From Sporomusaceae bacterium (GTDB lineage: Bacteria; Bacillota; Negativicutes; UBA1444): 64,000 nt of DNA. A program made the translations under genes and the position numbers. Positions 1-64,000 of the stretch are shown one piece after another (the first letter of the stretch is position 1; each line of letters opens with the position of its first letter). The stretch covers positions 1-64,000 of the forward strand of contig JAHDPL010000010.1 in NCBI GenBank assembly GCA_018434355.1, in the 5' to 3' direction. The notes beneath the pieces are model-generated. The model had not been told where the DNA came from. It ran no database searches and saw only the letters and a list, made by a program, of their open reading frames with translations.

Positions 1-2
1 CT

Positions 3-1385
3 CCGGATTTGGAACAGGATGCGTTGCTGCCAATAAGCCGCGCACTGCATGCCGTATGGCTGGGACGCGAGGATTTGCAAAATCTCTATGATCTCAAGAC
101 ATCTGCGGGACGGCAGGGGCTGGTAAGCTGGTGGTTGGCAGATGGCAAAATTGAAGTCAATATAATGGCGGAAATTATTTGCAAAAATAACTTCATCGAT
201 AAGAATGTTCGACATCATTCCGGCACCATTATTTTGGACAATATTGGCGATACAGATAGCCAACCGGCAGAACATTCAGAAACACTATTTGGGATTAATA
301 TAATTGGATTTCCACGCGGAGAATTGGGAATTGGAGAGGATGTGAGAATGGCTGCCAGAAGCTGTCTTTCAACACAGCTTCCTTTTTCTCTCTTTGAAAC
401 ACCTTTGAAAATAGTATCGCGAAACAATGATCTAAGCTATACGCAGTTTATAAACTCTGGACTTCGGTATCGTGTTAATGTCTTTTTTTTACCAGCCATA
501 GAAACGGTTCGAACTATGGTTCATTGCAGAGATATGATAAAAAATTGGCAATACAATATCGGAGCTTGGCAATGGGAACTACCTCATTGGCCTACTTTCA
601 TGCGATCATGTTTCGATTGTGTTGATGAAGTATGGGCATCCTCAAAATATACAATGATCGCATTTCAGGAGAGTTCTTCAGTTCCTGTTTATTATGTACC
701 ACATGCAGTAGAAATTCCACCAATCCCCAATTATTCACGGAAATATTTTGGCTTGCCAGAAGATATGTTCTTCTTTTCGTTTTCGTTTGATGGCCTCTCG
801 GGAATTGCCAGAAAGAATCCTTATGCGATATTTTTGGCATTTAGTATAGCTTTTCCCAAAGAAAAATATCCTAAAGTTGGTATTGTTTTAAAAGCGATGA
901 ATTTAAAATCAGATCATCCAATTATGGATCAGATTCGAGATTTTCTGCGACAAGATAGTAGAATATATGTCATAAACCAGACATTGGATCGGATTGAGAC
1001 TCTTGGATTGATGAAATGCTGTGACGCATTTGTTTCTTTGCATCGTGCTGAAGGTTTTGGCCGAGGCATTGCGGAGGCAATGTTGTTGGAAAAACCAACA
1101 ATCGTAAGTGCTTTTTCGGGGAATTTAGATTTTTCAACGAATGAGACAGCTTTTTTGGTAGATGGAAATTTAATTAGTGTTCAACAGGGGGAGTATATTT
1201 TGTCTGCGAACCAGAAATGGTTTGATGCAGATATTTATCATGCAGCCGAGCAGATGCTGCTTTGTTATGATAACCCTTCATTAGTTCGACAAAAAGTAAT
1301 AGCTGCGTCCAAATTAATTCGTAGCCAGTATAGTTCGAGCCACGTAGGAAAGATTTACTGTCAACGTCTGCGCGATTTATACTAA
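3..1385 (+). CDS. Glycosyltransferase family 4, 5' end outside window
   Basis: The reading frame is already open at the first bases of the window. The first usable start codon (TTG at 9) has no ribosome site, so the gene almost certainly begins upstream. The C-terminal half carries a GT-B/family-4 signature: a donor-binding stretch with SLHRAEGFGRGIAEAM followed by EKPTIVSAFSG, where the two acidic residues normally contact the sugar nucleotide. The N-terminal part reads GINIIGFPRGELGIGEDVR, typical of transferases found in large multi-domain glycan-synthesis proteins. It is probably cytoplasmic and adds a sugar to a surface polysaccharide. Several glycosyltransferases and ugd follow on the same strand. 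Acceptor and donor cannot be told from sequence. Confidence 0.8.
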   Translation, partial: PDLEQDALLPISRALHAVWLGREDLQNLYDLKTSAGRQGLVSWWLADGKIEVNIMAEIICKNNFIDKNVRHHSGTIILDNIGDTDSQPAEHSETLFGINIIGFPRGELGIGEDVRMAARSCLSTQLPFSLFETPLKIVSRNNDLSYTQFINSGLRYRVNVFFLPAIETVRTMVHCRDMIKNWQYNIGAWQWELPHWPTFMRSCFDCVDEVWASSKYTMIAFQESSSVPVYYVPHAVEIPPIPNYSRKYFGLPEDMFFFSFSFDGLSGIARKNPYAIFLAFSIAFPKEKYPKVGIVLKAMNLKSDHPIMDQIRDFLRQDSRIYVINQTLDRIETLGLMKCCDAFVSLHRAEGFGRGIAEAMLLEKPTIVSAFSGNLDFSTNETAFLVDGNLISVQQGEYILSANQKWFDADIYHAAEQMLLCYDNPSLVRQKVIAASKLIRSQYSSSHVGKIYCQRLRDLY

Positions 1386-1420
1386 GTGCTTAGAAGCAAT
1401 AATATTGGTTGAGAGGATTA

Positions 1421-1525
1421 ATGATAATACCTTTTATTGACCGGTTTGTTATTTGGCGTCGGAAGAAATCTGTTGTTAATGACTGTTATTTATTGGGGAT
1501 GTCGCAAATAATAATGGAGAGATAG
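1421..1525 (+). CDS. Possible 34-residue ORF between two glycosyltransferases
   Basis: An ATG at 1421 follows a GAGAGG stretch at a workable distance and opens a 34-codon frame ending in TAG at 1523, just before the next gene. It contains a basic stretch (WRRKKS) and matches no family I recognise. It fills most of an otherwise empty 146-base gap. It could be a leader peptide, a gene remnant or chance. Confidence 0.2.
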   Translation: MIIPFIDRFVIWRRKKSVVNDCYLLGMSQIIMER

Positions 1526-1531
1526 CTTAAG

Positions 1532-2692
1532 ATGAACTTTATTATTCTTTCCACTGCGGATTGGGACAATCCATTCTGGACGAATAAGCAGCATGTGGCG
1601 AAAACACTGGCTCAGATGGGGCATAGAGTGTTGTATGTCGATTCTATGGGATTGCGCAAACCGACCGCGACCAAATCAGACCTTTCCCGAATTTGGCGAC
1701 GGGTTTTCCGTTTGTTTCGTGGGGTCGTCCAAGTACTCCCTGATGTTTGGGTAATCTCTCCGTTTAGCATCCCTCTACAAGGAAATCCATTCATTCGGCG
1801 GATGAATGGATGGTTTTTGCGATGGCAGCTACGCTGGGCGGCTTGGCGACTGGGTTTCCACGATACAGTATTGTGGACTTATAATCCGCTTTCTGCCGAT
1901 GTTGTAAACACATTTCCTAGCCGAGTCCGCATTTACCATTGCGTGGATGAGATTAAAGCGCAGCCGGGCATGCCGACTGAGTTGATCGAACAAGAGGAGA
2001 TACTACTGCTGGCAATAGTAGATTATGTGTTCGTAACCTCTCCAGAACTATTAGCTAGAAAATCGGTTTTCCATCATCGAGTTTTCTTTTTGCCGAATGT
2101 GGCGGATTTTGAGCATTTTAACCAAGCTATAGTTTGTGATCTCCCTTTCCCATCAGACCTTCAATCCATGTCTAAGCCGATGATTGGTTTTATCGGTGCG
2201 ATTAGTGGGTATAAACTTGATTTTGATTTGATTCGGCAGTTAGTGGTAGCGAGGCCACAATATCAATTTGTCTTTATCGGCAAAATTGGTGAAGGGGATC
2301 CATGGACTGATATCCAATCGCTGCAAGGTTTTTCTAACCTTCATTTTATTGGACCCAAGGCTTACTCGGAGCTGCCGGCTTATTTACGGCAGTTCTCCGC
2401 TTGTCTGTTACCGTGTGCTATCAACGATTACACCCGCAATATGTTCCCGATGAAATTTTTTGAATACATGGCGGCTGGTCGCCCCGTTGTTACTACACCA
2501 CTCCCGGCCCTGGTTTCCTATGGGGAGTTTTGCGATATTGCAACAACAGCTGATGAATTTGCAGTTTGTCTGGACCGGATTACTCAGTGTCCTGATACAG
2601 AAAAAATTCAACGTGGAGTGGTGGAGGCCAAGCGCAATACGTATTTGGCAAGAACACAAACCATGCTTGACATGATTGGAGGACTCAAATGA
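1532..2692 (+). CDS. Glycosyltransferase, TuaH-like
   Basis: This 386-residue protein starts with an N-terminal Rossmann half that opens FIILSTADWDNPFWTNKQ and includes HVAKTLAQMGHRVLYVDS, the pattern of TuaH-like and related GT-B transferases. The C-terminal half has a nucleotide-sugar binding region (MIGFIGAISGYKLDFDLI, later FPMKFFEYMAAGRPVVTT). A GGAGAG ribosome site lies about 10 bases upstream of the ATG. The stop overlaps the next start (ATGA), so it is translationally coupled to the following transferase. Its likely role is transfer of one sugar during exopolysaccharide or capsule assembly. Exact sugar specificity is unknown. Confidence 0.85.
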   Translation: MNFIILSTADWDNPFWTNKQHVAKTLAQMGHRVLYVDSMGLRKPTATKSDLSRIWRRVFRLFRGVVQVLPDVWVISPFSIPLQGNPFIRRMNGWFLRWQLRWAAWRLGFHDTVLWTYNPLSADVVNTFPSRVRIYHCVDEIKAQPGMPTELIEQEEILLLAIVDYVFVTSPELLARKSVFHHRVFFLPNVADFEHFNQAIVCDLPFPSDLQSMSKPMIGFIGAISGYKLDFDLIRQLVVARPQYQFVFIGKIGEGDPWTDIQSLQGFSNLHFIGPKAYSELPAYLRQFSACLLPCAINDYTRNMFPMKFFEYMAAGRPVVTTPLPALVSYGEFCDIATTADEFAVCLDRITQCPDTEKIQRGVVEAKRNTYLARTQTMLDMIGGLK

Positions 2693-3654
2693 AAGTGATC
2701 ATCAACACCTATCCATGTGCTTTTATCACGCCTGGTGGCGGGGAAGTCCAACTGATGAGAACTTTCGAGCAACTGCAGGGACTGAATGTGGATGTTTCTC
2801 TATATAATTTGTGGAAACCGGAGTTGGATACCGCTGATATCGTGCATTTCTTTTCAGTTTTTGGCGGTTCGTATTATTTTTGCCAGATGGTCAAACGACT
2901 TGGGAAGAAGCTGGCAATTTCTCCTGTGATTTGGATTGATGATCCTGCGAAATATCCGTCGGCTGAAATCAAAGCGATGCTGGATATCGCTGATATCATC
3001 CTGCCGAATTCGCAATTGGAAGCGGAGATGCTGACAGCTGCTTTTGGCATTGATCCGGCGAAATTTCATGTTGTACATAATGCCGTGGAGGAAAATGCTT
3101 TTGCTATTGTTGAGCCAGAGCTGTTTCGGCGCGTATACGGATTGCATGACTATTTTCTTTGCGTAGGAAATATCGAGGATCGCAAAAACCAACTTCGCTT
3201 ATTGGAAGCCATCAAGGGGATGCCTTATCCGTTGATATGTATTGGGCATGTACGGGATGAAGCTTACTTGCAGCGTTGCAAGGAAGTAGGGGGAGCACAG
3301 TTTCAATACATCGGAGCGTTGGAGCACAATTCACAGTTGCTTTTGTCGGCTTATGCCGGAGCCAAGTTATTTGTCCTGCCCAGTACATTGGAGACTCCGG
3401 GCTTGGCCGCATTGGAAGCTGCTGCGACTGGCTGTCGGCGAATGTTGGTAACCGCTGTGGGGAGCGCACGCGAATATTTTGGTAATCAAGTTGGTTATGT
3501 CGAAGACCCCTATGATCCGGAACATATTCGAAAACAGATAGGGCTTAGGTTAGTCGACGGGGAGCAAGACTGCCGTTTTGTTGCCAAGCGGTTTACGTGG
3601 AAAAGAGCGGCTGAGCAGACACTGGCAGCTTATGAAAAGTTGTTGGGAGAGTAG
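2689..3654 (+). CDS. Glycosyltransferase family 4
   Basis: A 321-residue GT-B enzyme. It opens with INTYPCAFITPGGGEVQLMR, a family-4 N-terminus with a glycine-rich loop. It then has a donor-site segment YFLCVGNIEDRKNQ and the conserved acidic region LFVLPSTLETPGLAALEAAA. The start overlaps the previous stop by four bases and is preceded by GGAGGA. It lies in the A+T-rich polysaccharide block, between another transferase and a deacetylase-like gene, so it should act in the same pathway on the cytoplasmic face of the membrane. Substrate unknown. Confidence 0.87.
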   Translation: MKVIINTYPCAFITPGGGEVQLMRTFEQLQGLNVDVSLYNLWKPELDTADIVHFFSVFGGSYYFCQMVKRLGKKLAISPVIWIDDPAKYPSAEIKAMLDIADIILPNSQLEAEMLTAAFGIDPAKFHVVHNAVEENAFAIVEPELFRRVYGLHDYFLCVGNIEDRKNQLRLLEAIKGMPYPLICIGHVRDEAYLQRCKEVGGAQFQYIGALEHNSQLLLSAYAGAKLFVLPSTLETPGLAALEAAATGCRRMLVTAVGSAREYFGNQVGYVEDPYDPEHIRKQIGLRLVDGEQDCRFVAKRFTWKRAAEQTLAAYEKLLGE

Positions 3655-3658
3655 TAGA

Positions 3659-5251
3659 ATGTTGAGTATTAAAGGTAGAATCGGCGTTTTAACCTCAGCT
3701 CGGAACCAACAGGGCGAAGATATTGTTACGGCCGCTTTTATACGGTCGTTTTCACGCTCGCAGGTATATCGGGTGAAGGCATGGTCTGATATGGAACCAA
3801 GCACCCAATGTTTAGTGCTGATTAATCCGTGCGACTGTGACTATGAACATTTGAAAGATCGCCTTGCCGCTGGCCTGAAGTTGATATTGTTCGGAACCTT
3901 GGCAGATTGTTGGGCGGAGTTTTTGGGAGTTGAAACTCACGCTTTTCCAGTTGAATCCGCCGTTGGCAATACTGTGGTAAAAGAGGAATCCGGCGTTTTT
4001 AGCCACTCTCTCTGGAAAATTGCTTACCGGTTCCACGATCTGACGAGTCAGGTTCCTTATCAGGAGCGATATTTGTCCCGGTATGATTTTACCGATGAAT
4101 GGAATAATCATGGGTATGGGCGAATTGGTGTTCAGGGTGATCCACTTTATGCAATAGCCCAATGTGTACAATGTAAGGTTTCGGACGAAGAACTGGGTTG
4201 GATTGAAAATGAATTCGGCGAAAAAATCGGTAGCTATTGCACTGTTCACGATAGCAAAAACGGTTCAGTGCTGTGGGTTAATCGTGCCGTGGGGCCGGTT
4301 GACAGCTTGGAATGGACGATTATTGAACAATACCTGAGCTGTTATCGTTCGGCTGAATTTTTTAGTTTTCCGTACCTTTTGGAAGTTCCGGCAGGGTTTA
4401 CCGGGGTGTGTACCATGCGTCTTGACTGTGATCAGGCGATTGCAGCGGCACGTCCGCTGTTTGAACTGTATTGTCAGGAGGAAATACCTTTTTCATTGGC
4501 AGTTTTGACGGGATTACCCATGGATCAGGCGGATTGGGATCTTATCCATGATGTTGTGGCAAGCGGCGGGGCAATCGTTACCCATTCCGTCAACCATCAA
4601 CCGGATTGGGGCGGAAGCTACGAGGTGGCACTGAAGGAAGCCTTGGAGTCCAAATGGTGGTTGGAGAATGCAGTTCCGGCTACGAATGTGAATCGATATC
4701 TAGTGTCGCCCTTTCATCAAAATCCGCGCTACGCAGTGAAGGCGATGGCTGATGCAGGCTATGCGGGCTTCATCGGTGGAATTATTCATAATGATCCGGA
4801 CTATTTACTGGCGAGGTCGGGAGTGGTTCCCTACATGGGGGATTCGGATTTTTTTTCGCTTAGTCAGCAATGCATGTTGCATGGAGACTGTTTTCACAAC
4901 TACGGGAATTCGATAGCGCCTTATCTGGAAACCTTTCGATTCCACCACTCGTGCCAAAGTATATTCGGCTATCTTGACCACCCATTTTCCAGCGAATATC
5001 AATACGGTTGGTTGACTGAATCAGAACGACTGGCAGCGCATCGGGAATTGATTCGCGAAATGAAATCTGTGGATGGTATATGGTTTTGCAACCTGAACGC
5101 ATGCTTGGATTTTTGCCATAAACGGGCAAGAACCCAAGTGTGGGTTGATCCAAAGGGGATTTTGCAATGGAGTGGGCAAGGAAGTGAGAAGATGACTTTG
5201 GCGGTGCAGGCACGGTGGCAAAACGAAATACATTCATTATGCGCGAAATGA
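3659..5251 (+). CDS. Polysaccharide deacetylase-like (NodB-type) protein
   Basis: I place the start at ATG 3659 (GGGAG about 9 bases upstream), not at upstream in-frame codons that overlap the preceding gene. The product has 530 residues. The first ~250 residues are not recognisable. The second half looks like a NodB/CE4 fold: a metal-type Asp pair in MRLDCDQ, a THSVNHQ segment matching the HxxxH zinc motif, and later VSPFHQNPRY and HPFSSEY. No signal peptide is visible, so it may act on a lipid-linked or cytoplasmic precursor, which is unusual for this fold. The context is surface-glycan synthesis. It could be a catalytically altered deacetylase. Confidence 0.65.
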   Translation: MLSIKGRIGVLTSARNQQGEDIVTAAFIRSFSRSQVYRVKAWSDMEPSTQCLVLINPCDCDYEHLKDRLAAGLKLILFGTLADCWAEFLGVETHAFPVESAVGNTVVKEESGVFSHSLWKIAYRFHDLTSQVPYQERYLSRYDFTDEWNNHGYGRIGVQGDPLYAIAQCVQCKVSDEELGWIENEFGEKIGSYCTVHDSKNGSVLWVNRAVGPVDSLEWTIIEQYLSCYRSAEFFSFPYLLEVPAGFTGVCTMRLDCDQAIAAARPLFELYCQEEIPFSLAVLTGLPMDQADWDLIHDVVASGGAIVTHSVNHQPDWGGSYEVALKEALESKWWLENAVPATNVNRYLVSPFHQNPRYAVKAMADAGYAGFIGGIIHNDPDYLLARSGVVPYMGDSDFFSLSQQCMLHGDCFHNYGNSIAPYLETFRFHHSCQSIFGYLDHPFSSEYQYGWLTESERLAAHRELIREMKSVDGIWFCNLNACLDFCHKRARTQVWVDPKGILQWSGQGSEKMTLAVQARWQNEIHSLCAK

Positions 5252-5261
5252 GGAAAGCAAG

Positions 5262-6851
5262 ATGAAGAATCAATCTCCTTTTATAGTCTTCGATCAGTCA
5301 TACCTACTTGCAAAAGAAAAAACAACATTTGGCGTACACTATTACCAAATGGACTTTCAATACGTCATTGTTATCGATATATTTTCTTTGCGTGAGGCGC
5401 GCTTTTTGGAGCGTCATTTGGCACGACTCCAATGTCATCCGCAATCCAGCGAACAGGGAAGTCTGCATTTTTCGTTTCATGAAAACCCATTAACTCTTAG
5501 TGTTGATGAAGAAATTGCATCGGAGCTTGCAATATATGATGATGCAGGGATGTGCCCAATCATAATTCGCGTGGCTATTATGCGAAAAGATGACTCAGCC
5601 ATGTTATTTGAAGATTATCTCCGCATTTATCGAAAGCGTACAGAACTAGAACAGGAACAACAGTATTTTGAGCAATGGATTTCTACTTATCCTGTACTGG
5701 ATTCCCAGCCCAAAGAGGGTAAAGAAAAAATGCCGACTGTATGCTTGATTTCTGCCAGTTTTCGAGATTTTGACGCAGTCGGTAATTTTATTTGGGATGG
5801 ATGGAGTCTGCTTAAACGTAACGGGGTTCCTGTGGAAATATATTCACAATACTGTGATTTGCATTTTCGTCCATTTACTCGCAACGTCAGAGAACTAATG
5901 ACGATGCCAGCGCATGAGCTAACGAAGCGAGTTCTTTTTTACACTTATTCGATTTATGATGAAAATTTGCCGTATATTGCCGATTTACCATGCCAAAAAA
6001 TAGCCTATTATCATGGGATTACTGACCCGGCTCAGCTTGGCGATGTGGATGAGAATGTGAAAAAAATGTGCGAAGCTGGATTAAAAGAGCTCAGCCGGAT
6101 GTCTGCGTTTGATGGTCTTTTTGCCAATTCACAATCATCATTGCGGGAGTTTAATCAGCATTATCATTCAATAACGCAGCTTGTTAATTTCGATAACGCA
6201 TCCACTCTTCCTCCGATTGTTGCCATGCAGTCAAAATGGGCCGCAGTGGAAGCCGATACATTCTTGCTTCCAGAGCATTTTTCGACGTCAAAGATATTGT
6301 TGTATGTCGGGCGGATGTTTCCCCACAAACACGTAGAAGAAGTGATCGCAGTTTTTGCGGAGTACAATAAAAAAGATCCATCAGCAGTTTTACTGTTGGT
6401 GGGTGGGCAGCATCCGGCATATTACGAACGTCTTCGAGCTGAAACCCAAAAATTATCCTTAAATTGCCAACAACAGATTCGATTTTTTTCAACTTTGACG
6501 CAGAGTCAACTTAAGTCTGTATACCAAGCGGCTTCAGTGTTTTTAACGATGTCGGAGCATGAAGGATTCTGTATTCCCGTGCTGGAGGCCATGATGTTTG
6601 GCATTCCGGTGGTGGCGAAACATCGGGCAGCTATTCCAGAGGTGATGAAGGGAAATGGAATATTGATCGATTGTTTTCAAGCTTCTGTCGTTGCTGATAT
6701 TGTTTATACCTTATGCTATGACACGGAACTCCGAAAAAAGGTGATTCGTGGCCAACATCAGCGGGTCGCAGATTATTCTGATATAAGTTTGGCGAAAGGA
6801 TATTTATCAGCAATTGATAATTTGTTGACAAAAAGAATGAGTGAATCATAA
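5262..6851 (+). CDS. Glycosyltransferase family 4 with N-terminal extension
   Basis: This is a 529-residue protein. The first ~150 residues form an extension I do not recognise. They are followed by a GT-B transferase with LLYVGRMFPHKHVEEVI, and the acidic donor motif EHEGFCIPVLEAMMFGIPVV with the E-x7-E spacing typical of family 4. A GAGGAAAG ribosome site precedes the ATG 10 bases after the previous stop, so it is probably cotranscribed. It likely contributes a further sugar to the same polysaccharide. The extension might bind a carrier or acceptor. Confidence 0.82.
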   Translation: MKNQSPFIVFDQSYLLAKEKTTFGVHYYQMDFQYVIVIDIFSLREARFLERHLARLQCHPQSSEQGSLHFSFHENPLTLSVDEEIASELAIYDDAGMCPIIIRVAIMRKDDSAMLFEDYLRIYRKRTELEQEQQYFEQWISTYPVLDSQPKEGKEKMPTVCLISASFRDFDAVGNFIWDGWSLLKRNGVPVEIYSQYCDLHFRPFTRNVRELMTMPAHELTKRVLFYTYSIYDENLPYIADLPCQKIAYYHGITDPAQLGDVDENVKKMCEAGLKELSRMSAFDGLFANSQSSLREFNQHYHSITQLVNFDNASTLPPIVAMQSKWAAVEADTFLLPEHFSTSKILLYVGRMFPHKHVEEVIAVFAEYNKKDPSAVLLLVGGQHPAYYERLRAETQKLSLNCQQQIRFFSTLTQSQLKSVYQAASVFLTMSEHEGFCIPVLEAMMFGIPVVAKHRAAIPEVMKGNGILIDCFQASVVADIVYTLCYDTELRKKVIRGQHQRVADYSDISLAKGYLSAIDNLLTKRMSES

Positions 6852-6925
6852 GGAAGGGATACCCCTACTCGAGTTAAGTTTGAGATCGACTGCTTGCGAT
6901 GAGCAAAAACAAGGAGAAATTGACA

Positions 6926-8230
6926 ATGAAAATTGTTGTCATCGGATCTGGCTATGTTGGTTTGGTTAGCGCGTGCTGCTTGGCAAATTCTGGACATGAA
7001 GTTTGGACTGTAGAAAAGGACCCGAAGCGCTTTTCAACATTGAAGGAAGGCCATATGCCGATTCATGAAGCAGGTTTGGATAAATTATTTGAGAAGTGTT
7101 TTAACAATACTTTGTTTGTAGAAAACAGTTTGCGTACCGTGCCGAATGCTGTATCGGTGGCTATTATAGCAGTCGGAACGCCATCACGAACAGATGGGAC
7201 TGTCGACTTATCACAAATTGAAACTGTAATTGAAGAGTTAACTGCGTGGTGTGACTATAACTTGACAATTGTAATGAAGAGTACTGTCCCACCAGGCACA
7301 GGGCAAGAGTTGATGAAAAAGTATTTTGCGCGGCTTGATAAAGATTTTACTTATGTATCCAATCCAGAGTTTTTGAGGGAAGGTTCTGCAATTGCAGATT
7401 GGTACCTTCCAGACAGAATTGTATTGGGGAGTACAAATGAAGCGGGTATTCAAATTATGGAGGAACTTTACGCAGATATTAAGGCGCCAATAGTAACCAT
7501 GGATGTTACCAGCGCGGAAATGACAAAGTATGCTGCGAATGCTTTTTTAGCTACGAAAATATCGTTTATAAACGAAATCGCTTGTTTGTGTGAAAAAGTA
7601 AGTGCTGATGTTGATTGCGTTGCAAAAGGGATTGGCTTTGATAAGCGCATTGGCCCTCATTTTTTAAAACCAGGTATTGGATACGGTGGCTCGTGTTTCC
7701 CCAAAGATACACGTGGACTAGAGGCTCTTTCAAAGCGACATGATCACTCGTTCCATTTATTATCAGCTGTGATAGAGGTTAACAAGAATCAGGTGAATCT
7801 AGCCGTAGAAAAAATAACGAAGTCTCTTGATGGGTTAGAAGGTAAACGGATTTGTGTTCTTGGTTTGGCATTTAAACCAGGGACTGATGATATTCGAGAA
7901 TCGCCAGGTATTGAAATTGTTGCGAAGTTAGTTTCAGCGAAAGCTCTTGTAACGGTGGTAGATCCGATAGCGATGGAAAGTTTCAAGGCAAAATATTCGC
8001 AATGGAAATTGACATATTGCCATGAAGAATCTTTAGAATTGGGAACAAATAGTCAGGCGATTGTAATAGCAACTGATTGGCCGCAATTTATTCAATTGGA
8101 TTGGTGCGCAATCTATAATAGAATGTTACAACCAAGGGTGATTTTGGATGGAAGAAATTGTTTAGATGCCGAAAAAATGAAAAGAATCGGATTTGTGTAT
8201 CTCGCTTTTGGCCGTAGGAATGACTTGTAA
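6926..8230 (+). CDS. ugd: UDP-glucose 6-dehydrogenase
   Basis: This enzyme oxidises UDP-glucose twice with NAD to give UDP-glucuronate for acidic polysaccharides. The N-terminus MKIVVIGSGYVGLVSA contains the GxGxxG NAD-binding loop. AVGTPS and STVPPGTG are family motifs, and GYGGSCFPKD carries the catalytic cysteine (about residue 257). The C-terminal nucleotide-binding domain has AFKPGTDDIRESP. I chose ATG 6926 because AAGGAGA lies 8 bases upstream; an in-frame ATG at 6899 has no such site. At 434 residues it is normal length. The substrate would come from the galU product at 39.5 kb. Confidence 0.95.
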   Translation: MKIVVIGSGYVGLVSACCLANSGHEVWTVEKDPKRFSTLKEGHMPIHEAGLDKLFEKCFNNTLFVENSLRTVPNAVSVAIIAVGTPSRTDGTVDLSQIETVIEELTAWCDYNLTIVMKSTVPPGTGQELMKKYFARLDKDFTYVSNPEFLREGSAIADWYLPDRIVLGSTNEAGIQIMEELYADIKAPIVTMDVTSAEMTKYAANAFLATKISFINEIACLCEKVSADVDCVAKGIGFDKRIGPHFLKPGIGYGGSCFPKDTRGLEALSKRHDHSFHLLSAVIEVNKNQVNLAVEKITKSLDGLEGKRICVLGLAFKPGTDDIRESPGIEIVAKLVSAKALVTVVDPIAMESFKAKYSQWKLTYCHEESLELGTNSQAIVIATDWPQFIQLDWCAIYNRMLQPRVILDGRNCLDAEKMKRIGFVYLAFGRRNDL

Positions 8231-8360
8231 TTGGATGGTGATGCATATTTTTCATCGGCCGGTTGGCACGGGAAAATCGGCGAAAGAACCTTTGCAGAGG
8301 CCATCTAGGAACGGATCGAGTATGATTCATATTCCATTTTCATAGACTTTGAAGATTCGA

Positions 8361-8500
8361 TGAAAAACGCAAGGAGATTCAAGAATAGCAGTCTTTCTGG
8401 CGGGGGCGCTTCAGCAATCCTCCCGGACATTCCATCCTGTAAACCGGCAAGCCTTGCGTGATTACTGCTCAGTTTGAGCGTGACGGGTGCTCACTCTGAA
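8361..8500 (+). other. Possible structured leader upstream of the protease gene
   Basis: The 321-base gap between ugd and the protease holds no convincing gene. ACGCAAGG at 8367-8374 is exactly complementary to CCTTGCGT at 8452-8459. Downstream, a TGAGC/GCTCA hairpin forms around 8475-8495. This could be a structured 5' leader. I could not match it to any riboswitch class I know, and 8-base complementarity can be chance. Confidence 0.2.
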
Positions 8501-8551
8501 CGGAATAGGTGCACAAGTGAAAAGAAGTATTCAATAAGGAGGAGAGGGAAA

Positions 8552-11230
8552 ATGAATCTGGTGGCGCTAACGACTATTCCGTCGGATCCCCTATACAGTT
8601 CGCAGTGGCATCTTCATGGTACTTATGGAATCAACGTAGCTGGTGTATGGAATGAGTATACCGGACAAGGGGTTCGTGTTGCGGTCTATGATCAGGGGAT
8701 TGACCCGAACCACCCGGATTTGACTCATTTCGATGCAGCCCGCAGTATCAACGCCAGCTCGGGAAGTATAGGTGGAGTGCCGGTGCAGAGCGATGATAAC
8801 CATGGCACGGCGGTGGCAGGAATCATTGGCGCATCAGCGAACAACGGAATCGGTGGTGTTGGAGTTGCTTACGGTTCGACCCTTATTGGTATTTATGATC
8901 ATTTTGGAGTCGGTGGAAGTGGTCCGCAAGGTAATATTAATGGGTATAATTACATCACCGGACATGCTGACGTGGAGAACAACTCCTGGGGTTATGGCGG
9001 AGTGATGGGCGATGATTTTCGGTCTAGTGCGTTTGCACCGGTTGCGGCAGCTCTTTCCAGCGCTGTTACCAACGGGAGAAATGGCCGGGGGTGCGTTATA
9101 GTCCAATCGGCAGGAAATTCCCGTGAAAACAATGATAATGTGAATTATCACAATTACCAAAACAGTCGGTTTATTATTGCGGTGGCAGCAACGACGCAAG
9201 ATGGAGCAGTGGCTTCCTATAGTACACCGGGAGCGGCAATACTGGTCGCTGCACCAGGAAGCGACTATGCAGGTTCGATTGTTACCACCGACCGTCGCGG
9301 GACTCCCGGCTATACAACTGGCGACTACACCAGCACTTTTAATGGAACATCGGCAGCGGCGCCAATGGTTTCAGGAATAGTGGCGTTGATGTTGCAAGCG
9401 AATCCGAATTTGGGATACCGCGATGTGCAGGAGATTTTAGCTTTATCGGCCCGAGCGACGCCTAATACAGCGGCTTCATTTCAGTTTAACGGCTCAAACC
9501 ATTGGAATGGGGGCGGAATGCACTTCAGCGATGATGTGGGAGCCGGTTTGGTTGATGCGCTGGCGGCAGTCCGGTTGTCTGAAACATGGCAGGGTCAAAG
9601 GACCGCATCGAATGAAGCATCGGCGATTTTTACGACAGCTCCGAACCTCGTTATTCCGGATAACAATCAGACCGGTGTGACGAGTGTTATTAATGTCGGT
9701 TCAGGAATTAATATTGACCATGTCGAAGTCGATCTTCAGATCACACATCCGTATATCGGGGATTTGGTTGTAACAATAACGTCGCCGAGTGGGACTGTCA
9801 GTCGATTGTTCAATCGAGCAGGCGGAACTCAAGACAACATTCGCTTTGTTACTTCAAGCACACAGTTTTGGGGCGAAACAGGGAGCGGGAACTGGACGCT
9901 GAGGGTGCAGGACTTGGCTGGTGCTGATGTAGGCTCGTTGAATTCATGGTCGTTGCGATTGTTTGGCGATTCGATCTCGGCGGATGATGTTTATGTTTAT
10001 ACCAATGAATTTGGCACGATCAGCAACAATATTTCTTCACGCCAAACATTGAATGACACAAACGGAGGGACTGACACTTTTAATGCTGCTGCCGTTACAA
10101 CAAACAGTGTGATTCATTTGAACGGCGGTTCCAGTATGATCGCCGGTCGGGCGCTTTCCATTACTGCAAACACCATTGAAAGAGCTTACGGCGGTGACGG
10201 CAATGACACAATTACTGGTAATGCATTAGCGAACCAACTGTATGGCGGGCGTGGAAACGACTTAATTGATGGAGGAGGCGGGAATGATGCCGCTTGTTAT
10301 TTTGCTTCGCTAGCCAATTATATAGTGATAAATTATGGTGGTTATCGATGGGTTGCTGATAGTAGACATATTGAGGGGCTTGATCGATTAGCCAACATTG
10401 AGCAAATTAATTTCAGTAATCAGGTCGTGGCCGGTTCCTATAGCAATTTTGACGGGCTGAGCTACATCGCGTCAAATGGAGACTTGATCCGATCCTTCGG
10501 GGCTAACCCGACGGAGGGCGCAAGGCACTATATCCAGAATGGCTATAGTGAGCATCGATCTACAACCTTTGACGGACTAAGTTATATCGCTTCATATCAA
10601 GACTTGATCCGAGCCTTCGGAGCCAACCAGACGGCGGGAGTAAGCCACTATATCCAGAATGGCTATAGTGAGCATCGGACCACGACCTTTGACGGACTGC
10701 GCTACATCGCGTCCTACGGAGACTTGATCAGAGCCTTCGGAGCCAACCAGACGGCGGGAGCAAGCCACTATATCCAGAATGGCTATAGTGAGCATCGGAC
10801 CACGACCTTTGACGGACTACGCTACATCGCGTCGTACGGAGACTTGATCCGAGCCTTCGGAGCCAACCAGACGGCGGGAGCAAGCCACTATATCCAGAAT
10901 GGCTATAGTGAGAACCGGACCACAACGGGGTTTGATGCAACACAATATTTGGCTAACTACGCTGATTTGCGGGCCGCCTTCGGTGCAGACACATTAGCGG
11001 CGACGAATCATTACATCAATTTTGGATATCACGAAGGTCGGAGTTGTGTTGGACAACAAAATTATGATTTATTCGCCAGCGGATTCAATACTACTACTCC
11101 TTTGGGGAACGTGAATAATAACTTTGAAACATCAAACTTTGCAGAGTGGTATGGTGGCGCCGTCAGTTTTCAAAACGCAGCTGTATTCAAGGATAGAGAA
11201 AATATATGGAGCGGGTCTAACTGGGACTGA
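8552..11230 (+). CDS. Subtilisin-like (S8) protease with P-domain, RTX-like turns and repeats; probable type I secretion substrate
   Basis: The start is ATG 8552, behind AAGGAGGAGAGGG. The 892-residue product has no signal peptide and no propeptide. The catalytic triad is visible: Asp47 (VAVYDQG), His84 (DNHGTAVAG) and Ser267 (NGTSAAAPM), with oxyanion Asn189 in SAGN. Residues ~365-470 form a proprotein-convertase P-domain (DLQITHPYIGDL, GNWTLRVQD). Glycine/aspartate nonapeptide turns follow (GGDGNDTITG, GGRGNDLIDG), typical of calcium-binding RTX proteins. Next come four near-identical 40-residue repeats and one diverged copy. The next three genes encode two HlyB-type transporters and an HlyD adaptor, so export without a cleaved signal is expected. 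The target substrate is unknown. Confidence 0.88.
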   Translation: MNLVALTTIPSDPLYSSQWHLHGTYGINVAGVWNEYTGQGVRVAVYDQGIDPNHPDLTHFDAARSINASSGSIGGVPVQSDDNHGTAVAGIIGASANNGIGGVGVAYGSTLIGIYDHFGVGGSGPQGNINGYNYITGHADVENNSWGYGGVMGDDFRSSAFAPVAAALSSAVTNGRNGRGCVIVQSAGNSRENNDNVNYHNYQNSRFIIAVAATTQDGAVASYSTPGAAILVAAPGSDYAGSIVTTDRRGTPGYTTGDYTSTFNGTSAAAPMVSGIVALMLQANPNLGYRDVQEILALSARATPNTAASFQFNGSNHWNGGGMHFSDDVGAGLVDALAAVRLSETWQGQRTASNEASAIFTTAPNLVIPDNNQTGVTSVINVGSGINIDHVEVDLQITHPYIGDLVVTITSPSGTVSRLFNRAGGTQDNIRFVTSSTQFWGETGSGNWTLRVQDLAGADVGSLNSWSLRLFGDSISADDVYVYTNEFGTISNNISSRQTLNDTNGGTDTFNAAAVTTNSVIHLNGGSSMIAGRALSITANTIERAYGGDGNDTITGNALANQLYGGRGNDLIDGGGGNDAACYFASLANYIVINYGGYRWVADSRHIEGLDRLANIEQINFSNQVVAGSYSNFDGLSYIASNGDLIRSFGANPTEGARHYIQNGYSEHRSTTFDGLSYIASYQDLIRAFGANQTAGVSHYIQNGYSEHRTTTFDGLRYIASYGDLIRAFGANQTAGASHYIQNGYSEHRTTTFDGLRYIASYGDLIRAFGANQTAGASHYIQNGYSENRTTTGFDATQYLANYADLRAAFGADTLAATNHYINFGYHEGRSCVGQQNYDLFASGFNTTTPLGNVNNNFETSNFAEWYGGAVSFQNAAVFKDRENIWSGSNWD
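10448..10927 (+). repeat. Four tandem 120-bp coding repeats in the protease gene
   Basis: Units start at 10448, 10568, 10688 and 10808, each encoding 40 residues (FDGLxYIASxxDLIRAFGAN, then HYIQNGYSE). Units 3 and 4 are nearly identical at base level; units 1 and 2 diverge slightly. A fifth, protein-level copy starts at 10931 (FDATQYLANYADLRAAFGAD). The pattern suggests recent in-frame duplication, so copy number may differ between strains. Confidence 0.95.
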
Positions 11231-11257
11231 AAATAGTATTCCAATGAAATAAGAAAG

Positions 11258-11292
11258 AAAGCAAAGGCAAGGCGACGCCTTGTCTTTGCTTT
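11258..11292 (+). promoter_or_regulatory. Long intergenic hairpin between protease and transporter genes
   Basis: Arms 11258-11274 and 11276-11292 are complementary over 17 positions with one G-T pair. No run of T follows, so it is not a standard intrinsic terminator. It may limit read-through or stabilise the protease mRNA, giving much more substrate than transporter. Confidence 0.55.
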
Positions 11293-11313
11293 CGACACGT
11301 GAGGAATATAAGA

Positions 11314-13434
11314 ATGATGCCCCCAAATAACCAAAACGCAATTGATTGTCTAGTATTTATTGCTCAAATGCTCGGCATACATTTCGATGAGAGAGAGTTG
11401 AGGAATAAATTCGAGGATGGAGATGTTTCCGGACTGGAGTCGATCCGGTTAGGCGTAAAGAGCCTAAAGTTGAAATCGCGCCTGAGACAGTATCAAGACA
11501 AAATAGTAGGCAATATTTCACTGCCTGCAATTGCAGCCTGCAAAAAAGATGTCTTTGTAGTAATACTCCGTTTCTCCGCAGAAAAGCTAATGATATTCGA
11601 TCCGCGCAGGGGAAAACCGGAGATGATTGCCACTGCCGACTTTACAGCAATGTGGAATGGCTCTGTCGTCGAAATATCGCGTCCGTTCAGTTTTCAAAAA
11701 ATAATCAGAGAACTCAATTTGGCTTGGTTTACTCCGGTCCTTTGGCGTTATCGCCATGCGTTCTACCAGGTAATATTGATGTCGTTTCTGTTGCAGATAT
11801 TTGCTTTGGCGACTCCGATTTTCATACAGACAATTATTGACAAAGTGCTTCCTCATAAAGGTATAGCTACTCTAAACATATTGATACTTATAATCTTTCT
11901 TGCGTACCTCTTTCAGAGTCTGATGAATTATTTGCGTACATACATTTTTTCTCACACAACCAACAAAGTTGATGCAATTCTCGGCGCCACTCTCTATCGC
12001 CAGCTTTGCATGTTGCCTTTGCGATATTTTGAGACTCGTCAGGTTGGCGATACCGTCACTCGCGTACGCGAACTCGAGAATATCAGGGGATTTTTGACAG
12101 GAACCAGTTTGACCGCGCTTCTTGATGCGTTTTTTGGAATAATATTTGTGGCGGTTATGTTCTTTTACAACTCTATTTTGACGTTAGTTGTGCTTGCGGT
12201 ATTGCCTCTGTTTGTGGGTATTTGCGCGTACTTTACTCCAGTCATGAGGGCTCAGTATGCGGCTCGATTTGTCGCCTATATGGAAAATTACAGCTTTCTT
12301 GTTGAGTCACTGACCGGGATTCAGACCGTCAAGTCGCTTTCGTTGGAGCCGCAGTTCAATAAAAAATGGGAAGATAGCATCGCCCGATACGTAAGAGTTG
12401 CGTTCCAAACTTCGAAAGTCGGAAATATATTCAATAATCTCAGCACACTTGTCGGCTTATTGGCTAACCTGAGTATTCTATGGGCGGGAGCTCATCTCGT
12501 CATAAACGGGGAACTGACCGTTGGTCAATTTGTAGCTTTTAATATGCTTTCTAGCCAAGCTATCCATTTGGCAAACAATATTTCCAATCAGTGGCAGGCT
12601 TACCAACAGGCTCGGCTTTCGCTTGTAATGCTCGGTGATGTATTAAATTCTCAGCCGGAAACCACTCCTAAACCGGAGTTGACCGATCCGCCGATCATTC
12701 GAGGAAACATAAAATTTTCAATCGTGAATTTTCGTTATCGCTTGAATTCCCCGATGGTTATTCAGGATATGAGCTTTGAAATTCAGCCTGGCCAACGCAT
12801 TGGTATTGTTGGTCGTTCCGGTTCAGGGAAAAGCACAATTGCTAAGCTTATCCAACGCCTCTACGTTCCTGAACAGGGGAGTGTTTTGCTGGACGGTCTG
12901 GATATCACACAGATAGATACTAACCGGATCCGTCAACAAATCGGAACAGTAATGCAGGAAAATTTTCTATTTAATGGTAGCGTCAGAGACAATATCGCAA
13001 TGGCCAGACCAAGCGCTAGCATGGATGAAGTCATTGCAATAGCTTGCACCGCTGGTGCCCATGAATTCATTGTGAACTTGCCAGAGGGTTACGACACCAA
13101 CGTCGGTGAAAGGGGAACAGCTTTATCCGGCGGTCAAAAGCAAAGAATTGCTATTGCGCGTGTTTTGATGACAAACCCTCGCATCCTTATTTTTGATGAA
13201 GCGACTAGTCAACTTGACTATGAATCTGAACGAATTATCTTAAAAAATCTTGACAAGATCTGTGCTGACCGGACCGTCATTTTTATTGCGCATCGACTTT
13301 CTACTGTCAGAACATGTGATCTTTTGTTTGTAATTGATAGAGGGAAATTAATTGAACAGGGCACGCACAGTGAATTGATTTCGCAAGCAGGACTGTATGC
13401 TGAGCTTTATCAGCAACAGTTTGGTAAAAGGTAG
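11314..13434 (+). CDS. Type I secretion ABC transporter (HlyB-type, degenerate C39 domain)
   Basis: The protein has 706 residues from ATG 11314 (GAGGA 8 bases upstream; the in-frame GTG at 11299 lacks such spacing). The N-terminal ~125 residues resemble a C39 peptidase fold but have Asn where the catalytic Cys should be, so it is a C39-like docking domain as in HlyB. A six-helix transmembrane region follows. The ATPase has Walker A GRSGSGKST (about residues 500-508), signature LSGGQKQRIAIARVL and Walker B ILIFDEATS. It would power one-step export of the upstream protease across both membranes. A second, similar transporter gene follows after 6 bases, suggesting a heterodimer. Confidence 0.93.
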   Translation: MMPPNNQNAIDCLVFIAQMLGIHFDERELRNKFEDGDVSGLESIRLGVKSLKLKSRLRQYQDKIVGNISLPAIAACKKDVFVVILRFSAEKLMIFDPRRGKPEMIATADFTAMWNGSVVEISRPFSFQKIIRELNLAWFTPVLWRYRHAFYQVILMSFLLQIFALATPIFIQTIIDKVLPHKGIATLNILILIIFLAYLFQSLMNYLRTYIFSHTTNKVDAILGATLYRQLCMLPLRYFETRQVGDTVTRVRELENIRGFLTGTSLTALLDAFFGIIFVAVMFFYNSILTLVVLAVLPLFVGICAYFTPVMRAQYAARFVAYMENYSFLVESLTGIQTVKSLSLEPQFNKKWEDSIARYVRVAFQTSKVGNIFNNLSTLVGLLANLSILWAGAHLVINGELTVGQFVAFNMLSSQAIHLANNISNQWQAYQQARLSLVMLGDVLNSQPETTPKPELTDPPIIRGNIKFSIVNFRYRLNSPMVIQDMSFEIQPGQRIGIVGRSGSGKSTIAKLIQRLYVPEQGSVLLDGLDITQIDTNRIRQQIGTVMQENFLFNGSVRDNIAMARPSASMDEVIAIACTAGAHEFIVNLPEGYDTNVGERGTALSGGQKQRIAIARVLMTNPRILIFDEATSQLDYESERIILKNLDKICADRTVIFIAHRLSTVRTCDLLFVIDRGKLIEQGTHSELISQAGLYAELYQQQFGKR

Positions 13435-13440
13435 CGTAAT

Positions 13441-15606
13441 ATGTATCGAAAAGAAGAGCCGGACCAACATGGAAAATCAGCTGTTGTGAAACTTGACACT
13501 GCGCTTGTTTGTCTTGTTACGGTGGCCAAGATACTTGGCATTCCCGCCGATGAACAACAGATACGCCGTGCTTATGCGCTGGGTCCTGCAGGGATGGATC
13601 GAGTCACGCTGCTTCGGGCGGCACAGGATTTGGGAATGAGAGCCAAGCTGGTTCGTTCTGCCCCGGAAAGGTTTGCCAAGTTGCCAATCCCGTTAATTGC
13701 TGTAATGAACAATGGCGACCATGTCATAGTGGGGCGTATTTTGGGGAATGCGGTCACTCTTATCGACCCCTACCAAGCTCATCCGTTCTTGTTGCCCTTA
13801 GATAGATTTCTCGCTGCTTGGAGCGGTGAAGCTTTTCTTCTAATCCGGCGTGCAAAGGCTAGAACATTAACCCGAGAGTTGTCTCAAAAGTTCAACCTGA
13901 CGTGGTTCTTGCCAGTTTTTTGGCGATTTCGCAGAGTTTTTTATGAAATATTATTATCCTCTTTGGCAATCCAATTATTCGGATTATTTTCACCTGTTTT
14001 TTTCCAGATTATCATTGATAAAGTACTCATTCACAACGGAAAGTCAACATTGGATATACTGGTTTTCGGGATGCTGTTTGTTTATGTTTTTCAGACGGGT
14101 ATCGCTTATTTGCGTGGTTATTTATATGTTCATACTGCCAACAAGATAGATGTAATACTCGGTACACGTCTTTACCGTCATATCAGTGCTTTGCCGCTAC
14201 GGTTTTTTGAGGAACGACGAGTAGGTGACACAGTTGCCCGAGTCAGAGAAATGGAGAACATTCGTAACTTCATTACTGGAACCAGTCTTACTCTCGTGTT
14301 AGATACTTTCTTTGCGCTCATTTATATCGGCGTCATGTTTTACTACAATACGACCCTAGCAGCAATAGTTTTATCTTCATTGCCTGTTCTGGCGCTATTA
14401 ACCTTTTTGTTTACCCCTATTTTTAGGAAACAGCTAAATGTTCGTTTTGCAGCTAATACCGAAAATTATTCTTTTCTGATCGAATCGGTTACTGGCATTC
14501 AGACGATAAAATCATTGGCCTTGGAGAGCCTGTTTTATCAGAAATGGGAACACAGCTTGTCCCGATATGTGAAAATGGCTTTTGACACCAATAATATGGC
14601 TAGTTTGTTTGGTAGCCTTGGCCAGATGGTCACAATGATGACTAGTCTCGGGATTCTTTGGCTGGGGGCGCATTTTGTCATGGATGAAAAAATAACGGTG
14701 GGGGAACTAGTGGCTTTCAACATGCTCGCAGGTCAAGTCATACAACCGGTTATGCGGCTTGTCAATACGTGGGATTCGTTCCAACAGGCGCAATTATCGA
14801 TAGATCGCTTAGGTGATATCCTTAATACTCCGGCCGAACCTGCTTTTGATCCGAATCGGACCACTTTATCTGCGGTCATGGGTGAGATTGTGTTCGATAA
14901 CGTTGGGTTCAGATATAAACCGGAAGGTCCAGATGTGTTGCGTAATCTTTCTTTTAGGATTCAACCGGGAATGCGCGTAGGTATCGTTGGACGATCCGGA
15001 TCGGGAAAAAGCACAATTATCAAGCTGATTCAGAGATTGTATGTGGCTAATTCAGGACAAGTTCTTATCGATGGAATTGACGTGGCCCAAGTTGAACCGG
15101 CCTGGTTACGCCGACAGATAGGGTTTGTGTTGCAAGAGAGCTTTTTATTTTCGGGCAGTGTGCGAGACAATATTACCATTGCTCGTCCAGAGGCGACCGA
15201 TACCGAGGTCAGTATTGCAGCGCAGATGGCCGGGGCCGATGAATTTATAGGCGAACTTCCTGAAGGATACGATACTCAAGTCGGAGAACGGGGTTCCAGT
15301 TTATCTGGGGGTCAGCGTCAGCGGATTGCCATTGCCAGGGCGCTTTTGACCAATCCACAGATTCTGATTTTTGACGAAGCTACAAGCGCACTAGATTATG
15401 AGTCTGAGCGGATTATCATGGACAATTTGAATGCGATCTGCAAAGGTCGAACCGTCATCATTATTGCGCACCGCCTTTCAACGGTAGAGTCGTGCGATAC
15501 GATACTAGTTATCGACCGCGGTCGCCTGGTCGAGCGGGGGAACCATAACGCCTTATTGAATAATCAAGGGATTTATCATACTTTGCATAGTCAACAAGAG
15601 GGATGA
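13441..15606 (+). CDS. Second type I secretion ABC transporter (HlyB-type, degenerate C39 domain)
   Basis: This 721-residue paralogue of the preceding gene has the same architecture. The C39-like domain again lacks the catalytic Cys (Thr at that place in DTALVCLVTVAKILG). Transmembrane helices span roughly residues 160-430. The ATPase has Walker A GRSGSGKST (about 517-525), signature LSGGQRQRIAIARAL and Walker B ILIFDEATSALD. The first copy reads SQLDYE where this one reads SALDYE, a small asymmetry in the D-loop. Tight spacing and the ATGA overlap with hlyD indicate one operon. The two copies may form a heterodimer or serve different substrates. Confidence 0.93.
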   Translation: MYRKEEPDQHGKSAVVKLDTALVCLVTVAKILGIPADEQQIRRAYALGPAGMDRVTLLRAAQDLGMRAKLVRSAPERFAKLPIPLIAVMNNGDHVIVGRILGNAVTLIDPYQAHPFLLPLDRFLAAWSGEAFLLIRRAKARTLTRELSQKFNLTWFLPVFWRFRRVFYEILLSSLAIQLFGLFSPVFFQIIIDKVLIHNGKSTLDILVFGMLFVYVFQTGIAYLRGYLYVHTANKIDVILGTRLYRHISALPLRFFEERRVGDTVARVREMENIRNFITGTSLTLVLDTFFALIYIGVMFYYNTTLAAIVLSSLPVLALLTFLFTPIFRKQLNVRFAANTENYSFLIESVTGIQTIKSLALESLFYQKWEHSLSRYVKMAFDTNNMASLFGSLGQMVTMMTSLGILWLGAHFVMDEKITVGELVAFNMLAGQVIQPVMRLVNTWDSFQQAQLSIDRLGDILNTPAEPAFDPNRTTLSAVMGEIVFDNVGFRYKPEGPDVLRNLSFRIQPGMRVGIVGRSGSGKSTIIKLIQRLYVANSGQVLIDGIDVAQVEPAWLRRQIGFVLQESFLFSGSVRDNITIARPEATDTEVSIAAQMAGADEFIGELPEGYDTQVGERGSSLSGGQRQRIAIARALLTNPQILIFDEATSALDYESERIIMDNLNAICKGRTVIIIAHRLSTVESCDTILVIDRGRLVERGNHNALLNNQGIYHTLHSQQEG

Positions 15607-16982
15607 GTATGAAATTATTAAGCAAAATTAAGAGTAGATGGCAGGCGGCGAGACGCAAACAGAAGGAAACGCTGACAAGGGAAGAATCTGAATTTCTACC
15701 TGCTATTCTGGAGATTACTGAAAATCCTGTTTCGCCGACAATCCGAGGACTGCTCTGGACAATTGTGGCGTTTGTCGGTGTTGCTTTTCTTTGGTCAGTC
15801 GTCGGTACGGTTGAGGAAGTTGCCGTAGCTCCCGGCAAAATCATTCCCAGCGGTTTCGTAAAAGTTATCCAGTCTGAGAGCAAAGGGGTTGTCAAAGCCA
15901 TTCTTGTCCAAGAAGGGCAATTCGTGAAGAAAGATGATTTGTTGCTCGAACTGGATCAAACTATTTCTAGCGCCGATTTGTCAAGAATCAAGAAAGATAT
16001 AGCAAACTACCGTCTTGACATCGAACGGATGCTGGCAGAGTTAAACGACACAGAATTTAATCCAGCCAGCCCCAATGACTTGGATGCCAGTGACCTGTCT
16101 TTTCAACGAAATCTTTATTTGAGCCGAAAGGCAGAATTCACCAGCAAGATTCTGGCCGCGCAACATAACCTCATGCAAAATCGAATTACAGTAAAAGCAG
16201 CCCGCATTAATCGTGACAAACTTTTCCATCTTTATGAAATCGCTAAGGAAAAAGAATCTCGTATTGAAAAGTTGTGGACACAAAATGCAGTTTCTCAATT
16301 TACAGTTTTGGATTATCGTGGACGTCGTATCGAGCTAGAACAGAATTTATTGGCACAGGAAGCTGAAATGTTGAAAGCGGAAGCTGCATTGGCGGAGAGC
16401 AACGAATCGCTTAAAAGTTTGACGGCTGAGCGAAACCGTGATCTGTCGACAAAAATTGTGGAGACTCGCAGACGATTGCAGCCAGCCCTAGAAGAACTAA
16501 CCAAGGCTGAAGAGAAGAACCGTCTGACGCGATTGACTGCACCGATTGATGGACGCGTGACTCAGATGGTAATGCATACGATAGGGGGTGTTGTCACTGA
16601 GGCGCAAGTATTGATGGTCATCGTTCCCAACGATGTGAAATTGGAGGTTGAAGCGTGGGTAGCGAATCAGGACATTGGCTTTATCTCTAAAGGGCTGCCG
16701 GCACAGGTAAAGGTTGAAACTTTTAATTTTCAAAAATATGGCTATCTCGACGCGCAGGTAAGCGAAATTAGCGCCGATGCGATTGACGACAAGTCTAAGG
16801 GGCGTGTTTATCGCGCAACATTGAACTTAAACCGCAATTACGTCAATGTCGGTGAGCAGAAAGTTTATTTGAGTCCGGGAATGACAGTAGTCGCAGAAAT
16901 TAAGACCCGTAAAAAACGCATTATCGAATTTTTTCTTGACCCTTTCCGAAAATATCAAGATGAGGGACTCAGAGAAAGGTAA
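15603..16982 (+). CDS. HlyD-type membrane fusion protein of type I secretion
   Basis: A 459-residue adaptor. It has a short cytoplasmic N-terminus, one membrane helix at about residues 49-68 (LLWTIVAFVGVAFLWSVVG), and a lipoyl-like half (APGKIIPSGFVKVIQS, VKAILVQEGQFVKKDD). Next comes a long coiled-coil region (about residues 130-310). The second lipoyl half and beta-barrel follow, with LTAPIDGRVTQM and the HlyD motif SPGMTVVAEIKTR. It would bridge the two ABC transporters to an outer-membrane TolC-like channel, which is not encoded in this window. It overlaps the upstream stop by four bases. Confidence 0.93.
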   Translation: MSMKLLSKIKSRWQAARRKQKETLTREESEFLPAILEITENPVSPTIRGLLWTIVAFVGVAFLWSVVGTVEEVAVAPGKIIPSGFVKVIQSESKGVVKAILVQEGQFVKKDDLLLELDQTISSADLSRIKKDIANYRLDIERMLAELNDTEFNPASPNDLDASDLSFQRNLYLSRKAEFTSKILAAQHNLMQNRITVKAARINRDKLFHLYEIAKEKESRIEKLWTQNAVSQFTVLDYRGRRIELEQNLLAQEAEMLKAEAALAESNESLKSLTAERNRDLSTKIVETRRRLQPALEELTKAEEKNRLTRLTAPIDGRVTQMVMHTIGGVVTEAQVLMVIVPNDVKLEVEAWVANQDIGFISKGLPAQVKVETFNFQKYGYLDAQVSEISADAIDDKSKGRVYRATLNLNRNYVNVGEQKVYLSPGMTVVAEIKTRKKRIIEFFLDPFRKYQDEGLRER

Positions 16983-17001
16983 AGAGGCGAGGGTGAAATC
17001 A

Positions 17002-18138
17002 ATGAGATCGTTAAAAATCGCGATCATTCATGACTGGCTGGTAACCTGTGCCGGGGCCGAGACGGTACTGGCCGAGATGTTAGCGCTATATCCAACGGCA
17101 GATGTATATTCCGTCGTGGATTTCATGCCGGAAAAAGACCGGCATTTTTTGCGTGGCCGCAATATCAGCTCGACTTTCATCCAGCAGCTGCCGCAGGCAT
17201 CAAAACGCTATCGTTCTTACCTGCCGCTCATGCCTTGGGCCATCGAACGGTTCGATCTGTGCGCCTATGACCTGATCCTGTCATCATCACACGCCGTGGC
17301 CAAAGGGGTGGTGACACGTCCCGGCCAGCCGCACATCTGCTACTGTCATTCACCAATGCGATATGCCTGGGACATGCGGGAAGAATATCTGCGCGAGGCG
17401 GGGATTGATAAGGGCTTGGGCGGCTGGCTGGCCCGCTTTATTTTGGAGCGACTGCGCCGTTGGGATTTGCAAAACTCCGCCGGTGTGACCCAGTTTATCG
17501 CCAATTCCGGTTTTATCGCCGAACGGATTCGTCTTTCCTATGGACGGGATTCGGTTGTTGTCTATCCGCCGGTCGATACGCCATATTTTACTCCGGGCGG
17601 GGAAAAAGAAGGTTTCTATCTGGCAGCCTCGCGGTTTGTACCTTACAAACGGATGAACCTGATTGTGCAGGCGTTTTCCCGCATGCCGCAGCGGCGTTTG
17701 GTCGTGATCGGCGATGGTCCGCAATATGAAAAGGCCCAGGCGAATGCCGGAGCCAATATCGAATTTCTCGGTTATCAGTCGCGCGACGTGATGCGGGATT
17801 ATCTGCGGCGGGCACAGGCCTTTGTTTTTGCTGCCAAAGAGGATTTTGGCATTTTGCCGGTCGAAGCGCAGGCCTGCGGCACGCCGGTGATCGCCTACGG
17901 CGCCGGCGGGGCGCTGGAGACGGTGCGTGGGATTGGAAGTGTGGGATCGGAGCGACCGACGGGGGTGTTCTTCGAAACCCAAACGGAGGAAGCACTCATC
18001 GCGGCGGTCGAATGGTTCGATAAAAATAAAGAGCGGTTTTTGGTAAATGTTTGCCGGGAAAATGCGCTGCGCTTTGCGCCGGAGAAATTTCGCCAGGAAT
18101 ACGCGGAGCAGGTTTCGGCAGTGCTGCAAAAAAACTAA
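17002..18138 (+). CDS. Glycosyltransferase family 4, WbaZ-like
   Basis: The start is ATG 17002, with a GGCGAGGG ribosome site; upstream in-frame ATGs fall inside or against the hlyD end. The 378-residue protein opens KIAIIHDWLVTCAGAE, has ICYCHSPMRYAWDM and the donor-site segment FAAKEDFGILPVEAQACG. These are features of WbaZ-type mannosyltransferases that use GDP-mannose, though specificity is not proven. GDP-mannose could come from the manC product at 36.7 kb. Base composition is G+C-richer than the glycan genes of the first 8 kb, so this gene probably belongs to the older background. Confidence 0.87.
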   Translation: MRSLKIAIIHDWLVTCAGAETVLAEMLALYPTADVYSVVDFMPEKDRHFLRGRNISSTFIQQLPQASKRYRSYLPLMPWAIERFDLCAYDLILSSSHAVAKGVVTRPGQPHICYCHSPMRYAWDMREEYLREAGIDKGLGGWLARFILERLRRWDLQNSAGVTQFIANSGFIAERIRLSYGRDSVVVYPPVDTPYFTPGGEKEGFYLAASRFVPYKRMNLIVQAFSRMPQRRLVVIGDGPQYEKAQANAGANIEFLGYQSRDVMRDYLRRAQAFVFAAKEDFGILPVEAQACGTPVIAYGAGGALETVRGIGSVGSERPTGVFFETQTEEALIAAVEWFDKNKERFLVNVCRENALRFAPEKFRQEYAEQVSAVLQKN

Positions 18139-18169
18139 GGATCCATTGGCGGGCAGGGAGGTTGGCAAT

Positions 18170-19315
18170 ATGCGAAAGTGGCTGATAGTATCCTGGATGA
18201 GCAGTGTGTTCTTGCTGGGACCTCACTGTTTAGCGGCGCCTCTGTTCGAGTCGACGCTGGGGGTCAATCACCATTTCACCCAGGATGTGGTGCGTGATGC
18301 CAAAGATATTGCCGATACGGCAGCCGCTGGGTTTCGACTGATCCGATATGACATGACCTGGGAACAAGTAGAGCGGAGCAAGGGAATCTATGATTTTTCC
18401 GTGTATGATCGCTTGCTGGAGCAAATGAGTTCCCAAAGCATACGACCGATGTTCATTCTGAATTATGGGAACCCGCTGTATGGAGAGTCCCTCTCAGCCA
18501 GGACTCCAGAAAGCCGGGAGGCCTTCGCTAAATTTGCCGCTGCTGCGGCGGCTCGGTACAGAGGACGAAACATCATTTGGGAGATATGGAACGAACCCAA
18601 CATCGACCGTTTTTGGTCACCAAACCCAAACCCGTATGAATATCTTTCGCTGGTGATTGAGGCGGCGACAGCGATTCGCAGCGAGGATCCCCAGGCATAC
18701 ATCGTTGGCGGCGCTGTGTCGGGGGTGGATATTTCATTCCTTGCTATCTGCATTCGTCATGGTATGTTAAACTATGTCGACGCGGTGTCGGTGCATCCTT
18801 ACCGAAGAGAGCGCCCCGAGACGGTGTTGCCGGATTACGAAAAACTATCGGCATTGATTCGCAAATATCAACCGGCAGGGAAAAATGTCGCGCTTGTTTC
18901 GGGTGAATGGGGCTATACGACCATGCAGGGGCGCTCAGAAGAAGAACAAGCCCGGTATTTTCCTCGGATGATGCTGCTGAATGCTTATGCCGGCATTGAT
19001 TTCAGCATTTGGTATGACTTTCGCGATGACGGTACAGATAAGCGAAATGGTGAACATAACTTTGGACTGTATCGTTTTGATGGTCGAGAAAAGCCGGTGT
19101 TAGCAGCAGTTCGTGAGCTGTCGCGAAACTTGACGGGAAAACATTTCATGCGTCGCCTGTCATCTCGGTCCGACGACTTTTTGTTGGAGTTTGTGGATTC
19201 GAAAGGAAAAGCCTGTCTAGCCGCCTGGACGGTTCGCAAAGATCACCTCGCGGCGGTATCGGGCCGTGCAGAGGTGTATCTCACACAAACGCCGCAGTTT
19301 TTGGGTTGTCAGTGA
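18170..19315 (+). CDS. Secreted glycoside hydrolase, clan GH-A (GH39/PslG-like)
   Basis: Start ATG 18170 is preceded by GGGAGG. The protein has 381 residues with a signal peptide (RKWLIVSWMSSVFLLG, cleavage near CLAAP). It is a TIM-barrel hydrolase: WEIWNEPN contains the acid/base Glu (about residue 142), and VSGEWGY contains the likely nucleophile Glu (about residue 246). The layout resembles PslG, a GH39 endoglycosidase encoded with an exopolysaccharide locus. It would cut the polysaccharide in the periplasm or outside, to trim chain length or clear failed polymers. The substrate linkage is not known. Confidence 0.82.
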   Translation: MRKWLIVSWMSSVFLLGPHCLAAPLFESTLGVNHHFTQDVVRDAKDIADTAAAGFRLIRYDMTWEQVERSKGIYDFSVYDRLLEQMSSQSIRPMFILNYGNPLYGESLSARTPESREAFAKFAAAAAARYRGRNIIWEIWNEPNIDRFWSPNPNPYEYLSLVIEAATAIRSEDPQAYIVGGAVSGVDISFLAICIRHGMLNYVDAVSVHPYRRERPETVLPDYEKLSALIRKYQPAGKNVALVSGEWGYTTMQGRSEEEQARYFPRMMLLNAYAGIDFSIWYDFRDDGTDKRNGEHNFGLYRFDGREKPVLAAVRELSRNLTGKHFMRRLSSRSDDFLLEFVDSKGKACLAAWTVRKDHLAAVSGRAEVYLTQTPQFLGCQ

Positions 19316-19356
19316 TGAACAAATAAAACAACAGTGATTGATTAGAGGGCTACTGG

Positions 19357-20190
19357 ATGAGTCATCAAAAGAAGATCGATTTACTTAAATCAGCGATGCT
19401 TGCGGCAATCGTTGTTGTAGTTTGCACCGGTACCTCCGCTCTGTCGGCGGCACCGCAGTTGGGTTCTGAGAATACGATGCGTTGTGATTTTTCGGCAGCT
19501 GCCAGGGTCATGGGAGCAGAGTTTTTGTGGGAAGGGGCTTGTCTGGAGGGGTTGCCGACGGGTCGGGGAATGGCGAAATTCAGTGATGGGCGCTTGTACG
19601 CAGGCGAGATGGCGACGGGAATATTTGACGGTGGTGGAACTATCACACTGCCGGATGGGTCTCGCTATACCGGTGGGTTTACCCGTGGACAATATGAGGG
19701 ACACGGGGTGTACACTTTTCCCAACGGCGATCGCTATGTCGGCAAATTTGCAGCCGGACTGATGCACGGCAGGGGAATATACCGCCGATTCGGCGGTGAG
19801 GAGCGTTATGAGGTGGAATATGAGAGGGGAAAGCAGATCCGGTTTGAAGTGGTCGTGCCTGCGGCGATGCTGCTGGAGGAACCTGCGTTGACCGGTGTTC
19901 TTTCGCCGATGTTGCGACAGGTGGTAAAGGTTCATCAATATATCCTGCACACACTGGGGCTTAGACCGACATACACTTCCGGCTACCGTGACGCGTCAAA
20001 AAATGCGGCGGTAGGTGGAGCCTTGCATTCGTTGCACATGGCAGGGCGAGCCGTGGACTTGGTTGTGCCAGGGATTTCGTCGGAACAGGAACGGATGGTG
20101 GCGGATTATGCCCGGAAACAGGGCTTGGGCGCTTTGTGGCATGGGGAGGGGGAAAATTATCATTTGCACTTGCAGCTGGAGGCAGAGTAG
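19357..20190 (+). CDS. Secreted MORN-repeat protein with C-terminal M15-like peptidase domain
   Basis: The 277-residue protein has an N-terminal signal peptide (hydrophobic stretch about residues 13-31). Three MORN repeats follow (YAGEMATGIFDGGGTI, YTGGFTRGQYEGHGVY, YVGKFAAGLMHGRGIY). The C-terminal ~90 residues match the M15A/DD-peptidase-like fold: SGYRD, the zinc-ligand pair in HMAGRAVDL, and a final NYHLHLQL supplying the last His. It may trim peptide stems of the cell wall or act as an anchoring protein. The combination of MORN repeats with M15 is uncommon. It converges tail-to-tail with the next gene, leaving 12 bases. Confidence 0.75.
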   Translation: MSHQKKIDLLKSAMLAAIVVVVCTGTSALSAAPQLGSENTMRCDFSAAARVMGAEFLWEGACLEGLPTGRGMAKFSDGRLYAGEMATGIFDGGGTITLPDGSRYTGGFTRGQYEGHGVYTFPNGDRYVGKFAAGLMHGRGIYRRFGGEERYEVEYERGKQIRFEVVVPAAMLLEEPALTGVLSPMLRQVVKVHQYILHTLGLRPTYTSGYRDASKNAAVGGALHSLHMAGRAVDLVVPGISSEQERMVADYARKQGLGALWHGEGENYHLHLQLEAE

Positions 20191-20202
20191 TTGCCGAAAG
20201 GT

Positions 20203-21864
20203 TTATTGCCTCACCACATGGATTTTTTCCGTCAACCGTTCTATTTTTCCCTGCAATAAGGCGGCCTGAATGTCTGCCGGCGAGATATTCTCTTTCCAAT
20301 AACTCCAGCTATGCAGCACCTGCAGACCATGCAGGTGCTTTTTCAATACTTGCAGGTCCGTGTCCGAGATGATAATGATTCCCTTTTTCTCGCTCAGGAA
20401 TTTTGTGATGACTGGCGTGGAACGGGCTTCTTTCACATCTTGTTGGAAATGGTAGGAAAAAAACCAAAGTTGTTGGGACAAACGCCCGGTTTCGATTCGC
20501 GCGGCCGCGATTGGTGCAGTGGAGCTGCGCAGTTCACGGGCGACATTTTGCGGCAGGCGTCCGTCGGTCAGACTGTCGATACCTTGGGCCAGCGTGGCGA
20601 TGCTGATGGCAAATGCAACAGTCACGAGGTGGAGTTTGTATCGCCAGGCAAATCCAAACCCGGCGAACAGAGACAACGATGCCAGGAGAAAGAAACTGCG
20701 TTGCAACAAGCTGAACGGGGCGGTCCAGACAAGTACGGCGAGAACGGCGGCAGGGATCAATAGCAGGAAACCGGTTAGCCGCGAAGAAATTTTGAAACCG
20801 ATTTTCTCGCTGTATTCCGCCCACATCGCCGCCGTCAGCAGACTGGCTGCAGGCACGACCGGCAGCAAGTACCAAGGGAGTCGGACGCGGGGGATCAGGT
20901 AAACAAGGATGATCGCTGTCGCCCATAGCAGAGGGAGGGAATAGGGGAAGGACAAGACGCGACGACGAAACGGCAATGCCAGCAGCGCGGTCAGGAGCAA
21001 CAAGGTCCAGGGCAACTGCCATTGCAACGCATAGGTTAGAAACTGGCCTGCCGGGTAGACTGAAGGGTCGCCGAATTTGCCCAGATTTTCGGTGATGATA
21101 AAAAACTGGTACCAGTTGTCAAACTGGCCTTTGAAATACAACGCTACTGGCCAGGCGATCGTGCATAACATGGCGACGAACATCCCCAGCCAGGCGGTCG
21201 GCGAGAAAAACAGGAAGCGCCAGCCTTTGTGGAACAGGGCGACGCAAAAGCACAGCAAAAAAAGAATGGCTGCCGATACCGGGCCTTTTACCAAAACAGA
21301 AAATCCAGCTACAGCCCAGAACAAACCGGCCCAGTGGCCGGATTTTTTTTGCCAGGCTTTGACCAGAAAGGCCACAGCCAAAGTGATCCAAAGTGTAAAC
21401 GGCATATCGAGCATGCCGACGCGTCCGTAGGTAAGAAAACCAAGCGATGTGGCGCTGATCAGGCCGGCCAACAGCCCCTGTCGTTCGCCATACAGCAGCT
21501 TGCCGATCCAACAGGTGAGCAAAGCGGTGACAAGCGACATCAGTCCGATCGCCAGGCGTCCCTGCAAAATCGGGTCTTGTCCGAACGGGAAGAACGGCAT
21601 CATCATCCAGTAGGACAGCGGCGGCTTGTAATAGGCCGGCTCACCGAGCCAGTAAGTAATCCATAGTTCGCCTTTGGTGAACATTTCATAAGCAGTTCCG
21701 ATGTACAGCCACTCATCATCGGTATAAAACGTAGAGTTAGCAGGGTCGATCAGAAACAGCAACGTGCCAACACAAACCAACAATAAAATAGAGCCGGCAT
21801 CACGATTCAAAACTTTGGCTCCCTTCCAACTTAATTGGGGACTGTCCCCAATTAATTCTACCAT
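20203..21864 (-). CDS. Membrane glycosyltransferase family 39 (ArnT/PMT-like)
   Basis: This polytopic protein (553 residues from the ATG at 21864) has an early periplasmic acidic motif, FYTDDEWLYIG. DDE is where family-39 enzymes hold the catalytic Asp. Roughly ten hydrophobic helices follow, with PPLSYWMMMPFF. Such enzymes take sugars from polyprenyl phosphate donors and transfer them outside the membrane to lipids or proteins. The first codons after ATG 21864 lie in a dispersed palindromic repeat and read IGDSPQL. A TTG at 21810, with AAGGGAG 9 bases upstream, is the more likely original start and gives 535 residues. Confidence 0.85.
   Translation of the reverse strand: MVELIGDSPQLSWKGAKVLNRDAGSILLLVCVGTLLFLIDPANSTFYTDDEWLYIGTAYEMFTKGELWITYWLGEPAYYKPPLSYWMMMPFFPFGQDPILQGRLAIGLMSLVTALLTCWIGKLLYGERQGLLAGLISATSLGFLTYGRVGMLDMPFTLWITLAVAFLVKAWQKKSGHWAGLFWAVAGFSVLVKGPVSAAILFLLCFCVALFHKGWRFLFFSPTAWLGMFVAMLCTIAWPVALYFKGQFDNWYQFFIITENLGKFGDPSVYPAGQFLTYALQWQLPWTLLLLTALLALPFRRRVLSFPYSLPLLWATAIILVYLIPRVRLPWYLLPVVPAASLLTAAMWAEYSEKIGFKISSRLTGFLLLIPAAVLAVLVWTAPFSLLQRSFFLLASLSLFAGFGFAWRYKLHLVTVAFAISIATLAQGIDSLTDGRLPQNVARELRSSTAPIAAARIETGRLSQQLWFFSYHFQQDVKEARSTPVITKFLSEKKGIIIISDTDLQVLKKHLHGLQVLHSWSYWKENISPADIQAALLQGKIERLTEKIHVVRQ
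21831..21855. repeat. REP-like palindrome, copy 1
   Basis: A near-perfect palindrome built on AATTGGGGACTGTCCCC plus its mirrored flank. It overlaps the 5' end of the GT39 gene. Further copies are listed separately between 23.9 and 48.8 kb. Confidence 0.9.
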
Positions 21865-21995
21865 ACCCCATCAACCTTGCGGCGAAAAAAATATTTTCGT
21901 CGATTTTTGTCATCTCCTGTATGCTTATGTATGCTCCTGTCGTCTCCTGCTATCAACGAAAGGCAATCAAGATCAGCCTGGACGATTTTCACGAC

Positions 21996-22024
21996 TTGTA
22001 ATTAGAAAAAACCAGGCGTAAAAT
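21996..22024 (+). promoter_or_regulatory. Candidate sigma-A promoter for the HTH gene cassette
   Basis: TTGTAA at 21996-22001 and TAAAAT at 22019-22024 are 17 bases apart, upstream of the strong ribosome site of the XRE gene. The rest of the 213-base divergent gap holds only short direct repeats (CTCCTGT-type) around 21905-21950. Confidence 0.45.
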
Positions 22025-22077
22025 AAAACCTGTTTGTTGTATAAAACAGACAAATTTCAAAGGAAGGAGGAGAAACC

Positions 22078-22317
22078 ATGATTACAATCCAACATTACGG
22101 ACCTCTGTTTGCCAGGCTAAGACGCGAAAAGCAGATCAAAGCGTCGACGATAGCCCGACAAATCGGCATTTCAGAAGCGACTTATTCGCAAATCGAGACC
22201 GGCCGGCGAAGCGTCAGTCTCGAGCGAGTAGGCCGTATTTGTGAGGAGCTGAATTTGTCGACGGTCGACTTTGTAAAGCTGTGGCAAAAACAAGCAGTAA
22301 TCAGACGAAAAAAATAG
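22078..22317 (+). CDS. XRE-family HTH regulator
   Basis: The 79-residue protein is almost entirely a Cro/C1-type helix-turn-helix. The motif covers about residues 20-45 (STIARQIGISEATYSQIETG, then RRSVSLERV). AAGGAAGGAGGAG precedes the ATG. It is the first gene of the accessory cassette and a likely repressor of its promoter. With no dimerisation domain beyond the HTH core, it resembles small phage or plasmid regulators. Confidence 0.85.
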   Translation: MITIQHYGPLFARLRREKQIKASTIARQIGISEATYSQIETGRRSVSLERVGRICEELNLSTVDFVKLWQKQAVIRRKK

Positions 22318-22337
22318 AACAGGAGAGGTGCATCCCG

Positions 22338-22577
22338 ATGAACACAAAATACAACCAAAACGATAGCAAGGAATTTGAAATTTTCCTCAGCCAACAGGAC
22401 CCCAGCAAGTTGCTTAATGGAAAATTTGTTGCCAAACATCTGGACATGAGTATGCAAACTCTTTATCGACTCTGCAAGAACCACTTGATTGATTATGTTA
22501 AGTTAGAGCGAAATGTACGGTTTGAAGTGCAGGCCGTACTAAAATACATCGCGACATGTAGGGTGGCGGCAAAATGA
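22338..22577 (+). CDS. Small excisionase-like HTH protein
   Basis: I start at ATG 22338, behind AGGAGAGGTG; an in-frame ATG at 22281 lies inside the previous gene. The 79-residue protein has a helix-turn-helix with GKFVAKHLDMSMQTLYRLCK, followed by a wing-like VKLERNVRFEVQAV. This is the pattern of MerR/excisionase (HTH_17) proteins that direct recombination or replication initiation. The stop overlaps the next start (ATGA), so the two are translated together. No integrase is present nearby. Confidence 0.7.
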   Translation: MNTKYNQNDSKEFEIFLSQQDPSKLLNGKFVAKHLDMSMQTLYRLCKNHLIDYVKLERNVRFEVQAVLKYIATCRVAAK

Positions 22578-23149
22578 ACTACATTAGCCAATTGAACGGG
22601 TTTCGCAGGTGGCGGGGGCAGCATGCTCTGTCCCCGTTTGCCCAGTTGCTGTGGTATAGCCTGACGGTGGAACAAAACCATCGTCTCTGGCCGGAACGAT
22701 TTTGCATCTCCAGCACCGACCTGCGTCAGATCATGGGCGGCGTCGGTCCCAACACGCTGCGGCACGCTCGCAGTGAACTGATCGAAGCCGAGTTGGTCGA
22801 AGCGACGGTGGCGACATGCGGCGGCCAGGTAACGGAGTATCGGATGATCCAGCTCTACGAAGAAATCCCTGCAGCGGAACCCTCTGCGGAACCGTCCCAG
22901 GAACCATCCGCAGAAGCTTCCGAATGCACCGGAACGCCGATAAATAAACCCGCAACGCCGCTGCTAAAACCTATAAACCTTAAAACGGTAAAACAGGAAT
23001 GTAAACCAGGGAGGTGCAAGCAAGATGGCGGAACCATCGAAAGAGGACTGGCAAGCCCTGCTCGACAAACTACGGCAACGGGGAACGCCGTCATCGGCAG
23101 TAGCCGCAGCCGAACCAACTGGGGCGCCGAACCCCTGTATGGCCTGTGA
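22574..23149 (+). CDS. Replisome-organiser-like HTH protein
   Basis: A 191-residue protein. The first ~95 residues resemble the N-terminal winged-helix domain of phage replisome organisers and DnaD-like proteins (YISQLNGFRRWRGQHALSPF, WPERFCISSTDLRQIMGG). A proline/glutamate-rich linker follows, with repeated EPSAEPSQEPSAEASE. The last ~40 residues are read from a region that overlaps the next gene by 125 bases in another frame, an unusually long overlap. It probably helps load the helicase with the DnaC-like ATPase encoded downstream. Confidence 0.65.
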   Translation: MNYISQLNGFRRWRGQHALSPFAQLLWYSLTVEQNHRLWPERFCISSTDLRQIMGGVGPNTLRHARSELIEAELVEATVATCGGQVTEYRMIQLYEEIPAAEPSAEPSQEPSAEASECTGTPINKPATPLLKPINLKTVKQECKPGRCKQDGGTIERGLASPARQTTATGNAVIGSSRSRTNWGAEPLYGL

Positions 23150-23738
23150 ACCGAAACAACTGGAGCAGTGCGGCGTGTTCTGCCGCTATCAACAGGCCAG
23201 CTTCGCCGCGATCGAGTTGCGAGGCGTACCGAAGGAGCTGCGGCAACCGGTGGCTGTCGTGCGCGAATACGCCGAGAAGTTGCCGTCGCATCTGGCGGCT
23301 GGTGAAGGCTTGGTGCTGCGGGGCCCGGTGGGAACGCTAAAAACAACCCTGGCGGTGGCGGTGTTACAGTATTGCCTGCAACTGGGCGAACGGGCGTTGT
23401 TTCTCACCATGCCGTCGCTCATCGACAGCATCTTCTCGGCCAAGGCGGTATCGCCCGAAGACTGGTTGCGGTTTGAAAGCCGGCTGCGTCAAGTGCCGCT
23501 GCTGGTGCTGGACGACCTGGGCGCCGAGTGGGGGAGCAGCTATGTGACGAGCAAGATCGACGCGATTTTTTCCGAGCGCTATAACCGCAAAAAATCCACC
23601 ATCGTCACCACCAACCTCGCCGGCCAGGCGCTTCGCTCGCGTTACCCCGACCGGATCATCGACCGGCTGCGCGAAACGACGCAGATCATCACGTTCAACA
23701 CGGAAGAGAGCTTGCGACTTTCGCTAGACGAAAGCTAA
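23025..23738 (+). CDS. DnaC/IstB-like helicase-loader ATPase
   Basis: A 237-residue AAA+ protein started at ATG 23025 (GGGAGGTG upstream). Walker A is GPVGTLKTT, Walker B LLVLDDLGAEW, and sensor 1 STIVTTN. Residues ~35-60 contain four cysteines (CMACEPKQLEQCGVFC), a likely zinc site as in DnaC-type loaders of Firmicute phages. It would load the replicative helicase onto DNA opened by the preceding protein. The stop codon abuts a hairpin terminator. Confidence 0.85.
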   Translation: MAEPSKEDWQALLDKLRQRGTPSSAVAAAEPTGAPNPCMACEPKQLEQCGVFCRYQQASFAAIELRGVPKELRQPVAVVREYAEKLPSHLAAGEGLVLRGPVGTLKTTLAVAVLQYCLQLGERALFLTMPSLIDSIFSAKAVSPEDWLRFESRLRQVPLLVLDDLGAEWGSSYVTSKIDAIFSERYNRKKSTIVTTNLAGQALRSRYPDRIIDRLRETTQIITFNTEESLRLSLDES

Positions 23739-23760
23739 ACCCTTTGACTGTAAGGGTTTT
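23737..23760 (+). terminator. Intrinsic terminator after the dnaC-like gene
   Basis: AAACCCTT (23737-23744) pairs with AAGGGTTT (23752-23759) around a 7-base loop and ends in TTTT. Its loop holds most of the -35 element of the next promoter. Confidence 0.7.
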
Positions 23761-23772
23761 CAGGACTATAAT
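23744..23772 (+). promoter_or_regulatory. Near-consensus sigma-A promoter
   Basis: TTGACT (23744-23749) and TATAAT (23767-23772) are separated by exactly 17 bases. This is the best promoter match I saw in the window. Transcription should start near 23779, into a structured untranslated stretch. Confidence 0.85.
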
Positions 23773-23778
23773 ATAGAC

Positions 23779-23920
23779 ATAAGGTTGATTTAACAAACTT
23801 CATAGCGCTTCAGCGGGAGACGAAGGCGCAAAACAGTTGGGGTATTACGCGATACGCGTTTACCATAAACCAGCTCCCGCTGCACGAAAGACACGATCTA
23901 ATCCGGATCGTGTCTTTTGC
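23779..23920 (+). ncRNA. Candidate structured small RNA or leader
   Basis: Between the strong promoter and an intrinsic terminator lie about 140 bases without a credible gene. CAGCGGGAG (23811-23819) pairs perfectly with CTCCCGCTG (23874-23882). CGCGATACGCG forms an inner palindrome. AAAGACACGATC (23887-23898) pairs with GATCGTGTCTTT (23906-23917), followed by TTTT, as a 12-bp terminator stem. It could be a free-standing small RNA or a leader attenuator for the DUF1659 gene. I could not assign it to a known riboswitch class. Confidence 0.55.
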
Positions 23921-23932
23921 GTTTCCGAGAGC

Positions 23933-23990
23933 GAGGGAAATGAAATCGGGGACTGTCCCCGGTGGGACTGTCCCCGATTTCATTTCCCTC
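23933..23990. repeat. Long palindrome built from two REP-like cores
   Basis: Arms 23933-23953 and 23970-23990 are perfectly complementary over 21 bases, then one mismatch, five more pairs and a four-base loop. Each arm carries the GGGGACTGTCCCC core, with flank GAAATC instead of TTAATT. It sits just ahead of the DUF1659 ribosome site. Confidence 0.9.
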
Positions 23991-24016
23991 AAACAACCAG
24001 AAAGGAGGTGAAAATC

Positions 24017-24235
24017 ATGGCAGTAGTCAGCACACCGCAAGCCGGACGTCTGACAGTGAACGTGTCCGAGATCGTCAGCGGCAAGGAAGTGACGCACGCG
24101 CGAAACTTCTCTGGCCTCAAGGCCGGAGCCAGCGACCAGGACGTGTTCGACGTCGGGTCGGCGATCGCCGGGCTGCAAAAGCTGACGGTGGTCGGGATCA
24201 CCCGCACCAGCGCAGCCGACCTGGCGAACGAGTAG
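24017..24235 (+). CDS. DUF1659 family protein
   Basis: A 72-residue protein started at ATG 24017 behind AAAGGAGGTG. It reads TPQAGRLTVNVSEIVSGKEV, then ARNFSGLKAGASDQDVFDVG and LQKLTVVGITRTSAADL, matching the small DUF1659 proteins found beside DUF2922 and YvrJ in many Firmicutes. The function is unknown. The short beta-rich sequence has no signal peptide or membrane segment. The candidate promoter at 23744 and leader structures lie directly upstream. Confidence 0.8.
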   Translation: MAVVSTPQAGRLTVNVSEIVSGKEVTHARNFSGLKAGASDQDVFDVGSAIAGLQKLTVVGITRTSAADLANE

Positions 24236-24244
24236 GGAAGTAGT

Positions 24245-24451
24245 GACTTGCAGGATAAATATTTCTTGCTGAGTTTTTCGTCGCTATTCGTTTCGCCTCA
24301 ATCATAAAATTTTTTAGCCGGTTCGAATGCGACTTCCTGTCGCTCAAACCTAAAATCAGCTTCCTGCTGATTTTGCCGGCAAAATTTTAGCTTATCGGCG
24401 ACGAATTATACGCCTCAAAACAATGCAATAGCATATTTTATCCTGCAAATC
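24245..24451. repeat. 207-bp nested palindromic element (MITE-like or structured RNA)
   Basis: The outer arms GACTTGCAGGATAAATAT (24245-24262) and the mirrored copy ending 24451 match except for one extra T and one base. Inside lie further mirrored blocks: CGTCGC with GCGACG, and AAAATTTT/CCGG stretches. Two compact hairpins are also present, GCGACTTCCTGTCGC and AAAATCAGC/GCTGATTTT. There is no open reading frame. It separates two genes that normally sit side by side, so an inserted non-autonomous element is plausible. Confidence 0.6.
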
Positions 24452-24486
24452 AAAACATCCCAATTTAATGAAAGGAGGGAACCGCC

Positions 24487-24705
24487 ATGGCTATGGAAAA
24501 GGAACTGGAAATCGTCTGCAAAACCGCGATGGATGGGCAGCATGTGCTGAACGTGCCGGCGCCGCTGGATGACCTGACGCTGGTCGCCGCAACCGCCGCC
24601 GCCAACACGATCATCGCCAAGAACGTGTTTGCGACCAAGACCGGCGATCTGACCGGCATCGCCGAGATCCGCATCCGCACCACCGAAGTCAACTCGTTGG
24701 CTTAA
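24487..24705 (+). CDS. DUF2922 family protein
   Basis: A 72-residue protein behind GAAAGGAGGG. The sequence KELEIVCKTAMDGQHVLNVP, then VAATAAANTIIAKNVFATK and GIAEIRIRTTEVNSL, fits DUF2922, which usually accompanies DUF1659 and YvrJ in Firmicute genomes. No function is known. It follows the 207-bp element and precedes the intron-split yvrJ by 17 bases, so all three are probably cotranscribed. Confidence 0.8.
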   Translation: MAMEKELEIVCKTAMDGQHVLNVPAPLDDLTLVAATAAANTIIAKNVFATKTGDLTGIAEIRIRTTEVNSLA

Positions 24706-24722
24706 CCCCGGCGGGAAACGAC

Positions 24723-27314
24723 ATGGAACTGACGCAAATGGTCGGACAGGTCGGCTTCCCGATCGCGGTCGCCTTGTGGCTGCTCATTCGACTCGGTGCG
24801 ACCCGTTCTCCCGAAATTCAGACCATGGTCTGAAGGGATGGGGGGCAATGAAGGTCCGAATATCTTCATCGACAACTTGAATATCGAAGCTGGGCGCGAG
24901 GAAACTCAATTCCCAGCCCCTGTGGTGGACAGGGAACAGCATCGCCCACGCCGCGCGGAATTGACATACCGAACGGCGCCAGCATGGGTGAAACGCGGGT
25001 AACCCGGAGTCCGACTTGGGAACTCCCGCAAGCAGGTAAAGCAGGAACAGCGAAAGCGAACGCATGCGTGAACCACCGTCAACGAGAACAAGCCCCCAAC
25101 GCGGACCGAAGGGCTTGGTCCAAAACGGACAAGGATATGAGGCCGGCTTCTCGAGCCATGACCGGCTCCACACTCAGAGAAACCCGGTGGATAGTGCGGT
25201 TCTAACCTTTACGCAAAACGATATTCAGGAACGGGGTAACCCTCCCCTGGCTCTCCAAATTGTTTTGGAGCAGGCAGTCAGCCGCATGCCAGCGGAGGGA
25301 AGGATGGGCCAAGAAGCAAATGCCGCCGGGAAAGCCGGCGGATAAGCCGACGTGGCCCCGATTTTCCAAATGGTATATCGAGAGTAGGAGTGGATATGTC
25401 ATGGACACGGCAACATTGCCGATGGATGAATGGAAAACCATTTGCTGGCCTCAGGTCGAGCGGGCGGTTTTCAAGCTTCAAAAACGAATCTACCAGGCAA
25501 CTCTTCGAAATGACAAAAGAAATGTACAGAGACTGCAACGGCTTCTTGCTTCGTCATGGGCCGCCCGGCTTCTGGCCGTGCGGCGCGTGGCGCAGGACAA
25601 TGCCGGGAAGAACACTCCCGGCATAGATAAGATCGCCCGCATCAGTCCAGAAGACAAAATCCAGTTGGCCAAGCAGCTCAAAGAGATTCCTGCGCCACAG
25701 CCAGTACGCCGAGTATATATCCCGAAACCGGGAAAAACAGAACGGCGACCACTGGGAATCCCGGTCATGCAAGACCGGGCGGCACAGGCGCTGGTCAAGC
25801 AGGCCCTGGAACCGGAATGGGAAGCCCGGTTTGAACCGGATAGTTACGGCTTCCGCCCCGGCAGGGGGTGCCATGATGCCATTCAATACATATTCGAACA
25901 GATCATGCATCAACCGAAATATGTACTGGATGCGGACATTGCAAAATGTTTCGACCGCATCGACCACAACGCGCTCCTCGACAAGATGGGCGCAGCCCCA
26001 CGGGTGCGTCGCATGGTACGGGGCTGGTTAAAAGCTGGAGTAATGGAAGGCGACATATTCGAACGCACAGAACAAGGTTCCCCGCAAGGTGGTGTGATTT
26101 CGCCGCTACTGGCGAACATCGCCTTGCATGGATTGGAAAATGAGATCATGCACCAGAGTCCTCGCACACGCAGAGTTGCAGGAATGGACCTTGTCTGGAC
26201 GCCGCGGGTTATCCGTTACGCGGATGACTTCGTGATCATGCACCGTAACTTGGAAGATATTCATAAACTTCGTAAGGTAACGGAAGATTGGCTAAAGACT
26301 ATGGGTCTGGAACTCAGTCCGACCAAAACCCGCATCGTCCATACATTGGAAGCGATCAACGGGCAACCGCCGGGCTTTGACTTCCTCAGCTTCCATATAC
26401 AACAGGTACCGGCGGGGCAAAGACGTACCCGGCGGTATACGAACAGTGGAGAACGGTTGCCATTCCTTCCGCTGATTCGTCCCAGCAAGGACGCAGTCCT
26501 TCGTCACCACCGAAAACTGGGAGAAGTCATTGACAGCCTCCAGGCTGGTACACAGGAGAAACTGATTCGCGTACTCAACCCGATTATTCGGGGCTGGTGT
26601 CGGTACTATTCCACCCAGGCCTCCGCTAGAACGTTCAGCAAACTGCAGCACGTTCTCTGGGAAAAACTCTGGGCGTGGATGAAACGTAGACATCCAAACA
26701 AAGCGAAGAAATGGATCTACCGAAAATATTGGCACTACAACGGCAAGAGATGGCAGTTCCAGTCTCCGGAGGGAACGACCTTGTACATGCACGGAGAAAC
26801 ACCGATTCGTCGTCACATCAAAGTGGACAGAAAACGCAGTCCTTATGATGGGGATTGGCTGTACTGGGCCACTCGGATGGGGCGGCATCCGGAACTGGAC
26901 AACTACGTCGCAAGACTTCTCAAAAAACAAAAGGGATGTTGCGCGATATGCGGATTGTTTTTCACCCGGATGTCAGAACCGGTGGCCGTCATGGAGCAAA
27001 TCCAAGGCGAGCAAAGCAAAGGCCAAAGGAAAATCAGTCAACTAGTACATGAACACTGTCGTCAGAAGAAGCGCTCTTTAGAAAGTATGGAGAGTTGAGG
27101 AGCCGGATGACGGGAAACTGTCAAGTCCGGTTTTGAAGCCGAGTCAGTGGGGCGACTTTCTGGCTTAGGGTAACACAAAAAACTGGAGTCGTTCGAACGG
27201 GCAGCCGCGGCGCTCGCGGCCAGGCTGGAGGCGCACAGCAGCCGCTGCCTGGAGTGCCGGGAATACCACCGCAGACAAACCGAACGAAGTGAAAGAAACG
27301 AGAGGAGTGCATAA
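24723..27314 (+). CDS. yvrJ: YvrJ-family small membrane protein, split by a group II intron
   Basis: Exon 1 is 24723-24795 and exon 2 is 27175-27314. Joined, they restore one 70-residue frame: MELTQMVGQVGFPIAVALW and LLIRL, then a split Asp codon (G plus AC), then KKLESFERAAAALAARLEA and a Cys-containing tail. The YvrJ hallmarks are the NVGFPI-like stretch and a single membrane helix followed by an amphipathic helix. Without splicing the frame stops inside the intron after 36 residues. YvrJ function is unknown; its size and position before an amidase recall a holin. Confidence 0.8.
24796..27174 (+). mobile_element. Group II intron inserted in yvrJ
   Basis: The 5' boundary has the GTGCG consensus and the 3' end is AC (AY rule), giving 2379 bases. 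A multidomain RNA precedes the reverse-transcriptase gene. After that gene, domain V lies at 27100-27135: it has the AGC triad, a GGGAAACU tetraloop hairpin and closing CCGG pairs. Domain VI follows at about 27137-27172. The element is oriented with the host gene, so splicing can repair the message. Ribozyme and ORF both look intact. Confidence 0.93.
25401..27098 (+). CDS. ltrA: Group II intron reverse transcriptase/maturase
   Basis: A 565-residue protein started at ATG 25401 (MDTATLPMDEWKTI, the usual opening). Reverse-transcriptase blocks include IPVMQDRAAQALVKQALEP, SYGFRPGRGCHDAI, GSPQGGVISPLLANI and the catalytic RYADDFVI (Asp-Asp near residue 275). A maturase (thumb/X) domain follows at about 400-500. 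The C-terminal HNH-type region keeps the CAIC pair and HEHC, but the usual Asp-His of the catalytic strand reads Glu-Gln (VMEQI). The endonuclease may therefore be weak or dead. It promotes splicing and retrohoming of its own intron. Confidence 0.93.
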   Translation: MDTATLPMDEWKTICWPQVERAVFKLQKRIYQATLRNDKRNVQRLQRLLASSWAARLLAVRRVAQDNAGKNTPGIDKIARISPEDKIQLAKQLKEIPAPQPVRRVYIPKPGKTERRPLGIPVMQDRAAQALVKQALEPEWEARFEPDSYGFRPGRGCHDAIQYIFEQIMHQPKYVLDADIAKCFDRIDHNALLDKMGAAPRVRRMVRGWLKAGVMEGDIFERTEQGSPQGGVISPLLANIALHGLENEIMHQSPRTRRVAGMDLVWTPRVIRYADDFVIMHRNLEDIHKLRKVTEDWLKTMGLELSPTKTRIVHTLEAINGQPPGFDFLSFHIQQVPAGQRRTRRYTNSGERLPFLPLIRPSKDAVLRHHRKLGEVIDSLQAGTQEKLIRVLNPIIRGWCRYYSTQASARTFSKLQHVLWEKLWAWMKRRHPNKAKKWIYRKYWHYNGKRWQFQSPEGTTLYMHGETPIRRHIKVDRKRSPYDGDWLYWATRMGRHPELDNYVARLLKKQKGCCAICGLFFTRMSEPVAVMEQIQGEQSKGQRKISQLVHEHCRQKKRSLESMES

Positions 27315-27317
27315 CCT

Positions 27318-27515
27318 ATGAGTCCATGGAGTCAATACAACGAAGCGATCCTGGCGATTTTGGCCATCGTGAAGAAAACCGTGCCGCTGACCGGAGTGCA
27401 GCGGCGACGGATCGACGAAGCGGAAGAATTGGTCGATGCGATCATCGATATCATCGCCCTGGAAGAAGAAGCAAATGAAGACACAGACGATGACGAATTC
27501 ATCGCACTGCAATAA
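27318..27515 (+). CDS. Hypothetical 65-residue protein, acidic C-terminus
   Basis: A GAGGAG ribosome site lies 10 bases before the ATG. The sequence begins WSQYNEAILAILAIVKKTVP, continues with RRRIDEAEELVDAIIDIIAL and ends in an acidic tail (EEEANEDTDDDE). I do not recognise the family. It is probably helical and soluble. It starts four bases after the yvrJ stop, and its stop overlaps the amidase start by one base, so it belongs to the same operon. Confidence 0.6.
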   Translation: MSPWSQYNEAILAILAIVKKTVPLTGVQRRRIDEAEELVDAIIDIIALEEEANEDTDDDEFIALQ

Positions 27516-28072
27516 TGAGGATCGCGATCGATCCTGGCCACTCCGGGCCCTGCGAGCCCGGAGCCTGCGCCGAAGGAGTGACGGAGGCGGCAGTCGTGCT
27601 GGCAATCTCCGACTATCTTTCGCAGTTACTCGTTGCCGCAGGCCACTCGGTAATGATGACCCGCAGCGGCGACTGCCCGCTGACCGGACTGAAATGGCGG
27701 GCCTTGCTGGCAAACTGCTGGCGGGCCGACCTGTTCATCAGTATCCACGCCAATAGTTACAGCGAGCCAACCGCGCATGGGTCGGAAGTGTACTACTATC
27801 CCGGTAGCCGTTACGGCCTGACGCTGGCCCGGCTGATCCAGGCAGAGATGGTGGGGCGACTCGGGACAACCGACCGAGGGTTCAAACACGCAATGTATAC
27901 TGTGCTGGAAGACACAATCTGCCCGGCGGTGCTCGTAGAAACCGCTTTTCTATCCAATCCTGACGAACGTAAACTGCTGACGGAGCCGGATAGCCAGCAG
28001 CTGTTTGCTGAGGCCATCGCCGAAGCGGTGGCTAGGTTCCCCAAAGAGTCCCGGATATCACTGATAGATTGA
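27515..28072 (+). CDS. N-acetylmuramoyl-L-alanine amidase (Amidase_3)
   Basis: This 185-residue zinc amidase cuts the bond between muramic acid and the stem peptide. The visible motifs are DPGHSG (first zinc His), a Glu in GVTEAAV, SIHANS (second zinc His) and the catalytic VETAFLSN. It has no signal peptide or wall-binding domain, so it resembles phage endolysins or CwlD-like enzymes released by other means. It closes the DUF1659-DUF2922-YvrJ operon, and a clear terminator follows. Confidence 0.9.
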   Translation: MRIAIDPGHSGPCEPGACAEGVTEAAVVLAISDYLSQLLVAAGHSVMMTRSGDCPLTGLKWRALLANCWRADLFISIHANSYSEPTAHGSEVYYYPGSRYGLTLARLIQAEMVGRLGTTDRGFKHAMYTVLEDTICPAVLVETAFLSNPDERKLLTEPDSQQLFAEAIAEAVARFPKESRISLID

Positions 28073-28098
28073 GCTTAATTATTCGTATTATCGTCTGA

Positions 28099-28126
28099 AT
28101 CCTGTCGTTAGCGGCAGGATTTTTTT
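28099..28126 (+). terminator. Intrinsic terminator after the amidase gene
   Basis: ATCCTGTCG (28099-28107) pairs with CGGCAGGAT (28112-28120) around a TTAG loop, followed by six T. It ends the accessory operon. Confidence 0.9.
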
Positions 28127-28183
28127 CATTAATCACGAATTGTTATTCATATAATTGAATTTGGTATGCAAGGAGGTCTTTGC

Positions 28184-29884
28184 TTGGCACACCAGGACAT
28201 GCACCAACGTGACGAACGCTGGGAATTGGCCAGTCGAGCAGCGCAGGAAGGGATCTGGGACTGGGACTTGAGGACGAACAAGGTTTATCGGTCGGAAACG
28301 TGGTTTGAACTGTTTGGCTACGAACCGGGAGAGTTGGCTGATAACCCCTGGGTCTGGGAGAACATGATCCATCCCGACGATGCAGCCGAAGTGCTGGACG
28401 CACGCCGTAAACACATCGACGGGATGGTTGAACGATATTATGTTGAGCATCGTATGCGATGCCGCGATGGCAGGTATCGTTGGTTTTTGTCGCGTGGGCA
28501 AGTGATTCGCAATGATCAGGGCGAACCGATTCGCATGACTGGTTTTTACACCAATATTGATGCGAGGGTGGCGGCGCGGGAGCAGTTGCTGCGCGAGAAT
28601 AAGGCGCTACGGATTTTGAACGAGGTGTCCTTGCGGGCGTTGGCGAATCAGGACCATGAGGTGACACTGACTTATTTGCTAAACCGGGCGCGGGATTATA
28701 TGAACGCGGACAAAGCGTACCTGTTTTTGCTGGATGCGCGCGAGGATGTGATGCGGGCGCATAGTCTGTGCGGCTATATCGGCCCCAGCATTCTCAAGGT
28801 CAAGCGGGGCGAGTTTCTGGTGGGTCGGGTGTGGGAAACCGGTGAATATGGCTATCAGGACCAGTTTGACGAATGGCCGGGGCGACCACCCACGCCGGAT
28901 TCCAGCCAGATCAAGACCGGGATCGGCATGCCGCTGAAGCTGGGCAGGGTGTTGGTGGGTGTGATCACGATGGGGTTTCAGCACAATCGAACGGTTGCCG
29001 AGGATGAGGTGGAGAGTCTACGGCAATTTGCCGCGATTGCAGCGCAAATCGTGGGGAATCGCGAAAAAATGCTTGCCCAGGCGAGCACGGCGCCGACAGA
29101 AATAGCTGTTGGACTAGCGGACAAGCAAGATTTGCGTCAGGAACTGATTGAGGCGTTAATTGACGGAAAACCGATGACCTCACGTGAGCTGGCGTTGCAG
29201 GCGCGAAAATGCGGTTTGGCCGAATCGGCGGCTTTTGTGGCTATGCAGGCGGAAATCGATTCGCCGAAGGGGTTTGGGCAGGAAGTCCATTACTTTATGA
29301 ATCCGCAGGCGGGATGTGTCTGGCGACGTGACCGTAAGCTCCATCTGCTTGTTTTTTCCGAGGAGGCTGTTGTTGAAAAGAAAACGGCGATAGCTAGAGC
29401 CGAGGAGATGTTATCACGGCTGCAGGCACTGACGCCAGAGCTTCCTTGCCGCATCGGGATTGGGCTTCCCTGCACCAGTTTGCGCGAGTTGGGGTCCGCG
29501 TTTCAGCAGGCGGCGGAGGCGTTGGAAATCGGTCCGCGTCTGCACCCGGACAAAAATGTGCACCATTACCTGGATGTCGGTCTGATCCATGTCTTGTCGC
29601 GCCAGAAAGACCGGCGTTATGTCGAGGTATATTTGCAGCAGACGCTGGGAAAACTGGTGGAGTATGACCTACAAAAAAATGGACATTTGCTGGAGACCTT
29701 GGCGGCGATTCTCAAAGAGCCGAGTTTGCGCGGCGCAGCGGAAGCGTTGTTCATCCATACGAAAACGTTGATGTATCGTAAGCAGCAAATTGAAGAATTG
29801 CTCGGCGAATCGCTCGATAATTCGGCGATCCGGTTGAACCTGATGCTGGCGCTGCAACTCTACGGGGTGCAGCAAAAGGAGTGA
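28184..29884 (+). CDS. PAS-GAF sensor with PucR/CdaR-type HTH
   Basis: I start at TTG 28184 because AAGGAGG (28170-28176) lies 7 bases upstream; the in-frame ATG at 28166 overlaps that site. The 566-residue protein has a PAS domain (about residues 15-130, IWDWDLRTNKVYRSETWFEL), a GAF domain (about 150-300), a middle region like CdaR/GGDEF-like segments (IGIGLPCTSLRELGSAFQQA), and a C-terminal PucR helix-turn-helix. The latter has HLLETLAAILKEPSLRGAAE and HTKTLMYRKQQIEELLG. It is a cytoplasmic transcription regulator responding to an unknown ligand. No adjacent target gene is obvious. Confidence 0.85.
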   Translation: MAHQDMHQRDERWELASRAAQEGIWDWDLRTNKVYRSETWFELFGYEPGELADNPWVWENMIHPDDAAEVLDARRKHIDGMVERYYVEHRMRCRDGRYRWFLSRGQVIRNDQGEPIRMTGFYTNIDARVAAREQLLRENKALRILNEVSLRALANQDHEVTLTYLLNRARDYMNADKAYLFLLDAREDVMRAHSLCGYIGPSILKVKRGEFLVGRVWETGEYGYQDQFDEWPGRPPTPDSSQIKTGIGMPLKLGRVLVGVITMGFQHNRTVAEDEVESLRQFAAIAAQIVGNREKMLAQASTAPTEIAVGLADKQDLRQELIEALIDGKPMTSRELALQARKCGLAESAAFVAMQAEIDSPKGFGQEVHYFMNPQAGCVWRRDRKLHLLVFSEEAVVEKKTAIARAEEMLSRLQALTPELPCRIGIGLPCTSLRELGSAFQQAAEALEIGPRLHPDKNVHHYLDVGLIHVLSRQKDRRYVEVYLQQTLGKLVEYDLQKNGHLLETLAAILKEPSLRGAAEALFIHTKTLMYRKQQIEELLGESLDNSAIRLNLMLALQLYGVQQKE

Positions 29885-29889
29885 AGGAT

Positions 29890-29910
29890 AATTGGGGCCT
29901 GTCCCCAATT
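29890..29910. repeat. REP-like palindrome, GGCC-variant
   Basis: AATTGGGGCCTGTCCCC plus AATT; the same family as the 21831 copy, with CC replacing AC in the core. It lies between the stop of the PucR-type gene and the stop of the PIN fragment. Confidence 0.9.
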
Positions 29911-29912
29911 AA

Positions 29913-30116
29913 TTAGGGTTCGATTCTCGCCAAGTCGTCCAAACGGTCAAAATGTTTGTCGAACGAGTAAAGCTCATGAATCCCTTTGGCAATCAGCTGT
30001 GATGCCATAAACGCGTCGGTCCAGTCGATGTTTTTTTCGACATAATAGTCTAATGCTGCAAGGGCCTGTGCTTTGTTTGAACAATGCAGGCCCTTAAGTT
30101 CGATAATTCGTCGCAT
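29913..30116 (-). pseudogene. Truncated PIN-domain (VapC-like) toxin
   Basis: The 67 residues match the C-terminal half of a VapC-type PIN ribonuclease: ALAALDYYVEKNIDWTDAFM has the conserved acidic WTDA region, and ELYSFDKHFDRL the last Asp pair. The family-like reading continues upstream of the ATG (SKTYNIRLAM) for a few codons and then fades. The N-terminal ~50 residues with the first catalytic Asp (DTN) are missing, and no antitoxin is adjacent. It is most likely a remnant, though a short product could still be made. Confidence 0.65.
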
Positions 30117-30208
30117 AGCAAGGCGAATATTATATGTCTTACTTAGAATTGTAGTATGGTGGTATTGTTGTGTAAAGTGCGATGCAAGGGGAGTAGAAAA
30201 TAAAAATA

Positions 30209-30267
30209 TTGCAGAGGGAAGGCGGGAGATATATAATTAACTCATAAGTAAGTAACTCGTGAGTTAA
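30209..30267 (+). promoter_or_regulatory. Promoter and operator-like repeat before the ATPase gene
   Basis: TTGCAG (30209-30214) and TATAAT (30232-30237) are 17 bases apart. Directly after the -10 comes TTAACTC (30237-30243) mirrored by GAGTTAA (30261-30267), with an inner TAACTC-GT-GAGTTA palindrome. This placement would let a repressor block the promoter. Confidence 0.55.
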
Positions 30268-30279
30268 TAGAGGTGCGAA

Positions 30280-31674
30280 ATGTTTATCGGACGGATACGG
30301 GAAATGGATGTGTTGCATCGACTGACGGCTGCTCCGGGGTTTCAGTTTCTGGTGCTGTACGGGCGTCGCAGGGTAGGCAAGACAACGCTGCTCAGCGAAT
30401 TTTGCCGGGGGCGAAAGGCGATTTTCTTTGTTGCCGACGAGTTCGACGCGAAAACTTCATTGGACAGATTTTCACGACAGTTGCTTTCCTGGGCCGGACT
30501 CGCGGAAATCTCTCAACCTTTCGCATCGTGGGATGCTGCCTTTGAGTTTTTAGCTTCGCGAACGGAGCAGGAACGCGTGGTGTTGGTGCTCGACGAGTAT
30601 CCTTGCCTGGCGGAAGCGTATCCTCGAATTTCTTCGCTGTTGCAGAATTTGATCGACCATCGGTTCGCGGCGGGTCAGCTGTTCTTGATTTTGTGCGGCT
30701 CATCGGTCGGGTTCATGGAGCGGGAAGTTCTGGGCGAAAAGAGTCCTTTGTTTGGTCGCCGCACGGCGCAGATTCAATTGCAGCCGTTGCTTTTCGCCGA
30801 GAGTCGGCTCTTTTTCCCCGAATGGAAGGCAGAAGACCAGCTGGGCGCGTATGGTATTCTAGGCGGCATACCGCAGTATCTGAAGCAGTTTGCTCCTGCA
30901 GAGACCCTGGCAGATAATGTGAGAGAACGCCTGTTGGAGAAAACGGCCTACTTGTATGAAGAACCTAAAAATCTGCTCAGGCAGGAGCTCAGGCAGCCAG
31001 CCTTGTACCATTCGATTTTGACTGCTGTCGCCGGCGGGGCGAGTAAAATTGGCGAGATTGCCGACAAAATAGGCGAACCCAGTGACAAGGCGGCCAAATA
31101 TGTCGGTACGTTGGTAGACTTGCGCATTTTGAAGAAGGAACTTCCGATAGGCGTTCCCGCGGCAAGCCGCAAGACGATCTATCGCATGGAAGATGCTTTT
31201 TTTTCCTTTTGGTACCGTTTTGTGTTTCCGTCGACCAGTGCTTTGGCTCAGGGTATGGGAGCTGTAATCTGGTCTACCCGGGTTGAGCCTTACCTGAACG
31301 AATATCTGGGGTCCGTTTTCGAGGAGGTTTGCCGTGAAACGCTGTGGCAATGGAACCAAGCGGGTCGGTTGCCTTTTGTTTTTGATCGGATGGCTCGTTG
31401 GTGGGGGAATGATGCCTTGCTGCGGCGGGAGGCGGAACTCGATATCGTAGCGACGGATGGCAGGGCGGCCTTGGTGGGGGAATGCCGCTGGAGAAACGAG
31501 CCGGTCGGGCGTGCGGATGTGGAGGCGCTGCTGGATAAAGGGCGTTTGCTGCATTTTGATGATTATTACTATGTTTTTTTTGCCAAGCGCGGTTTTCGGA
31601 CGGGGGCGCGGGAGTTGGCAGCCGATTCCAATGGTCGCCTCACCTTGGTATCTTTCGCGGACATGGTGAAGTAG
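30280..31674 (+). CDS. AAA-type ATPase with C-terminal DUF234 nuclease-like domain
   Basis: This 464-residue protein has an N-terminal archaeal-ATPase-type domain. It opens MFIGRIREMDVL, has Walker A GRRRVGKTTLL and Walker B VVLVLDEYP. A winged-helix segment follows (about 250-300), then a C-terminal domain with ELDIVA and GECRWRNEPV. The E-D-E-K-like arrangement resembles restriction-endonuclease folds of DUF234. These ATPases are widespread and mobile, with no settled role; defence or toxin functions have been suggested. Its own promoter and operator-like repeat suggest it is regulated alone. Confidence 0.8.
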   Translation: MFIGRIREMDVLHRLTAAPGFQFLVLYGRRRVGKTTLLSEFCRGRKAIFFVADEFDAKTSLDRFSRQLLSWAGLAEISQPFASWDAAFEFLASRTEQERVVLVLDEYPCLAEAYPRISSLLQNLIDHRFAAGQLFLILCGSSVGFMEREVLGEKSPLFGRRTAQIQLQPLLFAESRLFFPEWKAEDQLGAYGILGGIPQYLKQFAPAETLADNVRERLLEKTAYLYEEPKNLLRQELRQPALYHSILTAVAGGASKIGEIADKIGEPSDKAAKYVGTLVDLRILKKELPIGVPAASRKTIYRMEDAFFSFWYRFVFPSTSALAQGMGAVIWSTRVEPYLNEYLGSVFEEVCRETLWQWNQAGRLPFVFDRMARWWGNDALLRREAELDIVATDGRAALVGECRWRNEPVGRADVEALLDKGRLLHFDDYYYVFFAKRGFRTGARELAADSNGRLTLVSFADMVK

Positions 31675-31698
31675 GGCGTGAAGCAAAGGAACCGCGAA

Positions 31699-31723
31699 TT
31701 AATTGGGGACTGTCCCCAATTAA
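31699..31723. repeat. REP-like palindrome, same sequence as the 21831 copy
   Basis: This copy lies between the ATPase stop and the AbrB-Doc control region. Its 25 bases appear identical to those at 21831 and 36552. Confidence 0.92.
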
Positions 31724-31736
31724 CAGATTCTTGACG

Positions 31737-31782
31737 CACCGCCTCCATTGTTATAACATAAATTATAACAATGGAGGCGGTG
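31737..31782. promoter_or_regulatory. Perfect 20-bp inverted repeat before abrB-doc
   Basis: Arms 31737-31756 and 31763-31782 are exact reverse complements around a 6-base AT spacer. TATAAC motifs lie in the arms and a TTGACG lies directly upstream (31731-31736). The right arm contains the GGAGG ribosome site of the antitoxin. It could be the antitoxin operator, a translation-blocking hairpin, or both. Confidence 0.75.
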
Positions 31783-31787
31783 TTGGT

Positions 31788-32009
31788 ATGAAGGCGAAGA
31801 TATCGCAAATCGGCAATTCGGTCGGCGTGATTCTGCCGAAAGAAGCCGTGGCGCGGCTAAAAATAAAAAAAGGCGACAGTGTTTTTTTGACGGAAACGTC
31901 AGAGGGCTATGTCGTGACGCCATACGACCCGGAGTTTGAAAAACAGATGGCGGTGGCGCGGGAAGGCATGACGGAATATCGCAACGCTTTGCGGGAACTG
32001 GCCAAGTGA
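31788..32009 (+). CDS. AbrB/MazE-type antitoxin
   Basis: A 73-residue protein from ATG 31788. It reads MKAKISQIGNSVGVILPKEA, then VARLKIKKGDSVFLTETSEG, the swapped-hairpin AbrB DNA-binding fold. The C-terminal ~25 residues (KQMAVAREGMTEYRNALREL) would clamp the toxin. The stop overlaps the doc start (GTGA). It probably binds the inverted repeat just upstream to repress its own operon, as antitoxins of this class do. Confidence 0.88.
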   Translation: MKAKISQIGNSVGVILPKEAVARLKIKKGDSVFLTETSEGYVVTPYDPEFEKQMAVAREGMTEYRNALRELAK

Positions 32010-32395
32010 AGGCTTGGCACTGGCTGGTTGAAGGAGTCGTTATTGCCGTTCACGCCGAGCAGATTGCCGAGCATGGCGGCAGCGACGGGATTCGCGATCG
32101 CGGGCTTTTATCATCAGCCCTGGACCGGCCACGCAACTTAGCGGGATATGGAATGCCGACAGTATTTGACCTGGCGGCGGCCTATGCCTTAGGCATCATG
32201 CAGAATCATCCTTTTATCGATGGCAACAAGCGGACAGGCTTTTTGGCTGCTTATGTTTTTTTGGCATTGAATGGCTGGAAACTGATTGCGGCCGAAGCGT
32301 CTGCGGTGGAAGCGGCGTTGGCGCTGGCAAGCGGCAGGATGAGCGAAGCGGAATTTGCCGGTTGGCTGAAAGCGCAGTCGGTCAGACGGATTTAG
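32006..32395 (+). CDS. doc: Doc-family toxin (Fic fold)
   Basis: This 129-residue protein contains the Fic/Doc active-site motif HPFIDGNKRTGF. Doc enzymes phosphorylate EF-Tu and stop translation. The start is GTG 32006, coupled to the antitoxin stop. The canonical partner is Phd, whereas here it is an AbrB-type protein; such swaps between antitoxin and toxin families are known. All motif residues appear intact, so it should be active. Confidence 0.88.
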   Translation: MKAWHWLVEGVVIAVHAEQIAEHGGSDGIRDRGLLSSALDRPRNLAGYGMPTVFDLAAAYALGIMQNHPFIDGNKRTGFLAAYVFLALNGWKLIAAEASAVEAALALASGRMSEAEFAGWLKAQSVRRI

Positions 32396-32420
32396 TGGAG
32401 CAGGGAGAGGAGTGGTTGGC

Positions 32421-32831
32421 GTGCTGGATTTGCGAAGTTTGAAACAAGCGGTGGAAGCGTTGAAGATTGCTTTTGAAATTTATGACCATAATTTGCTTGA
32501 GGAGTTTATGCCGGAGAAAATCGTCTTGCGGGACGGGGTCATTCAGCGGTTTGAGTTTACGTTTGAGCTGTCATGGAAAATGCTGAAACGCTATTTGGAA
32601 GAATTCGGTCTGGAAAAGGTCGATGGCTTAAACAATCGTGATTTATTTCGCGTTGGATTCGAGCAAGGGTTGCTGGATGATCCGGAAGCGTGGTTTCATT
32701 ATCTAAAGATGCGCAATCAATCCAGCCATATTTATGATGCCGGCAAAGCCGCTGCTGTTTTTGCATCGGCGAGGCAGTTTCAACTGGCGGCGCAGGAATT
32801 GCTGAGTCGGCTGGAGGCGAAAAGCCGCTGA
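32421..32831 (+). CDS. HEPN-type toxin-like protein (HI0074 family), pair 1
   Basis: I start at GTG 32421, 9 bases after AGGAG; an in-frame GTG at 32412 overlaps that site. The 136-residue helical protein has the HI0074 core IQRFEFTFELSWKMLKRYLE and the HEPN motif R-x4-H-x-Y in RNQSSHIY. Proteins of this type pair with MNT nucleotidyltransferases, either as substrate-binding subunits or as type VII toxins neutralised by AMP transfer to the Tyr. Its stop overlaps the partner start by one base. Confidence 0.85.
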   Translation: MLDLRSLKQAVEALKIAFEIYDHNLLEEFMPEKIVLRDGVIQRFEFTFELSWKMLKRYLEEFGLEKVDGLNNRDLFRVGFEQGLLDDPEAWFHYLKMRNQSSHIYDAGKAAAVFASARQFQLAAQELLSRLEAKSR

Positions 32832-33118
32832 TGGATCTTAAGCCACAACAGTTGGAACAAGTCAGGAAGATTTTGCAGCAGCATGTGCCGGAGGCGACGG
32901 TTTATGCGTTTGGCTCGCGGGTGCGGATGACCGCCAAAGCGCATTCGGACCTTGATCTGGTGGTTGTGGCAGCTACTGTAATTCCGCTCGAACAGATGCA
33001 GTTGCTGGAAGAGGCTTTTGCCGAGTCGGATCTGCCGTTTCGCGTGGATGTGCTGGATTGGCATGCGATTTCGACCGAGTTTCGTGAGCAGATTGCGGCG
33101 TGTCGCGAGCGTTTGTGA
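32831..33118 (+). CDS. MNT nucleotidyltransferase, pair 1
   Basis: This 95-residue minimal nucleotidyltransferase carries the GS-x10-DxD motif in AFGSRVRMTAKAHSDLDLVV, with a later third acidic residue near FRVDVLD. In type VII systems such enzymes add AMP to the HEPN partner and silence it. It overlaps the preceding HEPN gene by one base, so pair 1 is ordered HEPN then MNT. Confidence 0.88.
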   Translation: MDLKPQQLEQVRKILQQHVPEATVYAFGSRVRMTAKAHSDLDLVVVAATVIPLEQMQLLEEAFAESDLPFRVDVLDWHAISTEFREQIAACRERL

Positions 33119-33148
33119 GCGAAGCAGGGGGGCAGGGAGGTGACAGGC

Positions 33149-33451
33149 GTGATCAACCGTCGAGAGCAGACATTGGAGCGGGTAAAAGATATCGTTCTCG
33201 GCGAGATTGCCGACGCCAACGTCAAGGTGTATTTGTTTGGCTCGTGGGCGCGGGGGGAAGAGCGACGATCTTCGGACATCGACATCGCGCTGGATTGGGT
33301 TGGCGGTGCGCCGCCGGATAAGTTGGCCCGCCTGCGTGACGTTTTGGCGGAGTCTGATGTGCCATTTCGCGTGGATGTAGTAGATTTGTCGAGCGCTGGC
33401 GAAGTTTTGGCTGGTAAAGTCGCTAAAGAAGGTGTGCTATGGAAAGGTTGA
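33149..33451 (+). CDS. MNT nucleotidyltransferase, pair 2
   Basis: The likely start is GTG 33149, after GGGAGG; GTG 33140 is too close to that site. The 100-residue enzyme has GS-x10-DxD in LFGSWARGEERRSSDIDIAL and FRVDVVDL near the end. It resembles the pair 1 enzyme and probably arose by duplication. It overlaps the following HEPN gene by 13 bases. Gene order here is MNT then HEPN, the mirror of pair 1. Confidence 0.87.
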   Translation: MINRREQTLERVKDIVLGEIADANVKVYLFGSWARGEERRSSDIDIALDWVGGAPPDKLARLRDVLAESDVPFRVDVVDLSSAGEVLAGKVAKEGVLWKG

Positions 33452-33837
33452 CGGAACGGTTGGCTGTGGCGTCAAGGGCGCTCGAACGTCTGCGGCGGAT
33501 CACGGAATTGCCGCAGATTGGCGAGATCGAGCGTGATGCAGTGATTCAGCGGTTTGAATTTACGTTTGAAGCGGTTTGGAAAGCGGCGCAATTCCATTTG
33601 CTGAAAATGGAGGGGCTTGATGTGGCGTCACCGAAAGCCGCGATTCGCGCCTGCCGTGAAGTGGGGCTGCTGGATGAACAGGAAGCGATGCAGGCTCTGC
33701 GAATGGCTGATGACAGGAATTTGACGGTACACACTTACAACGAGCAATTAGCGGAGCAAATTCTTGAGCGAATCATGGGATATCAGGTTTTGCTGGATCA
33801 CTGGCTCACGGCAATGAAAAATATTCAGATCACATGA
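33439..33837 (+). CDS. HEPN-type toxin-like protein (HI0074 family), pair 2
   Basis: The 132-residue protein shares VIQRFEFTFEAVWKAAQFHL with the pair 1 HEPN protein and has R-x4-H-x-Y in RNLTVHTY. Expected partner: the MNT protein encoded just upstream. Its stop overlaps the ATG of the frameshifted ydcF gene (ATGA), so they are likely cotranscribed. Confidence 0.85.
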   Translation: MERLTERLAVASRALERLRRITELPQIGEIERDAVIQRFEFTFEAVWKAAQFHLLKMEGLDVASPKAAIRACREVGLLDEQEAMQALRMADDRNLTVHTYNEQLAEQILERIMGYQVLLDHWLTAMKNIQIT

Positions 33838-34485
33838 TTTATCTGCTAAAATTTTTCTACTCCTGGTTGTTGCCGCCGGCGATTTTTGTTTTGCTGCTGC
33901 TAGGGCTAGGCTGGCGGCTGCGCAAAAAAAATGCCAGTGCCGCAGTCGGCCAGTGGCGACGTGATTGTCGTGCTGGGCGGCGGTAGCTTGGCGGATGTGC
34001 CATTGCCGCAGGGATGGTCGGGGCAAGTGACTGACGGTCCGGCGCAGCGGATATTAGGCGCTTTTGTTTTGCATCGCCGCAGCGGCTTGCCGGTGATTCC
34101 GTCCGGCGGCGAGGTCTTTCGCGGCAATGGTGCGGAGGCGCAGATCATGCGGGATGTGCTGGTGAGTCTGGGCATGGCGCCGGACAAGGTGGTTGCCGAG
34201 GCAAAGAGCCTGAATACGCAGCAAAACGCCGAGTTTACCGCCGGGCTGCTGCGCCAATACGGCTGGCAGCGGCCAGTGCTGGTGACCTCGGCGTTTCATA
34301 TGCGGCGAGCGGTGGAGGAGTTCAAGCGGGCGGGGGTGGCGGTGACGCCGTACCCGGTAGGCTACAGCGTGCTACGCAGCAATTATTGGAATGCGCTGAG
34401 CTGGGTGCCGTCGGCGGACGCTCTCTGCGGGACTAGCCTGGCGCTGAAGGAGTACCTGGGACTGGCGGCAGTGCTGCTAAGATAA
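33834..34485 (+). pseudogene. ydcF: YdcF-like (DUF218) protein with a frameshift at an A8 tract
   Basis: The frame from ATG 33834 gives a membrane helix (YLLKFFYSWLLPPAIFVLLL) and a basic stretch RLRKK. It then runs out of frame after eight A (33924-33931) to a TAG at 33984. The next frame, from ATG 33931 to 34485, continues the family: ASGDVIVVLGGGS, then PVIPSGGEV and VLVTSAFHMRRAVEEFKRAG. Removing one A joins them (KK then MPVP). YdcF proteins are membrane-anchored with a Rossmann-like domain of unsettled role. This may be a decayed gene, a slippery on/off switch, or a base-calling error. Confidence 0.75.
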
Positions 34486-34505
34486 TTGGGGACAGTCCCC
34501 AATTA
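34483..34505. repeat. REP-like palindrome with the centre inverted
   Basis: AATTGGGGACAGTCCCC plus its flank; the central base pair is A instead of T relative to the 21831 copy. It overlaps the stop of the YdcF-like gene. The remaining ~100 bases to 34609 hold nothing I can name. Confidence 0.9.
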
Positions 34506-34609
34506 ATACGTCGTCAGGAATGGCCGATTCCGTCACGAGTCGACTTGGTCGATTTTTCTCTGGTGCCTGATTCATTTGTAAAGATTGCATTGCAAGGTGG
34601 GGTGGAAAT

Positions 34610-35032
34610 ATGGAAAAAACGCCGGACGCATTCGCTCTTCACGTGACGCAAATGGTGAGTTTAATCAGGCAACGGACGGGAGCGTTTTTAATTATTTTGT
34701 TCGGGTCATATGCCAAAGGTTTGGCCCGCAGCGATAGTGACATCGACATTGCCTATGCCGGTGAGCAGACGCTGAGCGCATACGATAATTTTATGTTGGC
34801 GCAGGAGTTGTCTGTGCTGTTGGGAAGAGATGTCGACTTATTGGACCTGTCGCAGGCATCAACAGTGATGAAGGCGCAGATTGTTGCTTATGGCAAGGTT
34901 GTTTTTTGTTCGGATGAAGGAAAGCGCCAATATCTCTATATGAGAGCGCTTAAGGAATATGCAACACTAAGCGAAGAAAGGGCCGTCATCGTGGACTCGA
35001 TTGCATATAGGGGGGCTGTATATGCCGACTGA
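34610..35032 (+). CDS. mntA: MntA-like nucleotidyltransferase antitoxin, pair 3
   Basis: The 140-residue protein has GS-x10-DxD in FGSYAKGLARSDSDIDIAY and a third acidic position in GRDVDLLDLS. It is longer than the MNT proteins of pairs 1 and 2 and fits the MntA class of type VII systems, which poly-AMPylate the HepT toxin. A GGTGGGG-type site precedes ATG 34610. It overlaps the next gene by 11 bases. Confidence 0.87.
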   Translation: MEKTPDAFALHVTQMVSLIRQRTGAFLIILFGSYAKGLARSDSDIDIAYAGEQTLSAYDNFMLAQELSVLLGRDVDLLDLSQASTVMKAQIVAYGKVVFCSDEGKRQYLYMRALKEYATLSEERAVIVDSIAYRGAVYAD

Positions 35033-35426
35033 TGTGATTTTGAACAAGGCGCAAATCATCGAACGATGCTTGCGACGTGTAAAAGAGGAGTATGAGGATT
35101 CGCCAGTAAATCTGCAAAACATTACAAAGCAGGATTCGATCATTCTCAACTTGCAGCGTGCTTGTGAAGCGGCGATGGATATGGCGATGCATATGGTAGC
35201 GGAGCATAGGCTCGGGTTGCCTCAGAGCAGCCGAGAGGCTTTCTCTTTATTGAGTGAAAATGGCTTACTGACACCGGAACTGTCGAAGCGACTGCAGGCG
35301 ATGGTGGGGTTTCGTAATATTGCCGTACATGATTACCAGAGCGTTAATTTAGTGATTTTGCAGAGAATTATCGAGAACAATATGTCTGATTTGAAACAGT
35401 TTGCAGAGATTATGTTGAAGAGCTAA
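35022..35426 (+). CDS. hepT: HepT-like HEPN ribonuclease toxin, pair 3
   Basis: ATG 35022 follows GGGGGGCT at a fair distance; an in-frame ATG at 35001 lies deep in mntA. The 134-residue protein is all-helical with HepT landmarks: QDSIILNLQRACEAAMDMAM, and the R-x4-H-x-Y active motif RNIAVHDY. HepT cleaves RNA until MntA adds AMP to the Tyr. This is the most typical of the three HEPN/MNT pairs in this region. Confidence 0.9.
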   Translation: MPTDVILNKAQIIERCLRRVKEEYEDSPVNLQNITKQDSIILNLQRACEAAMDMAMHMVAEHRLGLPQSSREAFSLLSENGLLTPELSKRLQAMVGFRNIAVHDYQSVNLVILQRIIENNMSDLKQFAEIMLKS

Positions 35427-35435
35427 GTAAATGTA

Positions 35436-35456
35436 AATTGGGGCCTGTCCCCAATT
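35436..35456. repeat. REP-like palindrome, GGCC-variant, over the GT9 stop
   Basis: The same core as the 29890 copy (AATTGGGGCCTGTCCCC plus AATT). It lies between convergent hepT and the GT9 gene and supplies two bases of the GT9 stop codon. Confidence 0.9.
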
Positions 35457-36486
35457 ATTTCTTTGCAAGTTCTACCGCCGCCGTCACCACTTCCTGCGGG
35501 TCGATGTGCAGCAAACAAGTGAAGCGGGGACAGGTTTCTTTGACGCAGGGGCCGCCGCACTCCCAGGCGGTTGGCCGGATGATGCGATGGTTGGTGCCGG
35601 CCGGACGCCAGCGGGCCGGGAAGTCGCTGCGAAGGGGAAAGATATCGACGACCGGGACGCCGAGGGCGGCGGCCAGGTGGCCGGTGCCGGTATCGGGACA
35701 GATAAAGACGTTCATTTGCTCGATCAGGGCGGCGGTTTCGCGAAGCGAACAAGCGCCGGCAAGATCGAGGACACCCTCTACTTGCGCCGCCACACTGGCT
35801 GTGAGCGGCTTTTCTGCTTGCGTGCCGGTCAGGATGACTGTGAAGCCTTTTTGGATCAGTCCTGCGGCGATATCGACGAACCGGTCGAGCGGCCAGCGCT
35901 GTTCATCAACTGCCAGGCCTTTGCAGATATGCAGGCCGCAGATCGGCCTGTAAGAGGCGAGGCCTTTTGTTTTGAGAAATTCTGCCGCCCATGTTTTTTC
36001 GGCTGCGCTAGTAACAACGACCGGTTCCAGTTCGCCGTCAGGCTGGCAGCCAATCGCCCGGGCATAGTCGAGCTGAATGTCGGCCCAGTGACTGGTGGTA
36101 TCGCCATAGACGGAACGAACCCGGACCGGATGCGTGAACAGAAAACTATAGCTGAGTCGTCCCCCCTGACCGACGCGGGTCGGGAGGCCGGCGAGCGTAG
36201 TGAGCCAGGCATGTCTGCTGACCGACCAGGGGACGAGCACGGTATCGAAACGGTGTTGACGTAGCCGCTTCGCATTGCTCAACAGGGGAGCGGCAGGATC
36301 CAGGTCAAGCAGGGAGTCGATGTGGGGATGATTCTCCAGCAAGCCGGCGAAGCGGTGCTGGGCCCAAAATGTGACGCGGCAACCGGGATAACAGCGGTGC
36401 AGCGCTTCGGCCAGTACCGAAGAAAGCAGCAGGTCGCCCATGCCGCCGTGGGTGATGATAACGAGGATATTTTGGTGTTGGGGCAT
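35455..36486 (-). CDS. Glycosyltransferase family 9 (heptosyltransferase-like)
   Basis: I choose ATG 36486, with AGGAGGAG 7 bases upstream. An in-frame ATG at 36543 lies in a repeat and would only add repeat-coded residues. The 343-residue GT-B protein opens ILVIITHGGMGDLLLSS and has the family-9 segment FICPDTGTGHLAAALG, then VPVVDIFPL. Family-9 enzymes add heptose to lipopolysaccharide cores from ADP-heptose. That implies an outer membrane and a core-like glycolipid in this organism. No heptose-synthesis genes are in the window. Confidence 0.87.
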   Translation of the reverse strand: MPQHQNILVIITHGGMGDLLLSSVLAEALHRCYPGCRVTFWAQHRFAGLLENHPHIDSLLDLDPAAPLLSNAKRLRQHRFDTVLVPWSVSRHAWLTTLAGLPTRVGQGGRLSYSFLFTHPVRVRSVYGDTTSHWADIQLDYARAIGCQPDGELEPVVVTSAAEKTWAAEFLKTKGLASYRPICGLHICKGLAVDEQRWPLDRFVDIAAGLIQKGFTVILTGTQAEKPLTASVAAQVEGVLDLAGACSLRETAALIEQMNVFICPDTGTGHLAAALGVPVVDIFPLRSDFPARWRPAGTNHRIIRPTAWECGGPCVKETCPRFTCLLHIDPQEVVTAAVELAKK

Positions 36487-36522
36487 GAACAGACTCCTCC
36501 TGGCAAAGTAATCGGCGACTGA

Positions 36523-36606
36523 ATAATTGGGGACTGTCCCCAATTATATCATTAATTGGGGACTGTCCCCAATTAACCCCGGCAAATTTGTCAACAGTCC
36601 CCAATT
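36523..36606. repeat. Cluster of REP-like palindromes (two full copies, one half)
   Basis: Full copies lie at 36523-36547 and 36552-36576, five bases apart in direct succession. A degraded half copy (ACAGTCCCCAATT) lies at 36594-36606. The cluster fills the divergent gap before manC. Confidence 0.9.
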
Positions 36607-36611
36607 TCTTT

Positions 36612-36721
36612 TTCTGCAAAACCCGGTTTGGGCAGGAAGTGGGCGACGTTTTGCAGAATAAACATAGCATATTGCATTAATAGCTGCGGTAATGATTGCA
36701 GCAATGATTGCAGCAATGATT
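36612..36721 (+). repeat. Inverted repeat and 12-bp triple repeat before manC
   Basis: TTCTGCAAAAC (36612-36622) is mirrored exactly at 36648-36658. Then GCGGTAATGATT (36686) and two copies of GCAGCAATGATT (36698, 36710) follow head to tail, ending 20 bases before the manC ATG. They could be regulator sites. No clear -35/-10 pair was found here. Confidence 0.7.
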
Positions 36722-36741
36722 CGGAAAGGACTTGATAGGGA

Positions 36742-38130
36742 ATGAAGATCATTTTGCTGGCGGGAGGTGGCGGCACACGCCTCTTTCCGCTTTCGCGTGC
36801 CCGCTTCCCCAAACAGTTTCTCAAAGTGACCGGCGAAGAATCGCTGTTTGCCCAGACTGTGCAGCGGTTTTTGGCGGTGACAGATGCGAGCGACCTGGTG
36901 GTGATCACCAATCGGATGCACGAACATCTGGTCAAAGCCGAGCTGGCGGCCAGCGGCGCTGCCGCAGCCCATGTGGTGCTGGAACCGGAAGGGCGCAACA
37001 CCGCGCCGGCGATCGCGCTGGCAGCGGCGTTTTGCCGCGACAAGCTGGCGTCTACGGAGTCCGAAGTCCTGTTTGTCACGCCCTGTGACCACGTGATCAA
37101 GCCGGTCGATGTCTTTGCCGCCGGCGTGCTGGATGCGGTAAATTTGGCATCGGATGGCAGCATCGTCACCTTTGGCGTCAAGCCGACTGCGCCCGAAACG
37201 GGCTATGGCTATATCCAGGCCGGCGAGGCGGCGGGCGGTGCGTTCGCCGTGCAGTCGTTCCGCGAAAAACCGGATCGTCAGACGGCGGAAGAGTATCTTG
37301 CCGCAGGCAACTATTACTGGAACTCCGGTATGTTTGCCTTTACCATGGGCCGTTTTCTGCAGGAACTGGCGGCGCAGCAACCGGAGATCGCCGCGCTGAC
37401 GTCAGCGCCTGTGGAGACCGTGCTGGGCGAGTTTGGCCGGATGCCAGACATTTCGATCGACTACGGCATTATGGAGAAGGCCGACAGAGTGAGGGTGATT
37501 CCGCTCGCCGCCTACTGGAACGATATCGGTTCCTGGGATGCGATCTACGACGTGCTGGGCAAGGATGCCGCCGGCAACGCGGTTAAGGGAGACTGCATCA
37601 ATATCGACTGCACCAATACACTGATGCTGTCGCATCGTCACTTGGTCGCCGGGATTGGACTAGAGGACCTGTTGGTCGTCGAAACGGCGGATGCGATTTT
37701 GGTGGCGAAAAAAGGCGAGTCGCAAAAGGTGAAGGATGTGGTGGCCCAACTGAAAAACCGGGGCCGTCGTGAAGCCAGCGAGCACCTGACCGACTATCGC
37801 CCTTGGGGCAGCTACACGATCCTGGGTGAAGGCGCCGACTACAAGATCAAACGGATCACTGTCAATCCGGGCCAGGTGCTGAGTCTGCAGATGCATCATC
37901 ATCGCAGCGAACACTGGGTGGTGGTGAGCGGCACGGCGCTGGTGACGATCGGCGACAGAGAGCAGCTGATTTGTGAAAACGAGAGCGTGTTTGTGCCGCA
38001 AACGGTGAAGCATCGCCTGTCCAACCAAGGGAAAGTGCCGCTGGTGATGATTGAGGTGCAGAGCGGTCGCTATCTGGGTGAAGACGATATCGTGCGGTTT
38101 GAGGATGTCTACGGCCGGGCTGGCCAATAA
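36742..38130 (+). CDS. manC: Mannose-1-phosphate guanylyltransferase / mannose-6-phosphate isomerase
   Basis: This bifunctional 462-residue enzyme makes GDP-mannose. The N-terminal nucleotidyltransferase has LAGGGGTRLFPLSRARFPKQ and YYWNSGMFAF. The C-terminal cupin isomerase (about residues 350-460) has RPWGSY, QMHHHRSEHWVVVSG and the zinc-binding His residues. GGAAAGGA lies about 11 bases before ATG 36742. It heads the sugar-nucleotide operon, and GDP-mannose is the expected donor for the WbaZ-like transferase at 17 kb. Confidence 0.93.
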   Translation: MKIILLAGGGGTRLFPLSRARFPKQFLKVTGEESLFAQTVQRFLAVTDASDLVVITNRMHEHLVKAELAASGAAAAHVVLEPEGRNTAPAIALAAAFCRDKLASTESEVLFVTPCDHVIKPVDVFAAGVLDAVNLASDGSIVTFGVKPTAPETGYGYIQAGEAAGGAFAVQSFREKPDRQTAEEYLAAGNYYWNSGMFAFTMGRFLQELAAQQPEIAALTSAPVETVLGEFGRMPDISIDYGIMEKADRVRVIPLAAYWNDIGSWDAIYDVLGKDAAGNAVKGDCINIDCTNTLMLSHRHLVAGIGLEDLLVVETADAILVAKKGESQKVKDVVAQLKNRGRREASEHLTDYRPWGSYTILGEGADYKIKRITVNPGQVLSLQMHHHRSEHWVVVSGTALVTIGDREQLICENESVFVPQTVKHRLSNQGKVPLVMIEVQSGRYLGEDDIVRFEDVYGRAGQ

Positions 38131-38160
38131 TCTGAGCGGTTTAGTTCGGGAGGGAATATT

Positions 38161-39553
<1,393 letters not shown>

Positions 39554-39570
<17 letters not shown>

Positions 39571-40441
39571 GATTCGAACGGCGGTGATTCCGGCGGCGGG
39601 ACTGGGGACGCGTTTTTTGCCGGCGACCAAGGCGCAGCCGAAGGAAATGCTGCCGATCGTGGACAAGCCTTGCATCCAGTACATTATTGAAGAGGCGATC
39701 GATTCGGGGATCGAGGATATCCTGATTATTACCGGTCGCAATAAACGGGCGATCGAGGACCATTTCGACCGTGCGGTGGAGCTGGAACTGACGCTGAAGG
39801 CGCAGGGAAAATACGATTTGCTCGGACTGGTGCAGGAGCTTTCACGCGTGACGATCCACTACGTCCGGCAGAAGGAGCCGAAGGGACTGGGGCACGCGGT
39901 GCTGTGCGCCAAACATTTTGTCGGCGATGAGCCGTTTGCTGTGCTGCTTGGCGATGACATCATGGATGCCGAGGTGCCTGTGCTGAAGCAGCTGATGGAC
40001 GTGTACGAGGATTGCGAAGGCTCGGTGCTGGGTGTGCAGGAAGTGCCGAAAGACCGGGTGTCGAGCTATGGCGTGGTGAAGCCGGTGGCGGTGAAGGAGC
40101 GGCTGTGGCGGGCCGACGACCTGGTGGAAAAACCGTTGGTCGAGGAGGCGCCGTCGCGGTTGGCGGTGCTGGGGCGCTACATTATTTCGCCGGAAATCTT
40201 CGGTATTTTGGAGAAGACGGAGCCGGGACGCGGCGGCGAGATCCAGCTGACAGACGCGCTCAAGAAGCTGTCGGAGCGAGAACTTGTGTATGCGTATGAG
40301 TTTGAGGGCCGTCGCTACGATGTCGGCGACAAACAGGGATATCTGGAGGCGACGGTCGATTTCGCGCTGAAACGACCGGACCTGCGCGAGCCGTTCCTGC
40401 GCTATCTGCTGAAAACGGTCGGCAAGGAGACCGGGTTGTAA
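39554..40441 (+). CDS. galU: UTP-glucose-1-phosphate uridylyltransferase
   Basis: A 295-residue enzyme making UDP-glucose. The activation loop is VIPAAGLGTRFLPATKAQPK, followed by EMLPIVDKPCIQYIIEEAI. ITGRNKRAIEDHFD and GGEIQLTDAL are further family motifs. GGTGGAG lies before ATG 39554, inside the end of the mutase gene. It feeds the galE and ugd reactions. Confidence 0.95.
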
Positions 40442-41430
40442 TGAAGGTTTTGGTGACCGGCGGGGCCGGCTATATTGGTTCGCATGCAGTGCGGGAACTG
40501 CTGGCGGCGGGGCATGGCGTCGTCGTATTGGACAATCTGGTGAAGGGACACCGGACGTCAATCCCGAAAGAAACACCGTTTGTCCATGCCGATATCCGCG
40601 ATGCGGCTGTGTTGGCCCAAACCTTTGCCAGCCATGCGATCGATGCGGTGATGCATTTTGCCGCGGCCAGCGAGGTTGGCGAGTCGATGGCCAACCCGGC
40701 CAAGTATTACCGCGATAATGTGGCGGCGACGCTGTCGCTGCTCGAATCGATGCAGGCGGCAAACGTCCGCCGGATCGTCTTTTCCTCCACGGCGGCGGTT
40801 TACGGCGAGCCGGAGTGCTGCCCGATCCGCGAAGATGCCCGGCTCTGCCCGACCAATGTCTATGGCCGGACCAAGCTGGTGATCGAGAACATGCTCGCTG
40901 ATTTTGCCATGGCATACGGTTTTTCCTATGTGGCGCTGCGCTATTTCAACGCGGCGGGGGCGCTGCCGGCCGGCGGCGTGGGCGAAGACCACGCACCAGA
41001 AAGCCACCTGATTCCGCTGATTTTGAAAACTGCGCTCGGCCAGCGGCCGGCGATCTCGATTTACGGCACGGATTATCCGACGCCGGATGGCAGCTGTATT
41101 CGCGACTATATCCACGTGACCGACCTGGCGACGGCCCATGTGTTGGCGATCGAACACTTGCAGGCGGGCGGCGAACCGCGCACCTACAACCTGGGTTCGC
41201 AGCACGGTTTTTCCGTGCGTGAGGTGGTGGCGGAGGCGAAAAGAATCACCGGCGTCGATTTTCCGGTGGTGGAAGCGCCGCGTCGCAGCGGCGACCCGGC
41301 GGTGCTGGTAGCCTCATCGGCCAAGTTTCAACAGGATTTTCCCTGGCAGATGCGTTATAGCGACCTGCCGACGATCCTGCAAACCGCCTGGGACTGGCAC
41401 CGTGCTTACCCTGATGGATACGGCGGCTAA
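40441..41430 (+). CDS. galE: UDP-glucose 4-epimerase
   Basis: This 329-residue short-chain dehydrogenase interconverts UDP-glucose and UDP-galactose. It has the NAD loop VTGGAGYIGSHAVREL, the Ser in FSSTAAVYGEP and the catalytic YGRTK (Tyr-x3-Lys). HFAAASEVGESM and RDYIHVTDLA are typical. The ATG overlaps the galU stop by one base. Confidence 0.95.
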   Translation: MKVLVTGGAGYIGSHAVRELLAAGHGVVVLDNLVKGHRTSIPKETPFVHADIRDAAVLAQTFASHAIDAVMHFAAASEVGESMANPAKYYRDNVAATLSLLESMQAANVRRIVFSSTAAVYGEPECCPIREDARLCPTNVYGRTKLVIENMLADFAMAYGFSYVALRYFNAAGALPAGGVGEDHAPESHLIPLILKTALGQRPAISIYGTDYPTPDGSCIRDYIHVTDLATAHVLAIEHLQAGGEPRTYNLGSQHGFSVREVVAEAKRITGVDFPVVEAPRRSGDPAVLVASSAKFQQDFPWQMRYSDLPTILQTAWDWHRAYPDGYGG

Positions 41431-41462
41431 ACAGCGTTCTTTTCCATAAGCAATTTGTTTTG

Positions 41463-41474
41463 GAGGTGCACCTC
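41463..41474 (+). promoter_or_regulatory. Palindrome covering the pgi ribosome site
   Basis: GAGGTGCACCTC is a perfect 12-base palindrome containing the Shine-Dalgarno and ending at the base before ATG 41475. As RNA it could pair between messages or fold weakly, lowering translation of pgi relative to galE. Confidence 0.4.
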
Positions 41475-42959
41475 ATGTCAACAGTGTTGCAAACCGCATC
41501 CGGATTCACGTTTGAATACGAGAATTTGTTCGGTGAAGGAAAAGTGACCGCAGCAGAAATCGCGGCTATTGAAGCCAAGATTGCCAAAGCCCACCGGGCG
41601 ATCGAACACATGCGCGCCACAGGTGAAGTGCAGGGCCATCTGTCGAAGGACGGTGCGCCGGAAAAGGTGTTGTTCACTCAGCTGCCCTACATTGCCGGCG
41701 GTCATCTTAACTCGCCCGACTCGATCGCCAGACTGAAAACGTTTGGCGCTTCGCTGCAAAACCGGGTCGATACGGTGGTTTCCTTTGGCATCGGCGGCTC
41801 CTATCTGGGAAACAAAGTGCTGTTTGACGTGCATTGCGGCGAGTTCTGGAATTCGCAGACGGCTGAGGAGCGGGGCGGCTGGCCGAAGCTTTATTTTTCC
41901 GGCAACAATCTCGATCCGCGGCGCACCGGCGAACTGCTGGCGCAATTGCAGCGGGAAGCCCGGCTGAAGTCGCATCACCAGTCCGGCAGCCCGTATCGGG
42001 TTTGCCTGGTCGTGATCTCCAAGTCCGGCTCGACGATTGAAACGACTGCGACCTTCATGGTGCTGTATGATGCGCTCAAGCAGAGTGGATTGCCTTTAGA
42101 GGTCGAGGTGGTCGCGGTGACCGATCCGGCGGACGGCGCGCAGGAAACGGTGTTGCATCGACTCGCGCGCACGCATGGCTGGCCGATGTTTTCGGTGCCG
42201 GACGGCGTGGGCGGTCGGTTCAGTATTTTTGCCGAAGTGGGCCTGGTGACGGCGGCCTGTATCGGGATGGACATCGAAGCGTTCCTGGCCGGGGCGCGGG
42301 CGATGGACGAGGCCTGCCGGACGCCGGATCTGTATCGCAACCCGGCGCTTTTGAACGCGACGCTGAAATATCTGGCCGCCGAGAACCATGGTCGCCGGCT
42401 CGAAGTATTCATGCCCTACGCAGATTATCTGAAGTCGGTTTCCGAGTGGTATATCCAGTTGCTGGCCGAATCGCTCGGCAAACGCAGCGACCGGCAGGGC
42501 AATCTCGTTTATTATGGTCGGACGCCGATCGTGGCGGTCGGCACCACCGACATGCACGCCCAGACCCAGCAACATCAGGACGGCGCAAAGGACAAGGTGG
42601 TGCAGTTCCTGCGGATTGCCGACTGGGGCGCGTCGCTCATCGTGCCGGACGTTTTTCCCGATGAGGCGGCGGTGGCGAAGTTTTCCGGCTTGCCGATGGC
42701 GGCGGCGCTCGAGGTGGCCCGCGAGTCGAATGCCGAGGCGTTGGCGGCGGACGGCCGGTTTAGCGCCGTTTTCGTATTGCCTTCGCTAAATGCATTCCAT
42801 CTGGGTGAACTGCTTTATCTGCTGGCGCTGTCGGTTGCTTACGAAGGCGAGCTGGCGCAGGTCGATGCTTTTGATCAGCCGGGAGTAGAAGCGTACAAGC
42901 GGATTATGGGCCCAAAACTGTCTGAACTAAAAAGGAGTTTGACTTCGACTGGCGAATAG
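41475..42959 (+). CDS. pgi: Glucose-6-phosphate isomerase
   Basis: A 494-residue enzyme started at ATG 41475 after GGAGGTG. It interconverts fructose 6-phosphate and glucose 6-phosphate. The sugar isomerase motifs are SFGIGGSYLGNKVLFD, VISKSGSTIETTATFM, FSVPDGVGGRFSIFAEVG and TDMHAQTQQHQDG (catalytic His region). It connects central metabolism to the sugar-nucleotide operon upstream. The gene is likely the last of that operon. Confidence 0.92.
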   Translation: MSTVLQTASGFTFEYENLFGEGKVTAAEIAAIEAKIAKAHRAIEHMRATGEVQGHLSKDGAPEKVLFTQLPYIAGGHLNSPDSIARLKTFGASLQNRVDTVVSFGIGGSYLGNKVLFDVHCGEFWNSQTAEERGGWPKLYFSGNNLDPRRTGELLAQLQREARLKSHHQSGSPYRVCLVVISKSGSTIETTATFMVLYDALKQSGLPLEVEVVAVTDPADGAQETVLHRLARTHGWPMFSVPDGVGGRFSIFAEVGLVTAACIGMDIEAFLAGARAMDEACRTPDLYRNPALLNATLKYLAAENHGRRLEVFMPYADYLKSVSEWYIQLLAESLGKRSDRQGNLVYYGRTPIVAVGTTDMHAQTQQHQDGAKDKVVQFLRIADWGASLIVPDVFPDEAAVAKFSGLPMAAALEVARESNAEALAADGRFSAVFVLPSLNAFHLGELLYLLALSVAYEGELAQVDAFDQPGVEAYKRIMGPKLSELKRSLTSTGE

Positions 42960-43007
42960 TATTAGGATAAATGAGCCAATATTGTCAGGAAGGGATTTTG
43001 CTTCGGG

Positions 43008-43517
43008 ATGGACGTGCAAAAAAAACGGCTGCTGATTATAACTCTCTTTGGCTTGGCCGCAATCGGAGCCGTTTTTTTGCTTACCGATCCGGCAATGTCG
43101 CCGCTCCCGGCTTCTCCTGGTCCGACAGTTGCAGTGGCGCCCGCTTCTCCCGTGGTGGCGCCCGGTTCGCCGATCAACAACAAGACTCCGGTGATGCCGG
43201 AAGGCGCTCAGCTGGCAGGACAGCCTGTTCGCGACATTTTTGCGCCGCCGGTGGAATATGCCCGCATGTTGCCGCAGGAACCCCGGGCAGGCGGAGCTGG
43301 TGGCGACCGGGTCAGTCCAGTTATCGGACCGATGCCGGTGCTGACCGGGATTATCATCGGCGACTCGACGCGGGTGGCGATCTTGCGTCAGGGGACGATC
43401 AGTCGTTCACACCGGGTCGGCGAGTCGGCCGGCGCGTATCGGATCGCATCGATAGGTGCCGATTCCGTGACGTTGACGGGACCGACCGGAACCATAGTAT
43501 TGAAGATGGGACAGTGA
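43008..43517 (+). CDS. PilP/GspC-like inner-membrane protein
   Basis: The 169-residue protein has one N-terminal membrane helix (about residues 7-25, LLIITLFGLAAIGAVFLL), a proline-rich linker, and a C-terminal beta domain. The domain reads LTGIIIGDSTRVAILRQGTI, then YRIASIGADSVTLTGPTGTI. That resembles the homology region of PilP or GspC, which docks onto a secretin. The secretin gene starts two bases after its stop. Identity is by domain shape and context, not by a strong motif. Confidence 0.65.
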   Translation: MDVQKKRLLIITLFGLAAIGAVFLLTDPAMSPLPASPGPTVAVAPASPVVAPGSPINNKTPVMPEGAQLAGQPVRDIFAPPVEYARMLPQEPRAGGAGGDRVSPVIGPMPVLTGIIIGDSTRVAILRQGTISRSHRVGESAGAYRIASIGADSVTLTGPTGTIVLKMGQ

Positions 43518-43518
43518 T

Positions 43519-44853
43519 ATGATGCTTGTTTGTACACGACGAAAGTTTATAATGCTGTTCTGCCTCTATTTTCTGATCGCGTTTGCGTTGCCGGCTCAGG
43601 CAGCCGCAGCGCCGATGGTCACGATGTCGGTGGTCGATGCGGATGTGCGCGACGTGCTGACGGGACTGGCGACGATCGGCAAGGTCAACGTGGTGATCGA
43701 CGATTCGGTGTCCGGAAAGATCAGCGTTAATTTTAAGAATATCCCGTTTGAATCGGCGCTGGACACGATCATTCGTTCCAAAGGGCTTAGCATGCACCGG
43801 TCCGGCAATGTGATCGTGTTTGCCAGTCTGGAAAAAATGGAAAAAGGCTTTGGCGTGGTCCGAGTATTTCCGCTAAAATACGCGCGGGCCGACCATATAA
43901 AAAATGTGATCGTCGGCGGCGGCAAAAGCGATAGTGAGTTTATGGTGGAAAATCCGGGCGCCAGCAGTAGCGGCGATGCCGGCACCTTAAAAGGCGCGGC
44001 GGGCGGCGCGACGGCTTCCAGCGCCAACAAGGAAGGCATCAAGGGACTGGTGCTGAACACCGACGCCTCGACCAATTCTCTGATCGCGTTTGGTGCGCCG
44101 GAACAAATCGAAAAAGTACAGCAACTGCTGAAAGAACTGGATGTGCCATATCAACAGATTTTGTTGGAAGCCCAGGTAATGGCGCTGTCGAAAAATGCTT
44201 CCAAATCGCTCGGCATCGACTGGTCGTGGTCCCAATTTCCGCCTCCCACTCAATCCAGCACTTCCACCAGCACGACCAACTTTTTTCCCATCGGCATCGT
44301 TACCGGCGGCGATGGTCAGATTTATAAATTCGGCGTCAATGCCACGCTGAATGCGTTGATTACCAGCGGCGACGGCAAAATTTTGGCCCGACCCAACGTG
44401 ATGACATTCAACGGCAACAAGGCGACCATCTTCATTGGCGATCAGTTGCCGATCGTGACGCCTTCCACCACCGGCGGCACGACGACCAACACCACCAGTT
44501 ACAAAAACGCCGGCATTTCGTTGTCTTATGTGCCGAGGATCAATGATGACGATTTTATCACTGCCAGCGTGTTTGTCGAAGTGTCCACGCCGACCATGGT
44601 GACGCTGGGTTCTGGTTCCGGCGCCACGCAGGCCTACCAGATCACGACCCGCTCCGCCCAGACCAATGTACGAATGAAAGACGGCGACACGATGGTCATC
44701 GGCGGCCTGATTTCCAGTTCCGACACCAAAAACATGAGCAAAGTTCCGATTCTCGGCGATTTGCCGGTGCTGGGAAAATTGTTTCAAAGCGTAAACCGCG
44801 GCAAGATCGAGACAGAAGTGGTCATTTTCCTCAAGGCCAAGATCGTAAAATAG
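43519..44853 (+). CDS. Secretin (type II secretion / type IV pilus family)
   Basis: The 444-residue protein has a signal peptide (IMLFCLYFLIAFALPAQA). Residues ~35-105 form a secretin N-terminal/STN fold (VDADVRDVLTGLATIGKVNV). An N1-like domain follows, with VFPLKYARADHIKNVI. The C-terminal secretin barrel has IGDQLPIVTP, TTRSAQTNVRMKDGDTMVIG and VPILGDLPVLGKLFQS. It is shorter than typical PilQ (600+ residues) but complete. It should form an outer-membrane channel. Apart from the PilP-like gene, no pilus or secretion ATPase gene is near. Confidence 0.88.
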   Translation: MMLVCTRRKFIMLFCLYFLIAFALPAQAAAAPMVTMSVVDADVRDVLTGLATIGKVNVVIDDSVSGKISVNFKNIPFESALDTIIRSKGLSMHRSGNVIVFASLEKMEKGFGVVRVFPLKYARADHIKNVIVGGGKSDSEFMVENPGASSSGDAGTLKGAAGGATASSANKEGIKGLVLNTDASTNSLIAFGAPEQIEKVQQLLKELDVPYQQILLEAQVMALSKNASKSLGIDWSWSQFPPPTQSSTSTSTTNFFPIGIVTGGDGQIYKFGVNATLNALITSGDGKILARPNVMTFNGNKATIFIGDQLPIVTPSTTGGTTTNTTSYKNAGISLSYVPRINDDDFITASVFVEVSTPTMVTLGSGSGATQAYQITTRSAQTNVRMKDGDTMVIGGLISSSDTKNMSKVPILGDLPVLGKLFQSVNRGKIETEVVIFLKAKIVK

Positions 44854-44875
44854 AAAAACGACAGGGGTGGGCGCT

Positions 44876-45544
44876 TTGCCGATACGCATCCTGATTGCAG
44901 ACGATTATCAGCTTTTGCGGCAAGGGATTCGCAATTTTTTGGCTTTGGAACCGGATTTCGACATCATCGGCGAGGCGGTGGACGGTGAAGATGCCGTAGC
45001 CAAAACGCAGGCTCTGCTGCCTGACGTGTTGCTGCTGGACATCAATATGCCGAAGCTGACCGGGATCGAGGTGGCCGGCAAACTGAAACAGCTCTGTCCT
45101 ACGGTACGGGTGATGGCGCTGACGATCCATGATGATGAAAACTATATGATGAAGATGATCCAGAGCGGCGCTGCCGGCTATTTGCTGAAGGACGTCGAAC
45201 CGTCGGTGATGGTGCAGGCGATCCGCCGGATTTATGCAGGTGAATCCTTTGTCGAGCCTTCATTGACGAAAAAACTGTTTCATGGAATTACCAGTCGTGA
45301 AGAAATACGGCCGTCGCTACCGGCCCATCCGCCCCAGGAAATCGACCGGCTGTCGGCGCGGGAAATCGAAGTGCTGCAGTTGATCGGTCGGGGGATGAGC
45401 AATGCCGAGATCGCACGCGAGTTGTTTTTAAGCGAAAAAACCGTCAAGAACCATCTGACCAATATCTTCCGAAAGATCCAGGTGACGGACCGGACGCAGG
45501 CGGTGCTTTATGCGATCAAACATAAGATCGTCAATGTCAACTGA
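44876..45544 (+). CDS. Response regulator, NarL/LuxR family
   Basis: A 222-residue two-domain regulator. The receiver has acidic pocket IADDYQLLRQG, phosphoacceptor Asp in VLLLDINMPKLTG and Lys in YLLKDVEPS. The C-terminal LuxR-type HTH reads LSAREIEVLQLIGRGMSNAE, then KTVKNHLTNIFRKI. I favour TTG 44876, 7 bases after AGGGGTG; GTG 44867 is the alternative. No histidine kinase gene is adjacent. A clear terminator follows the stop. Confidence 0.9.
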   Translation: MPIRILIADDYQLLRQGIRNFLALEPDFDIIGEAVDGEDAVAKTQALLPDVLLLDINMPKLTGIEVAGKLKQLCPTVRVMALTIHDDENYMMKMIQSGAAGYLLKDVEPSVMVQAIRRIYAGESFVEPSLTKKLFHGITSREEIRPSLPAHPPQEIDRLSAREIEVLQLIGRGMSNAEIARELFLSEKTVKNHLTNIFRKIQVTDRTQAVLYAIKHKIVNVN

Positions 45545-45572
45545 ATTCGCGCGAAATGCGAAGACAAAAAAG

Positions 45573-45600
45573 ACCGGAGGGGTTGAATCCTCCGGTTTTG
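45573..45600 (+). terminator. Intrinsic terminator after the response regulator
   Basis: ACCGGAGG (45573-45580) pairs with CCTCCGGT (45589-45596), followed by TTT. The 365-base gap 45545-45909 also holds the small gene at 45629-45775 and nothing else I can name. Confidence 0.85.
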
Positions 45601-45628
45601 ACTGTACCGATGAATGAAAATTATTGTA

Positions 45629-45775
45629 TTAGGCCCGAACCAGGGTGCTGAGACAATATAGACTGTAGCAGGCGACGACTCCGAGAACCCAGAACAGGAT
45701 GCGTTGTCCGGCGCGGTCTTTGCGGACGATGGCGCGGCGCTGATTGTAATGATAACTGTACATGCATTCTTTCAT
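45629..45775 (-). CDS. Small single-helix membrane protein, 48 residues
   Basis: An ATG at 45775 opens a 48-codon frame: a basic N-terminus (MKECMYSYHYNQRRAIVRKD) followed by one hydrophobic helix (ILFWVLGVVACYSLYCLS). AAGGAG lies about 13 bases upstream, somewhat far. The positive-inside pattern is coherent and the frame fills the gap between two genes on the other strand. Family unknown. Confidence 0.5.
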   Translation of the reverse strand: MKECMYSYHYNQRRAIVRKDRAGQRILFWVLGVVACYSLYCLSTLVRA

Positions 45776-45909
45776 GCTTTGGCGGCGGCTCCTTTGTTTT
45801 AGTAATAATGAATGATTTCCACATTGAGTATACGCTGCGGATTGAAAAAATCCTGCTGAATCGGAAAAATATTTTTTGTTTTTTAATAAGCGGACAGGGA
45901 ATGGGATGA

Positions 45910-48063
45910 ATGATGGACGTTTTGACGGGTATTGTCGAGAATATCACGTTCCAGGGCCAGAATGAATATGTCGTGTTTCGTTTGAAAACGGACAAGGGTA
46001 TGGTCGTCGTCACCGGCAATACCGGCGCGCCACTGCCTGGCGAGGACGTGGAAGTGTCGGGGAACTGGATGACGCATCCGAAATACGGAAAACAGTTTCG
46101 CGGTGAGGTGATGCGGCGGATCCAACCGGCGACATTGCCGGCGATCGAGCGCTTTTTGGCATCCGGTGCGGTCAAGGGAATCGGTCCGGCGATGGCGCAG
46201 CGGATGGTGGCCCGGTTCGGCTTGAAGACGCTGGATATTCTGGAGAGGGAACCGCGGCATCTGCTGGAGATCGAAGGAATCGGCGCCAAGAAACTGGCGA
46301 TGATCGTCGAATCGTTTTCGGCTAAGACCGAACTGCGGGAACTGATGTTTTTTCTCGAGTCACGCGGCATCCCCGGCGCTTTCGCCCGGCGGATCCACGC
46401 CGTGTATGGCGAGGGGGCCGTGCAGGTGATCGAGCAGGACCCGTATCGTTTGGCGGAGGAAGTCGACGGGATCGGTTTTCGTACGGCAGACAGGATCGCA
46501 CTGGCCTGCGGCGTGCAGTCGGCGGATTTTGCCAGAATCGCCGCCGGCATTCGTTATGCCTTGCTGGGAACGGCGGACGCCGGACATACCTGCGTGCCGG
46601 AGGATGTGTTGGTTCAGGCGGCAGCCAAGGAGCTGGCCTGCGACAGCTACAACGTGGCCGAGGTGTTGTCGCAGTTGCTGCGGCAGGGGACGCTCGCGAT
46701 GGAGGATGCCTGGGGCCAAACCTTGATTTATCCGGACCATCTCTATCACGCCGAACGCAAAGTGGCCGAACGACTGCTGTTTTTACGCGACCATGCCAAG
46801 AAATTGCGCGAGGCCGATGTTACGGCATTGACGGCAAAGTTTGAGCAGGAACGACGCATTGAGCTGGCCGAGGCGCAGCGCGACGCGGTGAGGGCGGCAA
46901 CCAACCACGGGGTGCTGGTGATGACCGGAGGTCCCGGTACCGGTAAAACCACGACGGTGCAGGCGGTGCTGAATGTTCTGTCGTTGCAGGGCTGCAAAAT
47001 CGTTCTGGCGGCGCCGACCGGGCGGGCAGCCAAACGGTTGTCGGAGGCGACAGGGCGCGAGGCGCTGACGGTGCACCGACTATTGGAAGCCACCGGGTCG
47101 CGGGCCGGTCGGTCAATGTTTGGGCGGGGCGAAGACAATCCGATTGACGCCGATGTGGTGATCGTCGATGAAGTGTCGATGATGGATATCCTGCTGATGT
47201 ATTATTTGCTTCGGGCGGTGCCGAACGGCTGCCGGGTGGTATTGGTCGGCGATGTCGACCAGTTGCCGGCGGTGGGGCCGGGGTCGGTGCTGAAGGATAT
47301 CATCCGTTCGGAAACCACGCCGGTGGTGCGGCTGACCGAAATTTTCCGTCAGGCCGGACAGAGCCAAATCGTGGTGAACGCTCACCGGATCAATCGCGGT
47401 CAGTTCCCCGATGTCCGCAGCACGCGCGATTTTCAGCTGCGGGAGGTGGCTGACGATGCCGCCGCCGCCGAGCTGGTGGTGCGGATCTGCTGCGATGAAC
47501 TGCCACGGGAAGGGGTCGACGTCGGACGGGATGTGCAGGTGTTGTCGCCGATGCACCGCCTGGCCTGCGGCGTGGAAAACCTGAACAAGTTGCTGCAGGC
47601 GTCGCTGAATCCGCCTTCGCGCGGCAAGCCGGAAGTCGCGCATGCCGGTCGGATCTTCCGGATCGGCGACAAGGTGATGCAGACGCGCAACGACTACGAC
47701 AAAGGCGTGTTTAATGGCGATATCGGTCGGGTAGCCGACATGGATGACGAGATGGTGCTGATTCGTTATCCGGAAGGCGATGTGCCTTATGACCGCAGCG
47801 AGCTGGACGCGTTGGCGCCGGCCTACGCGATGAGCGTGCACAAGAGCCAGGGCAGCGAGTATCCGGTGGTGGTGCTGACGTTGGTCAGCGGGCATTATGT
47901 GATGCTGCAGCGGAATCTGTTGTATACGGCGATCACCCGGGCCAAGCAGCGGGTGATTTTGGTCGGTTCGAGCGCGGCGCTCGGTACGGCTGTCGCCAAT
48001 GACCGGACGCGGCGACGCCATTCGCTTTTGGCGGAGCGGCTGCGGCGGGAGGCTTTCGAGTGA
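45910..48063 (+). CDS. recD2: ATP-dependent DNA helicase RecD2
   Basis: This 717-residue superfamily-1B helicase has an N-terminal OB-like domain, then tandem helix-hairpin-helix regions (SGAVKGIGPAMAQRMVARFG, IEGIGAKKLAMIVESF). The motor has Walker A TGGPGTGKTTT (about residues 339-348), motif II VIVDEVSMMD, and late motifs VHKSQGSEYPVVVL and YTAITRAKQRVILVG. RecD2 is found in bacteria without full RecBCD and acts in repair and recombination. comF follows with a four-base overlap. Confidence 0.95.
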   Translation: MMDVLTGIVENITFQGQNEYVVFRLKTDKGMVVVTGNTGAPLPGEDVEVSGNWMTHPKYGKQFRGEVMRRIQPATLPAIERFLASGAVKGIGPAMAQRMVARFGLKTLDILEREPRHLLEIEGIGAKKLAMIVESFSAKTELRELMFFLESRGIPGAFARRIHAVYGEGAVQVIEQDPYRLAEEVDGIGFRTADRIALACGVQSADFARIAAGIRYALLGTADAGHTCVPEDVLVQAAAKELACDSYNVAEVLSQLLRQGTLAMEDAWGQTLIYPDHLYHAERKVAERLLFLRDHAKKLREADVTALTAKFEQERRIELAEAQRDAVRAATNHGVLVMTGGPGTGKTTTVQAVLNVLSLQGCKIVLAAPTGRAAKRLSEATGREALTVHRLLEATGSRAGRSMFGRGEDNPIDADVVIVDEVSMMDILLMYYLLRAVPNGCRVVLVGDVDQLPAVGPGSVLKDIIRSETTPVVRLTEIFRQAGQSQIVVNAHRINRGQFPDVRSTRDFQLREVADDAAAAELVVRICCDELPREGVDVGRDVQVLSPMHRLACGVENLNKLLQASLNPPSRGKPEVAHAGRIFRIGDKVMQTRNDYDKGVFNGDIGRVADMDDEMVLIRYPEGDVPYDRSELDALAPAYAMSVHKSQGSEYPVVVLTLVSGHYVMLQRNLLYTAITRAKQRVILVGSSAALGTAVANDRTRRRHSLLAERLRREAFE

Positions 48064-48740
48064 ATTGGCGCAGCGGTGCGGCGGCCTGGCTGGAGGCGGC
48101 GCTGTCGCTGGTGTTTCCACCGCAGTGTCCTGGTTGCGGGTCGGAGGTATCCGGCCGCTCGGCCTGGTGCACTCGTTGCCTGAATGAGTTTTGGCAACCG
48201 CGTAGTCTGGATACCGCGCAGCGGGGGATGCCGCATGTCGACGAATGCCGGGCGCTGACCGGCTACGACGGGGCGGTGCGGAAGCTATTGCACGGACTGA
48301 AATTTGAGAGGCGCCGCGGTGACGCGGCGCCTCTGGCTTGGCTGGTAGCGATGGCGGATGAGGCGGAACTGGCCGGACTGCACTTGGCCGGCGGGGTGGC
48401 GGTGCCGGTTCCTTTGTCGGCGCTGAGGCGGGAAGAGCGGGGATACAATCAGGTCGAACTGATTTTTGCCGCCTGGTGCAGGGAGCAGGGAATGCAATGG
48501 GAAGGCAATGCTCTACTCCGCCGTCGAGATACTGCGCCGCAGTGGGAACTCGATCGCAAGCGGCGACAGGAAAATATAAACGGCGCGTTTTATTGTAACG
48601 CGCCGCAAAAAATTCGCCATCGTCATATTTTGCTTGTCGATGATATCGTGACAACCGGCGCGACCTTGGAACAATGCGCGCTGGCGCTTCATCAGGCTGG
48701 CGCCGCTTCGGTTCGAGCGCTTTGCCTGGCCCATGATTGA
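48060..48740 (+). CDS. comF: ComF-family phosphoribosyltransferase-like protein
   Basis: A 226-residue protein beginning at GTG 48060, coupled to recD2. It has an N-terminal four-cysteine zinc site (CPGCGSE, CTRC), then LLHGLKFERRRGDAAPLAWL, PVPLSALRREERGYNQVELI and the PRTase loop ILLVDDIVTTGATLEQCALA. ComF helps take DNA into the cytoplasm in natural competence, probably with PriA. The position before flagellar genes is common in Firmicutes. Confidence 0.92.
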   Translation: MNWRSGAAAWLEAALSLVFPPQCPGCGSEVSGRSAWCTRCLNEFWQPRSLDTAQRGMPHVDECRALTGYDGAVRKLLHGLKFERRRGDAAPLAWLVAMADEAELAGLHLAGGVAVPVPLSALRREERGYNQVELIFAAWCREQGMQWEGNALLRRRDTAPQWELDRKRRQENINGAFYCNAPQKIRHRHILLVDDIVTTGATLEQCALALHQAGAASVRALCLAHD

Positions 48741-48754
48741 GCAGAGGCATAAAA

Positions 48755-48777
48755 AAATTGGGGACAGGCCCCAATTT
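48755..48777. repeat. REP-like palindrome, GGCC-variant, after comF
   Basis: AAATTGGGGACAGGCCCC plus AATTT; the last copy seen in the window. It lies between the convergent comF and HD-GYP genes. Confidence 0.88.
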
Positions 48778-48782
48778 CTCAA

Positions 48783-49382
48783 TTAGCCTAGCGCATTGAT
48801 AAAGGCCTTGACCACTTCCGGGTCCAGCACGGTGCCTGCGATGTTGTTCAGTTCGCGTACCGCTTCTTTTTTGGTCTTGGCCCAGTTTTGTTCGCAGGGG
48901 TTGATGAACCGGTCATAATGATTGGCGACGGCGATGATCCGAGCGCCGAGCGGTATATTCACGCCCTTGAGCCGTTTAGGATAGCCCTTGCCGTCCCACT
49001 GCTCGTGGTGAAACCGGATATAAGGCAGGAAGTCGCTGAAGGCGTCCATGTTTTCCAGCATTGCCGCGCCGGCGTTGCAATGCCCGCGATACAGACTCAT
49101 TTCCCGCGCCGACAGGTAAGGGACTTTGGCAATGATCGAATTGGGTACGGAAAGCTGACCGACGTCGTGCAACACGGCAGCCATTCGGATGCGTTCGATT
49201 TCTTCCTTCGGCAGCCGCATCTGGGCTGCGATGCTGACGGCATAGTTGGCCACCTGAAAACTGTGCAGACAGATCCGGTGGTTTTTCAGTTTCAACATCT
49301 GGATCAACGTGCCGACGATTTCGTTGTCGATCTGGGGAACCGCAACTTTGGTAGCGTTGGCAGTGGCAGCAGATTTGCTCAT
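48783..49382 (-). CDS. HD-GYP domain protein (putative c-di-GMP phosphodiesterase)
   Basis: A 199-residue protein, started at the ATG of MSKSA at 49382 (AGGAAAGGTG about 11 bases upstream; the ATG at 49409 has no site). It is a compact HD-GYP domain: HSFQVANY, AVLHDVGQLSVPNSIIAK, GHCNAGAAML, and the signature HHEQWDGKGYPKRLKG. HD-GYP enzymes hydrolyse cyclic di-GMP, a regulator of motility and exopolysaccharide, both well represented in this window. It has no sensor or receiver domain, so it would be controlled by expression or a partner. Confidence 0.9.
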   Translation of the reverse strand: MSKSAATANATKVAVPQIDNEIVGTLIQMLKLKNHRICLHSFQVANYAVSIAAQMRLPKEEIERIRMAAVLHDVGQLSVPNSIIAKVPYLSAREMSLYRGHCNAGAAMLENMDAFSDFLPYIRFHHEQWDGKGYPKRLKGVNIPLGARIIAVANHYDRFINPCEQNWAKTKKEAVRELNNIAGTVLDPEVVKAFINALG

Positions 49383-49516
49383 ATGCGGCGGAACACCTTT
49401 CCTGTTCATAAAATGAAGACGAATCGTATAGTAAGTATATCAAATTCAAAGCGAAATAAAACCCTGTATTGCAGATTAGGGCATTAATTTTTTCAATTTT
49501 TTATTTTCTGGACCTG

Positions 49517-49546
49517 TTGCCAGAATGAAGCTTGCCGATATATATT
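49517..49546 (+). promoter_or_regulatory. Candidate sigma-A promoter for the flagellar zinc-ribbon gene
   Basis: TTGCCA (49517-49522) and TATATT (49541-49546) are 18 bases apart, about 45 bases before the gene start. The AT-rich stretch also contains TATAAT at 49546, so the exact -10 is uncertain. Confidence 0.35.
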
Positions 49547-49589
49547 ATAATAAGATTGATTAATATGCAAACAGGAAGGATGAAGTGGC

Positions 49590-49991
49590 ATGGGTCTGGC
49601 AAATTGTAAGGAATGCGGCAAACTGTATGTGCAGAACCCGGCAGGGATCTGCCCGGATTGCTACCAACAGCTGGAGGAACAGGAGGCAAAAGTGGCCGCA
49701 TATCTGCGGGACAACCAGCGCGCTTCAATCGGTGAGGTGCATGAAGCAACCGGCGTACCGGAAAAAGTCATCCTAAAGATGATCAAAAAAGGCAGAATTG
49801 TTGGTGATATTCGCCTGGAATACCCTTGCGAGACTTGCGGCAAACCGATTTCCGAAGGCCGGGTGTGCGCCGAGTGCGGTCGCCGGGTCCTCAGCCAGAT
49901 CAAGAACGAACCGCGCCCTGCGGCAAAGCCGCCGGAACCGCCTGCATCCAAAGCGGGCGGAGGCTTGCATACGACATTTATCAAACGCTAA
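49590..49991 (+). CDS. Flagellar-operon zinc-ribbon protein (YvyF/TIGR03826 type)
   Basis: The 133-residue protein has an N-terminal zinc ribbon (CKECGKLY, CPDC), a middle HTH-like region (ASIGEVHEATGVPEKVILKM) and a second ribbon (CETCGKPI, CAECG). These proteins sit at the head of the flgM-flgK operon in Firmicutes and may regulate flagellar genes. GGAAGGATG-type bases precede the ATG. A terminator-like hairpin and a sigma-28-like promoter lie between it and flgM. Confidence 0.85.
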   Translation: MGLANCKECGKLYVQNPAGICPDCYQQLEEQEAKVAAYLRDNQRASIGEVHEATGVPEKVILKMIKKGRIVGDIRLEYPCETCGKPISEGRVCAECGRRVLSQIKNEPRPAAKPPEPPASKAGGGLHTTFIKR

Positions 49992-50014
49992 AAATTTTTT
50001 TTTACAAAAAGCGG

Positions 50015-50044
50015 TGGAGTCGGTTAATGTCCGGCTCCATTTTT
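50015..50044 (+). terminator. Intrinsic terminator-like hairpin before flgM
   Basis: TGGAGTCGG (50015-50023) pairs with CCGGCTCCA (50031-50039, one G-T pair), followed by TTTTT. It overlaps the spacer of the sigma-28-like promoter. Confidence 0.65.
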
Positions 50045-50051
50045 GCGATAT
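50024..50051 (+). promoter_or_regulatory. Candidate sigma-28 (FliA/SigD) promoter for flgM operon
   Basis: TTAA (50024-50027), 16-base spacer, TGCGATAT (50044-50051), close to the TAAA-N15-GCCGATAT class. A sigma-D promoter ahead of flgM is known in Bacillus. The same arrangement recurs at 57323. Confidence 0.45.
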
Positions 50052-50114
50052 ATACAATGAACGGAATGTCACAGATCGGGGAATGGGTCGTGACATCGCA
50101 ATGAGGTGTGAAGA

Positions 50115-50420
50115 ATGATTATTTTTGGCAACAACGGGATTAACAAGGCCAATAAAGTTTATGGCGTGGATCAGGTCCGTACTGGCAAAGGCCCGCGTGA
50201 AGCAGGCAAGGCAGGTTCAGGCCGCAGCGACGGCGTGACGCTTTCTTCGGAAGCGCAGGAACTGCAGCAGGCTGTCAGCGCAATCAAGGCGATGCCTGGC
50301 GTTCGCGAGGACCGTGTGCAGGAACTGACGCCGCTGGTGGAGTCGGGCCAGTACAAAGTTGATGCCGCAAAAATTGCCGAACAGATGATCGGCCGAATTT
50401 TGGCTGACCGACTGAAATAG
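50115..50420 (+). CDS. flgM: Anti-sigma-28 factor FlgM
   Basis: A 101-residue protein with a flexible N-terminal half and the FlgM C-terminal helices (DGVTLSSEAQELQQAVSAIK, ELTPLVESGQYKVDAAKIAE and QMIGRILAD). It binds sigma-28 until hook completion allows its export, delaying flagellin expression. It lies 12 bases upstream of flgN. Confidence 0.92.
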   Translation: MIIFGNNGINKANKVYGVDQVRTGKGPREAGKAGSGRSDGVTLSSEAQELQQAVSAIKAMPGVREDRVQELTPLVESGQYKVDAAKIAEQMIGRILADRLK

Positions 50421-50432
50421 GAGGCGAACCAG

Positions 50433-50933
50433 ATGAATATGCATTGGGGAGAGTTGCTCACGGTACTTGCAGAGTCCGTGACGTTGTACAAAGATCTCCT
50501 CTTGCTTGGCGAGGAAAAACGCCAGGCTTTGATTGGGGCAGACACCGCCATGCTGGACGCGATTACCCGGCGGGAAGAATTGAGAATTCTCGAAGGAACG
50601 AGATTGGAAGAGCGGCGGGCGAAAGCGACCGCCGCGCTTGCTACCCATCACAAGTTGGCTGACCGAAAGCCGACGCTGTTGATGCTGGCCGATGCGGCCG
50701 ATCCGGATACGGCGGAACAAATCCGCTCCCTCGGCGCCGAACTGGACACGGCGGTGAAGCAACTGGTTCGGCTGAATGATACCAACGCGGCGCTGATTCA
50801 TCAGGCGTTGCATTTTGTTCAGTACAACCTGAACTTGCTGACACGCAGCCAAGCGGAAACTACCTATGTGCCGACAGGTGGACGCAAGGCGACCGGCGGT
50901 TCGGCGGCGATGATTCTTGACCGCAAGGTCTGA
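50433..50933 (+). CDS. flgN: Flagellar export chaperone FlgN
   Basis: This 166-residue, mostly alpha-helical protein starts behind ATAGGAGGCG. It has the FlgN pattern of a long N-terminal helix (YKDLLLLGEEKRQALIGADT) and a C-terminal coiled region (NDTNAALIHQALHFVQYNLN) that would hold FlgK and FlgL. Given the giant FlgL encoded downstream, this chaperone must serve an unusually large client. Confidence 0.88.
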   Translation: MNMHWGELLTVLAESVTLYKDLLLLGEEKRQALIGADTAMLDAITRREELRILEGTRLEERRAKATAALATHHKLADRKPTLLMLADAADPDTAEQIRSLGAELDTAVKQLVRLNDTNAALIHQALHFVQYNLNLLTRSQAETTYVPTGGRKATGGSAAMILDRKV

Positions 50934-50955
50934 CCAAATAGCGGAGGTTTGAACG

Positions 50956-53058
50956 ATGCGTTCAACATTTGCCGGACTGAATACGATGGTGCGGGGAATT
51001 TATACCCATCAGATCGCCCTCGATACCGTCGGAAACAATATCACCAATATCAATACGGACGGTTATTCCCGGCAACGCACCAATATCGTGACGACCCCGT
51101 CGGAGTTCATCCTGGGCAGTCAGGGTTCGGTCGCGATCGGTACCGGCTGTGTCACCGAATCCATCGTCAGACTGCGTGATGAACTGATTGATTCGCAGAT
51201 CCGCAAAGGATCGACGCCGCTTGGCTATGCTGACACGATGCAGGACACGCTGGGGCGGATCGAAGATATTTTTACCGAGCCTTCCGACACCGGGCTGCAG
51301 ACGGCGCTGGACAATTTTTGGAGTGCATGGCAGCAGTTGGGGACGAATGCGGCCGATACCGGCGCACGTTCACTGGTGCGGCAACGCGGCATCGAGCTGG
51401 TCGATGCGATTGGTCGGGCAGCCGGTTTGTTAAAGGATATCCAGACCGATGCAAATATCGCACTAGGGACAAAAGTGAAAGACCTGAATCAGAAACTGAC
51501 GGAACTGGCGGCAGTGAACAAACAGCTGATTGCCAGCCCCACCGATCAGGTCAATGCGCTGAAAGACCGTCAGGATTTGTTGCTCGAGAAAATTTCTTAC
51601 ATGGTTCCGATCCAGACGACCAAAGAAGCCAGCGGCAGCGTGACGGTGACGATCGGCGGCATTACGGTCGTCAATCAGGATCGGGCCAATCTGCTGGATC
51701 CGAACGTCAGCGAAACGGGAGTTCTCAAAATGGCCGGCACCGGCATGGAAGTGAAACTAGGCAGTCAAGGCGGCGAGCTGCAGGGGCTGCTTGATTCGCG
51801 CGATTCCCTGGTTTGGGGCGCTCCGGCCTACCTGGAACAATTGGGAACGATGAGTCAGTTTTTGCTGAATGATTTCAATGCGTTGCATCGCAGTGGTTAT
51901 GGCTCGGATAATGGCACCAACGTGAATTTTTTTGGCGACAGCATTTTTGGCACAGGCAGTGCGGCAATCGGCACAACATTGCGCCTTGCATCCAGCTCCA
52001 GCGTCTTGGCTACCACGACGGTGCCGGCCAATACGACGCTGCAGATTGGTGACGGAAACGCCACGATGGATGTTAATTTGGCGCAAGGGTGGACGCTGAC
52101 GCAGGTGGCCGACGCAATCAATGCCCAGGCCGATTTTGACAATATCAATATTCGGGCTAAATATGACGCGGAAACGCAAGCGTTCCAGTTCTATTCCACT
52201 GGAGATAGCAAGACGCTGACCGCCACAGAACCGGCAACCAGCGTTTTTCTCAGCAATACGCTGAAACTGTCGAAACCTCCCGCCGATTACTGGCTAGGCC
52301 AACTTCAGGTCAATCCTGCTCTGATGGGCACGGAAGGTCTGGCGAAAATTGCGGCGAAAAGTTCGGCCGGCAATATCGGTGTGACACCGCAGGAAGTGAA
52401 ATCAAGCAGTATTTGGCAAGGGAATGCATCAGGCGGTGCGATGACGGCAACCGTCACCGGGACATATACCTTTGATCCGGCTTCGATGCCGATCCGGGTC
52501 CGTATCAGCGGTCTCACGACCAATCCGGACGGGACCAAGGTTCCCAGCGGACTAGAGTATTCGACCGATGGTCAGACCTGGACCGCAGCCGAACCCGGGG
52601 CGGAAGCATACAGCTATAAGTTCACCGTGCAGGGCGCGACCGTCAACATGAGCATCGCCGCAAATGCCAATAATAAGGTCAACGATATCTATGTTGTGAC
52701 GCTACCAAGCGGCAACACAGGAATTGCCGGCGGCGACTTGGCAACGGCGCTGGCCAATCTGCTGAAAGTAACCAAAAGCGAGAGCTTGGGCAATGTTTCG
52801 CTGGATGGATTCTATAACAACTTGATCGGCATGTTGGGGACGCAGAGTCAGAACGCGCAAAACCAGGCGACCAATCAACAGTCGTTGGTGGATCAGACGA
52901 AAAAGATGGGCGATGCGATTTCCGGCGTCAACCTGGATGAGGAACTGACAGCCATGATCAAGTACCAAAAGGGTTACAATGGCTGCGCCCGCATGTTGAC
53001 TGCGATGGATGAGATACTGGACAAACTGATCAATGGCACGGGCATCGTGGGACGATAG
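50956..53058 (+). CDS. flgK: Flagellar hook-associated protein 1, FlgK
   Basis: A 700-residue hook-filament junction protein. The N-terminal rod-like D0 segment reads STFAGLNTMVRGIYTHQIAL, then VGNNITNINTDGYSRQ. The C-terminus has GVNLDEELTAMIKYQKGYNG and MLTAMDEILDKLINGTGI. The length is somewhat above the 450-650 usual range, with a middle insert containing GLEYSTDGQTWTAAEP, a motif repeated in the adjacent FlgL. Ribosome site CGGAGG precedes ATG 50956. Confidence 0.94.
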   Translation: MRSTFAGLNTMVRGIYTHQIALDTVGNNITNINTDGYSRQRTNIVTTPSEFILGSQGSVAIGTGCVTESIVRLRDELIDSQIRKGSTPLGYADTMQDTLGRIEDIFTEPSDTGLQTALDNFWSAWQQLGTNAADTGARSLVRQRGIELVDAIGRAAGLLKDIQTDANIALGTKVKDLNQKLTELAAVNKQLIASPTDQVNALKDRQDLLLEKISYMVPIQTTKEASGSVTVTIGGITVVNQDRANLLDPNVSETGVLKMAGTGMEVKLGSQGGELQGLLDSRDSLVWGAPAYLEQLGTMSQFLLNDFNALHRSGYGSDNGTNVNFFGDSIFGTGSAAIGTTLRLASSSSVLATTTVPANTTLQIGDGNATMDVNLAQGWTLTQVADAINAQADFDNINIRAKYDAETQAFQFYSTGDSKTLTATEPATSVFLSNTLKLSKPPADYWLGQLQVNPALMGTEGLAKIAAKSSAGNIGVTPQEVKSSSIWQGNASGGAMTATVTGTYTFDPASMPIRVRISGLTTNPDGTKVPSGLEYSTDGQTWTAAEPGAEAYSYKFTVQGATVNMSIAANANNKVNDIYVVTLPSGNTGIAGGDLATALANLLKVTKSESLGNVSLDGFYNNLIGMLGTQSQNAQNQATNQQSLVDQTKKMGDAISGVNLDEELTAMIKYQKGYNGCARMLTAMDEILDKLINGTGIVGR

Positions 53059-53070
53059 GAGGGACTGGAC

Positions 53071-56000
53071 ATGGGGGTTAGCCGGATTACTGACAGCATG
53101 ATGAACTACGGGTTCCTGTCAGGCATGAATAAATCGTTGAATACGCAATACAGCCTGATGGAGCAGATGTCTGACGGCAAGCGGATCCACCGTCCTTCCG
53201 ACGACCCTGTCCGCGTGATTCGCAGTTTGCAATATCGCAGTGCGGTTATGCAGAACCAACAGTATGTCGATAATGTGAAATCGGCTCAATCCTGGATGGA
53301 GATGACGGATAAAGCCGTTGGCGACCTCAGCGAGCTGGTCAGTCAGGCAAAATCGCTAGTTGTGAGGGCGATTGAACCCAATAGCACAGTCGGTTATGCA
53401 GCTGCGGCCAAACAATTGGATGGAATCATCAATCAAGCGATTCAAGTGGCCAATACACAAATTGGCGACCGTTATATTTTTGCCGGACAGATGGATAAGA
53501 CTCAGCCGTTTCAACGTGTAATGTTGGAAGATCCGACCGGGCAAAGTAATTTGAAAGTTGATACGGTCGTGTATTATGGCGATGACAAAAAAATATCGAT
53601 GGTGACGCAGTCGGGATTGCCGAATGTGGCCCGCGACGGGATCAATCTGACCGGCATTGACGTGTTTGGCCGCGTTGGGTCGACGCCGACCCAGTATGGC
53701 CAGGCAACGACCGATGTGTTCAATATGCTGATCAGGGTTAAGGAAGAGCTGGAAAAAACGGCGGCCGTCACCAAAACCAATTCGCTCGGCGGCACGCTGG
53801 ACGTGGATGGCGGCTATACCGGACCAGCCGAGTACCAAGATTTTGCAGTGAAAATCGATGCGCTGAAAGTGAGGTTAAACACCTATGCGCAATCCAATAC
53901 CGGAGGAGGTTCGCTGGCTCTTTCCTGGACAAAAGCAAAGGCGACCATGCCTGCGTACGCTTCGCCCAATTCCCTGCAGATGCGGATTGACGCGCTGAAG
54001 GTTGCCGCGACGGTAACGGCGCCGTTGGGACATGTTACCGGCGCGTTGACGCTGGAATCGACGACAAATCAGTTGCCGGTGGCTGCCGCTGGTGAGCTGC
54101 AATTCCGGGTGGATGCCGTGCAAGTGGAATCCGGCGCTGTGCGGCAGAGCAATCCGCTGGCAGGGAACCTTAGTGTTGTTTATAATGGTTATAAAGGAAC
54201 GCCGCCAGCTAATTTGCTGCTAAAAACGACGGTCAGTCCGGCGGCTAACGTATTGCAAACCAATGCAACCGGGGGCGCGTTGACAGTCACGGGAATTGCA
54301 GGCTCGGCTGATGCGGCGACGCGAGTTCGGATCGACGCGGTGGTTGCCGGCGAAGTGACTGCCGCCAGCTATTTTGATACCTTGAGTAACAGTTGGCAAA
54401 CGGCGACGGTTACGGCAGGCCCTCCTTCCGCGTTGACTCTGGGGACAACGGGGATTACGGCGACGATCGAAGCGGCAGCAGGCAATGCGGCTGGTGACCA
54501 GTATACGCTAAATGCCACCAAGCGGGTTACCGGCGTGGAATATTCAACGAATGGAACCTGGCCTGGAGTGGCGGCAACCGGCACGTTTGTTGCGCAAAGC
54601 AATGCGGCTGGCGGAACGGCTACTGTTTCTCCTCAACAGTCTATTCCATACAAAGTCGAAATCATTGCAGTCGATGGCGCGGGGCAAGTTACAGATGCCA
54701 GAGTATCGACCGACGGTGGATTGACATGGGGTGCTACCCAGAGCGGATTGACTGGAAGCGTGACACTGGCGAACGGGGCTGTCATGACGATCGCCACTGA
54801 TCTGGACAATGCCGCCGGTAATACTTATGAGTATAAAGTGCCGCCGACGTTTACATTGAATAATGCCGGCAATGATATCGGCATGCAGATTTCTATCGCT
54901 GATTCTACAGAAAACGGTTCGGGGACAGACAACATTTATACGATTCCACTTACAACTACAGGGAAAGCGATGCAGGCCAGTTATTCGACAGATAATGGAG
55001 CGACATGGACTGCTGCGACGACCGACAAAGAAGTCAATCCGTTCCGGTTTAACCTGTCAGGAATTTTTTCCGGTTTTTCGATCCAATTGGGGACTGTTGC
55101 GACGAATCTTGTTGGCGATATTCATCATATCAAACCAACGGTCACCGCTCCGACCGATCATGTTACCGGTGCACTGAGCATCTCGGCGGCGGCCGATACG
55201 GTGATTGCAGCATCTGAGCTGCAATTTCGCGTCGATACGGTGGCGCCGGGAACCGGGCAGGTACTCACAGCCAGTTATTCGACAGATAATGGCGCCACTT
55301 GGGTGGCGGCAACGCCGGATGATCCGCTAAACCCTTTGAATTTCAGCCTGATGCCGGGGGTCACGGCCCAGCTTGGCGCCGTGGCGACCAATGCGACCGG
55401 CGATGTCCATTCGATACGCATGACCGACGGCGCTGTCGCTAGAGCCAGCTATTCGACAGATGGTTGGTTTACCGAAGCAGAAGCCACCGCCGACAGCGCT
55501 GCTCCTGCCGGTTCGTTCATTCTCGGCGACAGCGGATTCAACGCCGCCATCGCCAAAAACTCGACCAATAACGGCGGAGATTTCTACACATTGTCTGACC
55601 TCTCGATTGATGCCGCTACTGAAGCGGCGGCGCTCAGCTACTCGCTCGATCATGGCAATACCTGGGTCAAGGCGACTGCTCCGACAGTGACCAAGTCTAC
55701 GGCGGATAGCGGTGAACTGACTCTTAGCGGCAAATATACCGGGTTGCCGGCGTTTCAGGACGTCAAAGCGACCGTGCAAGCGTGGAAGGTGAATACGACT
55801 GCGATTACCCAGTCGCCGCCTGCGCCTGCCGGCGGGACGATGAAACTGGCCTATGCGGGAGCGGGTCCTCTGCCGGCAATCGATCCGCAGGTTCGGATCG
55901 ATGCGGTCGATTCAGCCGGCCATGTTACGGCGCTTAGTTCCTCGGATGACGGTGGACTGACCTGGACCAGCGCTACGGCGCAGAGCAGTCAGGGACCGGT

Positions 56001-56727
56001 CGTGTTCAGTCTGGGCGGCGGTCTGACCAACTATTCGGTCACGATAGCCGACAATGCGAACAATGCGGTCAATACCGAATATACCGCTACTGGCGCAGCA
56101 CTTGTTACCGGAGATCCGGCTCTCATAAGTTTCACGACTGAACCGGCGCCGGATGTGAACGGGACAATCACTCCTTCGGCCAGTATCTGGTCTATGAAGG
56201 GCGCTACCCCGAATGTCGTCGATTTTGCCTTGGCAGACGGCGTGACGGCGGATATCGAAGCAAGCGCGGCAACCGTGCTGGGGACATCCAACTACTCTTT
56301 TCGAATTCCACCGCGGTTTGCTCTCGCTTACGGCGTGGAAGTCAGCATCGATCCCAATGCCAACAACTTGGTGAAAGACGCTCATACTTTCCACATGGCC
56401 CGTGATACAGAGCACACAAGCGCAAGCGATAGCGCAGGGCCAGATCTGGACTGGCTGTCCGATAAAGGACTGTCCGATTTGGACAAGGTTCATGACCAAA
56501 TTTTAACTGCGCTGGTCGATGTTGGAAGCAAGGCGTCCATGTACGAAATGACCGGTAACATGCTGGAGTCCAGTTACAACAATCTGACTTCGGTGCTGGC
56601 AACCAATGAGGATGTCGACATGGCCAAGGCGATCATCGATATGAAGACGGCGGAAAACACCTACAAAGCCGCTTTGTCCTTCGGGGCCAGGATTATGCCG
56701 ACGTCACTGGTAGATTTTCTGAGATAA
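53071..56727 (+). CDS. flgL: Giant flagellar hook-associated protein 3, FlgL (1218 residues)
   Basis: The N-terminal ~230 residues (MNYGFLSGMNKSLNTQYSLM, RIHRPSDDPVRVIRSLQYRS, IGDRYIFAGQMDKTQPF) and C-terminal ~105 residues (GSKASMYEMTGNMLESSYNN, EDVDMAKAIIDMKTAENTYK) are standard FlgL. Between them lie about 870 extra residues of beta-rich, Thr/Ala/Asp-rich sequence. It repeats blocks such as HVTGALTLES / HVTGALSISA, GELQFRVDAV / SELQFRVDTV and ASYSTDNGATW. Normal FlgL has about 300 residues. The insert should form large domains projecting from the hook-filament junction. I saw no cysteine in it. Confidence 0.93.
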   Translation: MGVSRITDSMMNYGFLSGMNKSLNTQYSLMEQMSDGKRIHRPSDDPVRVIRSLQYRSAVMQNQQYVDNVKSAQSWMEMTDKAVGDLSELVSQAKSLVVRAIEPNSTVGYAAAAKQLDGIINQAIQVANTQIGDRYIFAGQMDKTQPFQRVMLEDPTGQSNLKVDTVVYYGDDKKISMVTQSGLPNVARDGINLTGIDVFGRVGSTPTQYGQATTDVFNMLIRVKEELEKTAAVTKTNSLGGTLDVDGGYTGPAEYQDFAVKIDALKVRLNTYAQSNTGGGSLALSWTKAKATMPAYASPNSLQMRIDALKVAATVTAPLGHVTGALTLESTTNQLPVAAAGELQFRVDAVQVESGAVRQSNPLAGNLSVVYNGYKGTPPANLLLKTTVSPAANVLQTNATGGALTVTGIAGSADAATRVRIDAVVAGEVTAASYFDTLSNSWQTATVTAGPPSALTLGTTGITATIEAAAGNAAGDQYTLNATKRVTGVEYSTNGTWPGVAATGTFVAQSNAAGGTATVSPQQSIPYKVEIIAVDGAGQVTDARVSTDGGLTWGATQSGLTGSVTLANGAVMTIATDLDNAAGNTYEYKVPPTFTLNNAGNDIGMQISIADSTENGSGTDNIYTIPLTTTGKAMQASYSTDNGATWTAATTDKEVNPFRFNLSGIFSGFSIQLGTVATNLVGDIHHIKPTVTAPTDHVTGALSISAAADTVIAASELQFRVDTVAPGTGQVLTASYSTDNGATWVAATPDDPLNPLNFSLMPGVTAQLGAVATNATGDVHSIRMTDGAVARASYSTDGWFTEAEATADSAAPAGSFILGDSGFNAAIAKNSTNNGGDFYTLSDLSIDAATEAAALSYSLDHGNTWVKATAPTVTKSTADSGELTLSGKYTGLPAFQDVKATVQAWKVNTTAITQSPPAPAGGTMKLAYAGAGPLPAIDPQVRIDAVDSAGHVTALSSSDDGGLTWTSATAQSSQGPVVFSLGGGLTNYSVTIADNANNAVNTEYTATGAALVTGDPALISFTTEPAPDVNGTITPSASIWSMKGATPNVVDFALADGVTADIEASAATVLGTSNYSFRIPPRFALAYGVEVSIDPNANNLVKDAHTFHMARDTEHTSASDSAGPDLDWLSDKGLSDLDKVHDQILTALVDVGSKASMYEMTGNMLESSYNNLTSVLATNEDVDMAKAIIDMKTAENTYKAALSFGARIMPTSLVDFLR

Positions 56728-56728
56728 G

Positions 56729-56850
56729 CAGGTTGTTGATAAAGGCCCATCTGCTTTGTCACAACTGTGTTTGCTTGCTTGCGTACAGATTGTACGCGGC
56801 GCTTCGCAAGCCTCGCTGTTCCTCGCACATGGACCTTTCTGAACAACCTG
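56729..56850. repeat. 122-bp imperfect palindromic intergenic element
   Basis: CAGGTTGTT (56729-56737) is mirrored by AACAACCTG (56842-56850), and AAAGGCCCA by TGGACCTTT with one mismatch. Inside is a GCGTACA/TGTACGC hairpin. It fills the flgL-DUF6470 gap. Only one copy is in this window; its form suggests a dispersed repeat elsewhere in the genome. Confidence 0.6.
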
Positions 56851-56884
56851 TACATTTATAAGTCTTGATCATGGAGGAGTCGAC

Positions 56885-57265
56885 GTGAAGGGAATCCCGT
56901 CGCTGCAAATCCAGACGATACCCGGCCGGATGCAGTTGTCGAAACTCAAGGGCGAGTTGGCAATTGATCAATATTCCAGCCGCGCTTCCTACAACATGAA
57001 AACTGCCATGGACAATACCCGCGACGATGCCGAGCGCGGCCACCAAACTGCGCTGACGACGATCGGTCGGATCGCAGCCGATGGAGATGCTGTCGCAAAC
57101 CGGCAGTCGACTGTGGCGGCGCTGGCTGTATCGGCAGCCGAGCCGCTACCGGTGACGGTAGACCTCGTCAGCATAGCCCGGCCGGACATCAGATACAACA
57201 TAAACCGTCAACCCGGCGATTACCAACCGGCCCAGGTGCAGATCTCGGTGGATATCAAAGCCTAA
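56885..57265 (+). CDS. DUF6470-family flagellar-locus protein
   Basis: Started at GTG 56885 behind GGAGGAG; 126 residues. It begins IPSLQIQTIPGRMQLSKLKG, typical of the small protein that sits between flgL and fliW in Firmicutes, and ends in a beta-rich RPDIRYNINRQPGDYQPAQV. It seems shorter than most homologues (around 180). Function unknown; probably linked to late flagellar assembly. Confidence 0.7.
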   Translation: MKGIPSLQIQTIPGRMQLSKLKGELAIDQYSSRASYNMKTAMDNTRDDAERGHQTALTTIGRIAADGDAVANRQSTVAALAVSAAEPLPVTVDLVSIARPDIRYNINRQPGDYQPAQVQISVDIKA

Positions 57266-57322
57266 CCATCAAAGAATTTACTTCCACGATAAAGATTCTC
57301 GCAGAAAATCTTAGAAAAACAT

Positions 57323-57350
57323 TTAAGTCGCAACTCGTTATTGACGATAT
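57323..57350 (+). promoter_or_regulatory. Candidate sigma-28 promoter
   Basis: TTAA (57323-57326), 16-base spacer, GACGATAT (57343-57350). It lies in the 207-base gap before the TPR-glycosyltransferase and could drive it with fliW, csrA and flagellin. Confidence 0.45.
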
Positions 57351-57472
57351 AAAAGGCAAGACAGGGAAGGCCTTTAGTTCCAAGGATGGAGCGAATACCC
57401 CAATGTATTCCGCTTGTCATTCAAGGGATTGAAGGCTATTTTTTGCGCCCAAAAACAAGGATGAGGTTGGCA

Positions 57473-59065
57473 ATGAACAGAAGGATGGAACCGCAAACAC
57501 GAACCAGCTTGCTGTATCAGCAGGCCAGGCGTCATCACCAGCTGGGAGAATTCGGCGAGGCGGTCGGCTTGTATGCACAGGTTTTGACGGCCCGGCCGCG
57601 TCACACTCCCACACTTCTGTATCTGGGCGAGATTGCCTGGCAGACTGGCAACCTGGATCAGGCCATTGTATTGCTGACGCGTGCTTTGGCAATCGATCCC
57701 CAGTATACTGCTGCACATGACTTGCTGTGGCAGGTATACAAGGCGCAGGGGGATTTTGCGGCTGCGGAACGAGTGCTGCGGCGTTTGATCGAAATTCGCA
57801 GTTATGACGGGTACAATTACTATCACTTGGCGTTGTTGCAACAGGAGCTGGGCAACCGGCTCGAAGCCCGCCAATTGTTTGAGCAGGCAATCCGTTATAA
57901 ACCGGATGATGGACGAATTATTGCCGCTTTCGGCGACTTGTTGCATGCGATGGGACATATTGCAGATGCAGCAGCAAAATATCGACAAGCTTTGATGCAT
58001 GATCCGCGCAATGCAGATTACCATTTTCAGTTTGGCTATCTGCTCACATGGTGCGGGCAAACTCAGGAAGGACTTGCCCACATTGATCGGGCCGTTCTGC
58101 TGGATCCAGCCAATACCGTGCTGAGACAGCGGCGCGCAAAGGCGTTGCTAAAGGCAGGGATGCTACGGGAAGGTTTTATGGCAGCGCAGCGCAGCGAGGT
58201 TCACTGGAACGGCGAAGCGATTAGCGGCAGACTGTTGGTTTATGGCGCATCGGATATCGCGGACATACTGCAATTTGCCAGATATTTGCCACAGATCAAA
58301 GCCCGTTGCGGCAGATTGATTCTTGCGCTGCCCAGGTCGTTGATGAAGTTGTTCAGCAACCTGCATTGCGTTGACGAAATCATAGAAGCGACAGAGACCG
58401 GGTTGCGCGAGGCGCAGGCGGAACAGACGGTATCGTTTGCTGCTTTGCCTTTCGTAATGGGAACGACGCTCGAATCGATCCCGTCGCACACCCCTTACCT
58501 TTTTGCCGACCCTTTTTTGACTCACTCCTGGGTAAAGCGGCTGAACTGGAAATCCTTCAAGATTGGACTTGTTTGGTCGCAGACAGAGGACCAGCAACCA
58601 GCGATTTCAGCAAGCGACCTGGAACGATTAGTGAGTTTGCCGGGGATTTCCTGGTATAGCCTGCAAGCGGAAAAGCAAATCGGTGAAGAAACTGCCCGCT
58701 ATACACTTCCAATCACTGATTGCACGGCCAGCCTGCGCGATTATGCCGATCAGGCTGCGCTGGCCGCCAACATGGATCTGATTATAGCGATTGACTCGCC
58801 AGCGGCTCATTTGGCTGCCGCGATTGGTCGACCCGTCTGGGCGCTGCTGCCGTTCGATGCGAACTGGCGTTGGCTGCACCAGCGTGAAGATAGCCCCTGG
58901 TATCCGACGATGCGGTTGTTTCGTCAAAACCAGCCCGGCGATTGGGATGAAGTACTCCGAAGGGTTGCCGAGGCGCTCGGCCCCCAATCCCGACCGTTCC
59001 GGCAATTCCAGCCTCTGCAAGGGAAACCGCGCGAATTCTTTGCAGAAACGGCTGTCACATATTAA
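57473..59065 (+). CDS. TPR protein with GT9-like glycosyltransferase domain
   Basis: I start at ATG 57473 (GATGAGG upstream); ATG 57386 has a poorer site. The 530-residue product has about six tetratricopeptide repeats (residues ~10-240, including GEFGEAVGLYAQVLTARPRH and GNLDQAIVLLTRALAIDPQY). A C-terminal GT-B domain follows, with IAIDSPAAHLAAAIGRPVWA and DWDEVLRRVAEAL. Similar proteins are found with flagellin genes and are proposed flagellin O-glycosyltransferases. It lies inside the flagellar operon, three genes before flagellin. The sugar donor is unknown. Confidence 0.8.
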   Translation: MNRRMEPQTRTSLLYQQARRHHQLGEFGEAVGLYAQVLTARPRHTPTLLYLGEIAWQTGNLDQAIVLLTRALAIDPQYTAAHDLLWQVYKAQGDFAAAERVLRRLIEIRSYDGYNYYHLALLQQELGNRLEARQLFEQAIRYKPDDGRIIAAFGDLLHAMGHIADAAAKYRQALMHDPRNADYHFQFGYLLTWCGQTQEGLAHIDRAVLLDPANTVLRQRRAKALLKAGMLREGFMAAQRSEVHWNGEAISGRLLVYGASDIADILQFARYLPQIKARCGRLILALPRSLMKLFSNLHCVDEIIEATETGLREAQAEQTVSFAALPFVMGTTLESIPSHTPYLFADPFLTHSWVKRLNWKSFKIGLVWSQTEDQQPAISASDLERLVSLPGISWYSLQAEKQIGEETARYTLPITDCTASLRDYADQAALAANMDLIIAIDSPAAHLAAAIGRPVWALLPFDANWRWLHQREDSPWYPTMRLFRQNQPGDWDEVLRRVAEALGPQSRPFRQFQPLQGKPREFFAETAVTY

Positions 59066-59122
59066 CTTGCAAAAAATATCAAAAGGATTGACTTGATAGA
59101 GTCAAGTGAGGAGGGACCCTCG

Positions 59123-59638
59123 ATGAGAATTCAGACCACCCGGTTTGGCGAACTGAACGTACCTGCGGAGTGTATCATCCGCTTCGTATCCAGCCTCGCC
59201 GGATTTCCCCGCCACAAACGTTTTGCCTTGTTTCCCTACGAAGAAAACAGCCCATTCTACATCCTGCAATCGGTTAGCAATGCGGAGCTGACATTTTTAC
59301 TGGTCGATCCGTACCGCTTTTTTAATGGCTATGTTTTCGAGGTGGAAGATGATCTGGCTGAGACTCTGGGTTTTTCGGACGAAAATCCTCCGGCGGTCTA
59401 TACGCTGACCACCCTTCATGACAAATTGGAGGATGCGACGGTGAATCTGCTGGGACCGGTTCTGGTGAATTGGGCCAATCGAACTGCGGTACAGATGACG
59501 TTGCAAAATTCTTCGTATGCAGTCAGGCAACCGCTATTCCCGGAGGGGTTTAGCCTGGAGCGGAAGCGGGACGAGATCCGGGCGAAACAAAACGTCAAGC
59601 CCGTAAACTATGAGCTGCGGCAGGAGGCGATTGGATGA
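59123..59638 (+). CDS. fliW: Flagellar assembly factor FliW, copy 1
   Basis: Started at ATG 59123 (GAGGAGGG upstream); 171 residues. FliW motifs: RFGELNVPAECIIRFVSSLA, GFPRHKRFALFPYEE, FLLVDPYRFFNGYVFEVEDD and VNLLGPVLVNWANRTAVQM. FliW binds either flagellin or CsrA; when flagellin is exported, freed FliW relieves CsrA repression of the flagellin mRNA. This copy has a longer, basic C-terminal tail than copy 2. The stop overlaps the start of copy 2. Confidence 0.9.
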   Translation: MRIQTTRFGELNVPAECIIRFVSSLAGFPRHKRFALFPYEENSPFYILQSVSNAELTFLLVDPYRFFNGYVFEVEDDLAETLGFSDENPPAVYTLTTLHDKLEDATVNLLGPVLVNWANRTAVQMTLQNSSYAVRQPLFPEGFSLERKRDEIRAKQNVKPVNYELRQEAIG

Positions 59639-60105
59639 ACATAAAGACAACCCGCTTCGGTGAAATCGAAGTGCCGGAAGAATGCATCATCCGTTTCGTC
59701 GATGGTTTGCCCGGTTTTGCCGATGAGACCAAATTCGCCCTGTTTCCTTACGAACCGGAAAGTGCATTTTCGATTATGCAATCGATCCAGAACCCGGATC
59801 TGACATTTCTACTGGCGGACCCTTATCGGTTCTTCAACGACTATATGTTTGAACTGGATGACCGAATGGCTAGCGAGTGGGGTTTTTCCAACGACAATCC
59901 GCCCCATGTTTACACGGTGGCGACAATGCGGGACACGCTGGAGCAGATGACCGTCAACCTGTTGGCGCCGATCGTGATCAATTGGGAAAAACGCATCGGA
60001 GCGCAACTGATCATCGAGAACAAGCATTACTCCGTACAGCAGTTGCTGTTTCCTGAAGGGATCAAGATGAAACCCGCCCCCAAACAAACTGAGCAGGGGG
60101 GCTGA
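59635..60105 (+). CDS. fliW: Flagellar assembly factor FliW, copy 2
   Basis: The 156-residue paralogue is adjacent and overlaps copy 1 by four bases. It reads RFGEIEVPEECIIRFVDGLP, GFADETKFALFPYEPE, FLLADPYRFFNDYMFELDD and VNLLAPIVINWEKRIGAQL. It is closer to the canonical FliW than copy 1, in length and in the GLPGF segment. csrA follows after four bases, so copy 2 may be the main CsrA antagonist while copy 1 could have another client. Confidence 0.92.
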   Translation: MNIKTTRFGEIEVPEECIIRFVDGLPGFADETKFALFPYEPESAFSIMQSIQNPDLTFLLADPYRFFNDYMFELDDRMASEWGFSNDNPPHVYTVATMRDTLEQMTVNLLAPIVINWEKRIGAQLIIENKHYSVQQLLFPEGIKMKPAPKQTEQGG

Positions 60106-60109
60106 GGAT

Positions 60110-60334
60110 ATGCTGGTATTGACGCGAAAACCCGGAGAAAAAATCTTTATTGGCGACAATGTTTCCCTGACTGTGGTCGAAGTCAAGGGAGACAGCGTAC
60201 GGATCGCGGTGGACGCACCGCGTGACGTGAAAATATATCGCGGTGAAATTTATGAAGCCATTATCGCGGAAAACAAAGCGGCAGCCATCGCCGGTGACAT
60301 GAAACAACTGGATGGCCTAAAAAAACTCAAATAA
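60110..60334 (+). CDS. csrA: Carbon storage regulator CsrA
   Basis: A 74-residue RNA-binding protein (MLVLTRKPGEKIFIGDNVSL, VEVKGDSVRIAVDAPRDV, YRGEIYEAI). It binds GGA motifs in mRNA leaders and blocks translation. In Firmicutes its main target is the flagellin message. It starts four bases after fliW copy 2; flagellin follows after 39 bases containing two GGA sites. Confidence 0.95.
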   Translation: MLVLTRKPGEKIFIGDNVSLTVVEVKGDSVRIAVDAPRDVKIYRGEIYEAIIAENKAAAIAGDMKQLDGLKKLK

Positions 60335-60338
60335 TCCG

Positions 60339-60364
60339 ACAGGGAAAAAACAGAATCAAGGAGG
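60339..60364 (+). promoter_or_regulatory. Probable CsrA-binding sites in the flagellin leader
   Basis: ACAGGGA (60339-60345) and TCAAGGAGG (60356-60364) both contain GGA and resemble the CsrA consensus. The second is the ribosome site of the flagellin gene. Two sites at this spacing are the arrangement known from hag in Bacillus. Confidence 0.6.
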
Positions 60365-60373
60365 ATATGAGCC

Positions 60374-63157
60374 ATGATTATCAACCATAATATCTCGGCT
60401 TTGAATACCTATAACCGTTTGATGTTAAACAACACCGGAGTATCCAAGTCTTTGGAGAAACTTTCCAGCGGCATGCGGATTAACCGCGCTGCTGATGATG
60501 CCGCAGGATTGGCAATTTCCGAGAAAATGCGCAGCCAGATCCGTGGCCTCGATCAAGCCCAACGTAACGCCCAGGACGGCATTTCACTGATCCAGACGGC
60601 GGAAGGCGCGCTCAGCGAAACCCACTCGATCCTGCAACGGATGCGTGAGCTGGCGGTTCAGGCGGCCAACGACACTTATACTTCGCAGGACCGCCAAAAC
60701 ATCCAGGCGGAAATTGACCAACTGACGGCAGAGATCGACCGGATTTCTTCCTCGACCCAGTTCAACGGCAAGAACCTGCTCGACGGCTCGACGGCGGCTC
60801 TGGTGTCAACCGACAAACTGACGACAAAGGTGTTTATGCGCGACGGGCTGCGGATTCTCGACCAGTTTGGCCAAAAATCGGCCGGCGGCGGCAACTATCG
60901 CTTGGACATCACGGCGACCGGCGGCAACGGCCAAGTACAGAAATCGGATATTTTCAAAATCAAGCATGCGACGACGATTGAGAGCACGAAGATTTCGAAT
61001 GCAGTATATACCGATGGGCGATTTGCCAAAGCATGTTTGGTGGTTACTGATGGGACGGCTAACGATGCGAATGCAAGCTTGACATTGACCTTTGATTTTG
61101 GCGGAGGCTGCGTATATAGCGTAACCTGCGGCGATTTGAATGGATCCACCAGCACTACGTTGGCAGGCTTGATTAACGCAAACACGTCGCTTGCTTCCCG
61201 TTTGACTGCCGCAACAGTTAGTGGCGATAATTTGCAAATTGTTTCGAAAATTGCCGGGCAGGATTTTACAATGACGGCAACTCTCACAAAAACTGCTGCT
61301 GCAGTAGGAGCCTTTGAGTTTGGTGACGGAAGCGGGCTCGATACTACGGGTGGAATAGGGATCCTAACCTGTTCTGTATCGACAAATAACGGTTCCTATG
61401 CGGTTGTGGACACCAACGGCCTTACCACTACACAAGCAACGAAAAATGTGACTGGCGTTGCTATGAACTGCGCTATGAAAGAAGGTACATACGGGATTGA
61501 TACAGCCCGTGATGTGGTTGATGCTGCTGCCGCATCTTCCATTACCAGTTTCTACAGTTGCCTGGGTGTTGTAGCCGCAACAATGGGTGGCGCAGCTTTT
61601 TCCAACACGGCGCTGAATTTATCGACGATTGTTATTGTGGATAGTGTCTGCAGTAGCCAAAATACAGCGCAAGTAAAGTATTTGACGCACGCTATTGACC
61701 AAGTTGGATGCAACTTTGATGATTCTGATTGGCACACCGAGACCGTTACTACTGATAATGCAACAGCCACGGTTTTAAATCTGGGCGGTTCGTTGGGGAC
61801 AGTAACACTGACCTTTGCAGAGACTACATCCATTAAGGCCTGTGACAAATTGGTTCTTTCGGGAGTCTCTCAGGCAGTTGCGGCAAACTTTGATTCAAAG
61901 ATTACGTTGACATGCAGTAACGATGGTGGAACAACTTACACAAATTTTGCCTGCTTTGTTTTTGATACTGCGCGACTCGATCGCAACAGTGTGAACTTGA
62001 AATTCTTCCAAGTGGACAACTTAAAAGGAGAGTTTAGCGACGCCTCACTTACAGTAACGACAGATACATATATTGATACGGCAACTAATGCTGCCCGATT
62101 CAACGTTGTTAAAAGCGTAACCTCTGACGACAGCAGCATCGGCTGCTTGGCCGGCCTGAACACAAAACTCTACGACGTCGATAAATTCTGGGATTCCAAC
62201 GGTAACTTCATTCTGGAGACGCCGCAAACTCTTACGTTGGTCCAGGGCGACGGCAAAAAAGTCAACTTCTCGATCACTGGCGCGGACACATTTGAAACCC
62301 TGCGGGACAAATTGAACGAAGCGATCGGTACAGGACTCGGTCAGACTGCCCTGGTCGGAGCGGAAAACGCCGACAAGTTCGTTTCCTTCGTTACCAGCCC
62401 CTGCGAAGCTGGTAGCGAAGCTGTAAAAGGCACCTTCGTCATCCGATCGGCGATTGCCGGCAAAGACGGTGAAATCAACTTTGTTGGTGACGACAATGTG
62501 CTGGCCGCGCTGAGCCTGATGACGATTCAAAAGGCAACCGGCAACGTATACACCGTCGATGTCACGGAGGCTCACTATGGGTGCGTGGTGGCAAGTGATG
62601 TGACTGTCGCCGACAACAATCTGGTCGGTATTGTGCACAAAAACGTGGACGTACAGTTTGCTTCCAACTCCGGTCTGGTAACCTGTTGGGATGCGACGAC
62701 AAACTCGTTCGTGATGACCGGCGGCGCCAGCAACTACTGCAGTACATTCATCCATCTGGCAGACCGCACAATGGTGTTCCAGATCGGAGCCAACCAGAAA
62801 CAAGACGTCGGCGCAGCCATCGGCAACATGAGCAAGTACTCGCTAGGCGTCGACAATGTTCAGGTAACAACCAACGCTTTGGCAAACGAAGCAATCGGCA
62901 AGATCGACAAAGCGATTAGCTTGGTATCTTCGCAAAGGGCTACACTCGGTGCACTGCAAAACAGGCTCGACCACTCGATCAACAGCCTGGCGACAACCAC
63001 CGAGAATCTGACCGCCGCCGAATCGCGCATCCGCGATGTCGACATGGCCAAAGAAATGATGAACTTCACCAAGTTCAACATCCTGAACCAGGCGGCCACG
63101 GCGATGCTGGCCCAGGCCAACCAGCTGCCGCAGACGGTATTGCAACTGCTGAAGTAA
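60374..63157 (+). CDS. hag: Large cysteine-rich flagellin (927 residues)
   Basis: The N-terminal ~140 residues ([40 protein letters not shown]) and C-terminal ~90 ([33 protein letters not shown]) are typical flagellin D0/D1. The middle ~650 residues form a huge variable region with 16 cysteines between residues 221 and 789 (e.g. [22 protein letters not shown]) and a hook-IN-like segment near 620-700 ([17 protein letters not shown]). Flagellins usually have none or one Cys and 270-550 residues. No CxxCH or HExxH motif was seen. The middle (about 60.96-62.15 kb) looks A+T-richer than its flanks. Confidence 0.95.
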
Positions 63158-63180
63158 AACGCAGCAACAACATCACAAAC

Positions 63181-63228
63181 ATAAAAGCAGGGATCGACTT
63201 CCGTACGTTGTCGATCCCTGCTTTTATT
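63181..63228 (+). terminator. Strong intrinsic terminator after flagellin
   Basis: AAAAGCAGGGATCGAC (about 63183-63198) is mirrored by GTCGATCCCTGCTTTT (about 63210-63225), a 16-bp stem ending in TTTTATT. It is symmetric and could also end transcription from the convergent toxin operon. Confidence 0.9.
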
Positions 63229-63254
63229 CGCGCTGTAATGGCTTGGTTCCTAAT

Positions 63255-63548
63255 TTATTTGATATATCGCTTTAACGTATTCCAAAAGTTCTCGCGGGTG
63301 CCGGCCATGATAACGACGATTTTGCTGCCATCTGTCAATTTGTAAACTCTGTAAGCAATTTCATAATTGGTTCTATTGTGATAGACATCATAGCCAAAGA
63401 TGCCCGACAGATCACCGGTTTTTTCGCTGCCGGCAAAAGGATCGTCGCAGATGGCTTCAAGCGCTGTTTTGTATTTTTGTTTCAGTTCTTTATCCCGTAG
63501 CTTTTTGAAGTACTTTTCTGCCGGTGGTAAAAAGAACAATTGCACCAT
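63255..63548 (-). CDS. RelE/ParE-type toxin
   Basis: I start at ATG 63548; the in-frame ATG at 63608 lies in the upstream antitoxin gene. The 97-residue protein has the RelE fold pattern: VQLFFLPPAEKYFKKLRDKE, then FGYDVYHNRTNYEIAYRVY and KIVVIMAGTRENFWNTLKRY. RelE proteins cut mRNA on the ribosome; ParE proteins poison gyrase; I cannot decide between them. One base separates it from the stop of the antitoxin. Confidence 0.85.
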   Translation of the reverse strand: MVQLFFLPPAEKYFKKLRDKELKQKYKTALEAICDDPFAGSEKTGDLSGIFGYDVYHNRTNYEIAYRVYKLTDGSKIVVIMAGTRENFWNTLKRYIK

Positions 63549-63549
63549 T

Positions 63550-63933
63550 TTATTTATCGACCCCAAATATTTCTGCGAACTGGCCGGGGTTCCCAGACGT
63601 TGTTGCAACCTTATCAGCTTCGGCGATTAAGGCTTGTACCGCCGGACGCACTTTTCGATTTGTCTCGGCGAACTTGTCGAGCAATTGTTGGCCGGACAAG
63701 CCTTGGGCGATAAGGTCAGCCAGAATTTCCTCTGCAAATTCGCCTGTCGATTCCGGGCGAATTGGCGTGATAATCAACGCCCCATTCCGGATATGGCAAT
63801 CCACTTCGTTGGACATTCCCAGTAGCGCGTGAAATTTCATCGGAATGGTAATTTGCCGTTTGCTTGAAACTCGGATTCTTTTTTTATCCACTGCAATATG
63901 ACCAAGCAGAGCTTTTGTGGTTGTTTCTGCCAT
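63550..63933 (-). CDS. AbrB-type antitoxin with long C-terminal tail
   Basis: Started at ATG 63933 with GGAGGT 8 bases upstream; 127 residues. Residues ~18-60 form an AbrB domain (KRIRVSSKRQITIPMKFHAL). The remainder is helical (EILADLIAQGLSGQQLLDKF) and probably wraps the toxin. This is the usual antitoxin-then-toxin order. Bases 63934-64000 hold an AT-rich stretch likely to carry its promoter, but I could not fix the elements. Confidence 0.8.
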   Translation of the reverse strand: MAETTTKALLGHIAVDKKRIRVSSKRQITIPMKFHALLGMSNEVDCHIRNGALIITPIRPESTGEFAEEILADLIAQGLSGQQLLDKFAETNRKVRPAVQALIAEADKVATTSGNPGQFAEIFGVDK

Positions 63934-64000
63934 GACTTTGTACCTCCAATAACTCAAAGAATAACTAACTGTAAATTTTCTTTGTTTCTTTGATTTATTA

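Follow-up and report, generated by a model that had tools for sequence, protein, structure and literature searches.

From Salmonella, FlgL is known to form one ring of 11 subunits, located distally in the hook-filament junction, and the D2 domain of FlgL faces outward (PMC12221982). In the FlgL of X. campestris (PDB 5ZJ0/5ZIZ), a helical core likewise carries an outer beta-sandwich insert, and this D2, which resembles the D2 of FlgK, has been proposed to brace neighbouring subunits (PMC6155364). It is, however, one D2 and not about nine, without nesting, and Asp-box repeats are not described there. The FlgL of C. jejuni (750 aa, PDB 9GSX, PMC12221982) is also giant and places a bulky outer D2 at the junction, but it is shorter than the protein described here and was not among the listed PDB sequence matches of our domain profile. 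Giant flagellins of thick filaments (PMC6248924) display outer-domain growth, as do the ~930-aa flagellins of the genome studied here, yet this growth concerns the flagellin and not the junction protein. Giant FlgLs as such are already known.

We analysed a window of 64,000 nucleotides (contig JAHDPL010000010.1, positions 1 to 64,000, assembly GCA_018434355.1) from a Sporomusaceae bacterium of the Negativicutes, in which FlgL reaches 1218 aa, about four times the usual size of this protein. What is new here is the architecture, in which copies of an amplified D2-type domain lie mostly inside loops of earlier copies. Our literature searches found no paper joining FlgL with Asp boxes and, for Sporomusa, flagella and FlgL together, only a general tree-of-life paper.

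The flgL gene and its repeat domain

The gene is one open reading frame with an ATG start and no internal stop, and its place in the order flgN (50433), flgK (50956), flgL (53071) fits that of a FlgL:

50433..50933, + strand: flgN, export chaperone of FlgK/FlgL (PF05130, E 4.4e-23)
50956..53058, + strand: flgK, 700 aa (TIGR02492, E 7.5e-89)
53071..56727, + strand: flgL, hook-filament junction protein with giant insert (TIGR02550, E 1.4e-56; intact open reading frame)
53071..53766, + strand: FlgL N-terminal D0/D1 core, residues 1-232, aligned to the FlgL of relatives
53767..56424, + strand: FlgL insert, residues 233-1118, with about nine copies of an Asp-box beta domain
56425..56727, + strand: FlgL C-terminal D1/D0 core, residues 1119-1218, plus stop; aligns with relatives and with TIGR02550
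56885-57265: DUF6470 protein, directly after flgL

TIGR02550 matched residues 5-246 with 192.6 bits (cut-off 127.2), the C-terminal part was also aligned to it (model positions 265-387), and both terminal helical regions are present. The conserved helical ends are intact, and in the N-terminal core the motifs R/PSDDP and GDRYxFAGQ are invariant or nearly so in comparison with the FlgL of relatives. The preliminary description of this DNA had announced a giant FlgL, which is upheld; the insert, put there at about 870 residues, is present, but its size has to be corrected to 886 aa.

The internally repeated blocks that had been noticed in the insert are real, with a best ungapped self-match of 116, followed by 87, 85 and 81, against a maximum of 53 in five shuffled inserts. 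At the DNA level these repeats are diverged, with at most 80% identity over 50 nt, and assembly slippage or misassembly is therefore unlikely. The repeat unit is a beta domain of ~95 residues with an Asp box (SxDxGxTW), which falls into three pieces, A (consensus QSN..GG.L.V..YTG...VRIDAV), M with the Asp box (G.VT.A.YSTDxGxTW) and C (F.L..GV...I..NANN..GD.Y.F). For a non-circular test on FlgL and FlgK of the window, domain profiles were built only from the copies of relatives (Z = 200,000), and in FlgL they matched the repeats with a best iE of 1.6e-16. A search with the repeat domain against Pfam (and PHROGs) returned no family, only weak Asp-box and chance matches; PF02012 (BNR/Asp-box) matched 18 of 52 domain members with a best E of 0.0064, and the S-x-D-x-G-x-T-W hairpin is seen in the translation. 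Asp boxes are structural hairpins and recur in many folds. Sequence matches of the repeat domain covered this hairpin and nearby residues only, and no sialidase-type beta-propeller was among the listed matches of the single-domain model.

Structure prediction, suggested earlier for repeated beta-sandwiches, was carried out on a single copy (domain 9) and returned a beta domain of seven strands, with a mean pLDDT of 87.7 in AlphaFold2 (alignment of 52 rows). Foldseek of this model against the PDB gave no match at E < 0.001. The best listed match by TM-score, clearly above the others listed, was to the D2 of B. pseudomallei FlgK (4UT1; TM 0.57, rmsd 2.7, 86 columns, 13% identity), which is a single copy there and whose E of 3.0 is not significant. 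Given this likeness, and since X. campestris FlgL D2 resembles the same FlgK D2 (PMC6155364), the repeat unit is best read as a D2-type beta-sandwich, with a predicted fold that is probably like that of FlgK D2.

Arrangement of the copies within the insert

Along the insert, the pieces and intact copies are laid out as follows:

53767..53886, + strand: domain 1, first piece (A), residues 233-272; 14.8 bits with the relatives-only A profile, a score not reached in 200 shuffles
53887..54006, + strand: domain 2, first piece (A), residues 273-312; weak call from the QSN..GG start and RIDAL strand, 1.5-2.0 bits only, position inferred
54007..54126, + strand: domain 3, first piece (A), residues 313-352; reciprocal best match to domain 7 A, 96 vs 38 for the next
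54127..54951, + strand: 275-residue block inside domain 3 (residues 353-627; domains 4, 5, 6), absent from the matching intact domain 7
54250..54525, + strand: domain 5, intact, residues 394-485; relatives-only profile iE 1.2e-10
54583..54852, + strand: domain 6, intact, residues 505-594; relatives-only profile iE 1.6e-16
54952..55140, + strand: domain 3, rest (M with Asp box, C), residues 628-690; reciprocal best match to domain 7 M-C, 171 vs 85 for the next
55138..55431, + strand: domain 7, intact, residues 690-787; relatives-only profile iE 7.4e-10
55423..55602, + strand: domain 2, rest (M, C), residues 785-844; profile positions 38-97
55603..55680, + strand: domain 1, Asp-box piece (M), residues 845-870; 12.3 bits, a score not reached in shuffles
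55684..55806, + strand: domain 8, first piece (A), residues 872-912; 13.8 bits, best match is domain 1 A (63)
55804..56100, + strand: domain 9, intact, residues 912-1010, used for the AlphaFold2 model; iE 7.6e-09, pLDDT 87.7
56206..56310, + strand: domain 8, last piece (C), residues 1046-1080; 8.3 bits
56308..56406, + strand: domain 1, last piece (C), residues 1080-1112, shortly before the C-terminal core; aligned to the last strands of the domain in relatives' FlgL, weak by profile alone

From relatives-only profiles and self-matches, the order of pieces reads A A A A (AMC) M (AMC) C M C (AMC) M C M A (AMC) M C C, with the middle piece of domain 8 (about residues 1010-1045) being divergent. 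The repeats are mostly non-tandem, and several of them are split, with other copies lying between their pieces. Read as a stack, the order is perfectly nested and gives nine domains, up to five deep; a nested parse would arise from random order with a probability of 1.1e-6, or 3.6e-4 if the four intact copies are set aside. It should be noted that several pieces (A of domains 2 and 4, M of domain 8 and several C pieces) are near noise by profile alone, and both the total of nine domains and the complete parse therefore rest partly on motif and position judged by eye. The strongest proof of nesting within the window comes from domain 3, the pieces of which are separated by 275 residues holding domains 4, 5 and 6, while those of the matching domain 7 are adjacent. 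Both halves match domain 7 reciprocally, with the scores given above, against shuffle maxima of 42 for A and 49 for M-C. The spacings of the DNA repeats agree: A parts recur at 1122-1128 nt and Asp-box parts at 294 nt. When placed on the domain 9 model, the points of insertion are located between strands.

Relatives display the same arrangement in simpler form. FlgL of S. silvacetica and three of its kin reads AMC followed by AM(A..C)C, and in the model of the S. silvacetica protein (622 aa, mean pLDDT 77.7) the nested domain reaches pLDDT 81-92 and the returning strands of the split host (488-520) mostly 82-89. The best PDB matches of this model are FlgLs, with that of X. campestris including D2 in first and that of C. 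jejuni in third place. In the 944-aa FlgL of Pelosinus, a block of three domains separates the strands GVKFNI and GDVYSFRVPQ, which are adjacent in the Sporomusa ortholog (GISFNI..GGVYSFRVPQ). In the domain tree, where too few columns were available to resolve the copies of the window, the three copies of this block form one group (94% SH-aLRT).

We therefore regard it as well supported that the copies multiplied via insertion into loops of earlier copies together with local duplication, and that the insert is nested rather than a plain tandem array. This would represent protein growth via repeated domain-in-domain insertion in place of tandem repeats. An ordinary tandem array, decayed by deletions to half-domains whose order is accidental, would explain why some pieces are too diverged for profile calling, and real tandem copies do exist, two in a row in Sporomusa FlgK and two in the 524-aa FlgLs. 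We nevertheless consider such decay improbable, since both halves of domain 3 match the intact domain 7 across a gap filled with whole domains, random order yields a valid nesting only with a probability of 1e-6 to 4e-4, and relatives carry clean nested insertions. An artefact of assembly or annotation, by which repeats were misjoined or genes fused, deserves hardly any weight: the assembly is indeed at contig level, in 55 pieces, but the DNA repeats are too dissimilar (about 80% over 50 nt at most), the gene is a single clean frame with normal flagellar genes on both flanks, and shorter versions of the same architecture occur in relatives.

Distribution of the domain in FlgL, FlgK and flagellins

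A profile search of 380 Negativicutes genomes detected the domain in 34. At the loci that were fetched, nearly all copies reside in FlgK or FlgL, and some in ~500-aa flagellins of Sporomusa, Pelosinus and a few others. In a sample of the phylum, seven further genomes carry the domain, five of them in flagellins. In FlgL of the Negativicutes, the length follows the number of copies in steps of ~100 residues: proteins of 302-334 aa, such as the 302-aa FlgL of S. malonica, carry no copy, those of 408-434 aa one, of 524 aa two, of 622-648 aa three or four, of 944 aa about six or seven, and the window FlgL about nine, being the longest among the domain-bearing FlgLs of the class. These insertions are always located at about FlgL residue 230, and in all domain-bearing relatives examined the insert lies between the N- and C-terminal helices of D1. 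A D2-type domain that many Negativicutes FlgLs carry once at this site is here multiplied to about nine copies. As for relatives forming an already described FlgL class of this length, other large FlgLs do exist (C. jejuni with 750 aa, Nitrospira with 1050 aa), but none was found that combines this length with this domain. In the Nitrospirota FlgLs of 1050 aa (Nitrospira, L156:5926-9075) and 919 aa (a MAG, L178:5926-8682), the inserts show no clear match to the domain.

Sporomusa and Pelosinus FlgLs (408-944 aa, L129-L137) carry the same domain at the same site, nested in the larger ones, but with one to about seven copies against about nine in the window, and their expansion appears to be separate according to the FlgL core tree. 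In this tree, in which the window branch is long, inheritance of the window FlgL together with the Sporomusa group is weakly rejected (p 0.015 against one clade), and so is inheritance together with the sister species (p 0.02). This sister, the other UBA1444 genome, has a FlgL of 324 aa without an insert and with 47% identity at both ends.

The same domain is found in the neighbouring FlgK, for which a block similar to that of FlgL had been noticed and is now confirmed by a relatives-only profile match to residues 486-587 (iE 3.9e-15, Z = 200,000). It had further been supposed that the whole late filament gained large surface domains. As far as sizes are concerned, this stands, with 700 aa for FlgK, 1218 aa for FlgL and 927 and 926 aa for the flagellins; the shared domain, however, does not extend to the oversized flagellins, as the relatives-only profile found no match in the window flagellin:

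52408..52716, + strand: repeat domain, one copy, in FlgK residues 485-587 (relatives-only profile iE 3.9e-15)
60374..63157, + strand: giant flagellin, 927 aa; lacks the shared domain

FlgK lengths also rise with copies, from 500-511 aa without a copy to about 600-640 aa with one and about 680-720 aa with two, and some flagellins of Sporomusa and Pelosinus carry one copy. The ~510-aa Sporomusa proteins considered as FliD are flagellins. These data point to a beta domain, not represented in Pfam, which FlgK and FlgL have in common with some flagellins. In one further genome (G077), the FlgK open frame extends over 2185 aa (L091:7114-13668, - strand), with the FlgK D1 and C-terminal families both matching, next to a normal FlgL of 307 aa and a flagellin of 1268 aa; another flagellin of 1248 aa is encoded elsewhere in this one-contig genome.

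Proposed structure and role of the enlarged FlgL

We propose a model in which nested amplification of a D2-type domain in FlgL leads to an outer collar with a likely mechanical role, and we assign this overall explanation a probability of roughly 0.6. Each FlgL would form a branched radial spoke, built of beta-sandwiches and directed outward from the ring at the junction, and eleven inserts of ~88 kDa each, taking the subunit number from Salmonella, would add up to a collar of roughly 1 MDa at the hook-filament junction. The likeliest role would be mechanical, with the bulky outer layer fitting and stiffening the junction to the thick filament of ~930-aa flagellins; the collar may also brace neighbouring subunits, comparable to the proposal for Xanthomonas FlgL D2. 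The length of FlgL appears to be tolerated here, since the domains are attached to surface loops and are expected to stay clear of the polymerising core. The more specific picture, in which recursive insertion into earlier copies produced a tree-like FlgL of up to five levels and a dendritic collar, and in which one outer domain is shared among flagellin, FlgK and FlgL in Negativicutes, seems to us evenly poised. Over 50 pairs in the class, FlgL length correlates with flagellin length (Spearman 0.47, p 5e-4, uncorrected for kinship), and with main clusters only the value is weaker at 0.36 (p 0.06); there are clear exceptions, among them the FlgL and flagellin of G077.

Neutral accretion, by which surface loops of FlgL tolerate insertions and functionless domains pile up by recombination, is a serious rival to the mechanical role, unlikely though we judge it. 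It would account for the sister FlgL lacking an insert, for a copy number that varies freely within the class, between none and nine, and for the apparently separate Sporomusa/Pelosinus expansion. Yet all copies have stayed in frame and open over 886 residues, most have retained the Asp-box pattern, and it is not obvious that exporting an additional ~88 kDa with each subunit would be neutral in cost. The preliminary description had raised a sheath-like or adhesive layer as a possibility. A sheath made of FlgL is implausible because only 11 copies are present in one ring (PMC12221982), and this low number per flagellum also speaks against an adhesive or glycan-binding organ at the flagellum base. 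For the latter one could invoke the Asp boxes, which occur in sialidases and carbohydrate-active enzymes too, the Thr/Ser-rich and acidic composition of the insert (13.4% Thr, net charge -34) and the glycosylation-type genes near the flagellins, but the Asp box is not particular to such proteins and no convincing match to a catalytic or binding family was obtained, which leaves this function improbable. The class offers a natural series of 0, 1, 2, 3-4, ~7 and ~9 copies, along which FlgL varies in outer size around a constant core, rendering the role of the outer domains directly testable.

Several further features were observed downstream of flgL. The region 57386-59065 includes a TPR protein with a weak glycosyltransferase-9 match and is likely involved in flagellar modification, and it is followed by two adjoining fliW genes (59093-60105, 181 and 156 aa). 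The 927-aa flagellin contains many cysteines mid-protein, an uncommon trait among flagellins; FlgL is devoid of cysteine. The second flagellin of 926 aa lies just beyond the window (L090:1915-4695) and shares 64% identity with the first along its full length. Around the flagellins, L090:4780-5982 and L090:6253-8100 encode a methyltransferase and an MptE-like (Maf-type) protein, both likely acting in flagellar modification.
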